Shown: piece after piece, positions 1 to 48,411 of the stretch
Layout of the letters: each line of letters starts with the position of its first letter
Position numbering within the stretch: position 1 is the first letter of the stretch
Made by a program: the position numbers and the translations under genes
Notes under the pieces: generated by a model
The model's database searches: none
Seen by the model: the letters and a program-made list of their open reading frames with translations, nothing else
Told to the model about the DNA's origin: nothing
NCBI GenBank assembly: GCA_900316025.1
Contig: ONBJ01000018.1
Coordinates: 1-48,411 of the forward strand
Source: an uncultured Eubacteriales bacterium
Lineage (GTDB): Bacteria > Bacillota > Clostridia > Oscillospirales > Acutalibacteraceae
Reading direction: 5' to 3'
Length of the DNA: 48,411 nucleotides

Positions 1-93
1 AAGAAAATTTTTGGAATTGAAAGTAAAATATATTATGATATTTTCAAGTGATTATCTTTAATAAATTAAAGCCTTTTTAGGAGAGAGTATTAT

Positions 94-1098
94 ATGCCAA
101 AGGTATCAGTTGTTGTTCCTGTTTATAAAGTTGAAGATTACTTAAGTCGGTGTGTTGACAGTATTTTAGAACAAACTTTTTGTGATTTTGAACTTATATT
201 GGTAGATGACGGAAGTCCTGACAGAAGTGGTTATATATGTGATTATTATGCTTTGAATGATAATCGTGTAAAGGTAATACACAAACAAAACGGAGGATTG
301 TCTTCGGCAAGAAATTGTGCTATTGAATGGATATTTTCAAACAGCGACAGTGAATGGATTACATTTATAGACAGTGATGACTGGCTTCATAAAGATTATT
401 TGAAACTATTGGTGAATTCAGCATTGAATACAGGTGTGGATATTAGTATCTGTAGGTTCGTAAGAACCGAATATTTTGATAAAAATGAAGTCAGTTCTGA
501 TATAAATGAGAAAATAATTTTTTATAATTCAGAAAAATTTTTTATGGAGCATAACGTCGAAGCAATTATTGCATGTGCGAAGTTATATAAAAGAAAGTTC
601 TTTTCTGACATCAGGTATCCTGAAGGGAAGCTTCATGAAGATGAGTTTACCACCTATAAAATATTGTTTCAGTGCAAGGATATTTGTTTTGTTGATGAAG
701 TACTGTATTATTATTTTATTAACCCTGAGAGTATTACAAGCGGAAACAGCTCGGAAATATGGAAGCCGGGGAAAATGGCTTTTAATGACGCTGTTGAAGA
801 AAGACTTATTTATTTTAAAGAAAAAAATATGGATAAACTGTATTTATGGCAACTTGAGCATTATATGTACTTCTTATGTGACAGTTGCAAATATATAACT
901 GAAAGCGGAAACAGTGACTATAAAAAAAAATATTTGTCGGATACAAGAAAAAGGCTTCGTAAAATAATAAGGCTGTTTGAGAAAACAAAAGGAAAATCTT
1001 TGGATAAGGAAAAAATCTGGATTAAGCAGACGGCATATCCTGCGGAAATGGCAGTTTACTGGTTTTTCAGAGGAATTTTGGAAAGGTTCAGCAAATAA
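94..1098 (+). CDS. Family 2 glycosyltransferase
   Basis: GT-A fold glycosyltransferase that probably transfers a sugar from a nucleotide donor during surface polysaccharide or capsule synthesis at the inner face of the membrane. The N-terminus PKVSVVVPVYKVEDYLSRC is the classic GT2 opening. LVDDGSPDRSG follows near residue 40, and FIDSDDWLH near residue 90 carries the DxD-like metal and nucleotide site. The 334 aa length and lack of an obvious membrane segment fit the EpsJ/capsular GT2 group. The ATG follows a TAGGAGAG ribosome site (about 79-86). It is the first of three consecutive glycosyltransferase genes and is paralogous to the next one. The acceptor and sugar cannot be told from sequence. 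Its upstream neighbours lie outside the window. Confidence 0.9.
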   Translation: MPKVSVVVPVYKVEDYLSRCVDSILEQTFCDFELILVDDGSPDRSGYICDYYALNDNRVKVIHKQNGGLSSARNCAIEWIFSNSDSEWITFIDSDDWLHKDYLKLLVNSALNTGVDISICRFVRTEYFDKNEVSSDINEKIIFYNSEKFFMEHNVEAIIACAKLYKRKFFSDIRYPEGKLHEDEFTTYKILFQCKDICFVDEVLYYYFINPESITSGNSSEIWKPGKMAFNDAVEERLIYFKEKNMDKLYLWQLEHYMYFLCDSCKYITESGNSDYKKKYLSDTRKRLRKIIRLFEKTKGKSLDKEKIWIKQTAYPAEMAVYWFFRGILERFSK

Positions 1099-1125
1099 GA
1101 ACGGGTGAAGGGGAATAATCAAGAT

Positions 1126-2109
1126 ATGTCAAAAATCAGCATAATTGTTCCTGTATACAATTCAGAAAAATATCTCAGACGCTGCATAGAAAGTATTCTT
1201 TCGCAGACGTTCAGGAATTTTGAAATTATTCTTATTGATGACGGCAGCAATGACGGCAGCGGCGGTATATGTGACGATTACAGCAGAAACTTTGATAATA
1301 TTCACACAATACATCAGAAAAATTCGGGAGCTGCAACGGCAAGAAACACCGGAATAGACTGGGTAAAGAAAAACAGTGAAAGCAGATATATAAATTTTGT
1401 CGATGCTGATGACTGGCTTCACCCTGAAATGCTTGAAATATTAATCCGAAATTCAGATGAAAAAAAGAACCGTATGGTTGTATGCGGTTACACTATTACT
1501 GAAAAATACAGCAATAAATTTTCCGATTGTAATATAAAACCCCAAAAATATTCTCCGTCAGATTTTTTGGTTAAAAGAAGTAACGTGTGCCATATGCCAG
1601 TATGCAAGCTTTTAGATGTAAAATTATTTGAAAGCTACAGATTTCCTGATGGTAAACTGTATGAGGATGTTTTTCTTATGTACAAGCTTTTTTATGCCTG
1701 CGACGAAATTTTTTTTGTAGACTTTCCTTTATATTTTTACTTTAAAAATCCCGAAAGTTCTATGAACTCTTCCTATTCGTTAAAAAAGCTTGACGAGGTA
1801 GAGGCAGGAGAAGAACAGGTTGAGTTTTTCAAAGAAAAAAATGACGAACAAAATCTCATACAGTCATACAGAAGGCTTATGTACTATTATTCCGAGCATA
1901 TTCCAAAGCTTATGCAGCTTCCCGAAGGTAAACCATATGCCGCTAAGCTGAAAAGAAAACTAGCGTGGCTTCTTATTACCAAAGCAAGACTGTGCAACGT
2001 TTCCGTAAAAAGTGATACTCAGTATTATGAAACTGCCTTTCCTGTTTTTATGTACTTTTACTGGAGAGTAAGAAAAATTTCGGAAATATTTTCAAAAAAG
2101 AAAAGCTGA
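1126..2109 (+). CDS. Family 2 glycosyltransferase (tandem paralogue)
   Basis: Second GT2 enzyme of the polysaccharide cluster, clearly homologous to its upstream neighbour. It has ISIIVPVYNSEKYLRRC at the N-terminus, LIDDGSNDGSG near residue 37 and FVDADDWLHPEM near residue 90 as the DxD-type site. The C-terminal half has the same KLYEDVF and YYYF-type blocks as the first copy. I prefer ATG 1126 because AAGGGG lies at 1109-1114 and translation then begins MSKISIIVP; a GTG at 1105 in the same frame would add seven residues. It starts 27 nt after the previous stop, so the genes are probably co-transcribed. The pair looks like a tandem duplication with diverged specificity (inference). Confidence 0.9.
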   Translation: MSKISIIVPVYNSEKYLRRCIESILSQTFRNFEIILIDDGSNDGSGGICDDYSRNFDNIHTIHQKNSGAATARNTGIDWVKKNSESRYINFVDADDWLHPEMLEILIRNSDEKKNRMVVCGYTITEKYSNKFSDCNIKPQKYSPSDFLVKRSNVCHMPVCKLLDVKLFESYRFPDGKLYEDVFLMYKLFYACDEIFFVDFPLYFYFKNPESSMNSSYSLKKLDEVEAGEEQVEFFKEKNDEQNLIQSYRRLMYYYSEHIPKLMQLPEGKPYAAKLKRKLAWLLITKARLCNVSVKSDTQYYETAFPVFMYFYWRVRKISEIFSKKKS

Positions 2110-2125
2110 GAGGTTGTGAGGTTCG

Positions 2126-2893
2126 GTGATACCCAAGGTTATACATTACTGCTGGTTTGGAGGAAACACCAAGCCTGCATCTGTTCTCAAGTGTATCGAG
2201 AGCTGGAAAAAATATTGTCCTGATTACGAAATCAGGGAGTGGAATGAGGAAAATTTTCCTGTAGGGGATAATCTTTACTGCAAGCAGGCATATGAGGCTA
2301 AAAAGTGGGCATTCGCTACGGACTATGCACGTCTTGTTATAGTTTACAACAACGGAGGAATATATCTTGATACCGATGTTGAGGTTATAAAGCCGTTGGA
2401 CGATTTGCTTAATCACAAATTCTTCATAGGCAGACAGCAGGGATTTCAGGTCAACACAGGTTCAGGCTTCGGAGCTGAAAAGGGACACCCTGTTTTAAAA
2501 AGAATGATAGATGATTATGAGGGAATACCGTTTATAAGTAAAGACGGGGAAATGGATTTGCTCACCTGTCCTAAAAGGAACAGTCAGTGGCTTTTTGAAA
2601 ACGGTATGCGGAATGATGACAGCTTTCAGGAAATACACGGTGTAACGATTTATCCCACAGAATATTTCTCACCGTTTGATGTGTGGTCGGGCAGAATGAA
2701 CGTAACGGATAAAACATACTCCATTCATAATTGTGACGCAACGTGGAATCCCGATGAAAACAAAAAAAGCAGAAAACTGAGATTTTTAAAATACAGACTT
2801 ATGTCAGCCGCAGATTTTATAATACATATTCCAAACAGGATTCTGAGATTGATTTTAGGCGAAGATGGCTATAACAAGCTGAAAAATCGTTAA
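2126..2893 (+). CDS. GT32-type capsular polysaccharide glycosyltransferase
   Basis: Glycosyltransferase of the DXD sugar-binding type (Gly_transf_sug, GT32-like). The start IPKVIHYCWFGG followed by CIESWKKYCPDYEIREWNE is the hallmark of this family. AFATDYARLVIVYNNGGIYLDTDVEV near residues 70-95 holds the DxD catalytic metal site (LDTDVE). At 255 aa it is a normal single-domain member. The GTG start at 2126 lies 16 nt after the previous gene's stop, and GGTTGTGAGG just upstream serves as ribosome site. As the third glycosyltransferase in a row it supports a capsule, exopolysaccharide or cell-wall glycan locus. The gene is followed directly by a family A hairpin repeat, which probably ends the operon. 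Confidence 0.88.
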   Translation: MIPKVIHYCWFGGNTKPASVLKCIESWKKYCPDYEIREWNEENFPVGDNLYCKQAYEAKKWAFATDYARLVIVYNNGGIYLDTDVEVIKPLDDLLNHKFFIGRQQGFQVNTGSGFGAEKGHPVLKRMIDDYEGIPFISKDGEMDLLTCPKRNSQWLFENGMRNDDSFQEIHGVTIYPTEYFSPFDVWSGRMNVTDKTYSIHNCDATWNPDENKKSRKLRFLKYRLMSAADFIIHIPNRILRLILGEDGYNKLKNR

Positions 2894-2919
2894 GATAGTT
2901 CTGAAAAAGAAAACATAAA

Positions 2920-3003
2920 ATTTAGGTCAAGCCTTTTTAAAGGCTTGCGGTTTCCAAAGGCAGAGCCTTTGGTGGGATTTTCAAGGGCAAAGCCCTTGAA
3001 CTC
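2920..3003 (+). repeat. Family A modular hairpin element, copy 1
   Basis: Three hairpins in a row. AAGCCTTTTTAAAGGCTT follows the AAATTTAGGTC opening; then CCAAAGGC-AGA-GCCTTTGG; then TTCAAGGGC-AAA-GCCCTTGAA. The order matches the other family A copies at 12221, 18333 and 22419. The right end lies about 11 nt from the ribosome site of the downstream topoisomerase gene, so it would be part of that gene's 5' leader if transcribed from upstream. Confidence 0.85.
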
Positions 3004-3029
3004 TAATACTCAATAAGGATGGTGTGTAT

Positions 3030-5282
3030 ATGCCGCCGAAAAAAAACAGCAGACAGGTAAAAAAATCATCATCTTCTGCCCAAATAAAAGGTGTTATCGA
3101 GGGAGCAGGAGAGATTGTACAGCAGAAAATTGCCGAAACTATAGAAGAAAATTATATGCCCTATGCTATGAGTGTTATCCTCAGCAGAGCCATACCCGAA
3201 ATTGACGGCTTCAAGCCAAGCCACCGAAAGCTTCTGTATACCATGTATAAAATGGGACTGCTTAATGGAAGCCGTACAAAATCTGCAAATATTGTAGGTC
3301 AGACTATGCGGCTTAATCCTCACGGCGACTCGGCTATTTACGATACTATGGTAAGACTTAGCAGAGGATACGAAGCCCTGCTTCACCCGTATGTTGACTC
3401 GAAAGGAAATTTCGGTAAATTTTACAGCAGAGATATGGCGTGGGCGGCTTCAAGATATACCGAAGCAAAGCTTGACCCGATATGTAACGAACTTTTTAAG
3501 GATATAGACAAGGATACCGTTGACTTTACCGATAACTATGACAACACTATGAAAGAGCCTATGCTTCTTCCTGCATCTTACCCTTCCGTACTTGTAAACG
3601 CAAATACGGGAATTGCCGTAGGTATGGCAAGTTCCATATGCTCCTTCAACCTAAAGGAAGTATGCGACACTACAGCCGCATTGATAAAAGACAGTCAGCA
3701 CGATATTGCTTCAACTATGCCTGCTCCCGATTTTTCGGGGGGAGGTCAGATTATTTATGACAAAAAGGTTTTTGACGAAATATATAACACAGGTCGTGGA
3801 AGTTTCAGAATGCGTTCAAAGTATTCATACGACAAATCCGCAAACTGTATAGATATAACGGGAATACCGCAGTCGACCACAAGCGAAGCCGTTATAGAAA
3901 AAGTCATTGACCTTGTAAAACAGGGCAAAGTAAAGGAAATTTCCGATATAAGAGATGAAACAGGACTGGACGGCCTTAAAATCACAATAGACCTCAAAAG
4001 AGGTACAGACCCCGACAAGCTTATGCTGAAGCTTTATAAAATGACACCGCTGGAGGACAGCTACAGCTGCAACTTCAATGTTCTGATAGGCGGAGTTCCC
4101 AGAGTTATGGGAATAAGAGAGCTTCTTGAGGAGTGGATAGCGTTCAGAACAGAGTGCGTAAGGCGAAGAACATACTTTGACCTTTGCAGGAAAAAAGATA
4201 AGCTTCATCTTCTTAAGGGATTGCAGGCTATACTTCTCGATATTGACAAGGCGGTAAAAATTGTCAGGGAAACCGCTGAGGAAAGCGAAGTTGTTCCAAA
4301 TCTTATGATAGGGTTCGGAATAGATGAAATTCAGGCTGAATATGTAGCCGAAATAAAGCTTCGTCACCTGAACAGGGAATATATACTAAAACGTACACAG
4401 GAAACCGATGAGCTTGAAAAGGATATTTCAAGCCTTGAGGATATTCTCGGAAATAAGAACAAAATCAAAAAAATTATCATAAAAGAGCTTAATGAAGTAT
4501 CAAAAAAATACGGACAGCCCCGAAAAAGCATTATAATATATGCCGATGAGATACAGTATGCCGAAGATACCGCAGAGGAAGTTCCCGATTATACTGTAAA
4601 CATTTTCTTTACAAAAGAAGGCTATTTCAAAAAAATAACGCCGCAGTCGCTGAGAATGAGCAGTGAGCAGAAACTAAAGGAAGGCGACAGCATCATTTTT
4701 TCGGGAGAAGCCTCAAACAACAGAACAGAGCTTCTTTTCTTTACAGACAAGGCTCAGGTCTATAAAGCAAGGCTAAGCGATTTCAAGGAAACAAAGGCAA
4801 GTATGCTTGGCGACTATGTTCCTGCAAAGCTGGGAATGGACGAGGACGAAAAAGCATTATTTATGGTCGCAACGAATGATTACAGCGGAATAATTCTTTT
4901 TGCTTTTGAAAACGGAAAAATAGCAAAGCTGCCGCTTTCGGTATACGCAACAAAGACGAACAGAAAAAAGCTTACAGGTGCATACAGTGATAAATGCAGT
5001 CTGTGCAGTATTGTTTTTGCTGTTCAGGACTGTGAAATAATGCTGACTTCGTCAAAGGGACGTATACTTATATTCCATACGGCTTCCCTTACTGAAAAAA
5101 CCTCCAGAACGACCATAGGCGTGAATGTTATGACGCTTAAAAAGGGACAGAGGCTTATGTCGGCTGAGATATATACCGAGGGAAAATTCAGTAAGCCCGA
5201 CAGATACAGAACAAAAAATATTCCAGCAGCAGGCTCACTGCTTTCTCCGACTGACAAGGCAGAACAGCTTACTCTTATATAA
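3030..5282 (+). CDS. parC: Type IIA topoisomerase A subunit (topoisomerase IV ParC-like / GyrA-like)
   Basis: DNA-cleaving A subunit of a type IIA topoisomerase, which passes one duplex through another together with an ATPase B subunit. The core includes FKPSHRKLLYTMYKMG, NPHGDSAIYDTM (quinolone-determining region, with the sensitive-type Ser and Asp) and ASRYTEAKLDPI, whose Tyr near residue 143 is the cleaving tyrosine. EPMLLPASYPSVLVN and GIAVGMASSI also match the family. At about 750 aa it is shorter than GyrA, and I see no GyrA box in the C-terminal part, so topoisomerase IV or a second GyrA-like protein is likelier than gyrase. I prefer ATG 3030 behind AAGGAT (3015-3020); GTG 3024 is an alternative. 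No parE/gyrB-type partner lies in this window. A family A repeat sits in the leader. Confidence 0.88.
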   Translation: MPPKKNSRQVKKSSSSAQIKGVIEGAGEIVQQKIAETIEENYMPYAMSVILSRAIPEIDGFKPSHRKLLYTMYKMGLLNGSRTKSANIVGQTMRLNPHGDSAIYDTMVRLSRGYEALLHPYVDSKGNFGKFYSRDMAWAASRYTEAKLDPICNELFKDIDKDTVDFTDNYDNTMKEPMLLPASYPSVLVNANTGIAVGMASSICSFNLKEVCDTTAALIKDSQHDIASTMPAPDFSGGGQIIYDKKVFDEIYNTGRGSFRMRSKYSYDKSANCIDITGIPQSTTSEAVIEKVIDLVKQGKVKEISDIRDETGLDGLKITIDLKRGTDPDKLMLKLYKMTPLEDSYSCNFNVLIGGVPRVMGIRELLEEWIAFRTECVRRRTYFDLCRKKDKLHLLKGLQAILLDIDKAVKIVRETAEESEVVPNLMIGFGIDEIQAEYVAEIKLRHLNREYILKRTQETDELEKDISSLEDILGNKNKIKKIIIKELNEVSKKYGQPRKSIIIYADEIQYAEDTAEEVPDYTVNIFFTKEGYFKKITPQSLRMSSEQKLKEGDSIIFSGEASNNRTELLFFTDKAQVYKARLSDFKETKASMLGDYVPAKLGMDEDEKALFMVATNDYSGIILFAFENGKIAKLPLSVYATKTNRKKLTGAYSDKCSLCSIVFAVQDCEIMLTSSKGRILIFHTASLTEKTSRTTIGVNVMTLKKGQRLMSAEIYTEGKFSKPDRYRTKNIPAAGSLLSPTDKAEQLTLI

Positions 5283-5331
5283 TTTTCTGTACCGAAAAAA
5301 TAATCTGAATGTAATAAGGAAATAGTCTGTT

Positions 5332-6255
5332 ATGGATATATATTATTTTTCCGCAGAAGATACTGACGCAGGGAAAAGGGCGGATAAATTTCTTTCGGAT
5401 AAGCTGGAGGATATTTCACGCTCAGCTTTACAGGGATATTTTTCTGACGGAAACGTGCTTGTAAACGGAAAGCAGCAGGGCAAAAACTATAAGCTTAAAC
5501 CTGATGATATGCTCGAGGTGAGAATACCTGAACCCGTTGTATATGAAGCGGCTGCCGAAAATATACCTCTGGACATAGTTTATGAGGACAGCGATGTTAT
5601 AATAGTAAACAAGCCTAAGAATATGGTCGTACACCCTGCCGCCGGAAACTACAGCGGAACTCTCGTAAATGCCTTGCTGTATCATTGTAAAGACAGTCTG
5701 TCAGGGATAAACGGAGTTCTCCGTCCGGGTATAGTGCATAGAATTGATAAAAATACAAGCGGTCTGCTTATAGTCGCAAAAAACGATGCGGCTCACCGAA
5801 AAATAGCGGAGCAGATAAAGGAACACAGTTTCACAAGAGAGTATGAAGCCGTAGTATGCGGCAATATAAAGGAAAATGAAGGTACTGTAAATCAACCTAT
5901 AGGAAGAAATCCTAACGACAGGAAAAAAATGGCTGTAACTGCCGTAAATTCCAAAGAGGCTGTCACTCATTTCAGAGTTCTACAGAGATTTGGTCAGTAT
6001 ACGCACATATCAGTTACCCTTGAAACAGGAAGAACTCACCAGATAAGGGTACATATGGCTTATATACATCACCCTGTTGCAGGAGATGATGTGTACGGTT
6101 CTGATAAGCTTACGGAAAAGCTTTGCGGTCAGTGCCTTCACGCAAGAAAAATAGGATTTGTCCACCCGTCAACGGGAGAATATATGGAATTTACCTCCGA
6201 ACTTCCGAAATATTTTTCGGATTTTCTTCAGGAACTTTCAAAAAGGTATCTGTAA
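5332..6255 (+). CDS. rluD: RluA/RluD-family 23S rRNA pseudouridine synthase
   Basis: Converts specific uridines in structured RNA, probably 23S rRNA, to pseudouridine. The N-terminal S4 RNA-binding domain spans roughly residues 15-75 (ADKFLSDKLEDISRSALQ, VLVNGKQQGKNYKLKPDD). The catalytic domain has VNKPKNMVVHPAAGN and GIVHRIDKNTSGLLIVAKND; Asp139 in RIDKNTSG is the nucleophile. The later block TGRTHQIRVHMAYIHHPVAGDDVYG is also typical. Length, 307 aa, is normal. It follows the topoisomerase gene by about 50 nt on the same strand. RluD fits the domain layout, but the exact target site among RluA-family enzymes cannot be told here. Confidence 0.9.
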   Translation: MDIYYFSAEDTDAGKRADKFLSDKLEDISRSALQGYFSDGNVLVNGKQQGKNYKLKPDDMLEVRIPEPVVYEAAAENIPLDIVYEDSDVIIVNKPKNMVVHPAAGNYSGTLVNALLYHCKDSLSGINGVLRPGIVHRIDKNTSGLLIVAKNDAAHRKIAEQIKEHSFTREYEAVVCGNIKENEGTVNQPIGRNPNDRKKMAVTAVNSKEAVTHFRVLQRFGQYTHISVTLETGRTHQIRVHMAYIHHPVAGDDVYGSDKLTEKLCGQCLHARKIGFVHPSTGEYMEFTSELPKYFSDFLQELSKRYL

Positions 6256-6270
6256 TATGTCGGCTTGTAC

Positions 6271-6300
6271 TTGCAAATAAACATCTGTATAGTGTATAAT
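6271..6300 (+). promoter_or_regulatory. Sigma-A-type promoter before the small gene and murD
   Basis: TTGCAA at 6271-6276 and TATAAT at 6295-6300 are separated by 18 nt. The predicted transcript start near 6307 makes a translation start at 6309 unlikely and supports the TTG at 6351. Confidence 0.6.
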
Positions 6301-6350
6301 ATAGCCGTTTGGTACTGCGGTATTATAAACTGAACAAGAGGTGCATAGAA

Positions 6351-6602
6351 TTGAAATACGCTTTGCTGAAAATGAGTATCAGGGATATATCAGAAAGATT
6401 TGTTATACTGGACTACGATATTTATATCAAGTGCAAGGGTTCAAAGGACTATGACCGATACACACTGATAGGTGTTCTGGAAAGTGATTACCGCTCTGCG
6501 GAACTGCTTGAAATATTTTCCGACAGTGCCGAAACAAGGGTTATGTATTATAAAAACAAGCTTGACAAGATAGCAAGAATAATAAAAAGCAGTGATTACT
6601 GA
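6351..6602 (+). CDS. Small conserved-looking protein of unknown function
   Basis: I do not recognise this 83-residue protein. From TTG 6351 it reads MKYALLKMSIRDISERF and continues with mixed charged and aromatic residues, no signal peptide, no membrane segment and no cysteine cluster. The C-terminal third (YYKNKLDKIARIIKSSD) looks helical and basic. GAGG at 6338-6341 gives good spacing to the TTG, and the promoter at 6271-6300 rules out a much earlier start. It lies 28 nt upstream of murD on the same strand and is probably co-transcribed with it. That context suggests, but does not show, a link to envelope growth. Confidence 0.65.
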   Translation: MKYALLKMSIRDISERFVILDYDIYIKCKGSKDYDRYTLIGVLESDYRSAELLEIFSDSAETRVMYYKNKLDKIARIIKSSDY

Positions 6603-6630
6603 TTTTTAATGAAAGGCAGATTTTTTATTT

Positions 6631-8022
6631 ATGGATAAGAGGATAGAGAGATTTTTTGAAGGAATGAAAGGCAAAAGGGTAGCCTTCTGCGGTATAGGAA
6701 GAAGCAATCTTCCTCTGATAAAGCTGTTCGGAAAGTACGGTGCAAGCGTAATCGCCTGCGACAGACGAGGCAGAGAGCAGCTTGGTGAAAATGCGGACAT
6801 AGCAGAGCAGTCAGGAGCAGATCTCAGTCTGGGAGAGGATTATCTGAAAAATCTTGATGTTGACATAGTATTAAGAACACCGGGAATGCAGTATTATATG
6901 CCTGAGCTTGTTCAGATGAGAAACAGGGGAGTAGTAGTCACCTCAGAAATGGAGCTGTTTTTTGATTTATGTCCCTGCAAGATATATGCCGTTACGGGAA
7001 GTGACGGAAAAACAACCACCACGTCAATAATATGCGAAATGCTTAAAAAAAGCGGTAAAAAAGTACATCTGGGCGGAAACATAGGAACACCACTGCTTCC
7101 TCTTATAGAAACCATAGATTATGATGACGTTGCAGTTGTTGAGCTTTCCAGCTTTCAGCTTATATCAATGAGAAAATCTCCCGATGTAGCCGTAGTTACA
7201 AATATTGAACCAAATCACCTCGATATACACAAGGATATGGACGAGTACGTTGAAGCAAAAAAGAATATCATTCTTCATCAGGGAGCATTTTCAAAGGTTG
7301 TGCTTAACAGGGATAACAGTATTACCAACGGCTTTGAAAATCAGTGCAGAGGAAGAGTTCTCAAATTTTCGGCAAAAAACAAGGTATTCAACGGAGTTTA
7401 TCTCAGCTACAGCGGAGATATAATCTTTGCGGAAAACGGAATTGAAACAAAGGTTATGAACAAAAGCTGTATAAAAATTCCCGGTATGCACAATGTCGAA
7501 AACTATATGGCTGCCATAGCCGCTGTATGGGGCGACGCTGATATTGAGAATATCGTAAGCGTTGCCGAAAACTTTGAGGGTGTGGAACATCGTGCAGAGT
7601 TTGTGCGTGAGATAGACGGCGTTAAATATTACAATGACTCAATAGCTTCAAGCCCGACAAGAACCGCACGTGGAACGCTTTCGTTGTACGATACCAAAAT
7701 TATACTCATAGCAGGCGGCTATGATAAGAAAATCCCTTACGATTCACTGGGTTCGGTAATAGCTGACAAGGTAAAATATCTTATAATTATGGGTGCTACA
7801 GCTCCCAAAATAAAGGAAGCAGTCCTCAATGCCGAAAATTACAGCGAGGGCAACCCCGTCATAATAGAAGTAAGCAATATGGAAGAGGCTGTCCGTAAGG
7901 CTAAAGAGGTTGCCGTAAGCGGAGATATTGTTTCTATGTCGCCCGCAAGTGCCAGCTTTGACCTTTATAAGAACTTTGACGAGAGAGGAAAGCATTTCAA
8001 AAGTATAGTAAATTCATTATAA
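6631..8022 (+). CDS. murD: UDP-N-acetylmuramoylalanine--D-glutamate ligase
   Basis: Cytoplasmic ATP-dependent ligase that adds D-glutamate to UDP-MurNAc-L-alanine in peptidoglycan precursor synthesis. The N-terminal Rossmann-type domain starts VAFCGIGRSNLPLIKLFGKYGASV. The central Mur ligase domain has the P-loop VTGSDGKTTTTS (Lys127), then HLGGNIGTPLL, VELSSFQL and VTNIEPNHLDIHKDMDEY. The C-terminal domain has EGVEHRAEFVREIDGVKYYNDSIASSPT, which is diagnostic for MurD, and IILIAGGYDKKIPYDSL. At 463 aa it is full length. The gene stands apart from a mur/dcw cluster: upstream is a small unknown gene and downstream a family B repeat and peptidases. Confidence 0.96.
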   Translation: MDKRIERFFEGMKGKRVAFCGIGRSNLPLIKLFGKYGASVIACDRRGREQLGENADIAEQSGADLSLGEDYLKNLDVDIVLRTPGMQYYMPELVQMRNRGVVVTSEMELFFDLCPCKIYAVTGSDGKTTTTSIICEMLKKSGKKVHLGGNIGTPLLPLIETIDYDDVAVVELSSFQLISMRKSPDVAVVTNIEPNHLDIHKDMDEYVEAKKNIILHQGAFSKVVLNRDNSITNGFENQCRGRVLKFSAKNKVFNGVYLSYSGDIIFAENGIETKVMNKSCIKIPGMHNVENYMAAIAAVWGDADIENIVSVAENFEGVEHRAEFVREIDGVKYYNDSIASSPTRTARGTLSLYDTKIILIAGGYDKKIPYDSLGSVIADKVKYLIIMGATAPKIKEAVLNAENYSEGNPVIIEVSNMEEAVRKAKEVAVSGDIVSMSPASASFDLYKNFDERGKHFKSIVNSL

Positions 8023-8041
8023 AAAATCAGCAGCAGCTTGT

Positions 8042-8148
8042 ATGCGGCGATTGCAGGTCAAAAGACATTCGTCTTTTGACTTACAAAGCACGAAGTGCTT
8101 TGTAAAAGCAGGGCAGAGAAATCTGCCCTGCTTCTGCAATCGCCGCAT
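8042..8148. repeat. Family B cloverleaf-like palindromic element, copy 1
   Basis: A perfect 15-bp outer stem (ATGCGGCGATTGCAG at 8042-8056, CTGCAATCGCCGCAT at 8134-8148) encloses exactly three hairpins with little spacer: GTCAAAAGAC/GTCTTTTGAC, TTACAAAGCAC/GTGCTTTGTAA and AAGCAGGGCAGA/TCTGCCCTGCTT. A GAGCGAAGCCGCAG trailer follows. It lies between murD and the first M42 gene and contains no gene. Confidence 0.9.
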
Positions 8149-8199
8149 GAGCGAAGCCGCAGATTTTCGGATAATTCATAATAAAAAGGGGCTGATATT

Positions 8200-9222
8200 T
8201 TGGAAAAACTGCTTACGGAATTATGCAGCAAATATACCGTATCAGGAAGTGAGCTTGAAAATCTGGAGCTTATAAGGAGCTTCTTTGATAAAGATACGGA
8301 TATAAGGACTGATGCAAACGGAAATATTATCGCAAGCATAGGCAGAACCGACAGTAAAGATGTAATAATGCTTGAAGCACATAACGATACAATAGGCTTT
8401 GTGGTTACGTTTATAGACGAAAACGGCTTTTTAAAGCTTTCAAACTGCGGAGGAACAGACAGAAGAGTTCTTCCGGGAAGCAGGGTGAACGTACTTGGCA
8501 AAAAGCATATAAGAGGTATAGTATGCTGTCTGCCGCCGCATCTTTCGGACGGAGGAGAGGATAAAGCTCCCGATGCTGACGGAATATATGTTGACACGGG
8601 TCTTGCAAAATCGGAGCTTGAAAAATATGTATCCGCAGGTGACAAGGTTGCAGTGTATTCAAAGCCCGAAAAGCTTATCGGAAAAAGATTTAAAGCGGCA
8701 GGTCTTGACAATAAGGCAGGAGTTGCGGTTCTTATAAGAGCGGCACAGCTTATTAAAAAACAAAAAACAGACATCTGCATAAAGATAGTTTTAAGCAGTC
8801 AGGAAGAAACAGGACTGGTCGGAAGCAGAACGGCAGGATTTTCAGTAAAACCCGACTGTGCGTTGGTGGTAGATGTAAGCTTTGCAAAACAGGCGTGTGT
8901 ATCAGAGGAAAAAAGCGGAAAGCTTTCCAAAGGAGCTATGCTGGGACTTTCACCTATACTTGACAGAGGACTTTACAGGGAGCTTGAAGAAATCTGTATA
9001 AAAAACAGCATACCTTATCAGAAAGAGATTATGGGAGGCTCTACAGGGACAAATGCAGACGTAATAAGCACAGCAGGCGAAGGAGTAAGAACTGCACTTG
9101 TAAGTATTCCGCTGAGAAATATGCACACACAGGCTGAAACAGTTGATATTGACGATTTGGAAAATACAGCAAAACTTATTTCCTTGTTTATAGAAAGCAG
9201 AGGTGCAGATGCAAATGGATAA
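8200..9222 (+). CDS. M42 family metallo-aminopeptidase
   Basis: Probable cytosolic dinuclear-metal aminopeptidase (glutamyl aminopeptidase/TET type) that trims peptides. Metal and catalytic residues are in place: EAHND (His61, Asp63), GLDNKAGVAV (Asp170), SSQEETGLVGS (catalytic Glu202, ligand Glu203), VVDVS (Asp225) and NMHTQAETVD (His309). In most relatives the first motif reads AHxDEIG, whereas here it is AHNDTIG, so the residue after the catalytic Asp differs. The start is TTG at 8200 behind AAAAGGGG. It overlaps the next M42 gene by a few codons, so the two are made from one message and may form mixed shells or divide substrates (inference). Confidence 0.9.
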   Translation: MEKLLTELCSKYTVSGSELENLELIRSFFDKDTDIRTDANGNIIASIGRTDSKDVIMLEAHNDTIGFVVTFIDENGFLKLSNCGGTDRRVLPGSRVNVLGKKHIRGIVCCLPPHLSDGGEDKAPDADGIYVDTGLAKSELEKYVSAGDKVAVYSKPEKLIGKRFKAAGLDNKAGVAVLIRAAQLIKKQKTDICIKIVLSSQEETGLVGSRTAGFSVKPDCALVVDVSFAKQACVSEEKSGKLSKGAMLGLSPILDRGLYRELEEICIKNSIPYQKEIMGGSTGTNADVISTAGEGVRTALVSIPLRNMHTQAETVDIDDLENTAKLISLFIESRGADANG

Positions 9223-10237
9223 AAGCTTACTTGAAAAGCTGTCAGAACTGAACGGAATTTCGGGTGACGAGGGCTTGGTCAGAGATTTTATAATATCCGA
9301 AATAAAAGATACTGGTGCAGATATCTGTACAGACAATATGGGAAATCTGATTGTATTCAAAAAGGGCAGAAAAACACCCGAAAGAAAGCTGTTAATATCG
9401 GCTCATATGGACGAGGTAGGTTTTATTGTAACGTTCATAACTGAGGACGGCTTCATAAAATTTGACGAGGTCGGAGGAATAGACAGGCGTGTTATATCAG
9501 GCAAAAGCGTAAAAATAAACAATACAGTAAGCGGAGTTGTTACAGTACCCCCTATACATTTGTTATCGGGTGAACAGCGTGACAGAATACCGAAGCTTGA
9601 CGAGATGTATATAGACATAGGAGCATCTGACAAGGAAGAAGCTGAAAGGTATGTCAGCTTAGGTGACAGCATAACCTTTGAAAGCGATTTTTTATGGGAT
9701 AATGACATAATAACAGGAAAAGCCATAGATGACAGGGCAGGCTGTGCCATTATGATAGATATGATAAAATCGGAGCTTGAGTATGATACATACTTTTCGT
9801 TTGTTGTTCAGGAGGAAGTCGGTCTGAGAGGTGCAAAATGTGCCGCCTACAGCGTAAACCCTGATTTTTCCATAATTGTTGAGTCAACAACCGCAGCGGA
9901 TATTCCGAACATTCCGAATGACAAAAAAGTATGTCTTGTAGGAGAGGGTGCAGTCATATCCTTTATGGACAGAAGAACGATATACGACAGGCAGCTTTTT
10001 GAGGAAGCTCTGAAATGCGGCGGTGATGAAATAAAGGTACAGGTAAAAAAAGCCGTTGCAGGCGGTAACGATGCAGGTTCGATACAGACAGCAGGAAACG
10101 GAGTGAGAGTTCTTGCGGTTTCGCTGCCGTGCAGATACCTTCATTCCTCATACAGTCTTATATCAGCCAAAGATTTAATATCAGCGGAAGAAATCGTAAA
10201 GCGAATGTCCGTAAAAATACTGGGAAATATGATATGA
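9209..10237 (+). CDS. M42 family metallo-aminopeptidase (second copy)
   Basis: Second M42 aminopeptidase, homologous to its upstream neighbour but with the canonical first motif SAHMDEVGFIVT. Other sites are AIDDRAGCAIM (bridging Asp), VVQEEVGLRGAK (catalytic Glu and ligand Glu), IIVESTTAADIP and a final His in CRYLHSSYS. Length is normal at about 340 aa. Start choice is uncertain: GTG 9203, ATG 9209 and ATG 9215 are all in frame, and AGAGG at 9199-9203 best serves 9209 or 9215. The gene begins inside the 3' end of the previous gene, and its own stop overlaps the ATGA start of the following GNAT gene, so three genes are translationally coupled. Confidence 0.88.
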   Translation: MQMDKSLLEKLSELNGISGDEGLVRDFIISEIKDTGADICTDNMGNLIVFKKGRKTPERKLLISAHMDEVGFIVTFITEDGFIKFDEVGGIDRRVISGKSVKINNTVSGVVTVPPIHLLSGEQRDRIPKLDEMYIDIGASDKEEAERYVSLGDSITFESDFLWDNDIITGKAIDDRAGCAIMIDMIKSELEYDTYFSFVVQEEVGLRGAKCAAYSVNPDFSIIVESTTAADIPNIPNDKKVCLVGEGAVISFMDRRTIYDRQLFEEALKCGGDEIKVQVKKAVAGGNDAGSIQTAGNGVRVLAVSLPCRYLHSSYSLISAKDLISAEEIVKRMSVKILGNMI

Positions 10238-10998
10238 TATACCTCAGCAATACAGATGACCCTGTAATCAGAAAATATATGTCCGAGGAGTGCAGCAACG
10301 TATTTGCCGTGAGAGTAAAATCGCTTATAAAGGCTTACGGCAGATATGACGGCATTATTGACATATGGTATCAGAAAAACGAAGCTGACAGTGTAAGTGC
10401 GTATATTGTAAAGTACTCAGGAGAGTTTATTGCGGATATTTCGGATTTTGCCGATAAAGATGAAATAACCGATATGTGTTGTATGGCAGGCGGAGCAGTT
10501 CTGATGTGCAGAGCTGAAAATGAAAATCAGTGCAGCGGAGTTGTGATGAAGCTTGAAAAAAATACGGAATTTTCCTGTTTATGTAATGCTGTTGACAATG
10601 TGAGCCTGAGAGATTACTACAGTCTTATAGAAAGCAGAAACAGCGACGGATTCTCCGTACAGGATTTTGAAAGCTTTTACGTTGACCTCAATCACAGAAT
10701 AAGGAAGGATTGTGCAAAAGTAAAAGGTATTTACAAAGACGGAACTCTTATAAGCTGCTGTGCCGCTGTTGCGATATACGGAAATTCCGCAGTAATTGCA
10801 GGAGTATCAACAAGACGTGAATATGAAAAAAGAGGGTTTGCGTCATATGCAGTATCAGAACTGTGCAAAACTCTTGCAGAGAGCAGCATATTTAATATAT
10901 ACCTTCAAAGGCACAAAGACAGAAACTATAATTTTTACAATAAAATCGGTTTTGAAGATACGGACTTTTTCAGACAGATTTTATTGATAAGAAACTAA
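10234..10998 (+). CDS. GNAT-fold acetyltransferase
   Basis: Probable N-acetyltransferase using acetyl-CoA. The C-terminal half of this 254 aa protein has GNAT features: GTLISCCAAVAIYGNSAVIAGVSTRREYEKRGFASYAVSELC contains the acetyl-CoA binding turn (RREYEKRGFAS), followed by IYLQRHKDRNYNFYNKIGFEDTD, a normal GNAT ending. The N-terminal half is a less conserved substrate-binding region. ATG 10234 overlaps the stop of the second M42 gene in an ATGA arrangement, so I reject longer upstream readings inside that gene. Coupling to two peptidases hints at a role around peptides or amino acids, but no substrate can be assigned. Confidence 0.8.
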   Translation: MIYLSNTDDPVIRKYMSEECSNVFAVRVKSLIKAYGRYDGIIDIWYQKNEADSVSAYIVKYSGEFIADISDFADKDEITDMCCMAGGAVLMCRAENENQCSGVVMKLEKNTEFSCLCNAVDNVSLRDYYSLIESRNSDGFSVQDFESFYVDLNHRIRKDCAKVKGIYKDGTLISCCAAVAIYGNSAVIAGVSTRREYEKRGFASYAVSELCKTLAESSIFNIYLQRHKDRNYNFYNKIGFEDTDFFRQILLIRN

Positions 10999-11000
10999 AA

Positions 11001-11036
11001 ATTAACGGGCAGACTTTCATTAGTCTGCCCGTTAAT
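11001..11036. terminator. Hairpin between the GNAT gene and tRNA-Leu
   Basis: ATTAACGGGCAGACT (11001-11015) pairs with AGTCTGCCCGTTAAT (11022-11036), a perfect 15-bp stem. T-rich sequence follows on the minus strand, not the plus strand, so it could act as a second terminator for leftward transcription or as a weak one for the GNAT operon. Confidence 0.55.
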
Positions 11037-11063
11037 CTGAAATATGAAAACGATAAAAACAAA

Positions 11064-11100
11064 AAGTCTGAAAACCACTATTCAAGCAGCTTTCAGACTT
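11064..11100 (-). terminator. Terminator of tRNA-Leu
   Basis: On the minus strand a stem of about 10 bp (AAGTCTGAAA and TTTCAGACTT) lies a few bases after the tRNA 3' end and is followed by a T-rich stretch (TTTTTGTTTTTATC), a typical intrinsic terminator. Confidence 0.75.
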
Positions 11101-11107
11101 TGAAGTC

Positions 11108-11191
11108 TGGTGCGAGTAATGGGACTTGAACCCATACGTCAAAGACACACGCCCCTCAAACGTGCCTGTCTGCCTATTCCAGCACACTCGC
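11108..11191 (-). tRNA. tRNA-Leu (anticodon GAG), CCA encoded
   Basis: Read on the minus strand, the acceptor stem GCGAGTG/TACTCGC, a D-arm of Leu type (TGGAATAGGCAGACA), an anticodon loop TTGAGGG with GAG, a long variable arm, the T-arm GGGTTCAAGTCCC and an encoded CCA give an 84-nt class II tRNA. The TTGACA/TATAAT promoter at 11208-11236 drives it. Confidence 0.93.
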
Positions 11192-11207
11192 TCAACCGAC
11201 GATAGTT

Positions 11208-11236
11208 ATTATATCACTATAGGTTATTGTTGTCAA
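11208..11236 (-). promoter_or_regulatory. Promoter of tRNA-Leu
   Basis: On the minus strand TTGACA (11231-11236) and TATAAT (11208-11213) are perfect consensus boxes separated by 17 nt, and the tRNA begins about 17 nt downstream of the -10 box. Confidence 0.85.
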
Positions 11237-11280
11237 CACTTTTTTGAAATTTTTTCATTTTTTTATTTTGGGTAAATGCA

Positions 11281-11323
11281 GCGTAAGCACTTCTGTATCT
11301 GTAATTATATGGGAGTGCTTACG
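11281..11323. other. Inverted repeat downstream of the MBL gene
   Basis: CGTAAGCACT and AGTGCTTACG flank about 22 nt of AT-rich sequence. No U-tract follows on either strand, so it may be a weak terminator or a protein-binding inverted repeat. Nothing else is visible between tRNA-Leu's promoter and the MBL gene. Confidence 0.35.
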
Positions 11324-11349
11324 AAATATATATAACCATCTGAAAGCCG

Positions 11350-12123
11350 TTATATAACTATGCTCTTGCCCGTTGATATGTAAGAGAGTTTTTTTACATA
11401 TTTTTTCATAAACTCGTACTGTTCAACACCTGTACAGTGACAGGTATAATACTCCGTATTGAAGGAATTAAGCTTAATTGCAAACTCTCTGAGCGTATCG
11501 CCAATATCAAGCTTGAAAAAGTGAAAGCCACCGATAAGCACATCGGGTTTGAACCACTCAACTATATTTATTATCCCCTTGTGAGAACAGCCGCTTATAA
11601 GTACTTTTTTACCCTCTTTCTCTATGAGAAGATACTGCTCGTGTCTGAAATCGTCATCAATCATTTTTCCGTTTCTGAATGTTTTAAGTCCGAACGGATT
11701 TGTTTCGCATACTTTTTTCATACCGTTGCAGTCAAAGAGTGTCAGCCCCTTATCAATATCCGTTACACCATTGGTAAAAACAAAGCGGCTGTTATTTTCA
11801 AGTCTGCTGTCAAGTCCTATATATTTTTCCGAAGCGTTATAATACGGTTCAAAAGCATATCTGCTTATGTATACATCTGCCTTGCTGTTAAGCTGCAAAA
11901 ATTTTTCAAGACCTCCGCCGTGGTCATAATGTCCGTGTGAAATTATTGCTGTATCGACCGCACTTATATCTTTTCCGAGTTTTTCGGCATTTTTGGAAAA
12001 AATATCAGTTTTGCCCGTATCGAAAAGAATTTTTCTGTTACCTGCTTCTATATAAAGACTTAATCCATGCTCAACAGGCATATCACATTCCGTTGTATTT
12101 TCTGTGAGAGCTGTTATTTTCAT
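11350..12123 (-). CDS. Metallo-beta-lactamase fold metal-dependent hydrolase
   Basis: MBL-fold hydrolase of about 257 aa. The metal-binding signature SHGHYDHGGGLEKF (HxHxDH) lies near residues 63-76, with a further His in ISGCSHKGIINIVEW and another in IGGFHFF. The fold resembles the group annotated as dihydropteroate/ribofuranosylaminobenzene phosphate synthase-like MBL proteins of Clostridia and archaea; true substrates are mostly unknown. I start at the ATG giving MKITALTENT because AAAGGAAAG lies just upstream; an in-frame ATG six codons earlier lacks a good ribosome site. The neighbour across the divergent gap is an ElaA-type gene behind a family A repeat. Confidence 0.85.
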   Translation of the reverse strand: MKITALTENTTECDMPVEHGLSLYIEAGNRKILFDTGKTDIFSKNAEKLGKDISAVDTAIISHGHYDHGGGLEKFLQLNSKADVYISRYAFEPYYNASEKYIGLDSRLENNSRFVFTNGVTDIDKGLTLFDCNGMKKVCETNPFGLKTFRNGKMIDDDFRHEQYLLIEKEGKKVLISGCSHKGIINIVEWFKPDVLIGGFHFFKLDIGDTLREFAIKLNSFNTEYYTCHCTGVEQYEFMKKYVKKLSYISTGKSIVI

Positions 12124-12220
12124 TTTACACTTTCCTTTCATTTTATTCTTATTTTCATTGACATAAGCGATATTTCAAATATAATTAAATCTATTAAAAA
12201 AACTCATTCATTCTGACATA

Positions 12221-12305
12221 AAGTTTAGGTCAAGCCTTTTCAAAGGCCTGCGGTTTCCAAAGGCGGAGCCTTTGGTCAGGATTTTTAAGGGTGAAACCCT
12301 TAAAC
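12221..12305 (+). repeat. Family A modular hairpin element, copy 2
   Basis: AAAGTTTAGGTCAAGCCTTTTCAAAGGCCT opens the element, followed by CCAAAGGC-GGA-GCCTTTGG and TTTAAGGGT-GAA-ACCCTTAAA. It ends about 28 nt before the ElaA-type gene's start and so may lie in its leader. Confidence 0.85.
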
Positions 12306-12332
12306 ACTACACTACAAAAGGGAGAAATACAT

Positions 12333-12770
12333 ATGCGTCTTGTAAAGAAAAATTTCAGTCAGCTTTCGCCGACACAGGTATATAACATATTACAGGCACG
12401 TTCGGATATATTCGTTATGGAGCAGAACTGCGTATACAGGGATATTGACGGGCTTGATTTTGAATGTATGCACGTATTTTTTGAGGACGAGAGTAACGGC
12501 AGAGTACTGGCATATCTCCGCATTTTTCAAAAAGACAGCGACACCGCTCAGATAGGACGTGTACTTTCAATTGAACACGGAAAGGGGCTGGGTGGAAAAA
12601 TTCTCAGCATAGGGGTAGAAACTGCAAAAGAAATTTTCTCCCCGAAATCCATTATAGTAGAGGCTCAGTGCTATGCAAAAGGCTACTACGCACGTGAAGG
12701 CTTTAAAGTATGCTCGGAAGAATTTCTTGAGGACGATATTCCGCACGTATATATGAGGCTTGATATATGA
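12333..12770 (+). CDS. elaA: ElaA-type GNAT acetyltransferase
   Basis: GNAT-fold acetyltransferase of the ElaA group, 145 aa. The N-terminus has the ElaA hallmark LQARSDIFVMEQNCVYRDIDGLD, then VLAYLRIFQ and IGRVLSIEHGKGLGGKILSIGVETA, which forms the acetyl-CoA pyrophosphate loop. The end is AQCYAKGYYAREGFKVCSEEFLEDDIPHVYMRLDI. The ATG at 12333 follows AAAAGGGAG; extending the frame upstream would run into the family A repeat, so the longer version is rejected. ElaA substrates are not well defined. The gene stands alone and ends at the bidirectional hairpin 12783-12816. Confidence 0.87.
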   Translation: MRLVKKNFSQLSPTQVYNILQARSDIFVMEQNCVYRDIDGLDFECMHVFFEDESNGRVLAYLRIFQKDSDTAQIGRVLSIEHGKGLGGKILSIGVETAKEIFSPKSIIVEAQCYAKGYYAREGFKVCSEEFLEDDIPHVYMRLDI

Positions 12771-12782
12771 ATATAAAAAGCA

Positions 12783-12816
12783 AGGACGGAAACCTTTTTA
12801 TACGGCTTCCGTCTTT
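12783..12816. terminator. Terminator shared by convergent genes
   Basis: AAGGACGGAA pairs with TTCCGTCTTT around a loop of about 15 nt, with T-rich sequence after it on the plus strand and A-rich sequence before it. It sits between the ElaA-type gene and the convergent XRE gene. Confidence 0.65.
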
Positions 12817-12819
12817 TAA

Positions 12820-13077
12820 TTATGAGTAAAGATTGTCACTGTAAAGGAGTTCTTTTATATCGGCATCTAAAATTTCAGCAAGTGCTATAAGCTCAATATC
12901 CGTTACTTTTCTTGTCTGATTTTCCAGCTTTGATATTGCCGAAGTAGAAATAATTATCCCTTTTTCTGCCAGTTCTTCCGCAAGCTCATGCTGGTTCATT
13001 CCCTTTTTTTTCCTCAACATACTCACACGTCTGCCAACAACGTTGCTTTTTCCGTAAATACTTTCAACGTCATTCAT
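12820..13077 (-). CDS. XRE-family helix-turn-helix regulator
   Basis: Small DNA-binding protein of about 85 aa made mostly of one Cro/CI-type HTH domain: VGRRVSMLRKKKGMNQHELAEELAEKGIIISTSAISKLENQTRKVTDIELIALAEILDADIKELL. The recognition helix is in STSAISKLENQTR. I prefer the ATG at 13077 (MNDVESIYG), spaced from GGGGTGAT, rather than the GTG three codons earlier that lies in the ribosome site. The region just upstream carries the palindrome AATAACGTTATT (13090-13101) and a second inverted repeat (13108-13141), which suggests autoregulation. It has no toxin or phage partner beside it. Confidence 0.87.
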   Translation of the reverse strand: MNDVESIYGKSNVVGRRVSMLRKKKGMNQHELAEELAEKGIIISTSAISKLENQTRKVTDIELIALAEILDADIKELLYSDNLYS

Positions 13078-13089
13078 TGTTATCACCCC

Positions 13090-13141
13090 AATAACGTTAT
13101 TAAAATCAAATTTACATCATAGGAAATTACAATGTAAATTT
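13090..13141. promoter_or_regulatory. Candidate operators of the XRE gene
   Basis: AATAACGTTATT is a perfect 12-bp palindrome at 13090-13101. AAATTTACAT (13108-13117) and ATGTAAATTT (13132-13141) form a second inverted repeat with a 14-nt centre. Both lie directly upstream of the XRE start codon, where a dimeric repressor would bind. Binding itself is inferred. Confidence 0.5.
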
Positions 13142-13359
13142 ATCCAACAATTACATACATATTTTACAATAAATTTTTCAAATATTCAATAGATATTTGA
13201 AAAAATAATTGAAACATTATGGCATTTTTTATAATATAACTATGTAAAAACACGCTTTGTGTGATGTATTTTGCTTGAAAAGTGTATGGATAACCATTTG
13301 AAATTTCAGTACAATAATTTTCAGATTTAGAAAAAATAATACTTTTATGCTATAACAGA
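13142..13359. other. AT-rich intergenic DNA between the XRE gene and family B copy 2
   Basis: No gene is visible. One imperfect inverted repeat, TTTTTCAAATA (13174-13184) with TATTTGAAAAA (13194-13204), stands out. The region between the XRE gene and the DUF815 ATPase otherwise holds only the operators (13090-13141) and the family B element (13360-13463). Confidence 0.5.
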
Positions 13360-13463
13360 GCTGCGGCGGCAGACTTCGGCAGACAAAGTCTGCCGATAAA
13401 TTTCAAGCATAAATGCTTGAAATTCGTCAAAAGCCTTAGCTTTTGACGGTCTGCCGCCGCAGC
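13360..13463. repeat. Family B cloverleaf-like palindromic element, copy 2
   Basis: Outer stem GCTGCGGCGGCAGAC (13360-13374) with GTCTGCCGCCGCAGC (13449-13463), 15 bp and perfect, though its sequence differs from other copies in the ATTG core. It encloses three hairpins: TCGGCAGAC/GTCTGCCGA, AATTTCAAGCAT/ATGCTTGAAATT and CGTCAAAAGC/GCTTTTGACG. Confidence 0.88.
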
Positions 13464-13528
13464 CGCAAACTTACAGCAAGAGAATAAAAAAATATAATAA
13501 TTTATGTGAAAAATTATTGCGGAATATT

Positions 13529-14839
13529 TTAGCTTTCCAAAGAACCGAGGACATAGTTTATATACTGCTGAGCGGTTCTTCCGGATATGCCGCCGTGTTT
13601 CATTTCCCACTGCTTCGCACCTGCAATAAGTTTATCGTGAGGCATAGTAATGCCAGCCTTCGCAGCAAGCCCCGAAACTATTTCGAGATATTCCTTGTAG
13701 CTTGGCTTAGAATAGTTTATCATACAGCCGAACCTGTTCACAAGCGAAAGCTTTTCCTCTATTGTATCGGAGCGGTGCAGACCCTCACTGAATTCCATAT
13801 CGTTCTTATCATTCCAGCTTTCCTTTATGATATGTCGTCTGTTTGAAGTAGCATATATAAGTATATTGTCGGGTCTTGTTTCCACGCCGCCCTCTATCAC
13901 AGCCTTGAGGAATTTGTACTCGACTTCAAAATCTTCAAAAGAGAGGTCGTCCATATAGATTATAAACTTATAATTTCTGTTTTTTACCTGAGCGATAACG
14001 TTTGACAAATCCTTGAACTGATGCTTATAAATTTCAATCATTCTGAGTCCCATAGGATAGAACTCGTTTACAACAGCCTTTATGCTTGTAGACTTTCCCG
14101 TTCCGCTGTCGCCGAAAAGGAGAGCGTTATTGGCTTTTCTGCCCTCGACAAACGCTCTGGTATTTTCCACAAGCTGCTGCTTCTGTCTTTCGTATCCGAT
14201 AAGGTCGCAGAGCATAACCCTGTCCATATTGTTTATTGCCTTGAACTGTATATCATCTATACCCTTGTTTACTATTCTGAAAGCCTTGTTAAGTCCGAAC
14301 ATTCCCACTCCGAAATCCTTGTAAAAGCCTGTTACCGCATCAAAAAATTCCTGAACATTCTTTGTGTTTTCCAGCTTTTCGCTGAGTGTGCGTACCTTTT
14401 CGCTTACATTTCTGTTATACATAAGTTCTTTTTTTACGATTGCCTTATAGTCTGATATTCTTGAAAAACAGTCTATGCCAAGATAATTTTCTATTTCGGA
14501 AAAATCATACTCAAAAAGTTCTCTGAATGCGGCAAAGTCATTCATAGCAAAATAATTCACGCTTCCGTTATTTGCTCCGACCTTTTCGCAGGTAAGGCTG
14601 AAAGGATTTTCGTTTGTTATAAGTATGAATGAGAGGTAATTATGCCATAAATTCTTGTCAAAGCCGTATTTTGTTGCCAGAACAAGAAGCCGTCTTATTT
14701 CGGTATATATTTTTGATGTGAGCTGTGCAGGGGTATATATCCCCTCCCTGAAGCCGCAGAATATGTCAGAAAGCTGAGATAATATAGAATTTTCGGGCAA
14801 TTCTCCGTAAATTAACAATTTGGAAACAATTTTGTTCAT
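13529..14839 (-). CDS. DUF815 family AAA-type ATPase
   Basis: ATP-binding protein of the DUF815 family, 436 aa, of unknown cellular role. The N-terminal 200 residues are a family-specific region. The AAA-like core follows: LIGYERQKQQLVENTRAFVEGRKANNALLFGDSGTGKST gives Walker A (residues 243-251), and KFIIYMDDLSFEDFE gives Walker B (Asp297, Asp298). ILIYATSNRRHIIKESW is a sensor-type block. The ending ISGRTAQQYINYVLG matches the family's conserved C-terminus. The ATG follows AGGAGTG. A TTGACA/TAAAAT promoter (14885-14913) suits it as a single-gene unit. Family B copy 2 lies just after its stop. Confidence 0.9.
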   Translation of the reverse strand: MNKIVSKLLIYGELPENSILSQLSDIFCGFREGIYTPAQLTSKIYTEIRRLLVLATKYGFDKNLWHNYLSFILITNENPFSLTCEKVGANNGSVNYFAMNDFAAFRELFEYDFSEIENYLGIDCFSRISDYKAIVKKELMYNRNVSEKVRTLSEKLENTKNVQEFFDAVTGFYKDFGVGMFGLNKAFRIVNKGIDDIQFKAINNMDRVMLCDLIGYERQKQQLVENTRAFVEGRKANNALLFGDSGTGKSTSIKAVVNEFYPMGLRMIEIYKHQFKDLSNVIAQVKNRNYKFIIYMDDLSFEDFEVEYKFLKAVIEGGVETRPDNILIYATSNRRHIIKESWNDKNDMEFSEGLHRSDTIEEKLSLVNRFGCMINYSKPSYKEYLEIVSGLAAKAGITMPHDKLIAGAKQWEMKHGGISGRTAQQYINYVLGSLES

Positions 14840-14884
14840 TATTTATAACACTCCTGTATTAATATATAATATAAATATATTTGA

Positions 14885-14913
14885 ATTTTATCATTTAAAG
14901 ACATCAGTGTCAA
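14885..14913 (-). promoter_or_regulatory. Promoter of the DUF815 gene
   Basis: On the minus strand TTGACA (14908-14913) and TAAAAT (14885-14890) are separated by 17 nt, about 45 nt upstream of the start codon. Confidence 0.7.
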
Positions 14914-15129
14914 CTTATACTAAATAGCTATTATTAAATTTTGCGAAAATTATATGACAAGAATAAAAATGGTAATTTTTTATGATTGTAATTCCTTTGC
15001 ATAAAATTTAATTAAACTGAATACATCAGAGGAAGGTTGTAATATAATCTTTTCAGTATCGAAACACTGCCTTGTTATCGGCTGAAATAAAAAACATTTG
15101 CGAAATTAGAACTTTTTTCGCTGTGAATA
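14914..15129. other. AT-rich divergent intergenic region
   Basis: Part of the gap between the divergent DUF815 and AraC genes. Apart from the two promoters at its edges I see no gene, RNA or clear repeat here. Confidence 0.5.
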
Positions 15130-15158
15130 TTGATTATTGAAATATTATGTGGTATAAT
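15130..15158 (+). promoter_or_regulatory. Promoter of the AraC-type regulator
   Basis: TTGATT (15130-15135) and TATAAT (15153-15158) are separated by 17 nt. An AAAAGGAG ribosome site follows before ATG 15226. Confidence 0.65.
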
Positions 15159-15225
15159 ATTTTAGCTTATAAAATATGTTTTTGTACAAAATAATGTAAT
15201 TAGACAAAAGGAGAATGTTTTTATT

Positions 15226-16143
15226 ATGAGCAGCAGAAATTATAACGGTACATTAAGAAGAGATTACAACGGAAAATTCCTTCCCATAGAGGTAAATGAC
15301 TATGAACTGGTTGAGAATGACTTTATAATGCCTCACCACAGAAACGAGATAGAAATACACTATATTATAGACGGTACGTGCGATTACTATATAGACGGAA
15401 AAAAGCAGAGTGCAGAAACAGGGGATATAGTATACCTCAAATCCGATACCGTAAACTCTATGTACAAATCCTGTGAAAAGCTGAAATACCGTGCATTTGT
15501 TTTTCTGCCCGGTTTTCTCTACACCGAGAACGTAGGCTGTACGACCGAAAAATATTTCAGACCGCTTAAGCAGGGCGATTCCGAAGTTACTTGCGTAATA
15601 ACATCTGAGGACGCTGCATATCCTGAGCTTATAGCACAGCTTAACAGAGTAAAGGAATTTATGGATAAGCAGGAGGAGCTTTACGAGCTTGAAGTAAAAA
15701 TAGCTATGCTCAGTTATTTTCTTACACTTTTCAAGACGGGACACGTTACAAAAAGAAACAACAGGGAAAAATCAAAGTATAAGAGCGAAAACGCTATATG
15801 CAACGCAATAGACTATATAAACCAGAATTATAACCGTTCGCTTACGGTAGATGAAATTGCCGAAAATGTAGGTATAAGCAGCAGTCATTTTATGAAGCTG
15901 TTCAGAGAGTATACCCATACAACCTGCATAAGCTATATCAACAAATGCAGGCTTACAAAGGCAGTTGAGCTTCTTGAAACAACACGCTTCAATATACTTG
16001 ATGTTGCTACAGCGGTAGGATATAACAACATATCTCTGTTCAACAGGGACTTCAAGAAAATTTACGGCACTACACCGAAGGAAGTAAGAAAAAATGCAAG
16101 AATAGAGGAAAAGCTTAACCGCAGCCGTAAGCTTACCCTTTGA
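15226..16143 (+). CDS. AraC-family transcriptional regulator with cupin domain
   Basis: Transcription factor of 305 aa. Residues about 25-120 form an AraC-type cupin (FIMPHHRNEIEIHYIIDGTCDYYIDGKKQSAETGDIVYLKSDTVNSM), which in relatives binds sugars or other small ligands. Residues about 190-295 are the double HTH domain: CNAIDYINQNYNRSLTVDEIAENVGISSSHFMKLFREYT and LETTRFNILDVATAVGYNNISLFNRDFKKIYGTTPKEVRK, the latter being the AraC signature. It has its own promoter and is followed by a terminator. The next gene is a secreted LRR protein with no obvious transport or sugar genes nearby, so the regulated target is unknown. Confidence 0.92.
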   Translation: MSSRNYNGTLRRDYNGKFLPIEVNDYELVENDFIMPHHRNEIEIHYIIDGTCDYYIDGKKQSAETGDIVYLKSDTVNSMYKSCEKLKYRAFVFLPGFLYTENVGCTTEKYFRPLKQGDSEVTCVITSEDAAYPELIAQLNRVKEFMDKQEELYELEVKIAMLSYFLTLFKTGHVTKRNNREKSKYKSENAICNAIDYINQNYNRSLTVDEIAENVGISSSHFMKLFREYTHTTCISYINKCRLTKAVELLETTRFNILDVATAVGYNNISLFNRDFKKIYGTTPKEVRKNARIEEKLNRSRKLTL

Positions 16144-16161
16144 TTGGTAAATAAAATTCAG

Positions 16162-16208
16162 AAAGATACAGGTTATGTGCATATTTTTGCAAAACCTGTA
16201 TCTTTTTT
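16162..16208 (+). terminator. Terminator after the AraC-type gene
   Basis: AAAGATACAGGTT pairs with AACCTGTATCTTT across a loop of 18 nt, and a T-run ends it. Confidence 0.85.
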
Positions 16209-16235
16209 ATAAAACAATGATAAAGGAGTTTTAAT

Positions 16236-18230
16236 ATGATTTATTCCCAAAAAGCGTTATCGCTGCTTCTTGCGGCAATAACATTACAGAGTGCGTGTGC
16301 GGCAGGTACGGTCAGTACTTTTGCTTACGAAAATGACAAGAACCCGTCGGAAGCAGTATGCGGACAGCTTTGGTCGGAGGAAGGAATTTCGGGGGACTAT
16401 ATGTACCGTATAGAAAACGGAAATATAGTGCTTGTGAAATATCTTGGAGATGATACGGAAGTAAACATTCCGTCCGAATTTCTGGGAAGAACGGTAACCG
16501 CTATAGATGCAGAAGCTTTCAAGGAATGCAGCTTTATCGAAACAGTAACGATACCGTACACCGTAACTCAGATAGGAGGATATTCTTTTGAGGGCTGTAC
16601 AAATATGAAAAACATATACATTCCCTACGGTGTGACTGTGATAGAGGCAGGAGCTTTTCAGGACTGCTCAAATCTGGAAAATATCCGCATTCCCGAAAGC
16701 GTAACGACTATATGTTCAGGTGTATTCTGGGGCTGCAATAAAATTACGGAAATAAATATTCCGTCAGGCGTAACAACAATTATTCCTAGTGTGATAGGTA
16801 AAAATGAAAGTATTGTCAATATAAATGTTGATGAAAACAACCCGAAATTTTCATCTCAGGACGGAATACTTTTCAGCAAGGATAAAAAAAGAATAGTTGC
16901 ATTTCCCCCTGGCAGAAAGGGAACATACGAAATTCCCGAAAACGTGGAGATTATAGGAAGCGATGCGTTTTTCGGCTGTGCATATCTTACGCAGATAACC
17001 GTACCTGACAGCGTTCAGAAGGTTTTAACCAATGCTTTCGAGTATTGCAGCAGTCTTACATCAATCAGCCTTCCCGAACATATTACAGAAATACAGTCAT
17101 CAGCTTTTTGCGAATGCAGAAGTCTTGCAGAATTTAAAATTCCGTCAGGAGTAACCCAAATAGGAAATTCAGCTTTTTCAAACTGCAAGGCTCTTGCAAA
17201 AATAGAAATTCCGCAGAATGTAAGTAAAATTGAGTTTTCAGCATTTTCGGGCTGTTCAAAGCTGACGGAGATAAAATTGCCTGTGGGAATAGCGTCAATT
17301 GACAGATGGACGTTCAGCAACTGTCATTCAATGCAGAAGATAGAAATTCCTGCAAGCGTTCAGAAAATAGAACAGAGTGCATTTTATAACTGCCGCAGTC
17401 TTACAGAAGTTTTTTATGAAGGCAGTGAGGACGACTGGCAGAATATAACGGTCGGAAGCAGTAACGAAAGTCTGACAAATGCCGAAATTCATTACAATTA
17501 TGCCGAAACAAGCGTAAATCTGAATAAATCTGAAATGACTTTGGGAACAGGGCAGACATATACGCTTAAAGCAGAGGTAATTCCACAGGGTTCAGATGTA
17601 ACGCTCACGTGGAAAAGCAGCAATAAAAACGTTGCGACAGTAAATTCAAAGGGAAAAATTTCAGCAAAAGGCGAGGGACGTGCGACAATTACGGTAAAAA
17701 CTTCTGACGGAAAAACGGCTTCCTGTAAAATAACCGTAAAAAAAGCACCTGAATCCGTAAGTCTGAACAAAACATCTGCGGTTATGGGAGTAAAGCAGAC
17801 CTGTACGCTTCAGGCTACGCTTTCGCCCTCAGACAGCTATACTTATCTTAACTGGAGCAGCAGTAATTCAACGGTGGCTTCGGTAGACAAAAACGGAAAG
17901 GTAACGGCAAGGAAAACAGGAACGGCGGTAATAACTGTAAGAACATCAAACGGCAAGTATGCACAGTGTACGTTTACGGTAAAAAAAGCTCCCGAAAGTG
18001 TAGTTTTAAGCAAAAGTTCGCTTACGCTTTCAAAAGGGCAGACAGCGACACTGACAGCCGCATTATCGCCCTCAGATTCCGCTACATACTGTAGCTGGAG
18101 CAGCAGCGATAAATCTGTTGCTGCGGTAAGCTCAGGCGGAAAAATTACCGCCAAGGCGAAAGGAAATGCTGTAATAACGGTAAAGACATCAAACGGAAAA
18201 ACAGCCTCGTGTAATGTGACGGTTAAATAA
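16236..18230 (+). CDS. Secreted BspA-type leucine-rich repeat protein with three Big_2 domains
   Basis: Large extracellular protein, 664 aa. The start MIYSQKALSLLLAAITLQSACA is a signal peptide, with cleavage probably near residues 22-31. Residues about 75-400 are LRR_5 (BspA-like) repeats of the form FxGCSxLTEIxIPxxVTxIGxxAF. Three bacterial Ig-like Big_2 domains follow, at about 424-503, 504-584 and 585-664, each with the L.K..xTLG...TLxA and W.SSN..VA.V...GKI.AKxxGxxxITVKTSNGK signature. No sortase motif, membrane anchor or dockerin is visible, so it may be released or held by its Big_2 domains. BspA-type repeats often mediate binding to proteins or surfaces; the partner is unknown. Confidence 0.9.
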   Translation: MIYSQKALSLLLAAITLQSACAAGTVSTFAYENDKNPSEAVCGQLWSEEGISGDYMYRIENGNIVLVKYLGDDTEVNIPSEFLGRTVTAIDAEAFKECSFIETVTIPYTVTQIGGYSFEGCTNMKNIYIPYGVTVIEAGAFQDCSNLENIRIPESVTTICSGVFWGCNKITEINIPSGVTTIIPSVIGKNESIVNINVDENNPKFSSQDGILFSKDKKRIVAFPPGRKGTYEIPENVEIIGSDAFFGCAYLTQITVPDSVQKVLTNAFEYCSSLTSISLPEHITEIQSSAFCECRSLAEFKIPSGVTQIGNSAFSNCKALAKIEIPQNVSKIEFSAFSGCSKLTEIKLPVGIASIDRWTFSNCHSMQKIEIPASVQKIEQSAFYNCRSLTEVFYEGSEDDWQNITVGSSNESLTNAEIHYNYAETSVNLNKSEMTLGTGQTYTLKAEVIPQGSDVTLTWKSSNKNVATVNSKGKISAKGEGRATITVKTSDGKTASCKITVKKAPESVSLNKTSAVMGVKQTCTLQATLSPSDSYTYLNWSSSNSTVASVDKNGKVTARKTGTAVITVRTSNGKYAQCTFTVKKAPESVVLSKSSLTLSKGQTATLTAALSPSDSATYCSWSSSDKSVAAVSSGGKITAKAKGNAVITVKTSNGKTASCNVTVK

Positions 18231-18243
18231 AAATGAAATTAAA

Positions 18244-18287
18244 AGCCCGAAATTCGGTTCATCTGAATTTCGGGCTGTCGTTTTTTT
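18244..18287 (+). terminator. Terminator after the LRR/Big_2 gene
   Basis: AGCCCGAAATTC pairs with GAATTTCGGGCT and is followed by TTTTTTT at 18281-18287. A second small hairpin (AACGCCGT/ACGGCATT) follows. Confidence 0.88.
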
Positions 18288-18332
18288 GCAAAAACGCCGT
18301 TTCACGGCATTTTTGATTTTTTATTATTTGTT

Positions 18333-18437
18333 AAAGGGTTTCACCCTTTAAAATCCTGACCAAAGGCTCCGCCTTTGGAAACCGCAAGGGCTCTGCCCTT
18401 GACCCGCAAGCCTTTAAAAAGGCTTGACCTAAACTTT
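18333..18437 (-). repeat. Family A modular hairpin element, copy 3 (reverse orientation)
   Basis: Read on the minus strand it has the AAAGTTTAGGTCAAGCCTTTTTAAAGGCTT opening, then CAAGGGC-AGA-GCCCTTG, CCAAAGGC-GGA-GCCTTTGG and TTTAAAGGGT-GAA-ACCCTTTAA. It is a four-hairpin version with the same module order as copy 4. Its opening AAAGTTT overlaps the stop codon of tadA. Confidence 0.88.
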
Positions 18438-18951
18438 ATGGTTGCTCTGTCTGAATTTGCGATTGTAAAGTTTTTTGTTGTTCTTTCAGTAATTTTCGTT
18501 CTGTTCTGACGTTTTCAAAAAATCTTGTCATAAGCTCAGCACACTGTTCTTCAAGAATACCGCCGAATATACCTGCTTTATGGTTGAAAGGGTAATCGAA
18601 CAGATTTATAACGCTTCCGCAAGCACCTGCACGTATATTTTTAGCACCGTAATAGACATTACAAATTCTTGAATTTATTATTGCCCCCGTACACATCGGG
18701 CAGGGTTCGAGCGTAACGTACATATCGCAGTTCCAGAGCCGCCAGCTTCCGAGATTTTTACAGGCATTGTATATAGCCACAGTTTCGGCGTGAAGAACGG
18801 CATTCTGATTTTGTTTTCTTGTATTGTAGCCGCAGCCGACTATTTCGCCGTCACGGACTATAACCGCTCCTACAGGGACTTCTTTCTGATTATAGGCGAG
18901 TTCCGCAAGTCTGAGAGCCTCCAGCATAAAATATTCGTGGTTAAATTCCAT
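18436..18951 (-). CDS. tadA: tRNA-specific adenosine-34 deaminase
   Basis: Zinc deaminase that changes adenosine to inosine at the wobble position of tRNA-Arg(ACG). Zinc and catalytic residues are visible: LHAETVAI (His54, proton-shuttling Glu56) and TLEPCPMCTGAI (Cys84, Cys87). NSRICNVYYGAKNIRAGACGSV and the C-terminal helix (EEQCAELMTRFFENVR) fit TadA and not cytosine deaminases. Length is 171 aa, with a glutamine-rich tail after residue 155. The last codon abuts family A copy 3, whose first bases overlap the stop. Cytosolic, and normally essential. Confidence 0.93.
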   Translation of the reverse strand: MEFNHEYFMLEALRLAELAYNQKEVPVGAVIVRDGEIVGCGYNTRKQNQNAVLHAETVAIYNACKNLGSWRLWNCDMYVTLEPCPMCTGAIINSRICNVYYGAKNIRAGACGSVINLFDYPFNHKAGIFGGILEEQCAELMTRFFENVRTERKLLKEQQKTLQSQIQTEQP

Positions 18952-18979
18952 ATCAAAAAATCATCTCAAACTAAAAATA

Positions 18980-20221
18980 TTATTTTAAAGAAAAAGCTGT
19001 GGTAAAGCACATAGTAATGCTGTAAATTGTGAAGATAATAAGCCATGGTGCGGTAAAGAGGGCGATAAGTCTTTGCTTCATATTTATATCCATAGGAGGA
19101 TTTTCCATAACGAAAAGACTGTTTTTATATTTTTTTATGAGAGATTTTGCGGAAATCAGTCCGAAAACAATAAAGACGAAGGAAATGCCGACATCAATAA
19201 CGAGGAAAGCCTGCTGATTATTTGTCTGAAAGAACATACCCACAACTGCAATCGAGTTATTGAGGAAATGCAGTATCATAGAGGGAACTATAGAGCCTGT
19301 TTTCACGGTAAGGTATCCAAGCACAAGACCTGTGAGGAAGGTTACGGGTGTCTGAACGAAGTTTGCGTGAGCAAGACCGAAAAGAGCAGCCGAAACTATA
19401 ATGGCAGGTGTATCGCCGTGAAGCTTTCGTATAGAGCCGAGTATAGCACCTCTGAAAATAAACTCCTCTATTATGGGAGGGACAAGAGCTATTGAAATAA
19501 AGTACAGAATGTAGCCAAGTGCATTATCGGGTGTTCCGTAATCGGGCATAGTATTTTTGTAACCAAAGAGAGAAAGGTTTGTGTTCATAATGGTAAGAAG
19601 GAGATTGAACACGAATACAAAGCCCATACCTGCGGTTAAGAACTTTACGGTATCGACAAAGGGAGTACGTTTTATAATGAGAACGTCATCAAGACGCAGA
19701 CGGTTAAGCTTTGTTATGACAATTCCTGCTATGCCGAAGCCGAGCAGACACATTATCGCATTCAGAAGATACAGCGAAACAACATCGAACGAAACAGAAC
19801 CCAGAATATCGGAAAGGTCAAGGGAGCTGTAGTCAACCTTGACAGTAAAGGGTGAAACTATAAATGTTCCCACAATAACTATAAGCTGAGAGAGGAGAAG
19901 TCCCAGACCAATTCTGTTAGCAGTTTTAGCAAGATTTTCTTTTTGCTGGTTAAGCTTCTGACGTTCCCTGAATTTTTCCAAATCCTGAGGACTTATGCTG
20001 AATTTTGGTTTCTGATAATTTCCATAGCCCTGATTGGGTGAAAAATTCGGATTATAATTATAATCGTAAGCAGGGGCAGGATTTTGATTATACTGCATAT
20101 ATTCCTGATTATTGATTTTATTATTGTTTTGAATATCGTTTATGTTTTCGGGGTTATTGAAATTATTATCTGTCGGTGCATTATGACCGTAGAAATTGGG
20201 ATTGAAATTATTATTATCCAT
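18980..20221 (-). CDS. CPBP family intramembrane metalloprotease
   Basis: Polytopic membrane protein, 413 aa, of the CAAX protease/bacteriocin-processing (Abi) family. Residues 1-75 form an Asn/Gln/Tyr-rich, low-complexity cytoplasmic region (NNFNPNFYGHNAPTDNNFNN). About eight membrane segments follow. The active-site motifs are ALVPPIIEEFIFRGAILGSIRKLHG (the EExxxR motif), FGLAHANFVQTPVTFLTGLVLGYL (His) and SMILHFLNNSIAV (His/Asn). In related bacteria such enzymes process prenylated proteins or give bacteriocin self-immunity; no bacteriocin gene is nearby, so the substrate is open. TGAGGTG precedes the ATG, and a TTGCTT/TATAAT promoter lies at 20241-20270. Confidence 0.9.
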   Translation of the reverse strand: MDNNNFNPNFYGHNAPTDNNFNNPENINDIQNNNKINNQEYMQYNQNPAPAYDYNYNPNFSPNQGYGNYQKPKFSISPQDLEKFRERQKLNQQKENLAKTANRIGLGLLLSQLIVIVGTFIVSPFTVKVDYSSLDLSDILGSVSFDVVSLYLLNAIMCLLGFGIAGIVITKLNRLRLDDVLIIKRTPFVDTVKFLTAGMGFVFVFNLLLTIMNTNLSLFGYKNTMPDYGTPDNALGYILYFISIALVPPIIEEFIFRGAILGSIRKLHGDTPAIIVSAALFGLAHANFVQTPVTFLTGLVLGYLTVKTGSIVPSMILHFLNNSIAVVGMFFQTNNQQAFLVIDVGISFVFIVFGLISAKSLIKKYKNSLFVMENPPMDINMKQRLIALFTAPWLIIFTIYSITMCFTTAFSLK

Positions 20222-20240
20222 ATAAACACCTCACAAAGAT

Positions 20241-20270
20241 ATTATAGCATTAAGAGAGAGTAAAAAGCAA
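20241..20270 (-). promoter_or_regulatory. Promoter of the CPBP protease gene
   Basis: On the minus strand TTGCTT (20265-20270) and TATAAT (20241-20246) are separated by 18 nt, just upstream of the ribosome site. Confidence 0.55.
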
Positions 20271-20342
20271 CATATTTACTTTTATTTACATATACTTAAT
20301 ATTTGAGTATAAAAATCAGGAAAAAAATATTTGAAAAAGCTA

Positions 20343-20394
20343 TTGACAAAACTGTATCAACTGTATATACTGTTAATGTACAGCTGATATACAG
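20343..20394 (+). promoter_or_regulatory. Promoter and overlapping operator of the GntR/ABC operon
   Basis: TTGACA (20343-20348) and TATACT (20366-20371) are separated by 17 nt. CTGTATAT (20361-20368) and ATATACAG (20387-20394) form an 8-bp inverted repeat with an 18-nt centre; its left arm covers the -10 box. CTGTAT and TACAG half-sites recur nearby. This is the expected layout for autorepression by the YtrA-type regulator encoded next. Confidence 0.75.
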
Positions 20395-20419
20395 ATACAC
20401 AGTAAAAAATGTACAGGAG

Positions 20420-20803
20420 GTGTCCGTAATATTTATATTTATAGACAATAAGAACGGAGAAGCGATATATTCTCAGATTTACAGTCAGATAAAGGAGAAT
20501 ATAATAAGCGGAAAGCTTAAAGAAAATGAGCCTTTGCCGTCAATACGAAGTCTTGCCAAGGATTTGCAGATAAGCGTGATAACCACCAAGAGGGCATATG
20601 ATGAGCTTGAAAAAAACGGCTTCATATATACCAGAGCAGGAAAGGGCTGTTTTGTGGCAAGGCAGAATACCGACAGGCTGAGAGAGGAAAATTTAAAGAA
20701 AATAGAAAATCATATTCTTGAAATAATAAAGCTGAAAAGAAGCACCTCTCTTACAACAAAAGATATAGTTGAAATGTTCAGAATTATGGAGGAGGAAATA
20801 TAG
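20420..20803 (+). CDS. GntR-family regulator, YtrA subfamily
   Basis: Repressor-type regulator of about 125 aa. After FIDNKNGEAIYSQIYSQIKENIISGKL comes the winged HTH core LPSIRSLAKDLQISVITTKRAYDELEKNGFIYTRAGKGCFVA, typical of GntR. A short C-terminal helical dimerisation segment marks the YtrA subfamily. It heads an operon with an ABC ATPase (1 nt after its stop) and a membrane protein. The promoter (20343-20371) lies inside the longer open frame, so translation must start later. AGGAGG at 20415-20420 overlaps the only nearby GTG (20420); the well-spaced codon is ATA 20429. I list GTG 20420, but the true start is uncertain. Confidence 0.88.
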   Translation: MSVIFIFIDNKNGEAIYSQIYSQIKENIISGKLKENEPLPSIRSLAKDLQISVITTKRAYDELEKNGFIYTRAGKGCFVARQNTDRLREENLKKIENHILEIIKLKRSTSLTTKDIVEMFRIMEEEI

Positions 20804-20804
20804 T

Positions 20805-21644
20805 ATGGACAACGCACTGGAGATAAAAGGATTATCCAAGGAATACAAGGATTTCAGACTTGATAATGTAAGCTTTGAAGTACCGTCAGGCAGTATCGTG
20901 GGACTTATAGGCGAGAACGGCTCAGGAAAAACAACAATCATAAAGCTTATTCTTAATATGATAAAAAAGAACGGCGGAGAAGTCACCGTACTGGGAAAAA
21001 ACAAGGGTATAAGCGATATAAAGAATGAAATAGGCGTGGTTATGGACGAACCGGGTTTCCCCGGATTTCTGAATGCCAAGGAAATAAACAGGATTATGAA
21101 GAACATATTTTCAAACTGGAGCGAGGATACGTTTTTCGGTTATCTGAAAAAGCTGAAAGTACCCGATAACAAGGAATACAAGGATATGTCAAAGGGTACA
21201 AAGATGAAAACAGGAATAGCGGTTGCATTGTCGCACAACCCGAGGCTTCTCATACTTGACGAGGCAACAAACGGACTTGACCCTGTTGTAAGAAGTGAGG
21301 TAAACGAAATATTTACCGAGTTTACCCGTGACGAAAGCCATTCAATACTTATTTCATCGCACATAGTAAGCGACCTTGACAGGATATGCGACTACATAGT
21401 ATTCATACACAACGGAAAGCTTATGCTTTTTGAGGAAAAGGACAGGCTTCTTGAAAAATATTGTATAGTTCACTGTACGAGGGAGCAGTTAAGCTCAATC
21501 GAAAGAAGTAAAATCATCGGCAGAAAAGAAAACAAGTACGATATAAGCGTACTTATGGAGAAAAGTCAGGTAAAAAGCGGATTCAGCACATCACCTGTAG
21601 ATATTGAGGAATTGTTCGTTTTTATGGCAAAGGAGGACAACTGA
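20805..21644 (+). CDS. ABC transporter ATP-binding protein (YtrB-like)
   Basis: ATPase of an ABC-2-type transporter, 279 aa. Walker A is GLIGENGSGKTT near residues 35-47, the Q-loop region is VVMDEPGFPGFLNAKE, and Walker B is RLLILDEATNGLDP. The signature motif is degenerate: where most have LSGGQ, this reads MSKGTKMKTGIAVAL, a form usual for the YtrB/bacitracin-type group linked to GntR regulators. The H-loop is ISSHIVSDLDR. The ATG at 20805 lies one base after the regulator's stop and follows GGAGGAGG, so the regulator and ATPase are tightly coupled. Such systems often respond to cell-wall antibiotics; this is inference from family. Confidence 0.92.
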   Translation: MDNALEIKGLSKEYKDFRLDNVSFEVPSGSIVGLIGENGSGKTTIIKLILNMIKKNGGEVTVLGKNKGISDIKNEIGVVMDEPGFPGFLNAKEINRIMKNIFSNWSEDTFFGYLKKLKVPDNKEYKDMSKGTKMKTGIAVALSHNPRLLILDEATNGLDPVVRSEVNEIFTEFTRDESHSILISSHIVSDLDRICDYIVFIHNGKLMLFEEKDRLLEKYCIVHCTREQLSSIERSKIIGRKENKYDISVLMEKSQVKSGFSTSPVDIEELFVFMAKEDN

Positions 21645-21646
21645 TT

Positions 21647-22315
21647 ATGAAAGGACTTTTGATAAAGGACAGCTATCTTGTGTTCAAGCAGTCAAAGCTG
21701 CTTGTTATTATAGCATTTGTACTTATGATAATAAATGCAGTTGCCGTATTTTTCGGTGAAGAAAATATGATAGGCATATTTATAATTCAGAATTTTGCGG
21801 CATCACTGGGACTTGCGTCCATTACAAATGACGAAACTTACAAATGGAACATATATTGTGATACACTTCCTGTTACGAGAAAAAAGGTTGTTGTGGAAAA
21901 ATATCTGTTTGGTTTTCTGTGCATATTCTCAATGTGGTTCATATCGGTACTTGTGACGGAGATTTCCAAGCTTCTGAGTGATTCCTACAATAATTCAGCA
22001 ATTTCCGTAATTGACGATATAAGCTTTGATGTAATGATACTTGCGTTTACAATGTTAATGCCTACTTTAATATTTCCGCTTATATTCAAGTTCGGAATTG
22101 TCAAGGCAAGACTGGTATTTTTCATTGCAATAGGCTGCTACGGAGCATTTATAGGCATAGGTACGTCAATATTTGACAGTGCAGGAGAAAACCCGTCTGT
22201 ATCTGCATCTGAAAACTTTACTGTTATAGCAATAGCGGTACTGGCAGCAGCGGCTTTGATGTACACTGTTTCAATGCTTATATCCGTAAAGATATACGAG
22301 AACAAAGAGATTTAA
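21647..22315 (+). CDS. ABC-2 type transporter membrane subunit
   Basis: Integral membrane protein of 222 aa with about six hydrophobic segments (for example LLVIIAFVLMIINAVAVFF, LFGFLCIFSMWFISVLV, MILAFTMLMPTLIFPLIF and AIAVLAAAALMYTVSMLI). TNDETYKWNIYCDTLPVTRKKVVVEKY is the conserved cytosolic loop of ABC-2 permeases of the BC transporter type (YtrC/D-like), where it contacts the ATPase. It begins 2 nt after the ATPase stop behind AAAGGAGG. A single permease gene implies a homodimer. A terminator (22349-22386) ends the three-gene operon. Confidence 0.87.
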   Translation: MKGLLIKDSYLVFKQSKLLVIIAFVLMIINAVAVFFGEENMIGIFIIQNFAASLGLASITNDETYKWNIYCDTLPVTRKKVVVEKYLFGFLCIFSMWFISVLVTEISKLLSDSYNNSAISVIDDISFDVMILAFTMLMPTLIFPLIFKFGIVKARLVFFIAIGCYGAFIGIGTSIFDSAGENPSVSASENFTVIAIAVLAAAALMYTVSMLISVKIYENKEI

Positions 22316-22348
22316 TCAAATATAAATTCTAAAAAATAAATATAAAAG

Positions 22349-22386
22349 AAACACTGCGGCTTGTGTATACCGCAGTGTTTTTGTTT
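22349..22386 (+). terminator. Terminator of the GntR/ABC operon
   Basis: AAACACTGCGG pairs with CCGCAGTGTTT around a 10-nt loop, followed by TTTTG. Confidence 0.88.
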
Positions 22387-22418
22387 AAACAGTTTACTGA
22401 AATGTAATTAACCGTAAA

Positions 22419-22521
22419 GTTTAGGTCAAGCCTTTTCAAAGGCTTGCGGGTCAAGGGCAGAGCCCTTGCGGTTTCCAAAGGCGGAGCCTTTGGTGGGATT
22501 TTTAAGGGTGAAACCCTTAAA
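22419..22521 (+). repeat. Family A modular hairpin element, copy 4
   Basis: AAAGTTTAGGTCAAGCCTTTTCAAAGGCTT, then CAAGGGC-AGA-GCCCTTG, CCAAAGGC-GGA-GCCTTTGG and TTTAAGGGT-GAA-ACCCTTAAA. The module order equals that of copy 3. Its right end touches the stop codon of the convergent protease gene. Confidence 0.88.
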
Positions 22522-22522
22522 C

Positions 22523-24226
22523 TTAAAGAGTGAGGAGTTTTCGCTGTACGGAAACTGCGTCGCCGAGGGTTACGCTTCCGTTTTTGTCAATGTCGGCACA
22601 GAAAAGCTGATTTCTTGAGAACGACATACTCTTTATAATATATCTCTGAATCAGAACAGCGTCAGCTACGGAAATTTTTCCGTCATTGTTGACATCATAT
22701 TTTTTTATGCCTTTGTCGGAGGTGGTAACGGCTTTTATAACAAAATTCGAGCCTGTTTCATCACCGAGATACTGGCTGTAGAAATTTGAAAGCTCATAAA
22801 TCGTACTGCCGTATTTCATATAGCTTGTGTTCTTCTTTACGGGAGGATTGAACAGAAGCTGACCGTAAGAATTTGTAAGCCATTCGTCACAGCCGAGCCT
22901 GCTTCCGATATTGTTCTGAGTACCGTCTATCCTTACGCCTATAGCACCCGAACCGTAGGGAAGTACATAATTATTTGTGCTGACACTCATATAACCGCTG
23001 TATTCAACAGTACCCGAAGCGAGCTGCGTCCACTTGCTTTCGTTTGATGACGGAGCTCCGCTGCTTTCCAGAGGAATGAAAAATACCTTGTAATCTGCTC
23101 CTGCGGAGGTCGTTTCAAATACAACACTGTCAAGCTTGCCGTACTTTTCGTTGAAATTGAATTTGTTTATAAAAGTAAGATTTGTTACGTCCTTAGTGTT
23201 GTTGTTCTGGTCTATTTCGTATATATTGAAATCGTAAGTAGAGCCGTATTCCTCAACCTGATAAAGCTTTGTGCTGCTGTTTATCTTGCGAACCGTTTTT
23301 ACAGCAAACGGAGCACTCAGAACATCGCCGAAAAGATAAGGGTCATCATACGAAACCCATATATATCCGTTAAGACTGTTGCTTGATGTACCCCAACTGT
23401 TCTTGCAGAGCCACGCTCCGTTGTGAGGAGGATTATAACCTGATTTGAAATTCAGCCTTGAATAATTATCGTCCCAGCCGACAACGCATATTGCGTGACC
23501 CTCAACCTGAGATTTGTTGCTGAACGTCTGATAAGCATAGAGAGCCGTCTTGTCCGCATTGAAAAACATATTGTTTGCCGCAAGATTTGCGGATACCGAG
23601 CCGTAGTTCATAACTGCGGTCTTTATCGTATCGGCATCATTCGGAAGTACGATAATATCAGTTGCACCGTAAAGATTTTGTCCTACACTGTCTACTTCTT
23701 CAAAAGTCTTGCCCTTTGCATAGTCAAAAGGAATATCGCCGTCAAGACGGATACCCTGCCACGAAGCGAAATAACCCATCGAAGCTTCAAATACCGAGCC
23801 TGTATTCAGACTTCTTGTCCAGCCAGTGCCGTCACTTCTTTGTGTCGCCCATATGTCGAGATGTTCCTCAGAAATATCATATTCACCGAAGCCGCTTTTG
23901 AGCAACGCACTTTCAAATGTGGAAATTGAGGAGAAAGCCCAGCACGTGCCGTGTGTTTTCTGATTTTTAACAGGTGTGACATATCCCTTTTCAACGCTGC
24001 TGTATGATGACGGTATGTAGTCATTTATCGGTATGGACTGCGAAGGAATATCGGTATTTCTGACGAGTGAGCCTGTTTTAAGCGATGTCGCCTGAGATGT
24101 GATGATACTGCTTTTTTCAGCTCTTGATATTCTGACGGTATCACCCTCTGCAAAGACAGAGGACGAGCTGACGGTTACAATAACAGCCGAAAGTATAAGA
24201 GAAGCTGTAATTCTTGATAATTTCAT
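22523..24226 (-). CDS. Secreted papain-family (C1) cysteine protease with C-terminal dockerin
   Basis: Secreted protease, 567 aa. MKLSRITASLILSAVIVTVSSSSVFA is a signal peptide. The mature C1 domain begins after a short propeptide: VTPVKNQKTHGTCWAFSS holds the oxyanion Gln89 and nucleophile Cys95, VEGHAICVVGWDD the catalytic His244, and AWLCKNSWGTS the Asn276. A beta-rich region follows (about 310-500). The last 58 residues are a type I dockerin with two calcium loops, DVNNDGKISVADAVLIQRYI and DIDKNGSVTLGDAVSVQRKL. The dockerin implies docking to a cohesin on a scaffoldin or the cell surface; none is in this window. A promoter lies at 24259-24287. Confidence 0.93.
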   Translation of the reverse strand: MKLSRITASLILSAVIVTVSSSSVFAEGDTVRISRAEKSSIITSQATSLKTGSLVRNTDIPSQSIPINDYIPSSYSSVEKGYVTPVKNQKTHGTCWAFSSISTFESALLKSGFGEYDISEEHLDIWATQRSDGTGWTRSLNTGSVFEASMGYFASWQGIRLDGDIPFDYAKGKTFEEVDSVGQNLYGATDIIVLPNDADTIKTAVMNYGSVSANLAANNMFFNADKTALYAYQTFSNKSQVEGHAICVVGWDDNYSRLNFKSGYNPPHNGAWLCKNSWGTSSNSLNGYIWVSYDDPYLFGDVLSAPFAVKTVRKINSSTKLYQVEEYGSTYDFNIYEIDQNNNTKDVTNLTFINKFNFNEKYGKLDSVVFETTSAGADYKVFFIPLESSGAPSSNESKWTQLASGTVEYSGYMSVSTNNYVLPYGSGAIGVRIDGTQNNIGSRLGCDEWLTNSYGQLLFNPPVKKNTSYMKYGSTIYELSNFYSQYLGDETGSNFVIKAVTTSDKGIKKYDVNNDGKISVADAVLIQRYIIKSMSFSRNQLFCADIDKNGSVTLGDAVSVQRKLLTL

Positions 24227-24258
24227 AAAATATGCCGCCTTTCAGATTTTTTAATATA

Positions 24259-24287
24259 AGTATAACAAAAAATTATTTTTTTGTAAA
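24259..24287 (-). promoter_or_regulatory. Promoter of the dockerin protease gene
   Basis: On the minus strand TTTACA (24282-24287) and TATACT (24259-24264) are separated by 17 nt; GAAAGGCGG precedes the ATG. Confidence 0.6.
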
Positions 24288-24375
24288 TCGCTTTTGTAAA
24301 ATATAAAAAAGAAGATTGAGGAAAATTTTTTGTTTTTTATCTTTAATTATAAATTGAAAATGAAAAAAATGTCTA

Positions 24376-24403
24376 TTGAAAAAAGCCTGTACTGTGATAT
24401 ACT
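24376..24403 (+). promoter_or_regulatory. Promoter of uvrA
   Basis: TTGAAA (24376-24381) and TATACT (24398-24403) are separated by 16 nt. I see no clear LexA box of the GAAC-N4-GTTC type here. Confidence 0.6.
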
Positions 24404-24467
24404 ATTAAACAGCGGCTGTAAAAAATGAGTTCGGAGAAAGAAATTTTTTCAGAAAAAAGGAGCAGTT

Positions 24468-27302
24468 ATGGGAGAAAAGAAAATAGTTATAAAAGGAGCA
24501 AAGGAACATAATTTAAAAAACGTGGATTTGGAAATTCCGAGAGATAAGCTTGTAGTCATAACAGGACTTTCGGGTTCGGGAAAATCATCGCTGGCGTTCG
24601 ATACAATATACGCTGAGGGACAGAGAAGATATGTGGAGTCCCTGTCATCATATGCAAGAATGTTTCTGGGTCAGATGGAAAAGCCCGATGTAGAGAGCAT
24701 AGAGGGATTATCGCCTGCAATATCAATCGACCAGAAAACAACGTCAAGAAATCCACGTTCCACAGTGGGAACAGTAACCGAAATATACGATTATCTCAGG
24801 CTTTTGTACGCAAGAACAGGAATACCGCACTGTCCGATATGCGGCAGAGAGATAGAGCAGCAGAGCATAGACCAGATTGTGGACAGCGTAATGCAGATTG
24901 AGGAAGGAAGCAGGATACAGATACTTGCCCCGATAGTCAGAGGAAAGAAAGGCGAGCATACAAAGGAGCTTGAAAAGGCAAGTAAAAGCGGATATGTAAG
25001 AGTACGTGCAGACGGAATAATATACGATTTGTCGGAAGAAATAAAGCTTGAAAAAAACAGGAAGCATACCGTTGAGGTGGTTATAGACAGGCTTGTGGTA
25101 TCGGAAAAGATACGTTCAAGACTGGCGGATTCGCTTGAAGCGGCATCTAAGCTTGCGGGCGGACTTGTGATAGTGAGCATAGTCGGGGGAGAGGATATGC
25201 TTTTTTCGCAGAACTATGCCTGTCCCGAACACGGCGTAAGCATAGAGGAGCTATCTCCGAGAATGTTTTCTTTCAACAATCCTATGGGAGCGTGTCCTCA
25301 CTGTACGGGACTTGGAGTGTTTATGAAAATAGACCCCGATTTAATAATACCCGATGACGAAAAAAGCGTGAGGGAAGGCGGAATAAAAGGAAGCGGCTGG
25401 GCTATGGAAGGAAATTCCATTGCAGCTATGTACTTTGAAGCACTGGCGGAGCATTATAAATTCAGTCTTGACGCACCGATCAAGGAACTTCCCGATGAAA
25501 TAAAGGATATACTGCTTTACGGAACAAAGGGAGAAAAAATACTCGTTCAGAGAAAAACGGAATATATGAGCGGTTCATACTATACCGAATTTGAGGGAGT
25601 TATAAACAATCTTGAAAGACGCTTTCAGAATACGCAGAGCAAGTGGATAAAGGAAGAAATACAGAATTATATGAGTGAAGTTCCGTGCAGTCACTGCAAG
25701 GGAAAAAGACTTTCAGACGTAAGTCTTGCGGTTACGGTAGGCGGAATAAACATATCGGATTTATGTGACAAGTCTGTTGTGCAGATAACGGAGTTTCTTT
25801 CTCAGCTTGAACTGAGCGAGCGTGACAGAATGATAGCAGAGCCTGTTCTGAAAGAGATAAACAGCAGGCTGGGATTTCTGGAAAGCGTAGGACTTGACTA
25901 TCTGACACTTTCGAGGTCATCGGGAACGCTCAGCGGAGGAGAAAGTCAGAGAATAAGGCTTGCAACGCAGATAGGCTCATTTCTTATGGGAGTGCTTTAT
26001 ATACTTGACGAACCGAGCATAGGACTTCATCAGCGTGACAACGGAAGGCTGATAGCCACACTGGAAAAGCTCAGGGATTTGGGAAATACCGTAATAGTGG
26101 TAGAGCATGACGAGGAAACAATGAGGGCAGCGGATTATATAGTAGATGTAGGGCCGGGTGCAGGTATACACGGAGGAAATATAGTATGCTGCGGAGATAT
26201 AGACAGTATTATCGGCTGTAAATCCTCAATAACAGGACAGTACCTCAGCGGAGCAAGAAAAATAGAAGTTCCGTCAGAAAGAAGAAAAGGAAACGGCAAA
26301 AAGCTCACTGTAAAGGGTGCAAAACAGAACAATCTGAAAAATATTACGGTAAGCTTTCCTGTAGGAACATTCATATGCGTTACAGGCGTATCGGGTTCGG
26401 GAAAATCTTCTCTTGTAAACGAAATTCTGTATAAATATCTTGCGGCGAAGCTCAACAGGGCGAAATGTCAGGCAGGAAAATTCAGCTCCATAGAGGGAGA
26501 GGAGAATTTCGACAAGGTAATAAATATAGACCAGTCGCCGATAGGAAGAACACCACGTTCAAATCCAGCGACATATACGGGAGTTTTTACGGATATAAGA
26601 GAGCTTTTTGCGTCAACTCAGGACGCAAAAATGAAAGGCTACAGTTCGGGAAGATTTTCGTTCAACGTAAAGGGAGGAAGATGTGAAAGCTGTCAGGGTG
26701 ACGGAATAATAAAGATAGAAATGCACTTTCTGCCTGATATTTATGTACCGTGCGAGGTGTGCAAGGGAAGAAGATACAACAGGGAAACATTACAGGTAAA
26801 ATATAAAGGAAAATCAATATATGATGTTCTGGAAATGACCGTTGACGAGGCAGTGGAATTTTTCTCGAATATGCCCAAAATATACAGAAAGCTGAAAACG
26901 CTTCAAGAGGTCGGACTAGGATATATAAAGCTGGGACAGCCTGCCACAACGCTTTCGGGAGGAGAAGCACAGAGAATAAAGCTTGCAACAGAGCTTTCAA
27001 AGCGTTCAACGGGAAGAACGGTATATTTTCTTGACGAGCCGACAACAGGTCTGCACACAGCCGATGTACACAAGCTTGTACAGGTGCTTCAGAGGCTTGT
27101 CGATGCAGGAAATACCGTGATAGTGATAGAGCATAATCTTGACCTGATAAAGACAGCGGATTATATAATAGATATAGGCCCTGAGGGCGGCGACAGGGGA
27201 GGAAAGGTTACAGCCAAAGGAACTCCCGAACAGATAGCCGAAAATCCCGACAGCTACACGGGAATGTATCTTGCTCCGCTGCTGAGCGAAAACGAAAAGT
27301 AA
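24468..27302 (+). CDS. uvrA: Excinuclease ABC subunit A
   Basis: DNA damage sensor of nucleotide excision repair; a UvrA dimer loads UvrB at lesions. The two ABC ATPase modules show Walker A at GLSGSGKSS and GVSGSGKSS, signature motifs [17 protein letters not shown] and [17 protein letters not shown], and Walker B at [14 protein letters not shown] and [14 protein letters not shown]. Zinc-binding CxxC pairs occur in [33 protein letters not shown] and CEVCKGRR. Family blocks [18 protein letters not shown] and [19 protein letters not shown] are intact. At 944 aa it is full length. The ATG follows AAAAGGAG. The gene is not next to uvrB here. Confidence 0.98.
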
Positions 27303-27315
27303 AAAAATAAGTACT

Positions 27316-27344
27316 TGAATAAAATAAAAGTTTATAGTATAATG
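27316..27344 (+). promoter_or_regulatory. Promoter of rnpB
   Basis: TTGAAT (27316-27321) and TATAAT (27339-27344) are separated by 17 nt. Transcription would begin about 7 nt later, matching the 5' end of the RNA. Confidence 0.8.
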
Positions 27345-27351
27345 TATGAGA

Positions 27352-27704
27352 TGACTAAGCCGAACGACTGCGGAAAACAGGGTCGAAAGACAGTTTTCTG
27401 AGGAAAGTCCGGGCTCCGCAGGGCAAGAATAACGGCTAACGGCCGTCGGGGGCGACCCTAGGGAAAGTGCAACAGAGATATACCGCCGACAAAAGTCGGT
27501 AAGGGTGGAAAGGCGAGGTAAGAGCTCACCGTCGGCTTTGGGAACTCAGCCGACCTGTAAACCCTATTCGGAGCAACACCGTGGTACAAGACATTGAAGT
27601 ATCTGCCCGATACGTCTTAGGAGGTGGCACTCGAGCAGCTTCGGTAACGAACTGCCAAGATAGATAGTCGTTCAAGACAGAACGCGGCTTACAGGCTTAG
27701 TCAT
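27352..27704 (+). ncRNA. rnpB: RNase P RNA (class A)
   Basis: Catalytic RNA of RNase P, which matures tRNA 5' ends. The 5' ATGACTAAGCC pairs with the 3' GGCTTAGTCAT to close helix P1. The universal blocks GAGGAAAGTCCGGGCTCC, AGGGTGGAAAGGCGAGGTA, AAGAGCTCACC and the 3' AGATAGATAGTCGTTC with ACAGAACGCGGCTTACAG are present. Length of about 353 nt and the P-loops fit bacterial class A. It has its own promoter and follows uvrA. Confidence 0.97.
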
Positions 27705-27751
27705 TTTATTACGAAGTCTTTTTCATAACATTTGTCATAAATACAATCCTC

Positions 27752-27795
27752 AGGCGGCAGTAAGGTATCAGGTGTCAGATACCTTACTGCCGCCT
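27752..27795. terminator. Long perfect hairpin downstream of rnpB
   Basis: An 18-bp perfect stem runs from 27752-27769 to 27778-27795 (core GGCAGTAAGGTATC) with an 8-nt loop. It lacks a T-run (TTGTGTG follows), so it may stop transcription weakly or protect a 3' end. The rest of 27705-27882 shows no gene. Confidence 0.5.
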
Positions 27796-27882
27796 TGTGT
27801 GTGCCGATATGTGAGATAATGCTGAATTTAAAAGACAAACAGGATAATAATTGGTACAGTCTTTTAAAGAGTTCATATCACC

Positions 27883-27911
27883 TTGACAAAGGAAAAAAGT
27901 AATATTATAAT
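27883..27911 (+). promoter_or_regulatory. Consensus promoter of the zinc-ribbon gene
   Basis: TTGACA (27883-27888) and TATAAT (27906-27911) with a 17-nt spacer are perfect consensus. The leader of about 125 nt includes a tandem AAGGAATTTA direct repeat (27960-27981). Confidence 0.8.
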
Positions 27912-28042
27912 ACTAACAGGGTATAATTATAGGGTATTTGTCAGTATATTTTTCATCGTAAGGAATTTACTAAGGAATTTATATTGCAGGAATATCAGAT
28001 AGCTTGACCTTAGACTTTTTAGAACAGGGAAGTGGTTGAACA

Positions 28043-30331
28043 ATGTTTTGCGAAAGATGCGGAAACAATATAAACCCGGGCGAAAAATTCTGCCCGAGAT
28101 GCGGTGCACCTCAGAATGTACAGGGCGGAAATATTCCTGCAGATCAGCAGCAGATGCCCGATATGGGAAACACGTTTGCCGAAAACGATGCAACAGTTCT
28201 GCTTACGGAAAATCAGCCGATGAACGGCGGATTTGCAGACAACGGAGCAGCTCAGCCGATGCAGCAGGGTTTCGGCGGTGCTAACGGTTTTGAGAATTAT
28301 GCTCCTGTGCAGAATAATATGCAGAATAATATGCAGAATAATATGCCGAACGGTTATCCTATGGCAAACGGTGCGAATGTTCCGCCTGTTGTCGTAAAGA
28401 AAAGCGGCTCAAAGAAAATTTTCGTTATAGTCGGAATAGCAGCAGCGGCAGTGGCACTGACAGTTGCGGGAATTATATTTATTCCTCAGATTTTTGACGG
28501 CGGTTCTGACAAATACAACGGAGCTTTCTATATAGCAGACGGAAAGCTTAACGTAGCATATAAAGGAAAGAAAACAAATAAGGTAAGCGGCCCTTATGTA
28601 AGTTCCTATTCCTACTACAATTCAAAAATGAGTGCGGATTCAAAGTATCTGTTCTATTATGACAGTATGCTGGGAAATTTCTGCCGTACAGATGTAAAGA
28701 ACGGAAACTTCAAAGATGCAGTAGAAATCGATTCAGGAATCAGTACCTATTCGATAAATCCCGAAGGTACAAAGATTATGTATATTGCGGACGGTTCAAA
28801 GCTGTATACATTTGATATGAAGGAAAAGAAAAAGATAGATTCCGATGTAAAGGGTTTCTGTACAAATTCCGACCTCAGTGCGGTTGTATATCAGACCTCA
28901 AGCGATAATAAGCTGTATTTCAAGGATAAGGACAAAGAGCCTGAAAAGATAGCAAATGATGCTAAGCTTGTTTTCTGCAGTGAGGATTTGTCTGTAATAT
29001 ACTATAAGAAGGATAATGACCTCTATGTAAAGAAAACAGGTGCAGAGCCTAAGAAAATAATAAGCGATACCAAATTCAAGTCATATTACGATGAGTATTC
29101 AGGTACAAATTCATCTTTAAGCTCAATCAGTCCTGCACAGGGAATGGTTTCTTCGTTATCAGTTTCGGGAAGCTCGATATATTCGGTTACAAAGGACGGC
29201 AAATTCTTCTATACGGCAAAGTCTGAGAAAAGTCTGCCTGCAACCGATTTCTTTGAGGACGATATGGCAGAATCCGACAAGAACATAAAAGAGCCTGACC
29301 CCAATGACAGCAAATATAAAAAGAAGTCATCTTCATTTTTCTCAAGCTATACGGACGAGTACTACGAGCTGCGTGACAAGTACAGGGAAAAGGAAAGAAG
29401 GGACAGCTTCAGAGAAAGACTTAAAGATGAAAATGTTTCGCTTGACGTATATCAGCTTTATTTCTATGACGGACAGAAATCAACGCTTGTAAGCGATATG
29501 GTAAACTATGTAAGCTATACTCCCGAGCAGACATTCAATACTCAGGGAACGGTAAAATATGCAGAAAACTGTGTTCTTGCATATTCCGCATACAATAAGA
29601 ACAGCGTTGAAAAGGTAAAGATGTCCAAGCTTTCCGAGGAAGGCAATCTGTATACATATTATGTTACTTCCGAGGCAAAATCAAAGCTTCTCGAAAGCAA
29701 TCTGTTCTACACTCAGAACGGAAAAACATCTGTTGAAATATCAGGAGTTTCAAAGATGACGGGCAGTGTGGCAACATCGGATTTGAAGAGCCTGTATTTT
29801 ATACAGCCTGATGTAAAAGATGATTCCAATACGAGCTATTATTCTGCAAGCTCATATGACTACAAGGGAAGTCTTTACAAGGTAGAATTTGCAGACACAA
29901 AGGCACGCAAGCCCAAAAAGGTTGCAGATGATGTAAACTCTGTTCTGATGAACAAAAACGAGCCTGTTACGCTGAGAAACTATTCGTCCTCAAGCTATTC
30001 CGGAGAACTTTATATAAATGATAAAAAGATAGCAGAAGATGTAACAAACTACTGTCTGAGGTTCTTTGATGACGGTTCTGTTGTTTACTATACAGACTTC
30101 AGAAGCTCAAACAGCAGCGGAACGCTCAATCTCTATGACGGAAGCAGTTCAAAGAAGATTGCAGATGATGTAAAAGATTTTCAGTATATTGATTCCAAAA
30201 ATATCTATGCAATATATGACTATTCGGGAAGCAAGGGCGACCTGATTTTCTATAACGGAAACAAGACCGAAAAGCTTGACGAAGATGTTTCGTATTTCTG
30301 GAGCTACTACCAGATGAAGAAGGCAGATTAA
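28043..30331 (+). CDS. Zinc-ribbon membrane protein with large extracellular propeller-like region
   Basis: Protein of 762 aa with no assigned function. Residues 1-22 are a zinc ribbon, MFCERCGNNINPGEKFCPRCG, facing the cytosol. A Gln/Asn/Met-rich linker (residues 40-110, with tandem QNNM units) leads to one membrane segment, KKIFVIVGIAAAAVALTVAGIIFIP (about 130-150). The outer region, about 600 residues, repeats blades such as YYNSKMSADSKYLFYYDS, YYKKDNDLYVKK and GTLNLYDGSSSKKIADDV, similar to the beta-propeller DUF5050/WD40-like surface proteins of Clostridia. A charged insert lies near 415-455. Its strong, perfect-consensus promoter suggests good expression. A sensor or surface-binding role is conceivable but unproven. 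Confidence 0.85.
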   Translation: MFCERCGNNINPGEKFCPRCGAPQNVQGGNIPADQQQMPDMGNTFAENDATVLLTENQPMNGGFADNGAAQPMQQGFGGANGFENYAPVQNNMQNNMQNNMPNGYPMANGANVPPVVVKKSGSKKIFVIVGIAAAAVALTVAGIIFIPQIFDGGSDKYNGAFYIADGKLNVAYKGKKTNKVSGPYVSSYSYYNSKMSADSKYLFYYDSMLGNFCRTDVKNGNFKDAVEIDSGISTYSINPEGTKIMYIADGSKLYTFDMKEKKKIDSDVKGFCTNSDLSAVVYQTSSDNKLYFKDKDKEPEKIANDAKLVFCSEDLSVIYYKKDNDLYVKKTGAEPKKIISDTKFKSYYDEYSGTNSSLSSISPAQGMVSSLSVSGSSIYSVTKDGKFFYTAKSEKSLPATDFFEDDMAESDKNIKEPDPNDSKYKKKSSSFFSSYTDEYYELRDKYREKERRDSFRERLKDENVSLDVYQLYFYDGQKSTLVSDMVNYVSYTPEQTFNTQGTVKYAENCVLAYSAYNKNSVEKVKMSKLSEEGNLYTYYVTSEAKSKLLESNLFYTQNGKTSVEISGVSKMTGSVATSDLKSLYFIQPDVKDDSNTSYYSASSYDYKGSLYKVEFADTKARKPKKVADDVNSVLMNKNEPVTLRNYSSSSYSGELYINDKKIAEDVTNYCLRFFDDGSVVYYTDFRSSNSSGTLNLYDGSSSKKIADDVKDFQYIDSKNIYAIYDYSGSKGDLIFYNGNKTEKLDEDVSYFWSYYQMKKAD

Positions 30332-30363
30332 TCAGGCAGAAAAATCATAATATATGACAGAAT

Positions 30364-30408
30364 GAAGTCCCCGAAACTGATGGCTGTGCCGTCAGTTTCG
30401 GGGACTTC
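30364..30408 (+). terminator. Strong hairpin after the zinc-ribbon gene
   Basis: GAAGTCCCCGAAACTGA pairs perfectly (17 bp) with TCAGTTTCGGGGACTTC around an 11-nt loop. There is no T-run after it, so termination strength is uncertain. Confidence 0.6.
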
Positions 30409-30449
30409 CTGTACGGTCGCCGAGAAAAAATTGATACCTGAGCGGTTGG

Positions 30450-30530
30450 AATGATTTTCTCATTGTATAGCTGTGACAATTAAAAGTTTTGTCCACTTTT
30501 TCAAAAGTGGTGGGGTCAAGGGGCAAAGCC
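30450..30530 (+). repeat. Left arm of the inverted repeat bracketing luxS (contains family A copy 5)
   Basis: Bases 30450-30530 match the reverse complement of 31256-31336 with about four differences in 81. The inner part, from TTAAAAGTTTTGTCC (30480) onward, is a diverged family A element: ACTTTTTCAAAAGT hairpin, then GTCAAGGGGCAAAGCC. TACCTGAGCGGTTG stands just outside the arm at 30436-30449 and recurs at 31152-31165 in the same direction. Confidence 0.88.
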
Positions 30531-30546
30531 CATTGGAGAAATGTAT

Positions 30547-31071
30547 ATGGAGCTGATACAAAGCTTTTCGGTAGACCATACACTGATAGTTCCGGGAATT
30601 TTTATAAGCCGAGAGGATAAAGTCGGGGAAGATACTGTAACAACATACGACATAAGGCTGAAAAGACCGAACAGAGAGCCTGTAATTGATGTTGCGGCTA
30701 TGCACTCGCTTGAACATATAATAGCGACTTTTCTCAGAAATGAGCCAGACTGGAAGGACGAAGTTATATACTGGGGGCCTATGGGGTGTCTTACAGGATT
30801 TTATCTTATTCTTAAAGGAAAGCGTTCTCCGCAGGAAATTTATGAGCTGATAATGAGAGCTTTCAAATCTGTAAAAAAAGCCGAAGCTGTTCCGGGAGCT
30901 GCTCCCGTGAACTGCGGACATTATCTTATGCACAATCTCGGAATGGCAAAATGGTATGCGGCAGAATTTGCAGAATATCTTGAAGATAATGCAGGAAATC
31001 CTGAAATTTTTGAATATCCTGAAACAGAACGTCTTGTAACTGATTCAGGGCAGAGTTTTTATGATTCCTGA
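30547..31071 (+). CDS. luxS: S-ribosylhomocysteine lyase
   Basis: Cleaves S-ribosylhomocysteine to homocysteine and the autoinducer-2 precursor DPD in the activated methyl cycle. The metal site HSLEH (His53, Glu56, His57) and VNCGHY (Cys123) is intact, as is the catalytic Cys81 in WGPMGCLTGFYLI. Full length at 174 aa. I prefer ATG 30547 (MELIQSF) with GGAG at 30535-30538; ATG 30541 is too close. No pfs or other methyl-cycle gene is adjacent. The coding region is bracketed by 81-bp inverted repeats, with the left arm ending only 17 nt before the start. A good terminator follows at 31096-31125. Confidence 0.96.
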   Translation: MELIQSFSVDHTLIVPGIFISREDKVGEDTVTTYDIRLKRPNREPVIDVAAMHSLEHIIATFLRNEPDWKDEVIYWGPMGCLTGFYLILKGKRSPQEIYELIMRAFKSVKKAEAVPGAAPVNCGHYLMHNLGMAKWYAAEFAEYLEDNAGNPEIFEYPETERLVTDSGQSFYDS

Positions 31072-31095
31072 AAAATATATTACAGACCTACACAA

Positions 31096-31125
31096 AAAAG
31101 CTCCCGTTTTTTATCGGGAGCTTTT
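31096..31125 (+). terminator. Terminator of luxS
   Basis: AAAAGCTCCCG pairs with CGGGAGCTTTT around an 8-nt T-rich loop; A- and T-runs on both sides allow action in both directions. Confidence 0.85.
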
Positions 31126-31209
31126 CGTTTACTGTTTCTGAAATATTTTCTACCTGAGCGGTTGAAAATCAAATAGTTACTGTCAAAATTTGATTTGCAA
31201 ATTTTGTTT

Positions 31210-31336
31210 GGATTTTGGTGAGTTTAAGGGCTTTGCCCTTAAAAATCCCACAAGTGGCTTTGCCCCTTGACCCCACCACTTTTGAAAAAGCGGACAAAAC
31301 TTTTAATTGTCATAGCCATACGATGAGAAAATCATT
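31210..31336 (-). repeat. Right arm of the luxS-bracketing inverted repeat (contains family A copy 6)
   Basis: On the minus strand, bases 31336-31256 repeat the left arm, then the element continues with a further hairpin, TTTAAGGGC-AAA-GCCCTTAAA (about 31212-31234), that the left copy lacks. The outer end of the arm (31335-31336) forms part of the stop codon of the convergent HipA-like gene. Confidence 0.87.
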
Positions 31337-32465
31337 ATTCGAGCAGCAGCTTTACTCTGTCGTTTATTTGCTTTTCTATAAGGTGAAGTCGTTTTTCGGG
31401 CAGATTATATCTTGAATGCTTTTTAAATCTGAAATCCAGAAGACCACGCAGCTTATCCCTGTGTTCTTTGGTCAGTACTGCTTTTGCTTCTTTGATAAAA
31501 TCATCGTAAACGCAGGGCAGTAACGTATCGGCGTACTTTTTAAAATGCTCATAGCTGTCCGTATCATCTCTTGCGGCAAAATTAAAAAGCGAATTACCGT
31601 GGTCGAATAACGGTGCGGGAGCGGCAATTCTGTTGGTTTTATTATCAACTAGAAAGCCGAAATTACCGAAATGTCTGTCTGTATTGCAAATCAGTGCATC
31701 AAGAACAATCATATCGTCAAGTGCATTTACATATTCCGCACCGAGCTTTTTATAATACTCTCTTACTGCCTCCATTCCGCCGTTTCTGACAATTCTGCCG
31801 ACAGGAATAAAAGAATACTCTTTACTTGTGAAAAGTTCACAATACGAGCATAATTCACCCTTCCATTTAGAGAGGTTGTAATATATTGCGTTAATACCCG
31901 TTTTTTCTGCAATCTGAGCTGCATAGAACTCGGAATAAGGCTCCATACCTGTATTTGAAGCTCCTGAAGTGCCGCCCTTGAACAAATAGACAGTTCCGCT
32001 GATACGCCGCCAGCATTTCGGAAGCATTCCGTTTGTAGTAAATTCAGGGCTGGAAGCAAGAGAAGAACGGACACTGCTCCCGTAACCCGTAAAAGCAATT
32101 CTTGCGAGAATCCTGCTCAGGTGATTATCGTACAAATTATATTCATCAAACGTGCCGTCAAAGCCTTCCTCAACAATCCAGTAACAGTCGTTAAGTGACA
32201 AGCCCTTTGAAACTTTGATTATGTTCATAGGACGGTTAAGGCTTAATCCGCATCTGCTCAGAAAATTCCTGACATAAGCTCTGTTGGAAGGAACAGTTCT
32301 GTGTTTAAGCCACCTGTAAACGCCTTCGTTTGTAAAATCCATATCCAGAGGAAGCAGAGTTTTATTATCATCTATCCATATAATTTTCACATCAGGATTA
32401 TTGCTGTCGTCAACAGCGGAAAACTTCAGAACCGTTTTGTCAAAATGTTTAAGTTGGTAAATCAT
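31335..32465 (-). CDS. HipA-like Ser/Thr kinase domain protein (no HipB partner)
   Basis: Protein of 376 aa with a HipA-type kinase fold. LFKGGTSGASNTGMEPYSEFYAAQIAEKTG (near residues 165-195) resembles the ATP-binding Lys and the following helix with its Glu. IVLDALICNTDRHFGNFGFLVDN (near 265) is the catalytic loop DRHxxN, and PAPLFDHGNSLF is the metal-binding DxG-like site. The N-terminal 140 residues (WLKHRTVPSNRAYVRNFL) differ from classical HipA. There is no HipB-like HTH gene next to it. The start ATG follows GGAAGGAGAG. Its stop lies on the edge of the luxS inverted repeat. It could be a toxin, a regulatory kinase or a phage-defence factor; none is shown. Confidence 0.78.
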   Translation of the reverse strand: MIYQLKHFDKTVLKFSAVDDSNNPDVKIIWIDDNKTLLPLDMDFTNEGVYRWLKHRTVPSNRAYVRNFLSRCGLSLNRPMNIIKVSKGLSLNDCYWIVEEGFDGTFDEYNLYDNHLSRILARIAFTGYGSSVRSSLASSPEFTTNGMLPKCWRRISGTVYLFKGGTSGASNTGMEPYSEFYAAQIAEKTGINAIYYNLSKWKGELCSYCELFTSKEYSFIPVGRIVRNGGMEAVREYYKKLGAEYVNALDDMIVLDALICNTDRHFGNFGFLVDNKTNRIAAPAPLFDHGNSLFNFAARDDTDSYEHFKKYADTLLPCVYDDFIKEAKAVLTKEHRDKLRGLLDFRFKKHSRYNLPEKRLHLIEKQINDRVKLLLE

Positions 32466-32561
32466 AATAATCTCTCCTTCCTGCTGATATAATTCAAGTT
32501 AAAGATATTTTTCGCCGACCACATCAGACTTATACTCTCGTATTTATTGAATAAATACAGA

Positions 32562-32599
32562 AGCGAAAATCCCGACACAAAAGTGTCAGGATTTTCGCT
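32562..32599 (-). terminator. Hairpin downstream of the tRNA-Ser pair
   Basis: On the minus strand GCGAAAATCCTGACAC pairs with GTGTCGGGATTTTCGC (one mismatched-type pair) just after the tRNA-Ser(CGA) 3' end, followed by a moderately T-rich stretch. Confidence 0.6.
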
Positions 32600-32600
32600 T

Positions 32601-32692
32601 TGGCGGAGATGGAGAGATTTGAACTCTCGCGTCGGAGTTACCGACCTACTGGTGTTCGAAGCCAGACCCTTCAGCCACTTGGGTACATCTCC
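32601..32692 (-). tRNA. tRNA-Ser (anticodon CGA), CCA encoded
   Basis: Minus-strand class II tRNA with acceptor GGAGATG/CATCTCC, the Ser-type D-arm TACCCAAGTGGCTGAAGGG, anticodon loop TTCGAAC (CGA), long variable arm and encoded CCA. The last anticodon-stem pair is C-A. Confidence 0.9.
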
Positions 32693-32727
32693 ATATTTAT
32701 GGTTTTCAGATTTTCACCGAAAAAAAT

Positions 32728-32820
32728 TGGCGGAGAGACGGGGATTCGAACCCCGGAAGCGGTTATTACCGCTTACATGATTTCCAATCATGCTCCTTCG
32801 GCCATCTCGGACATCTCTCC
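32728..32820 (-). tRNA. tRNA-Ser (anticodon GGA), CCA encoded
   Basis: Minus-strand class II tRNA: acceptor GGAGAGA/TCTCTCC, anticodon stem CATGA/TCATG with loop TTGGAAA (GGA), variable arm AGCGGTAATAACCGCT, T-arm GGGGTTCGAATCCCC and encoded CCA. It is transcribed with the CGA isoacceptor 35 nt downstream. Confidence 0.95.
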
Positions 32821-32834
32821 AAACAACGTCAGTT

Positions 32835-32863
32835 ATTTTACCATACTTTTTAATTCAAGTCAA
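32835..32863 (-). promoter_or_regulatory. Promoter of the tRNA-Ser pair
   Basis: On the minus strand TTGACT (32858-32863) and TAAAAT (32835-32840) are separated by 17 nt; the -10 box is extended by TATGG. Confidence 0.7.
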
Positions 32864-32949
32864 TCTTTTTTCAAATTTTATTGATTTTTTTAATAAGCAC
32901 TGTTTATATGACGGTTCAGAAACAAAAATAATAAAAGCTTTATAATCTG

Positions 32950-32978
32950 TTGAAACAAAATATAGAGTATGTTAAAAT
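32950..32978 (+). promoter_or_regulatory. Promoter of the esterase gene
   Basis: TTGAAA (32950-32955) and TAAAAT (32973-32978) with a 17-nt spacer. Thirteen of the 17 spacer bases are the same as in the promoter at 34395-34423. Confidence 0.65.
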
Positions 32979-33008
32979 GAGATAGGATTGAATTACGTGG
33001 GAGGTGAT

Positions 33009-33071
33009 ATGTTTTTCGCAGGACAGCGTAAAAGTAACATACAGAAAAAAGAAAGGGAAAAAAACAGTTGA
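33009..33071 (+). CDS. Possible 20-residue leader peptide coupled to the esterase
   Basis: ATG 33009 follows the very strong ribosome site GGGAGGTGAT and opens a 20-codon frame rich in Lys, Glu and Arg (MFFAGQRKSN...KEREKNS). Its TGA stop overlaps the esterase's TTG start as TTGA. The esterase has only a weak AAAGGGAAA site of its own, so ribosomes ending the leader could re-start on the TTG. No known family. Too short for homology to help. Confidence 0.45.
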   Translation: MFFAGQRKSNIQKKEREKNS

Positions 33072-34297
33072 AAAGAATTTTATCGGCAGCACTTGCGTTG
33101 ACAATGACAGCGACATTGTTCACATCGTGCTCAACAGAAAATACAACACCAAAAAATGAAAACAATCAGTCAGCGGCGAGCGTCACTGAAAATACGACCG
33201 AAAATGTAACGGAGCAGGCAACAGAGGAAACAGTAAAGTATAACACCCTGTATTTCAGGGACAAATCAAAGAGCAGCAAGGCTACAGCGACATTTTTCAA
33301 CAGCAAAAGCGGCGAAAGCGAAGATGTTGAAATGAAAAAGATAAGCTCTGATGATGAAGCGGTTACATTCTCCTGTGAGGGTGACTGTTCCGCCTACAAT
33401 ATGGCTTACATAACATACGGCGACAAAAAGACAAATCATGATTTTGCGTTCAACAGATGTACAAGCGGCTGGTATGTAGAAGAAAATGAGCTTATGCCCT
33501 ATACCTATACGGAAAACGGAAAGAGCAGTTCAATTGAATATGAGGATATAACGCTCACCGTAGGAGAATATGATAAGTTTATTCACGTCTGGAAGCCCGA
33601 TGACTATGACGCTTCATCTGACGAGAAATATTCTACTATATATTTTCTTGACAGTGATATTATATCATCATTCGGTACTGAACAGGTAAGAGCTATGATG
33701 TCATCAACGAACCGCAAGGCGATAGTAGTAGCGGTTGAAAACAATTTTGCACGTAATTATGAGCTTGTTCCTGAAATTGGTGTTTCAAGAGATGAAGAAA
33801 TGTTCGGCGAACTTAAGTATGACAATATGAACGGTTCGGAATTTTCAGATTTTATGGCTGATACGCTTGTTCCGTATGTGCAGAAGCATTACAATGTATA
33901 TACGGACGCAGAGCATACCTCTATTGCAGGAGTTTCACTCAGCGGACTTGAGGCTTTCTATATAACAATGGAGCATCAGGACAAATTCGGAACACTTGGC
34001 GGACTGTCGCCCTCGTTCTGGGAGTATGACGCTGCTACATGGGAAAAATATCTAAAAGACAAAAGCTTTAACGAAAATTCACCGTTTTTATATTTCTACA
34101 CAGGCCCGGAAAAGCTTGATACCGACCCTGATGTTACGGATATGTACAACCGCCTTAAAAAGATGGGCTATCCCGAAGATAAAATGGTACTGCACTTTAA
34201 CGAAAAGGGTACTCACAGAGGAAGCTTCTGGTGCTGTATGTTCTCGGAGTTTCTCACAGCGGCGGCTTTTCACCGCATAGAACCGCTTCAGAAATAA
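33068..34297 (+). CDS. Lipoprotein-type esterase of the esterase D / Fes family
   Basis: Exported alpha/beta hydrolase of 409 aa. MKRILSAALALTMTATLFTSCS is a signal peptide with a probable lipobox ending in Cys (LFTSC), then a Thr/Asn/Glu-rich linker. The hydrolase part (about 170-400) has IYFLDSD, AIVVAVENNFARNYELVPE and IAGVSLSGLEAFYITMEHQDKFGTLGGLSPSFWEYD; Ser in GVSLSG is the nucleophile. HFNEKGTHRGSFWCCMFSEF near the end supplies the His. Relatives (PF00756) include feruloyl and acetyl xylan esterases, so plant-polymer work is plausible. The start is TTG, overlapping a leader frame. An N-terminal beta domain precedes the catalytic part. Confidence 0.87.
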   Translation: MKRILSAALALTMTATLFTSCSTENTTPKNENNQSAASVTENTTENVTEQATEETVKYNTLYFRDKSKSSKATATFFNSKSGESEDVEMKKISSDDEAVTFSCEGDCSAYNMAYITYGDKKTNHDFAFNRCTSGWYVEENELMPYTYTENGKSSSIEYEDITLTVGEYDKFIHVWKPDDYDASSDEKYSTIYFLDSDIISSFGTEQVRAMMSSTNRKAIVVAVENNFARNYELVPEIGVSRDEEMFGELKYDNMNGSEFSDFMADTLVPYVQKHYNVYTDAEHTSIAGVSLSGLEAFYITMEHQDKFGTLGGLSPSFWEYDAATWEKYLKDKSFNENSPFLYFYTGPEKLDTDPDVTDMYNRLKKMGYPEDKMVLHFNEKGTHRGSFWCCMFSEFLTAAAFHRIEPLQK

Positions 34298-34394
34298 TCT
34301 GACTTTGAAATTCGGAACAACACGGCTTTGCAGTATATAAAACTTTGTTGTTTTGAATTAATACAAAATATATTTACAAAATATTAACAATCTA

Positions 34395-34423
34395 TTGAAA
34401 TAAAATGTAGTGTATGATAAAAT
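34395..34423 (+). promoter_or_regulatory. Promoter of the 16-domain Big_2 gene
   Basis: TTGAAA (34395-34400) and TAAAAT (34418-34423) with a 17-nt spacer, very like the esterase promoter. The start codon lies about 370 nt further on, giving an unusually long leader. Confidence 0.65.
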
Positions 34424-34799
34424 GGTATAAAAGTACCGAGTGTTTGGAAAAGTCTTTTGAAAGCGTTGTAAAGCGTTGCTGTGTCAAATCTGGTATCAGA
34501 CGGGATATTTCATATAAAAATGCAGGCTTTACAGTGAACAAACTGACATCTGAATGACATAAAATCCGTAAAAGCTTACCGTTGTCATACCAGCATACAA
34601 TGAACCGAAAAAATAATTGAAAGGAGAATAGATGTATAAACATCGGTTTCAGGTGCAGGTTATGTACAGAGGTTTTCGGATTGGCAATCCGTATTATTAT
34701 GTTAATGAAGAAATGCGGAGGGCTGTCTGCTCTGACGGGTGAACATATGTCATTCGTTTATCAATAAGAAGAACTTTAAATTTTAAAGGAGGTTTTAAA
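34424..34799 (+). other. Long 5' leader of the Big_2 gene
   Basis: About 370 nt between promoter and GTG 34800. I see a GCGTTGTAAAGCGTTGC direct repeat (34461-34477), one short frame (34632-34742) and a strong AAAGGAGG site at its end. It does not match riboswitch classes I can recognise by eye (no GEMM, SAM, TPP or glycine core). Confidence 0.45.
34632..34742 (+). CDS. Possible 36-residue upstream reading frame
   Basis: ATG 34632 follows GAAAGGAGAAT and opens 36 codons (MYKHRFQVQVMYRGFRIGNP...), basic and tyrosine-rich, ending 57 nt before the Big_2 start. No known family. It may be a leader peptide or chance; the good ribosome site is its main support. Confidence 0.35.
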   Translation: MYKHRFQVQVMYRGFRIGNPYYYVNEEMRRAVCSDG

Positions 34800-37700
34800 G
34801 TGAGAAAGATAAAAAGAGTACTGGCTATCGTTCTGTCGGCTATGATGTTCCAGAGTATGGCAGTGACATCAGTATCGGCGGTAAACATTGATACCGTTTC
34901 GGTCGGAGCAGTTTCGGCATACAGCGAGTCGGAAACATCAGCGGTAAAGATAACCCTCGACAAGACAAGCATATACACCTACGAGGGCGGAACAGAAAAG
35001 CTCACGGCAACGGTAGTACCGGTAGACGCAGACACAGGAGTTATCTGGAGCAGTACCAACACAAACGTTGCTACGGTAGACAGCAACGGAAACGTAACAG
35101 CGGTATCAAAGGGTACGGCAAAGATAACGGCAAGAACGAACAACGGTCTGACCGCAAGCTGTAATGTAAACGTAAGCGTATTGCCGCAGGAGGTATTTCT
35201 GGACAAGACATCGCTTACAATGGTACTGAACGATACATACCAGCTTACACCGAGCGTATCGCCTGAGGACGCATACGCATCATACGAGTGGTGGACAAGC
35301 AACGCAAATATAGTAAGCGTAGATGATCAGGGAAATCTCAGAGCAAGGTCAATAGGAACAGCAACAATAGCCGTAACAACATCAAACGGAATAAGTACGC
35401 TGTGTACGGTAAACGTAATAGCAGTTCCTATAAGAATAACTCTGGACAAGACTGATTTCAATATGCACATAGGTGATGAAGTTACCCTTAGAAAAACGGT
35501 AGTGCCTTCAAATGCAGTATCAGAATATAAGTGGAGCAGCAGCAATACCGCAGTTGCAACAGTTGACCAGAACGGAAAAATAACCGCAAAGGCACTGGGA
35601 GATACGTCAATCACCGTAAAGTCAGACAATGAAATCAGTGCATCATGTATTGTACACGTAAAGAAGCAGCCCGAAAGCATACGCTTTGCAGAAAGTGAAA
35701 AGCAGATGGCAGTCGGAGTACCTGAGGTTTTTGAGGTTATTCCCACACCCGAGGACGCATACGCAGACTGTACATTCAGCAGCAGCAATGCAAACATAGC
35801 TGTGATAGATGCAAACGGCAGAGTAACTCCCAGAGCAGTAGGAAACTGTGTGATTACAGCGGTTACGGGCAACGGAAAGACAGCAACCTGTAATCTTACG
35901 GTATCGGCACAGCCTTCAAGCATAAGGATAAACGAATCAAATTCAGGAGTTGCAATCACGCTTCAGATAGGAAAGTCAAAGCAGCTTACAACAACTATTC
36001 TTCCTGCAAACGCATATACAACCTGTACATGGGAGAGCAGCAATACAGACGTTGTAAAAGTTGACGAAAACGGAAAAATAACAGGAGTTTCGGTAGGAAC
36101 ATCTGAAGTAACCGTAAAGACATCAAACGGAAAGCAGGACAAGAGAGTAATCATATGCGGAGAAGTTCCGACAGGCATTTCAATAAGCAAGAGCGAGATT
36201 ACAATGAACCTTGAGGAGCAGACAGAGGTTTATGCAATACTTGAGTCTGATTATGCAGTAGCAGACCTTATATGGACTTACGAGATAAACGGAACAATAA
36301 GTGCGAGTGTCAATGCACGAACAGGAAATCTTGTAATAAAGTCTGCAAGGGCAGGAAGAAGTGTTATAACGGTAACGACGGATAACGGACTTACAGCAAA
36401 CTGTGTTGTAAATGTAGTACCGAGCGTAAAGAGCATAGTTATACTCAACAGTCCTCAGCCTATAAAGATGAATCCGGGAGATAAGGCAAGTATAATAAAA
36501 AGAGTGACTCCTGCAAGTATACAGACTGTATACACATGGACAAGCAGCAATGAAGATGTTGCCACGGTAGATGCCAACGGACTGGTTTCTGCGGTTAATG
36601 TGGGAAAAGCTATAATTACAGTTACTGCCGAAAACGGAGTAAAGGCTTCCTGCGAAGTTGATGTGTGTCCTCTGCCTGATTCGATAACGTTGGATAAGAG
36701 CAGCCTTTCACTCAAAAATAATGAATATTATACATTTGAAAAAACACTTTATCCCGAAAATTCCTATTCACCGACCTACACATGGAAGAGCAGTGATACA
36801 AACGTTGCCACGGTAGATGCTTACGGAAAGATTATGGGAAGAGATACGGGAACAGCGGTAATAACAGTTACGACAAAGAATGGAAAGACAGCTTCCTGTA
36901 CCGTAAATGTTGTTGCAGAGCCACTGGCAGTAATGTTCAATGAAAACAGCACCTACTGGCTCAGAGAAGGGGAAACAGGAAAGCTTACAACAAGGCTTTC
37001 ACCTGCCGGAGCATTGACGACCTTTACATGGTCAAGCAGTGATACTTCGATAGCTACAGTTGATGCAGACGGTACAATACACGCAATAAAGCAGGGTACT
37101 GTTACAATTACGGTAGAAACTGCCAACGGAAAGAAAGCATCACTCAAAATAACGATATACAAGAAGCCTACAAAGGTGGTACTTGCACAGAATTCGCTTT
37201 CTATGTACGTAACACAGAAGTTCACGTTCCAGCCTGATGTTTATCCCGAAAATTCAAAGACCTCGGGATACACATATTCGAGCAGCAAGCCCGAAATAGC
37301 AGAGATTGACGACAAGGGAAATGTAGTTGCAAAGAGTATAGGAACAACAATAATTACCGTAAAGGACGACCTTAACCACAGTGCAAAGTGTATTATCACG
37401 GTATATCCTGTTCCCGAAACGGTAACTCTCAACGCTTCCATAGTAAATCTCAACAAGGGCAAGACATATACGCTTGTTCCGACAATAACCCCCGATAACG
37501 CACTCACAGCTTATACATGGACAAGCAGCGACAGCAGTATTGCCACTGTTGACGAAAACGGAAAAGTAAAGGCTGTAGATATAGGTACTGCGTATATCAC
37601 AGTTTCCACGTCAAATGACAAGACGGCAACCTGCAAGATAAACGTAAAGAGAACACCTACAAATGTAGAGCTTAACAAAACTTCAATGACCCTCGGAGAA

Positions 37701-38867
37701 GGTCAGACATATACGCTTACTACCATACTTACACCTGCAAGTGCATACACAACCTATAAGTGGAGCAGCAGCAATACAACAGTTGCAAGCGTAAACTCAT
37801 CTGGCAAGGTAGGAGCAAGAGCAGTAGGTACAGCAACAATAACTGTTACAACCGCAAACGGCAAGACAGCTACCTGCAAGGTAACAGTCAAGAAAGGTCC
37901 CACCAGCATAAAGCCTGCACAGACAGAGATTAATCTCGGAGCAGGTCAGACTTATGATATGACCTACACGCTTTCACCCAGCAATGCCGTAACGGTATGC
38001 ACATGGAGCAGCAGCAAGACGAGTGTTGCAAAGGTTTCTTCATCAGGCAGAATTACTGCAAAGAGTTCAGGAACAGCTACAATAACGCTTAAAACATCAA
38101 ACGGAAAAACCGCTACATGTAAGGTTACGGTAGCTCCCGCTCCCACGAGCATTCAGCTCAGCAAGACAACCTATGAGATGGGGGTAGGACAGTCATATAC
38201 TTTCAGCACAGTTATGAAACCCAGTAATGCTTTTGTTTCCAATACATGGAGTTCAAGCAACAGCAATGTAGTATCCGTAAATTCACTCGGCAAAATTTCT
38301 GCAAGATGTGAGGGTACAGCTACAATTACTGTAAAGACATACAATGATGTTACTGCAAGCTGCGTTGTTACGGTAAAAACAGCACCCGAAAGTGTTGCAA
38401 TCAACAAGACGGCAGTAAACGTAGGTGTAGGTCAGAGTGTTACACTCAAATCAACACTTACACCTGAGAACGCTTATACCTTCTGTAATTGGTCAAGCAG
38501 TGATACAAGCATAGCAAAGGTAAGCAGTCAGGGAGTTGTTACAGGCGAAAAGGTAGGTACGGCTACAATAACCGTAAAGACATCAAACGGCAAGACAGCT
38601 ACCTGTAAGGTTAATGTAAAGAATGCTCCCACAAGCGTAACACTTACACCTTCAACAGCTAAACTTAGTGTTGGCGGAACTGTTACACTTACAAAAACGC
38701 TGACACCTTCAAACTCAGCTACAAGCTTCAAGTGGACGAGCAGCAATACAGGAGTTGCAACAGTTGACAGCACAGGCAAGGTAAAGGCTGTAGCAAAGGG
38801 TACGGCTACAATAACCGTAGCAACCTTCAACGGAAAGAAAGCAACCTGTAAAATTACAGTTGCATAA
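34800..38867 (+). CDS. Secreted protein of 16 tandem Big_2 immunoglobulin-like domains
   Basis: Extracellular protein of 1355 aa. MRKIKRVLAIVLSAMMFQSMAVTSVSA is a signal peptide. The rest is 16 consecutive Big_2 domains of about 81-86 residues, each with an LDKTS..L..G....L....P.nA...W.SSN..VA.VD..GK..A...GtA.ITV.T.NGktAsC.V.V pattern. Domains 11-16 are most alike, while 4-7 and 10 have diverged (domain 6 has lost the W.SSN motif). No catalytic, dockerin, LPxTG or membrane-anchor part is seen, so it may act as a stalk, matrix or adhesin. GTG start behind AAAGGAGG. The strong similarity to the Big_2 domains at 17.5-18.2 kb suggests a shared origin. Confidence 0.92.
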   Translation: MRKIKRVLAIVLSAMMFQSMAVTSVSAVNIDTVSVGAVSAYSESETSAVKITLDKTSIYTYEGGTEKLTATVVPVDADTGVIWSSTNTNVATVDSNGNVTAVSKGTAKITARTNNGLTASCNVNVSVLPQEVFLDKTSLTMVLNDTYQLTPSVSPEDAYASYEWWTSNANIVSVDDQGNLRARSIGTATIAVTTSNGISTLCTVNVIAVPIRITLDKTDFNMHIGDEVTLRKTVVPSNAVSEYKWSSSNTAVATVDQNGKITAKALGDTSITVKSDNEISASCIVHVKKQPESIRFAESEKQMAVGVPEVFEVIPTPEDAYADCTFSSSNANIAVIDANGRVTPRAVGNCVITAVTGNGKTATCNLTVSAQPSSIRINESNSGVAITLQIGKSKQLTTTILPANAYTTCTWESSNTDVVKVDENGKITGVSVGTSEVTVKTSNGKQDKRVIICGEVPTGISISKSEITMNLEEQTEVYAILESDYAVADLIWTYEINGTISASVNARTGNLVIKSARAGRSVITVTTDNGLTANCVVNVVPSVKSIVILNSPQPIKMNPGDKASIIKRVTPASIQTVYTWTSSNEDVATVDANGLVSAVNVGKAIITVTAENGVKASCEVDVCPLPDSITLDKSSLSLKNNEYYTFEKTLYPENSYSPTYTWKSSDTNVATVDAYGKIMGRDTGTAVITVTTKNGKTASCTVNVVAEPLAVMFNENSTYWLREGETGKLTTRLSPAGALTTFTWSSSDTSIATVDADGTIHAIKQGTVTITVETANGKKASLKITIYKKPTKVVLAQNSLSMYVTQKFTFQPDVYPENSKTSGYTYSSSKPEIAEIDDKGNVVAKSIGTTIITVKDDLNHSAKCIITVYPVPETVTLNASIVNLNKGKTYTLVPTITPDNALTAYTWTSSDSSIATVDENGKVKAVDIGTAYITVSTSNDKTATCKINVKRTPTNVELNKTSMTLGEGQTYTLTTILTPASAYTTYKWSSSNTTVASVNSSGKVGARAVGTATITVTTANGKTATCKVTVKKGPTSIKPAQTEINLGAGQTYDMTYTLSPSNAVTVCTWSSSKTSVAKVSSSGRITAKSSGTATITLKTSNGKTATCKVTVAPAPTSIQLSKTTYEMGVGQSYTFSTVMKPSNAFVSNTWSSSNSNVVSVNSLGKISARCEGTATITVKTYNDVTASCVVTVKTAPESVAINKTAVNVGVGQSVTLKSTLTPENAYTFCNWSSSDTSIAKVSSQGVVTGEKVGTATITVKTSNGKTATCKVNVKNAPTSVTLTPSTAKLSVGGTVTLTKTLTPSNSATSFKWTSSNTGVATVDSTGKVKAVAKGTATITVATFNGKKATCKITVA

Positions 38868-38917
38868 GGCTGAAAATAAGATATAACGGAGGCTTGACAG
38901 AAGTTTAAGCCGAAAGT

Positions 38918-38958
38918 CAAGGCTCACGACAGCACGTAAAAAGCTGTCGTGAGCCTTG
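38918..38958 (+). terminator. Hairpin after the Big_2 gene
   Basis: CAAGGCTCACGACAGC pairs perfectly (16 bp) with GCTGTCGTGAGCCTTG around a 9-nt loop. There is no T-run, so it may be a terminator of the hairpin-only type. Confidence 0.6.
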
Positions 38959-38996
38959 CGGATTCGTGAAGAAAAAATAAAAATGGGGGATAAAGT

Positions 38997-39022
38997 GTAC
39001 AATAATGTACAAAACAGTACAA
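38997..39022 (+). promoter_or_regulatory. Three GTACAA boxes at exact 10-bp spacing
   Basis: GTACAA occurs at 38997, 39007 and 39017, one helical turn apart on one face of the DNA. TACAAT within the first box could be a -10 element. They lie about 80 nt upstream of the DUF4373 gene. A tandem-site regulator is inferred. Confidence 0.45.
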
Positions 39023-39099
39023 CTTTCTGTTTTTAACGGCTATTTAATGAGGGGGGAAAGCTCTCAGATAATATCATAACAAAGAAGGAAGTGACTTGG

Positions 39100-39660
39100 T
39101 TGGCAAGACCTAAGAGGGTAGGACTGGATTACTTTCCGCATAGCTGCATAGCAGGACAGGAACTGCAGCTTTTGCAGGCAGAGTACGGTCTGAAAGGATA
39201 TGCAGTGGTAATGAAGCTTTACGAAATGATATTTTTTGACAAAGGCTATTTCTGCGAATGGACAAAGGACGTAGCAATGATGTTTGCACACAGAAACGCT
39301 GTAAGTATCAGTGCTGTGTCTGAAATAGTAGCGTGTGCAGTGAGAAGAGGTATTTTTGATAAGGATATGTACGAGAAGTACGGAATACTGACATCGGCTG
39401 AGATACAGGAGGAATATCTTGAGATAGTATCAAGGCTGAGGAGAAAGTATGTGACACTTACAAAAGAATACCTTATGACTGACTGCACTCTTTTTTCGGT
39501 TTCCGTGAGAATTTACAGCATAAATTCGGGAGAAACGCAGATAAACTCCGTGGAAACTCCGCAAAAGAAAACAAATGAAAAGAAAGGAAAAGAAACTACA
39601 GACAGAAAGAAAATATCGTATGATATTGAAGCATTTAAAAAATATGATATTTTTGAATGA
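39100..39660 (+). CDS. DUF4373 / Lin1244-type protein
   Basis: Protein of about 186 aa with the N-terminal DUF4373 (Lin1244/Lin1753-type) domain: MARPKRVGLDYFPHSCIAG, LQAEYGLKGYAVVMKLYEMIF and DKGYFCEWTKDVAMMFAHRNAVSI. The domain is winged-helix-like and most often found in phage or plasmid replication-initiation proteins. After residue 130 the protein becomes Lys/Thr/Glu-rich and no primase-loading partner (DnaC/DnaD) is seen. I prefer TTG 39100, giving the family's MARPK start with AAGAAGGAAG well spaced; GTG 39091 sits inside that site. There are no phage genes around it, so it may be a remnant or a domesticated copy. Confidence 0.78.
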   Translation: MARPKRVGLDYFPHSCIAGQELQLLQAEYGLKGYAVVMKLYEMIFFDKGYFCEWTKDVAMMFAHRNAVSISAVSEIVACAVRRGIFDKDMYEKYGILTSAEIQEEYLEIVSRLRRKYVTLTKEYLMTDCTLFSVSVRIYSINSGETQINSVETPQKKTNEKKGKETTDRKKISYDIEAFKKYDIFE

Positions 39661-39849
39661 TATGACTGCACAAATTATATGATTGGTTATAGTAGACAAA
39701 TAGGGGAGGTTATATTTTCACAGCGTTAAAGAATAGTTAATAGCTTTTTGAGGAAAAAAGTATTATAATATTTCTGAGGCTGGCAGTAATGCAGATAAAA
39801 AAGGAAATCATACAGGATAAAGGGTACTTGAAGTACACAAAATAAAGCT

Positions 39850-40776
39850 ATGAAGATTATGGTTAATATTATTGAACAGGTAAAGAAATATCTTGAAAAG
39901 AACGCACAGGACAGAATATCGTCAATAGCAGGACAATCGGCATTTTTTGTAATACTTTCGGCAGTACCGTTTCTGATGTTTATGTTTGCGGTTATGACGG
40001 CACTGGGAATATCGCAGAATATTCTGGTATATTACAGTCAGTTTGACAGCAGTTCACGTATAGGAGCATATATACAGAATTTTATAAACGAAACCTATTC
40101 GAGTTCTGAGGGTATAGCATTCACGACTATAATAATGTCATTATGGTCGGCAGGAAGCGGAGTATTTTCCGTAAGCGAGGGAATAGGAGTAATATATAAG
40201 CTTGAGGATAGAAGAAACTGGCTTGTAAAGCGTCTTGAAGCGATGGCATACACGGTTATAATGTTTGTTATACTTGTAATAACTCCGTTCGGATTTGTTC
40301 TGGTGGAGGTTTTCGAGAATTTTATAGATAAGCATATATATAAGCTGCCGTTTGCGGTTGCGTTTCTTTTCAGCTTCAGGCATATAATCACGCTGATAGT
40401 TTTCACAATACTTATAGCTGCGGTGCTTAAAATATACCTTATGCCAAGACTTAAAAATAAAAAATATTCACATTTCAGGGCACAGCTTCCGGGAGCATTT
40501 GTAACGGCTCTGGGATTTATGCTTGTATCAAGGATAATGAACGCATATGTTGAGTATTTCAACGGATTTTCTCTGTACGGAAGCCTTGCGTGTCTTGCCG
40601 GAGTAATGCTTTGGATTTACGCTACAATGTATATTTTTCTTTGCGGAGTGCAGTTCAATTACATTTACCGCAGACAGATAAGCGGATTCAGAATTTTAAA
40701 GGTTTTAAAAAGAGAAAAAAGAAAGCTGAAACACAAAACAGAAAATGTACAGGAAGAAAAGGCAGAACAAAACTGA
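39850..40776 (+). CDS. YihY/UPF0761 family inner-membrane protein
   Basis: Membrane protein of 308 aa in the YihY (BrkB-like) family, of unknown activity. About six membrane segments are seen: FFVILSAVPFLMFMFAVMTAL, FTTIIMSLWSAGSGVFSV, AYTVIMFVILVITPFGFVLV, HIITLIVFTILIAAVLKIYL, GAFVTALGFMLVSRIMNAYV and GSLACLAGVMLWIYATMYIFLCGVQFNY, the last being the most conserved family block. The C-terminus is basic and cytosolic. The ATG at 39850 has only a weak ribosome site. It is followed by family B copy 3. Confidence 0.88.
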   Translation: MKIMVNIIEQVKKYLEKNAQDRISSIAGQSAFFVILSAVPFLMFMFAVMTALGISQNILVYYSQFDSSSRIGAYIQNFINETYSSSEGIAFTTIIMSLWSAGSGVFSVSEGIGVIYKLEDRRNWLVKRLEAMAYTVIMFVILVITPFGFVLVEVFENFIDKHIYKLPFAVAFLFSFRHIITLIVFTILIAAVLKIYLMPRLKNKKYSHFRAQLPGAFVTALGFMLVSRIMNAYVEYFNGFSLYGSLACLAGVMLWIYATMYIFLCGVQFNYIYRRQISGFRILKVLKREKRKLKHKTENVQEEKAEQN

Positions 40777-40808
40777 TTTCTAACAATATTCTTTCAGCTA
40801 AACCAAGG

Positions 40809-40916
40809 GTGCGGCGATTGCAGACCGTTTCGGACAAAAGTCCGAAACGAAATTTCAAGCATTTGCTTGAAATTTGTAAAAAGCATTTTATGCTTTTACG
40901 TCTGCAATCGCCGCAC
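40809..40916. repeat. Family B cloverleaf-like palindromic element, copy 3
   Basis: Outer stem of 17 bp, GTGCGGCGATTGCAGAC (40809-40825) with GTCTGCAATCGCCGCAC (40900-40916). It encloses CGTTTCGGAC/GTCCGAAACG, AAATTTCAAGCA/TGCTTGAAATTT and GTAAAAAGCAT/ATGCTTTTAC (one base unpaired). It lies just downstream of both the yihY-type gene and the convergent PHP gene. Confidence 0.9.
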
Positions 40917-40958
40917 TCACTGCCTGAGCGTATAACTTTCTGAAATTTAAAACAGACC

Positions 40959-41804
40959 TCAGAGAGAGCCGTTTATTGCAACTGCCACGGGACGGTGCTT
41001 TTCAAAATAGTGATATTTCGTAAATCCTGCTTCCTGCAAAAGCTTTATGGCTTCATATATTCCTTTTCCTATATCCTCTCTGCGGTGTGCATCTGAGCCG
41101 ATGGTTATGTATTCTCCTCCAAGCTCTCTGTATCGCTTAAGAAGCTCTGTATCGGGCATAGTTTTTCCGAGCTTCTGTCTTAATCCCGAGGTGTTTATCT
41201 CCAGTGCCTTGCCGTTTATTATGAGTGTTCTGAATATTTCGTCGGTAATTTCGGAATATTGCGTTATATCCACTTTTATTCCCCAGTCACCTGAAATATA
41301 CCTCAGCGGATATGTGAGATGTGCAAGACTGTCAAATCTGTTCCACCTTGCAACCTCCAGAACTTCGCTGAAATATGTTTTCAGTATTTCCGAAACAGAA
41401 TGATTTTTGTAGTCCAGCCAGTAAAAATCTCTCATATTCCTTACGTTATGTAACGATGCAAGCACAAAATCAAAATCATCAAGCAAAAGTGCTTTCTCTG
41501 CCGCTTCCAAATCCTGCATAGCCTGTCCAAGCTCCAGACCTCTCAGAAGCTTTATCTGTCCTGCATATTTTTCCTGACTTTCTTTCATATGTTTTACAGA
41601 CTGCGGTATAAGCTCTGCAAAATTTCCGAATTCGCTTTCTTCGGGATTGTTCCAGCCGTTTGCCTCACAATGATCCGTTATCGCTATAACATCTGTTCCC
41701 GTTTTTATTGCCTGACTGCATATATTGTCCGTACTTTCACAGCCGTCAAAGCTCCACTCACTGTGACAGTGACAGTCGCATATAATCTGTCCCGATTTAC
41801 TCAA
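40959..41804 (-). CDS. PHP-domain phosphatase, histidinol-phosphatase-like
   Basis: PHP-superfamily metal-dependent phosphoesterase of 281 aa. Metal ligands appear in order: ICDCHCHSEWSFDG (HxH near residue 12), IAITDHCEANGW, LRGLELGQA (Glu), FVLASLHNVRNM (His), FDSLAHLTYPLRYI (His) and ITIGSDAHRREDIG (DxH). This set matches the HisJ/HisK histidinol-phosphate phosphatase group, but no his genes are beside it, so another substrate is possible. The start is TTG with AGAGGTGAT well spaced; an ATG between them opens only a two-codon frame (ATG CTT TGA) overlapping the TTG. It is bracketed by family B copies 3 and 4. Confidence 0.85.
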   Translation of the reverse strand: MSKSGQIICDCHCHSEWSFDGCESTDNICSQAIKTGTDVIAITDHCEANGWNNPEESEFGNFAELIPQSVKHMKESQEKYAGQIKLLRGLELGQAMQDLEAAEKALLLDDFDFVLASLHNVRNMRDFYWLDYKNHSVSEILKTYFSEVLEVARWNRFDSLAHLTYPLRYISGDWGIKVDITQYSEITDEIFRTLIINGKALEINTSGLRQKLGKTMPDTELLKRYRELGGEYITIGSDAHRREDIGKGIYEAIKLLQEAGFTKYHYFEKHRPVAVAINGSL

Positions 41805-41839
41805 AGCATATCACCTCTGCCTTTGTTCTGGTTTTTCGG

Positions 41840-41933
41840 GCGATTGCAGACATAAAAAGCGTAAGCTTTTTACAGATTTCAAGGTATACCTTGAAATCTC
41901 ACGGCGGCATATGCCGCCGTGGTCTGCAATCGC
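41840..41933. repeat. Family B cloverleaf-like palindromic element, copy 4
   Basis: Outer stem GCGATTGCAGAC (41840-41851) with GTCTGCAATCGC (41922-41933). Inside are TAAAAAGC/GCTTTTTA, AGATTTCAAGGTATACCTTGAAATCT (an uninterrupted palindrome) and CACGGCGGCATATGCCGCCGTG (also uninterrupted). The trailer AGCTTCAGCTAAGCTGAAAG is itself hairpin-forming. Confidence 0.9.
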
Positions 41934-42017
41934 AGCTTCAGCTAAGCTGAAAGCTGTATTTTTTTTCCGTAAAGTTCTGGACGGTTTGAAAAAACCGTCC
42001 TTAATGCCAGATAAAAA

Positions 42018-42755
42018 TTACTCTTCAATTTCCCAGTTGTGCCATACGTTCTGTACATCGTCGTTATCTTCGAGATTGTCAAGGAGCTTCTGCATTTTAA
42101 CAGCAATTTCCTCGTCCTCAAGCTTTGTATAGGTAGCAGGAACCATTTCCACCTCAGCACTTGCAAACTCATAGCCCAGAGCCGTGAGTGCCTCGTTTAC
42201 CTGACTGAAATCATCAGGTTCTGTATAAACCGTGAAAATATCTGCTTCCGTTTCAATGTCAGATGCTCCGCTTTCGAGTGCGTCCTCCATAACCTTATCC
42301 TCGTCAAAGCTGCATTCTTCTCTGTCTATCACAAGAACGCCCTTCTGAGAAAACATAAATGAAACACAGCCGGGAGTTCCCATATTTCCTCCGAACTTGT
42401 CGAAATAGTGTCTTACATCGCCTGCGGTACGGTTGCGGTTATCCGTGAGGGTTTCCACTATTACGGCAATTCCTCCGGGGCCGTATCCTTCGTATGTGAT
42501 TGCCTCGTAATTATTGGCATCTCCGTCACCCGATGCCTTCTTGATAATTCTTTCTATGTTGTCATTGGGAACGTTGTTTGCCTTTGCCTTTGCGATACAG
42601 TCCCTGAGCTTTGAGTTTACTGTAGGGTCAGCACTTCCTCCGTCCCTTACCGCAACGGCAAGCTCACGCCCTATCTTTGTGAAAATCTTTGCTCTTGCGG
42701 CATCGTTCTTTCCCTTTTTCTGTTTTATGGTACTCCATTTATTATGTCCTGACAT
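42018..42755 (-). CDS. yebC: YebC/PmpR family regulatory protein
   Basis: Full-length YebC/TACO1-type protein, 245 aa. The N-terminus [40 protein letters not shown] is diagnostic, followed by [73 protein letters not shown] and the C-terminal acidic domain. Family members have been described as transcription regulators and as factors easing ribosome stalls at proline-rich stretches. It has an AGGAGG site before the ATG and its own promoter (42791-42819). It is not next to ruvABC here. Confidence 0.97.
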
Positions 42756-42790
42756 TGGTTGAAATCCTCCTGTACTAATTATTCAAGTAG

Positions 42791-42819
42791 ATTTTAACAT
42801 ATTATTCCTGACTTTGCAA
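42791..42819 (-). promoter_or_regulatory. Promoter of yebC
   Basis: On the minus strand TTGCAA (42814-42819) and TAAAAT (42791-42796) are separated by 17 nt, with TATGT extending the -10 box. Confidence 0.65.
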
Positions 42820-42904
42820 CTTTGAATATGTTTTTACTTGAATTTGACAGAATTATTTTTATTTCCGCAAAAAAATAATTTTTTTATTTTTTTTGAAAAA
42901 AGTG

Positions 42905-42933
42905 TTGACAAAACACTCTCAGCATGCTATACT
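42905..42933 (+). promoter_or_regulatory. Promoter of the tRNA-Thr/tRNA-Tyr unit
   Basis: TTGACA (42905-42910) and TATACT (42928-42933) with a 17-nt spacer, about 45 nt before tRNA-Thr. Confidence 0.85.
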
Positions 42934-42978
42934 AATCAAGCACTGAGGCGGTAAGCCAAATGTGAGAAAGTAAAATAA

Positions 42979-43054
42979 GCTGGTGTAGCTCAGTTGGTAG
43001 AGCAGCTGATTTGTAATCAGCAGGTCGGGGGTTCGAGTCCGTCCACCAGCTCCA
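42979..43054 (+). tRNA. tRNA-Thr (anticodon TGT), CCA encoded
   Basis: A 76-nt class I tRNA: acceptor GCTGGTG/CACCAGC, D-arm GCTCAGTTGGTAGAGC, anticodon stem GCTGA/TCAGC with loop TTTGTAA (TGT), T-arm with GGTTCGAGTCC, and encoded CCA. Confidence 0.97.
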
Positions 43055-43100
43055 GAGGCTGCTTTAAGGTAGCCTTTATATTTGAAAAACACCTTTTGGG

Positions 43101-43184
43101 GGAGATTTCCCGAGTGGCCAAAGGGGACAGACTGTAAATCTGCTGGCTATGCCTTCGGTGGTTCGAATCCACCATCTCCCACCA
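43101..43184 (+). tRNA. tRNA-Tyr (anticodon GTA), CCA encoded
   Basis: An 84-nt class II tRNA: acceptor GGAGATT with its partner AATCTCC-like 3' strand (ATCTCCC), Tyr-type D-arm CCCGAGTGGCCAAAGGGG, anticodon loop CTGTAAA (GTA), a variable arm, T-arm GGTGGTTCGAATCCACC and encoded CCA. It marks the left side of the restriction-modification insertion. Confidence 0.95.
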
Positions 43185-43188
43185 TATT

Positions 43189-43230
43189 AAGAACGGTTAT
43201 TTGGATACAATGACCGTTCTTGTTCTTTTT
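43189..43230 (+). terminator. Terminator of the tRNA-Thr/Tyr unit
   Basis: AAGAACGGT pairs with ACCGTTCTT, and a T-rich tract (TGTTCTTTTT) ends it. Confidence 0.8.
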
Positions 43231-43234
43231 ATTC

Positions 43235-43283
43235 AAATGCACCCCACAATGTCAAAATGGGGTGCATTTGACATTGTGGGGTG
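43235..43283 (+). promoter_or_regulatory. Mutually exclusive hairpins before the restriction-modification genes
   Basis: AAATGCACCCCA (43235-43246) can pair with TGGGGTGCATTT (43258-43269), 12 bp. Alternatively CACCCCACAATGTCA (43240-43254) can pair with TGACATTGTGGGGTG (43269-43283), 15 bp. The two cannot form together. TTGACA at 43268-43273 lies in the right arm but has no good -10 box 17 nt later. Operator, attenuator or insertion boundary are possible. Confidence 0.5.
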
Positions 43284-43406
43284 TATTGCATTCTTTGAGA
43301 GCTATATCAATGGAAAATTTGGAAAGAATTACTGCTACTATGAAATGTTGATTTGACGATTTTGACGATATAGTAGAGATTACAAGCAATAGGAAGGATG
43401 TTTATA

Positions 43407-44171
43407 ATGAGGTATGAAGATTTAATTTTTAAGATTCCGCAGGAATCACCAAACTATCGGGAAGATTCTGCATTCGTCATTCAACAAATTACTGCCATTT
43501 TGGATTCACGCAAAGCACTGAATGACCACAAAATAGTTATCAACACTAATTTGCGTATGGGTTTGCCGCTTGAAAATATCAACAAAATTGCTGGACCGAT
43601 GATTGAAGCATGGGCAGGTGAAGTGTTTGCAGGTATTAGGGATAATATGAAAAATGAATATCATCTTATCAATGTTGAAGCACAAGAACGACTTGGAATG
43701 GCTGATATTATTTTGCAATTCAGAAAAGAAAATTCTGTTTTAACAGGAAATGTTGATGTTAAAGCAACCGCAAATGACATTCCGAATAGCGGAAAAGGCC
43801 CGAACATAACATCTTTTTCAAGGATTAGAACTGCATATGTGAAAGACCCTGATTTTATGTTTATTATTCTCTCAATAAAACACCGTGTTTATTCGGAGAG
43901 AAATAAAGAAACAGGGCTTGTTGATGGGATTATGGAAGTTGTAGATTATAATGCTTATGACCTGAAGTTTATTAGCGATGTAGACATAAACTACAACCCG
44001 GCACTTGGAACAGGACAAATTCAGATAAAGGACATTCATTATGTGACATACCAGTACAGAACCACATGGGAAATGTGTCAACTGCTTGACCAAAAATATT
44101 TGCATAGTTCACGCAGGACATTTGACGATTTTTACAGGGAGGCAACAAAAAATCAATGGATAAAGAATTGA
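43407..44171 (+). CDS. Probable type II restriction endonuclease
   Basis: Protein of about 254 aa encoded just before, and overlapping, a DNA methyltransferase. The region INVEAQERLGMADIILQFRKENSVLTGNVDVKAT (about 90-125) has the spacing of a PD-(D/E)xK nuclease site: Glu in VEAQE, Asp in MADIIL and DVK in NVDVKAT. IEAWAGEVFAGIRDNMKNEYHLINVEAQERLG upstream fits a helix feeding the core. I do not recognise a named family or recognition site. ATG 43407 is best spaced from AGGAAGG (43391-43397); ATG 43398 abuts it. By eye the codon use (more CAA for Gln, AT-rich) differs from its neighbours, suggesting transfer. Confidence 0.75.
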   Translation: MRYEDLIFKIPQESPNYREDSAFVIQQITAILDSRKALNDHKIVINTNLRMGLPLENINKIAGPMIEAWAGEVFAGIRDNMKNEYHLINVEAQERLGMADIILQFRKENSVLTGNVDVKATANDIPNSGKGPNITSFSRIRTAYVKDPDFMFIILSIKHRVYSERNKETGLVDGIMEVVDYNAYDLKFISDVDINYNPALGTGQIQIKDIHYVTYQYRTTWEMCQLLDQKYLHSSRRTFDDFYREATKNQWIKN

Positions 44172-45112
44172 AAACAATTTGTGGTGATGCCGCTGATGAA
44201 ATGAGAAAACTTGCTGATAAGAGCGTTAATTTAATCGTGACAGACCCACCTTATAATCTCAATAAAGATTATGGAAATAATAAAGATAAGCTTGAGTTTG
44301 AAGAATATCTTGACTTTTCGCGTCAATGGCTTACAGAAGCGAATCGCATTTTAACAGACAATGGAACCATATATGTATTTATGGGAATGCGTTATATTTC
44401 TTATATTTATACTATTATGGAACAAGAATTAGGTATGACTTTTAACTCTTGGATAACATGGTATTACACACAAGGTATCGGGAAAACTAAAGGCTTTTCG
44501 CCGCGGCACGATGATATATTGATGTTTACAAAAAGCCCTAAGAATTTTGTTTTTAATTTAGATGATATAAGAGTGCCACAAAAGTTTTATCGTTCCATAA
44601 ATAATATGCGTGGGGCAAATCCCGGCAATGTGTGGGAGTTTTCCCATATGCACTATTGCAATAAGAATAGAAAACAACACCCAACCCAAAAGCCGGAGGG
44701 ATTGTTTGAACGTATTATATTAGCATCTTCAAATCAGGGTGATACAATCCTTGACCCCTTTGTAGGAAGTGGCACGACATTAAGAGTTTGTCAACAGACA
44801 GATAGAAACGGAATTGGAATTGATGTAAATCCTGATTATATCAAAATGACAAAACAGCGACTTGAAGAAACATTCATGGGATTTGACAGCATAGATGAAC
44901 GGATGAAACGTGTTCCTAATGATTTGAATGATGCGAAAATTAGGGATGAATATATCAAAAATCATATAAAATGGTTTTTAAAAAATCACCCGGATGAGGT
45001 AGATGATTTTATACAGGAAGTAAGACAGAAATACGGAATGAAAATGAATAAAAATGAGCAAATGAGCCTTTTTGAACTTTCAGGTACGGTTTTATCATCC
45101 GCTGTTGTATAG
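44156..45112 (+). CDS. Type II DNA methyltransferase, beta-class (N6-adenine or N4-cytosine)
   Basis: S-adenosylmethionine-dependent DNA methyltransferase, 318 aa. The catalytic motif IV VTDPPYNLNKDYGN lies near residue 32 and comes before the AdoMet motif I LDPFVGSGTTLRVC near residue 205, the order of the beta group. HPTQKPEGLFERIILASS and GIGIDVNPDYIKMTKQRL are the usual flanking blocks. DPPY fits N6-adenine or N4-cytosine methylation. It overlaps the nuclease gene by 16 nt, so the pair makes a coupled type II system that would protect host DNA. No controller (C) protein is visible. Recognition sequence unknown. Confidence 0.93.
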   Translation: MDKELKTICGDAADEMRKLADKSVNLIVTDPPYNLNKDYGNNKDKLEFEEYLDFSRQWLTEANRILTDNGTIYVFMGMRYISYIYTIMEQELGMTFNSWITWYYTQGIGKTKGFSPRHDDILMFTKSPKNFVFNLDDIRVPQKFYRSINNMRGANPGNVWEFSHMHYCNKNRKQHPTQKPEGLFERIILASSNQGDTILDPFVGSGTTLRVCQQTDRNGIGIDVNPDYIKMTKQRLEETFMGFDSIDERMKRVPNDLNDAKIRDEYIKNHIKWFLKNHPDEVDDFIQEVRQKYGMKMNKNEQMSLFELSGTVLSSAVV

Positions 45113-45323
45113 TGGGGGGTCTCGAATGAATACCTATATTACACACTATTACTCTGTATAAGCTATTAGTTTCGCCTGCCAAAAACCAAAAGTCCGACCA
45201 AACGAAGCAATTCATAAAGTCGAGCAGTAGTAATAATCGTGTGCAAGAAGTTGAAAAATGCTTTGCTTCAAGGTTTTTTCAAAAGTGTTGGTACAGTTGG
45301 TATCCGATTAGCATTATTTGCCA
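45113..45323. other. Gene-free flank of the restriction-modification island
   Basis: About 210 nt with no convincing gene or RNA. The composition is irregular and may be leftover sequence from the insertion. Two hairpins follow (45324-45363 and 45404-45456). Confidence 0.4.
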
Positions 45324-45369
45324 CTGAAAGACGAGTACTTTATTTTAAGTACTCGTCTTTCAGTTTTTT
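45324..45369 (+). terminator. Strong terminator after the restriction-modification genes
   Basis: CTGAAAGACGAGTACTT pairs perfectly (17 bp) with AAGTACTCGTCTTTCAG around TATTTT, followed by TTTTTT. Confidence 0.92.
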
Positions 45370-45403
45370 CTGATTTTTAAGCTGGTTTTTAAATTGAATT
45401 AAC

Positions 45404-45456
45404 CTCCCCGACATAAGGGTCACAAAATAACCATTATGTCGGGGGAGCTTTTTTTT
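45404..45456 (+). terminator. Second terminator before the convergent hydrolase gene
   Basis: CTCCCCGACATAA pairs with TTATGTCGGGGGAG (one extra G) around a 17-nt loop, followed by eight T residues. Confidence 0.85.
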
Positions 45457-45458
45457 AT

Positions 45459-46634
45459 TTATAGCCTTTTCAGTTTTTCTGAGATATTGTGTACAAACTC
45501 GGAAAGCTTTTCGGACTGGAGTATTGTGGACATATGTCCGCCCGAAATATAGCGGAAATCCTTGTCGGGAGCGGTAATGCTTCCTATATATTTTTCGGCA
45601 ACTCCGCCTATGTCATCTTTATCGCCCTGCATAACGTAAATCGGTACAGAGTAGGTTTTTTTGTCTTTGAGTGAAAATTCATCAAAGAAATTTTTCTGTT
45701 TCATATTGAAATCTTTATCAGCGTCATAGTTCAGAATGCCGATAAGCTCACCTATGGAATAATACGGATTGAAAAATACCGCACCTGCCAGATTAATATC
45801 GCTTTCTGCAAATACATCTTCTTCGGGAAACATATATTTTTCACTGAGCCTTGTAACAATTAACGTCTGTTCCTTTGTCCTCTCAAGAAAGCTTTTAAGC
45901 TCGGAATTACTTTCCTCCATTTTCTTACGCTGTTCGGGAGCGGCATTCTGCCAGCTTTCAAAATCCTGCTTCTGCTTGTCTGTCATATTGTCAAAAATCA
46001 GCGGTTCGTATTTTTCGGCAAGTGCGTGATATTCGGGGTCATTCTTTGTCTTTTCAAGATAGTACTCCCTTACAGCCAATGCACTGACCTTTTCGTCAAC
46101 GCACTGCGAAAGATTGATGATACATTCCGTTTTTTCGGGATATGCAAGTGCAAAGTCGCAGTCATAGTATGTTCCCCATGACATTCCCAGAAACGTGAGT
46201 TTTTCCTTGTTCAGATGCTCCAGCAGATAATCGACAACAACTTTCAGATCCTTTCTCATAAGCTCAGATGTTACAGGTGTACCTTTAGGGTCTTTGAGCC
46301 ACGTTTTGCCGCAGTCACGCTGATCCCAGCTTACAACCGTATAGTCCTTGGCAAGCTTACGCATTATCGCCCAGTCTGCATAGCTTGTGGAATTTCCCGG
46401 CCCTCCGTGCAGATAAAGCATAACGGGATTGTTCTTGTCCTCACCGTAAATTCCCAGCCACTGTTTCTGACCGTTCACATCAATATAAACCTCCTCGTTT
46501 ATGCCGCCGTCAGGTGTGATTCTGTTTATTGCTGTACCTGTGAAACGTACAATCAGCAGGATAACAATAAGCGAACCAATTACTATGCCTGTCCATTTCA
46601 GAATTTTCAGTGCTGTATCAAGGATTTTTTTCAA
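45459..46634 (-). CDS. Membrane-anchored alpha/beta hydrolase, proline iminopeptidase-like
   Basis: Alpha/beta hydrolase of 391 aa. A single N-terminal membrane segment (WTGIVIGSLIVILLIVRFTGTAI) points to an extracytoplasmic enzyme. LYLHGGPGNSTSY is the oxyanion HGGPG motif of the S33 prolyl aminopeptidase group. VVSWDQRDCGKTW and LTFLGMSWGTYYDCDFALAYPEK (nucleophile Ser in GMSWG) follow, then MQGDKDDIGG (Asp) and ISGGHMSTI (His). Start is TTG behind AAAGGAGG with ideal spacing. The upstream gap holds a tandem TTCAGCCGTT repeat (46661-46680). The true substrate, peptide or ester, is unknown. Confidence 0.88.
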   Translation of the reverse strand: MKKILDTALKILKWTGIVIGSLIVILLIVRFTGTAINRITPDGGINEEVYIDVNGQKQWLGIYGEDKNNPVMLYLHGGPGNSTSYADWAIMRKLAKDYTVVSWDQRDCGKTWLKDPKGTPVTSELMRKDLKVVVDYLLEHLNKEKLTFLGMSWGTYYDCDFALAYPEKTECIINLSQCVDEKVSALAVREYYLEKTKNDPEYHALAEKYEPLIFDNMTDKQKQDFESWQNAAPEQRKKMEESNSELKSFLERTKEQTLIVTRLSEKYMFPEEDVFAESDINLAGAVFFNPYYSIGELIGILNYDADKDFNMKQKNFFDEFSLKDKKTYSVPIYVMQGDKDDIGGVAEKYIGSITAPDKDFRYISGGHMSTILQSEKLSEFVHNISEKLKRL

Positions 46635-46817
46635 TTCTGTTCCTCCTTTATAGTATTAATTTCAGCCGTTTTCAGCCGTTGTTATGATTATAACACACAC
46701 ATTATCCCGATTACCATATCAACATCAATATTTTTATCCTGAAAAATATACAACAGGTTCTATAAAGGGTAAGTTGTCCATATATATTATCAGGAAGAAG
46801 CAAAGGAGGAATAAAGC

Positions 46818-47873
46818 TTGTATGGAATAAATAAAAAATATGACGAAAGCTTTGTAAGACGTTTTGATATGTGTGCCTGCGGACTTGGCAGGAGCTTGTC
46901 AAGGATACTTCTGAACGTACCCGAAGATGTCAGGTACAGGACGCAGGAGATACAGATACGCAGAGGAAAGCCGCTTGTGCTTTACTGCGGCGATGAAAGC
47001 TTTTTTGTAAAGGACAGCGGAGCGGCTGTAAAATATGCTTCCGATGATATTGTGAGGATATCGGAGGAGGATATTGACGAATGCTTTCAGAGTATATGCA
47101 GGTATTCCGTATATACAAGGCAGGACGAGATAAAAAACGGCTTTGTTACTATGAAAGGAGGTCATCGTGCAGGAATATGCGGAACGGCTGTATATGAAAA
47201 TAACAGTATGACGGGAGTAAGAAACATATCTTCGATAAACGTGAGAATATCAAAGGAAGTAAGGGGAATATCACGGGAGTTTTTCAGGCTTGCGGGAAGT
47301 ACTCTGAAAGGTACGCTCATATGCGGTGTGCCGTGCAGCGGAAAAACTACTTTACTGCGTGATATAGCAAGGGTAATCTCACTTGAAAAGGGACTGAAAG
47401 TCAGCATTATTGACGAAAGGGGAGAGCTGGGCGGAGGTCTTGGCGGCGAGCTTTGCAACGATACAGGCTTCTGCGATGTTTTCAGCGGCTACAGAAAAGC
47501 CGACGGTATGATGCAGGCTGTAAGATGTATGTCGCCTGATGTCATAATATGCGATGAGATAGGCAGTGAAGAGGAGGCATACTGTGTATCGGAGGCTCTC
47601 AACAGCGGCGTAACCGTTATAGCATCGGTACACTGCTCAGATGTGAAGGAATTTCTTAAAAAGCCGCAGACGCTCCGCCTTGCCAATACTTCCGCCTTTG
47701 AATGTGCTGTGTTCTTATCCGACAGAAGGCATATCGGAAAAATATGCAGTACCGTAAAAATCAAGGAGCTGATGAATTGTGAAAATAACAGGCTGTATAC
47801 TGATAATACTGAGTACGACAGCGGCAGGCTTCTATATGTCGCTGAGGGCAAAGAAAAGAATACGGCTGTTTGA
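46818..47873 (+). CDS. spoIIIAA: Stage III sporulation protein AA
   Basis: ATPase of the SpoIIIA-SpoIIQ feeding channel between mother cell and forespore, related to secretion ATPases. EDVRYRTQEIQIRRGKPLVLY, EEDIDECFQSICRYSVYTRQDEIKNGFVTMKGGHRAGICGTAVYE and VRNISSINVRISKEVRG are family blocks. Walker A is GVPCSGKTTLLRDIAR, and VIICDEIGSEEEAYCVSEALNSGVTVIASVH contains Walker B. At 351 aa it is longer than usual; about 32 C-terminal residues overlap the spoIIIAB frame. Start is TTG behind AAAGGAGGAAT with ideal spacing. It heads the spoIIIA operon; the later genes lie beyond the window. Confidence 0.95.
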   Translation: MYGINKKYDESFVRRFDMCACGLGRSLSRILLNVPEDVRYRTQEIQIRRGKPLVLYCGDESFFVKDSGAAVKYASDDIVRISEEDIDECFQSICRYSVYTRQDEIKNGFVTMKGGHRAGICGTAVYENNSMTGVRNISSINVRISKEVRGISREFFRLAGSTLKGTLICGVPCSGKTTLLRDIARVISLEKGLKVSIIDERGELGGGLGGELCNDTGFCDVFSGYRKADGMMQAVRCMSPDVIICDEIGSEEEAYCVSEALNSGVTVIASVHCSDVKEFLKKPQTLRLANTSAFECAVFLSDRRHIGKICSTVKIKELMNCENNRLYTDNTEYDSGRLLYVAEGKEKNTAV

Positions 47874-48279
47874 GGGTCTTGCTTTATTCGCAGGAGGAAT
47901 TTCGTCTTCCATAAGATACAGTGCGGCAGATATATCAACACTTCTCAGACTGGAAAACAGAGAGGTTCATATAGAATTTATTGACAGGGTATCCGATATG
48001 CTTGAAAACGGCGGCAGCCTCAGGGATAGCTGGAGCAGAGCCGTTTCCGAAATATCAGCTTATTCGGGTATAACTGCGGAGGACAGGGATATTATTATTC
48101 AGTTCGGAAGCAAGCTCGGAGCTACCGATGTTATCGGACAAACCGAACACTGCGATTATTTCAGGCAAAAATTTTTGCTCAGGGCTGAAAAGCTTGAAAA
48201 GGAGTATGATTCCAAAGCTAAGCTGTACCGTTCCCTTGGATTTTTCAGCGGACTTTCGGCGGCAGTTGTTCTTATATAG
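47779..48279 (+). CDS. spoIIIAB: Stage III sporulation protein AB
   Basis: Membrane component of the spoIIIA-encoded channel, 166 aa, with distant likeness to type II secretion F proteins. The N-terminal membrane segment ITGCILIILSTTAAGFYMSL is followed by RIRLFEGLALFAGGISSSIRYSAADISTLL, GGSLRDSWSRAVSEIS, FGSKLGATDVIGQTEHCDYF and KLYRSLGFFSGLSAAVVLI, all typical of SpoIIIAB. GTG 47779 lies 95 nt before the spoIIIAA stop, a long overlap; the next ATG (47836) would remove the membrane segment. The gene is complete and is followed by a family B element, where spoIIIAC would be expected. Confidence 0.92.
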   Translation: MKITGCILIILSTTAAGFYMSLRAKKRIRLFEGLALFAGGISSSIRYSAADISTLLRLENREVHIEFIDRVSDMLENGGSLRDSWSRAVSEISAYSGITAEDRDIIIQFGSKLGATDVIGQTEHCDYFRQKFLLRAEKLEKEYDSKAKLYRSLGFFSGLSAAVVLI

Positions 48280-48300
48280 CTCAGACCTTCTGCGTGACAG

Positions 48301-48386
48301 GCGATTGCAGACCACGGCATTCGCCGTGAATTTAAAGCGGAGCTTTAAATTGGTCAAAAGCGAAGCTTTTGACCGTCTGCAATCGC
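48301..48386. repeat. Family B cloverleaf-like palindromic element, copy 5
   Basis: Outer stem GCGATTGCAGAC (48301-48312) with GTCTGCAATCGC (48375-48386). Three inner hairpins: CACGGC/GCCGTG, AATTTAAAGC/GCTTTAAATT and GGTCAAAAGC/GCTTTTGACC. The trailer AGCGTGAGCGAAGC matches that of copy 1. It lies 21 nt after spoIIIAB. Confidence 0.9.
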
Positions 48387-48411
48387 AGCGTGAGCGAAGC
48401 TGAAACTAAAA

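Follow-up and report, generated by a model that had tools for sequence, protein, structure and literature searches.

The DNA analysed here is a stretch of 48,411 nucleotides (the window) from a bacterium of a rumen-type lineage and contains five intergenic copies of a repeat able to fold into a cloverleaf. Copy 1 is flanked by two ORFs of the same strand (6631-8022 and 8200-9222), and copy 3 sits between convergent ORFs. In the list below, a, b and c denote the three inner hairpins.

8042-8148, plus strand: copy 1; outer stem 8042-8056 / 8134-8148; a 8057-8080, b 8081-8105, c 8106-8133
8149-8162, plus strand: flank motif of copy 1, GAGCGAAGCCGCAG, on the c side; cassette in flipped orientation compared to most copies
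13360-13463, minus strand: copy 2; outer stem 13360-13374 / 13449-13463; c 13376-13396, b 13399-13424, a 13425-13448
40809-40916, minus strand: copy 3; outer stem 40809-40825 / 40900-40916; c 40826-40849, b 40850-40875, a about 40876-40899
41840-41933, plus strand: copy 4; outer stem 41840-41851 / 41922-41933; a 41853-41872, b 41874-41899, c 41900-41921
48301-48386, minus strand: copy 5; outer stem 48301-48312 / 48375-48386; c 48313-48328, b 48329-48351, a 48352-48374
48392-48400, plus strand: flank motif of copy 5, GAGCGAAGC, on the a side

A preliminary description had placed five copies, each with an outer stem and exactly three hairpins, at these positions, and all of them were found. The outer stem measures 12-17 bp and always encloses three hairpins. 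The DNA folding z-scores of copies 1 to 5 are -13.7, -13.8, -13.8, -11.7, and -10.1, with none of 200 shuffles as good in any of them. A sequence-independent detector, which asks for an outer stem that pairs perfectly over at least 8 bp and an interior tiled by hairpins, recovered these five copies from the window and nothing else; 400 kb of G004, a genome from the same genus, and one base-shuffle (in 200-nt blocks) of these 400 kb gave no match. The sequence details of the preliminary description held in part. The stem core attributed to four copies is complete (CGATTGCAGAC/GTCTGCAATCG) in three of the five, while copy 1 has just CGATTGCAG; the stem of copy 2 is the variant GCTGCGGCGGCAGAC. 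The hairpin attributed to three copies, GTCAAAAGC, is exact in two (13360 and 48301) and reads GTCAAAAGAC in copy 1, and AATTTCAAGCAT is present in both copies named for it, with a right arm that deviates at the loop in the copy at 40809. The GAGCGAAGC-like trailer is genuine, recurring beside the element across the genome.

At gathering thresholds, the Rfam matches of the window were RNase P and four tRNAs and no others; the element was left unmatched, in line with the preliminary description. The window also contains a second hairpin family (2928-3000, 12257-12304, 18331-18426, 22427-22521, and 31223-31243) made of tandem short hairpins (CAAGCCTTT.., CCAAAGGC.., TTTAAGGG..) with alike linkers and no obvious enclosing stem. 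An array resembling it was also seen in the same-genus genome G001 (L270 4283-4366).

Size and Anatomy of the Repeat Family

To describe the family as a whole, we refer to the genome of the window as G000; G001 to G005 belong to the same genus, G005 being a carrier from a sister species, and G119 and G073 belong to other genera. In 430.5 kb of G000 the detector found 51 copies, of which 49 contain three hairpins and two contain two. For G005, 727.5 kb gave 92 copies (90 with three hairpins and one each with two and four), so that 139 of the 143 detected copies have exactly three. The two 2-hairpin matches of G000, on contig C53, were judged to be other hairpins; they are within the 51 and were kept out of the ortholog counts. 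The density is about 114-126 copies per Mb in both genomes, which extrapolates to roughly 240 copies in the 2.08 Mb genome of G000. Since the detector needs perfect arms in G000, it misses imperfect copies such as C53:46296. Exact pairs of the stem pattern occur 52 times in G000, 61 times in G005, and not at all in 58 other relatives. A covariance model gave at least 150 matches in G000 (some of them on both strands), 148 in G005, one in G003 (a 7%-contaminated genome), and none in G001, G002, and G004. The detector and the covariance model both put the copy number well above ten, and with the near-fixed outer stem, the three hairpins and the paired changes reported below they bear out the proposal of a dispersed family.

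Anatomy was assessed in 172 three-hairpin copies (82 from G000, 90 from G005); an a-b-c orientation could be assigned to 163 of them. The part inside the stem measures 72 +/- 4 nt, the outer stem is mostly 11-15 bp long, and 74 of the 172 copies have no unpaired nucleotide at the hairpin junctions. The arms of class a are of the TCAAAAGC type (CAAAA type), class b is an AT-rich middle hairpin, and class c is GC-rich; the mean GC contents of a, b and c are 0.37, 0.35, and 0.57. The inner hairpins had been regarded as re-used modules. They fall instead into position-specific classes (b is the middle one), and the types of a and c are statistically linked (chi-square p 1e-14, a value inflated by the non-independence of sister copies); on account of this linkage we reject free shuffling of hairpin modules. 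In the 33 copies behind the first model, all 12 outer-stem pairs are invariant, in a set drawn from copies found through the stem sequence. In this set, changes on both sides affect 4 of 9 pairs in hairpin a, 11 of 11 in b, and 9 of 10 in c, and the covariation score is 0.320, compared to 0.122 after shuffling and at most 0.101 after sliding. Other copies carry stem variants that still pair: GCGATTGCAGCC (11 copies), GGCGATTTCA, and GGCGGCAGAC (the copy at 13360). We also noted derivatives at L085 about 7371-7417 (G000 C65:7870-7916) and L193 2959-3027, in which the stem holds hairpin a alone, or a and c alone; these are apparently internal losses.

Outside the stem lies TGCGGCTTCGCTCAGGCT, the GAGCGAAGC trailer on the opposite strand. 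The 12-base core of this motif (best of five forms) is matched at 10 or more of its 12 positions in 81 of the 172 copies. Of the 75 copies that can be scored, i.e., those with the motif on one side only and an orientable cassette, 62 carry it next to hairpin a and 13 next to hairpin c (p 8e-9), and this split fits recurrent flips of the cassette. All 19 exact matches to two motif forms are located within 60 nt of an element, in DNA that was partly fetched around elements. GCCGCA was seen on the opposite side in only three of 28 copies with the strict motif form. The stem arms, although perfect, are internal to the element: since AT-rich composition begins about 21 nt beyond both stem ends, the unit extends that much further on each side and measures about 138 bp.

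Shared Sites in the Sister Species

By their flanks, 33 of 84 G000 copies could be assigned to places in stretches of G005, and two of these were left out as non-element hairpins. The element is present at 29 of the remaining 31 sites (27 intact, two diverged); at one, copy 4 of the window, a left-arm remnant is all that is found in G005, and at one it is absent. In the reverse direction, 32 of 92 G005 copies were placed in G000, with 29 present (27 intact, two with mismatches) and three absent. In each direction the 27 intact copies were called by the detector and the two further ones were read from the printed sequence. Sharing at this level indicates that most of the family predates the split of G000 and G005, whose flanks diverge by 10.7%, with some later gain or loss. 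Such differences in presence between sisters support the preliminary description. Copy 5 has an identical element at the same site in G005. The part of the window from 46742 to 48411 is 99% identical to G005, compared to 84-88% in nearby blocks, and was likely exchanged recently.

Four sites could be placed in G004. All of them are devoid of the element and shorter than in G000, by 65, 83, 133 (the site of copy 4), and 145 nt. We found neither a target-site duplication nor a clean empty site: the four presence/absence cases between G000 and G005, with size differences of 130-182 nt, lie in diverged intergenic DNA and have no readable junction.

Paired Changes, Cassette Inversion and Apparent Conversion

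The 29 ortholog pairs comprise 1243 base pairs, of which 1140 are unchanged and 44 carry a single change; 52 double changes keep pairing and seven do not. When the pair with apparent conversion (see below) is omitted, 43 pairing doubles remain among 1200 base pairs, and the doubles of either kind number 50, compared to 4.3 expected if the two sides changed independently. Transitions and transversions among the pairing doubles are 24 and 28, compared to 2270 and 1508 in the flanks (p 0.046); without the converted pair, but with its converted neighbour (three doubles) retained, the deficit of transitions is no longer significant (21:22, p 0.16). The safe statement is that the doubles show no transition excess. 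The single changes yield G-T in five, A-C in 13, and other mismatches in 26 cases. Since the strand was not set by transcription, G-T alone cannot be interpreted and was pooled with A-C (18 of 44). Neither the double nor the single changes look like selection on RNA pairing via G-U intermediates.

At two of the 29 ortholog sites, copy 2 of the window and L065, the whole cassette is inverted in one species relative to the other, with the outer stem and the neighbouring flanks kept; the identity of the inner parts is 0.53 in direct and 0.80 and 0.93 in inverted alignment. Furthermore, two G005 copies located 5.8 kb apart have cores that are 98% identical and different flanks, and their G000 orthologs differ from each other. 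This one pair of alike neighbours is best read as apparent gene conversion. Inversion of single loops, an outcome that strand switching predicts, was convincing by eye and is not claimed: among 60 changed loops, eight are the exact reverse complement of their counterpart, compared to 5.5 +/- 1.5 in permutations respecting closing pairs and length, 442 of 5000 of which reached as high a value.

It had been argued that paired changes demonstrate a structure under selection. This does not follow, because strand switching or gene conversion can change both arms in one step, and the inverted cassettes and alike neighbours are traces of just these processes. Template switching has been described to homogenise arms and to invert the spacer between them (PMC8604942), and as a source of one-step compensatory changes (PMC8794818).

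Discussion

We regard the element as a structurally new form of dispersed extragenic palindrome with the shape of a cloverleaf. Cassette inversions, apparent homogenisation, the random order of the cassette along transcription (see below) and the lack of a transition excess point to an element that is apparently kept and flipped at the DNA level rather than to a selected RNA. The account we favour, and consider probable, is that of a non-coding, REP- or MITE-like dispersed DNA element whose copies mostly stay where they were inherited and are reshaped by strand switching and conversion. It consists of about 138 bp with a conserved motif on one side and a near-constant 12-bp inverted repeat, between whose arms lie three perfect hairpins of fixed class, and each of its single strands can fold into the cloverleaf. 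Its spread in the ancestor of the two sister species, to which the shared sites attest, would have depended on a trans-acting machinery, and its copies would since have been mostly inherited in place. Folding of a strand at replication may let the polymerase switch between the arms, which would restore perfect pairing of both arms at once and could invert the enclosed cassette; neighbouring copies may also overwrite each other by gene conversion. We infer this replication mechanism from the paired changes, the inversions and published template switching. Strand switching by itself would leave the outer stem less constant than it is, and the Y1_Tnp profile yielded no candidate transposase in the three carriers described below.

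A second possibility, which we hold tentatively, is a mobile DNA defined by its shape: the single-stranded cloverleaf would be recognised, the letters would turn over, the interior would flip in the manner of parvoviral terminal repeats, and lineages without SbcCD would be settled. It draws on large populations in two genera with mostly different letters and on a third genus with at least one cloverleaf. Among 300 genomes of the family, the first model (E 1e-4) matched three: G000, G005, and G119, a genome of another genus with three matches (best E 1.1e-9). Among 394 genomes of the order it matched G000 alone, G005 and G119 evidently not being in that sample. With an 8-bp stem, the detector gave 49 matches in 336 kb of G119 (about 146 per Mb), 44 of them with exactly three hairpins; with a 6-bp stem it gave 81, some AT-rich and chance-like, and none after shuffling. 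The letters in G119 are mostly other ones, with stems like GGCGGCAAGCCC and hairpins CCAAAAAC, GCAAAAGC (middle), and AAAGCCC. The stretches L250-L269 of G119 apparently contain two sub-families, with stems of the GGCGGCAAGCCC and the GCGGCGGTTTT type. Of 398 genomes searched with a model derived from G119, strong matches came only from G119 itself; G000 gave one match and G073 a weak one (3.6e-5). The G000 match is a cloverleaf with an imperfect stem that the detector had missed (z -12.5); that of G073 (L296 about 1501-1610, contig C56) is a cloverleaf in which an 11-bp stem encloses three hairpins (z -8.6). Given the cross-match of the models, the elements of G119 and of G000/G005 may be distantly related.

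In 20 other genomes, three of the same genus, with 3-20 kb inspected in each, looser settings gave two matches, neither of which is such an element. A pattern scan of genome contigs returned 68 stretches, 54 of them from G005; the 14 stretches from other organisms, and two of four viral ones, had no cloverleaf by the detector, 6-bp stem included. The viral contigs L158 (3032, 7661, and 11215) and L159 (2919, 7556, and 11131) each have three copies, and these sit at corresponding positions among ORFs that by eye resemble terminase, portal, and capsid genes, in a cluster of phage structural genes. L158 matches a G000 locus at 99.9% identity over 1409 nt, and L159 does so at about 87%. Phage and plasmid records, queried with one element per collection, contained no homologue.

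Loss of the hairpin nuclease SbcCD may have let the element accumulate in its carriers. SbcCD cuts hairpins in Escherichia coli (PMC3315005), and its minimum stem is given as between 8 and 16 bp (PMC3733652), a range that covers the 10-12 bp helices of the element. We scored SbcCD in 24 genomes, of which the 17 other-genus non-carriers were checked for cloverleaves of other sequence in 3-20 kb each. No SbcD match above the cut-off was obtained in G000, G005, or G119, whereas G001 to G004 and six of these 17 presumed non-carriers have one; strong SbcC matches show the same pattern. SbcCD is missing in 11 of 21 non-carriers, and its loss is therefore not sufficient. The tie between loss and carriage is a correlation that is suggestive without reaching significance (p 0.18 for all genomes scored, 0.067 for the genus). 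Both flanks of sbcDC in G004 match G000 and G005 on separate contigs, and the sbcDC stretch itself is unmatched. Long hairpins outside the elements are more numerous in the carriers than in G004; those with arms of 10-12 bp are not more numerous in G000 and G005 than in a mixed sample of 17 genera.

The cloverleaf could also be selected as a folded RNA, i.e., as a stabiliser or processing signal in 3' untranslated regions, as proposed for REP/BIME sequences in mRNA, and the genomic setting speaks in part for this. Among gaps of at least 50 nt, 422 co-directional ones contain 106 elements, 66 convergent ones 17, and 77 divergent ones eight, a depletion of divergent gaps compared to the 123 elements in 488 others (p 0.003; elements treated as gaps) that rests on home-made gene calls and may include the two non-element detector matches. 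One further G000 copy lies inside a called ORF. In co-directional gaps the median distance is 41 and 37 nt to the upstream stop and 64 and 67 nt to the downstream start, and family-wide covariation is strong. Avoidance of promoters is, however, expected of any insertion, and the order of the cassette along transcription is random (a first in 48, c first in 52). Together with the patterns of double and single changes and with the lack of an Rfam match, this makes the RNA reading offered in the preliminary description unlikely.

We judge it similarly doubtful that the repeat is a REP-type element once moved, as a single-stranded hairpin, by a Y1 (RAYT/IS200-type) transposase that has since been lost. 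Its hairpin architecture with an asymmetric foot motif and its intergenic distribution would suit such an origin, and stop-containing Y1 matches persist in two element-free genomes of the same genus, G001 (C12:31607-31942) and G002 (C241:1451-1585), with one to three in-frame stops. The preliminary description had invoked such an enzyme acting in trans; as stated, this finds no support, since the Pfam profile Y1_Tnp (PF01797) has no match in G000, the sister G005, or the other-genus carrier G119, i.e., in carriers of two genera, compared to matches in five of 14 control genomes. The flank consensus also lacks a conserved GTAG/CGTC tag, and, compared to REPs as published, the core is two to five times as large.

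It is improbable that the cloverleaf is selected as a binding or organising site for a nucleoid protein or an attC-type recombinase. The outer stem is constant, the hairpin classes are fixed, and the number of arms is almost always three in two sets of sequences that largely differ; attC sites also work as folded single strands. Its patchy distribution and the gains and losses between sister species are nevertheless unlike an essential site, and no partner protein was identified. Bidirectional intrinsic terminators enlarged by nested palindromes were dropped as a very improbable reading: stable GC-containing hairpins do lie downstream of genes and an AT-rich stretch does begin about 21 nt outside the stem, but T-tracts after the hairpin are not enriched, runs of at least five T within 45 nt occurring on 43 and 32 of 172 sides and on both sides in eight of 172 copies, compared to a fraction of 0.29 among 2430 intergenic 45-mers.

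Compensatory changes are usually taken as the mark of a functional RNA. In the element discussed here, paired changes, inversion, and apparent conversion occur at sites shared by sister species without the signatures of an RNA, which makes the family a natural system in which to study template switching at nested bacterial palindromes. If it is true that the cloverleaf shape spreads and that loss of SbcCD permits it, a testable rule for where palindromic DNA accumulates would result.

Comparison With Known Systems

No description of a bacterial three-hairpin cloverleaf repeat was found among the titles and first parts of abstracts listed by searches of openly accessible literature, which is not proof of absence. 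REP, BIME, and REPIN sequences with their RAYT transposases are likewise extragenic palindromes of high copy number that can fold as single strands (PMC3116915, PMC3733652; see also PMC2817692), and they too are described as lying mostly between co-directional and convergent genes. REPs are described as hairpins of 20-40 nt or pairs of these, whereas the element is a nested cloverleaf with a core of about 96 nt, three hairpins, and a unit of about 138 nt. Unlike REP/REPIN-RAYT systems, its carriers have no Y1 match, and its consensus near CTGCGGCTTCGCTCAGGCT is free of the GTAG/CGTC foot tag, CGTC being seen only in variants like CGTCAACGCTCAGG. The stem-loop families of Cozzuto et al. (2008) are also repeated intergenic sequences with a common fold; the terms cloverleaf, branched, Y-shaped, and cruciform do not appear in the main text of that report (PMC2267715). 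Double-hairpin elements of fungal mitochondria are, as far as their descriptions go, similarly small mobile hairpin units. They consist of two hairpins, are organellar, and are not known to have an enclosing stem.

Bacterial MITEs, the subject of a review (PMC10969869), share with the element that they are short, non-coding, repeated, and intergenic, have inverted-repeat arms, and are present or absent between sisters. In contrast to MITEs, no target duplication was found for the element, a parent transposase was not noticed in the copies examined, and its interior is a set of hairpins. In the inverted terminal repeats of parvoviruses (AAV), an outer stem surrounds small hairpins and the interior occurs in two orientations (flip and flop). 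The element, by comparison, is chromosomal and interspersed, has three inner hairpins and no known replication protein, so that its similarity to the AAV repeats is one of behaviour only.
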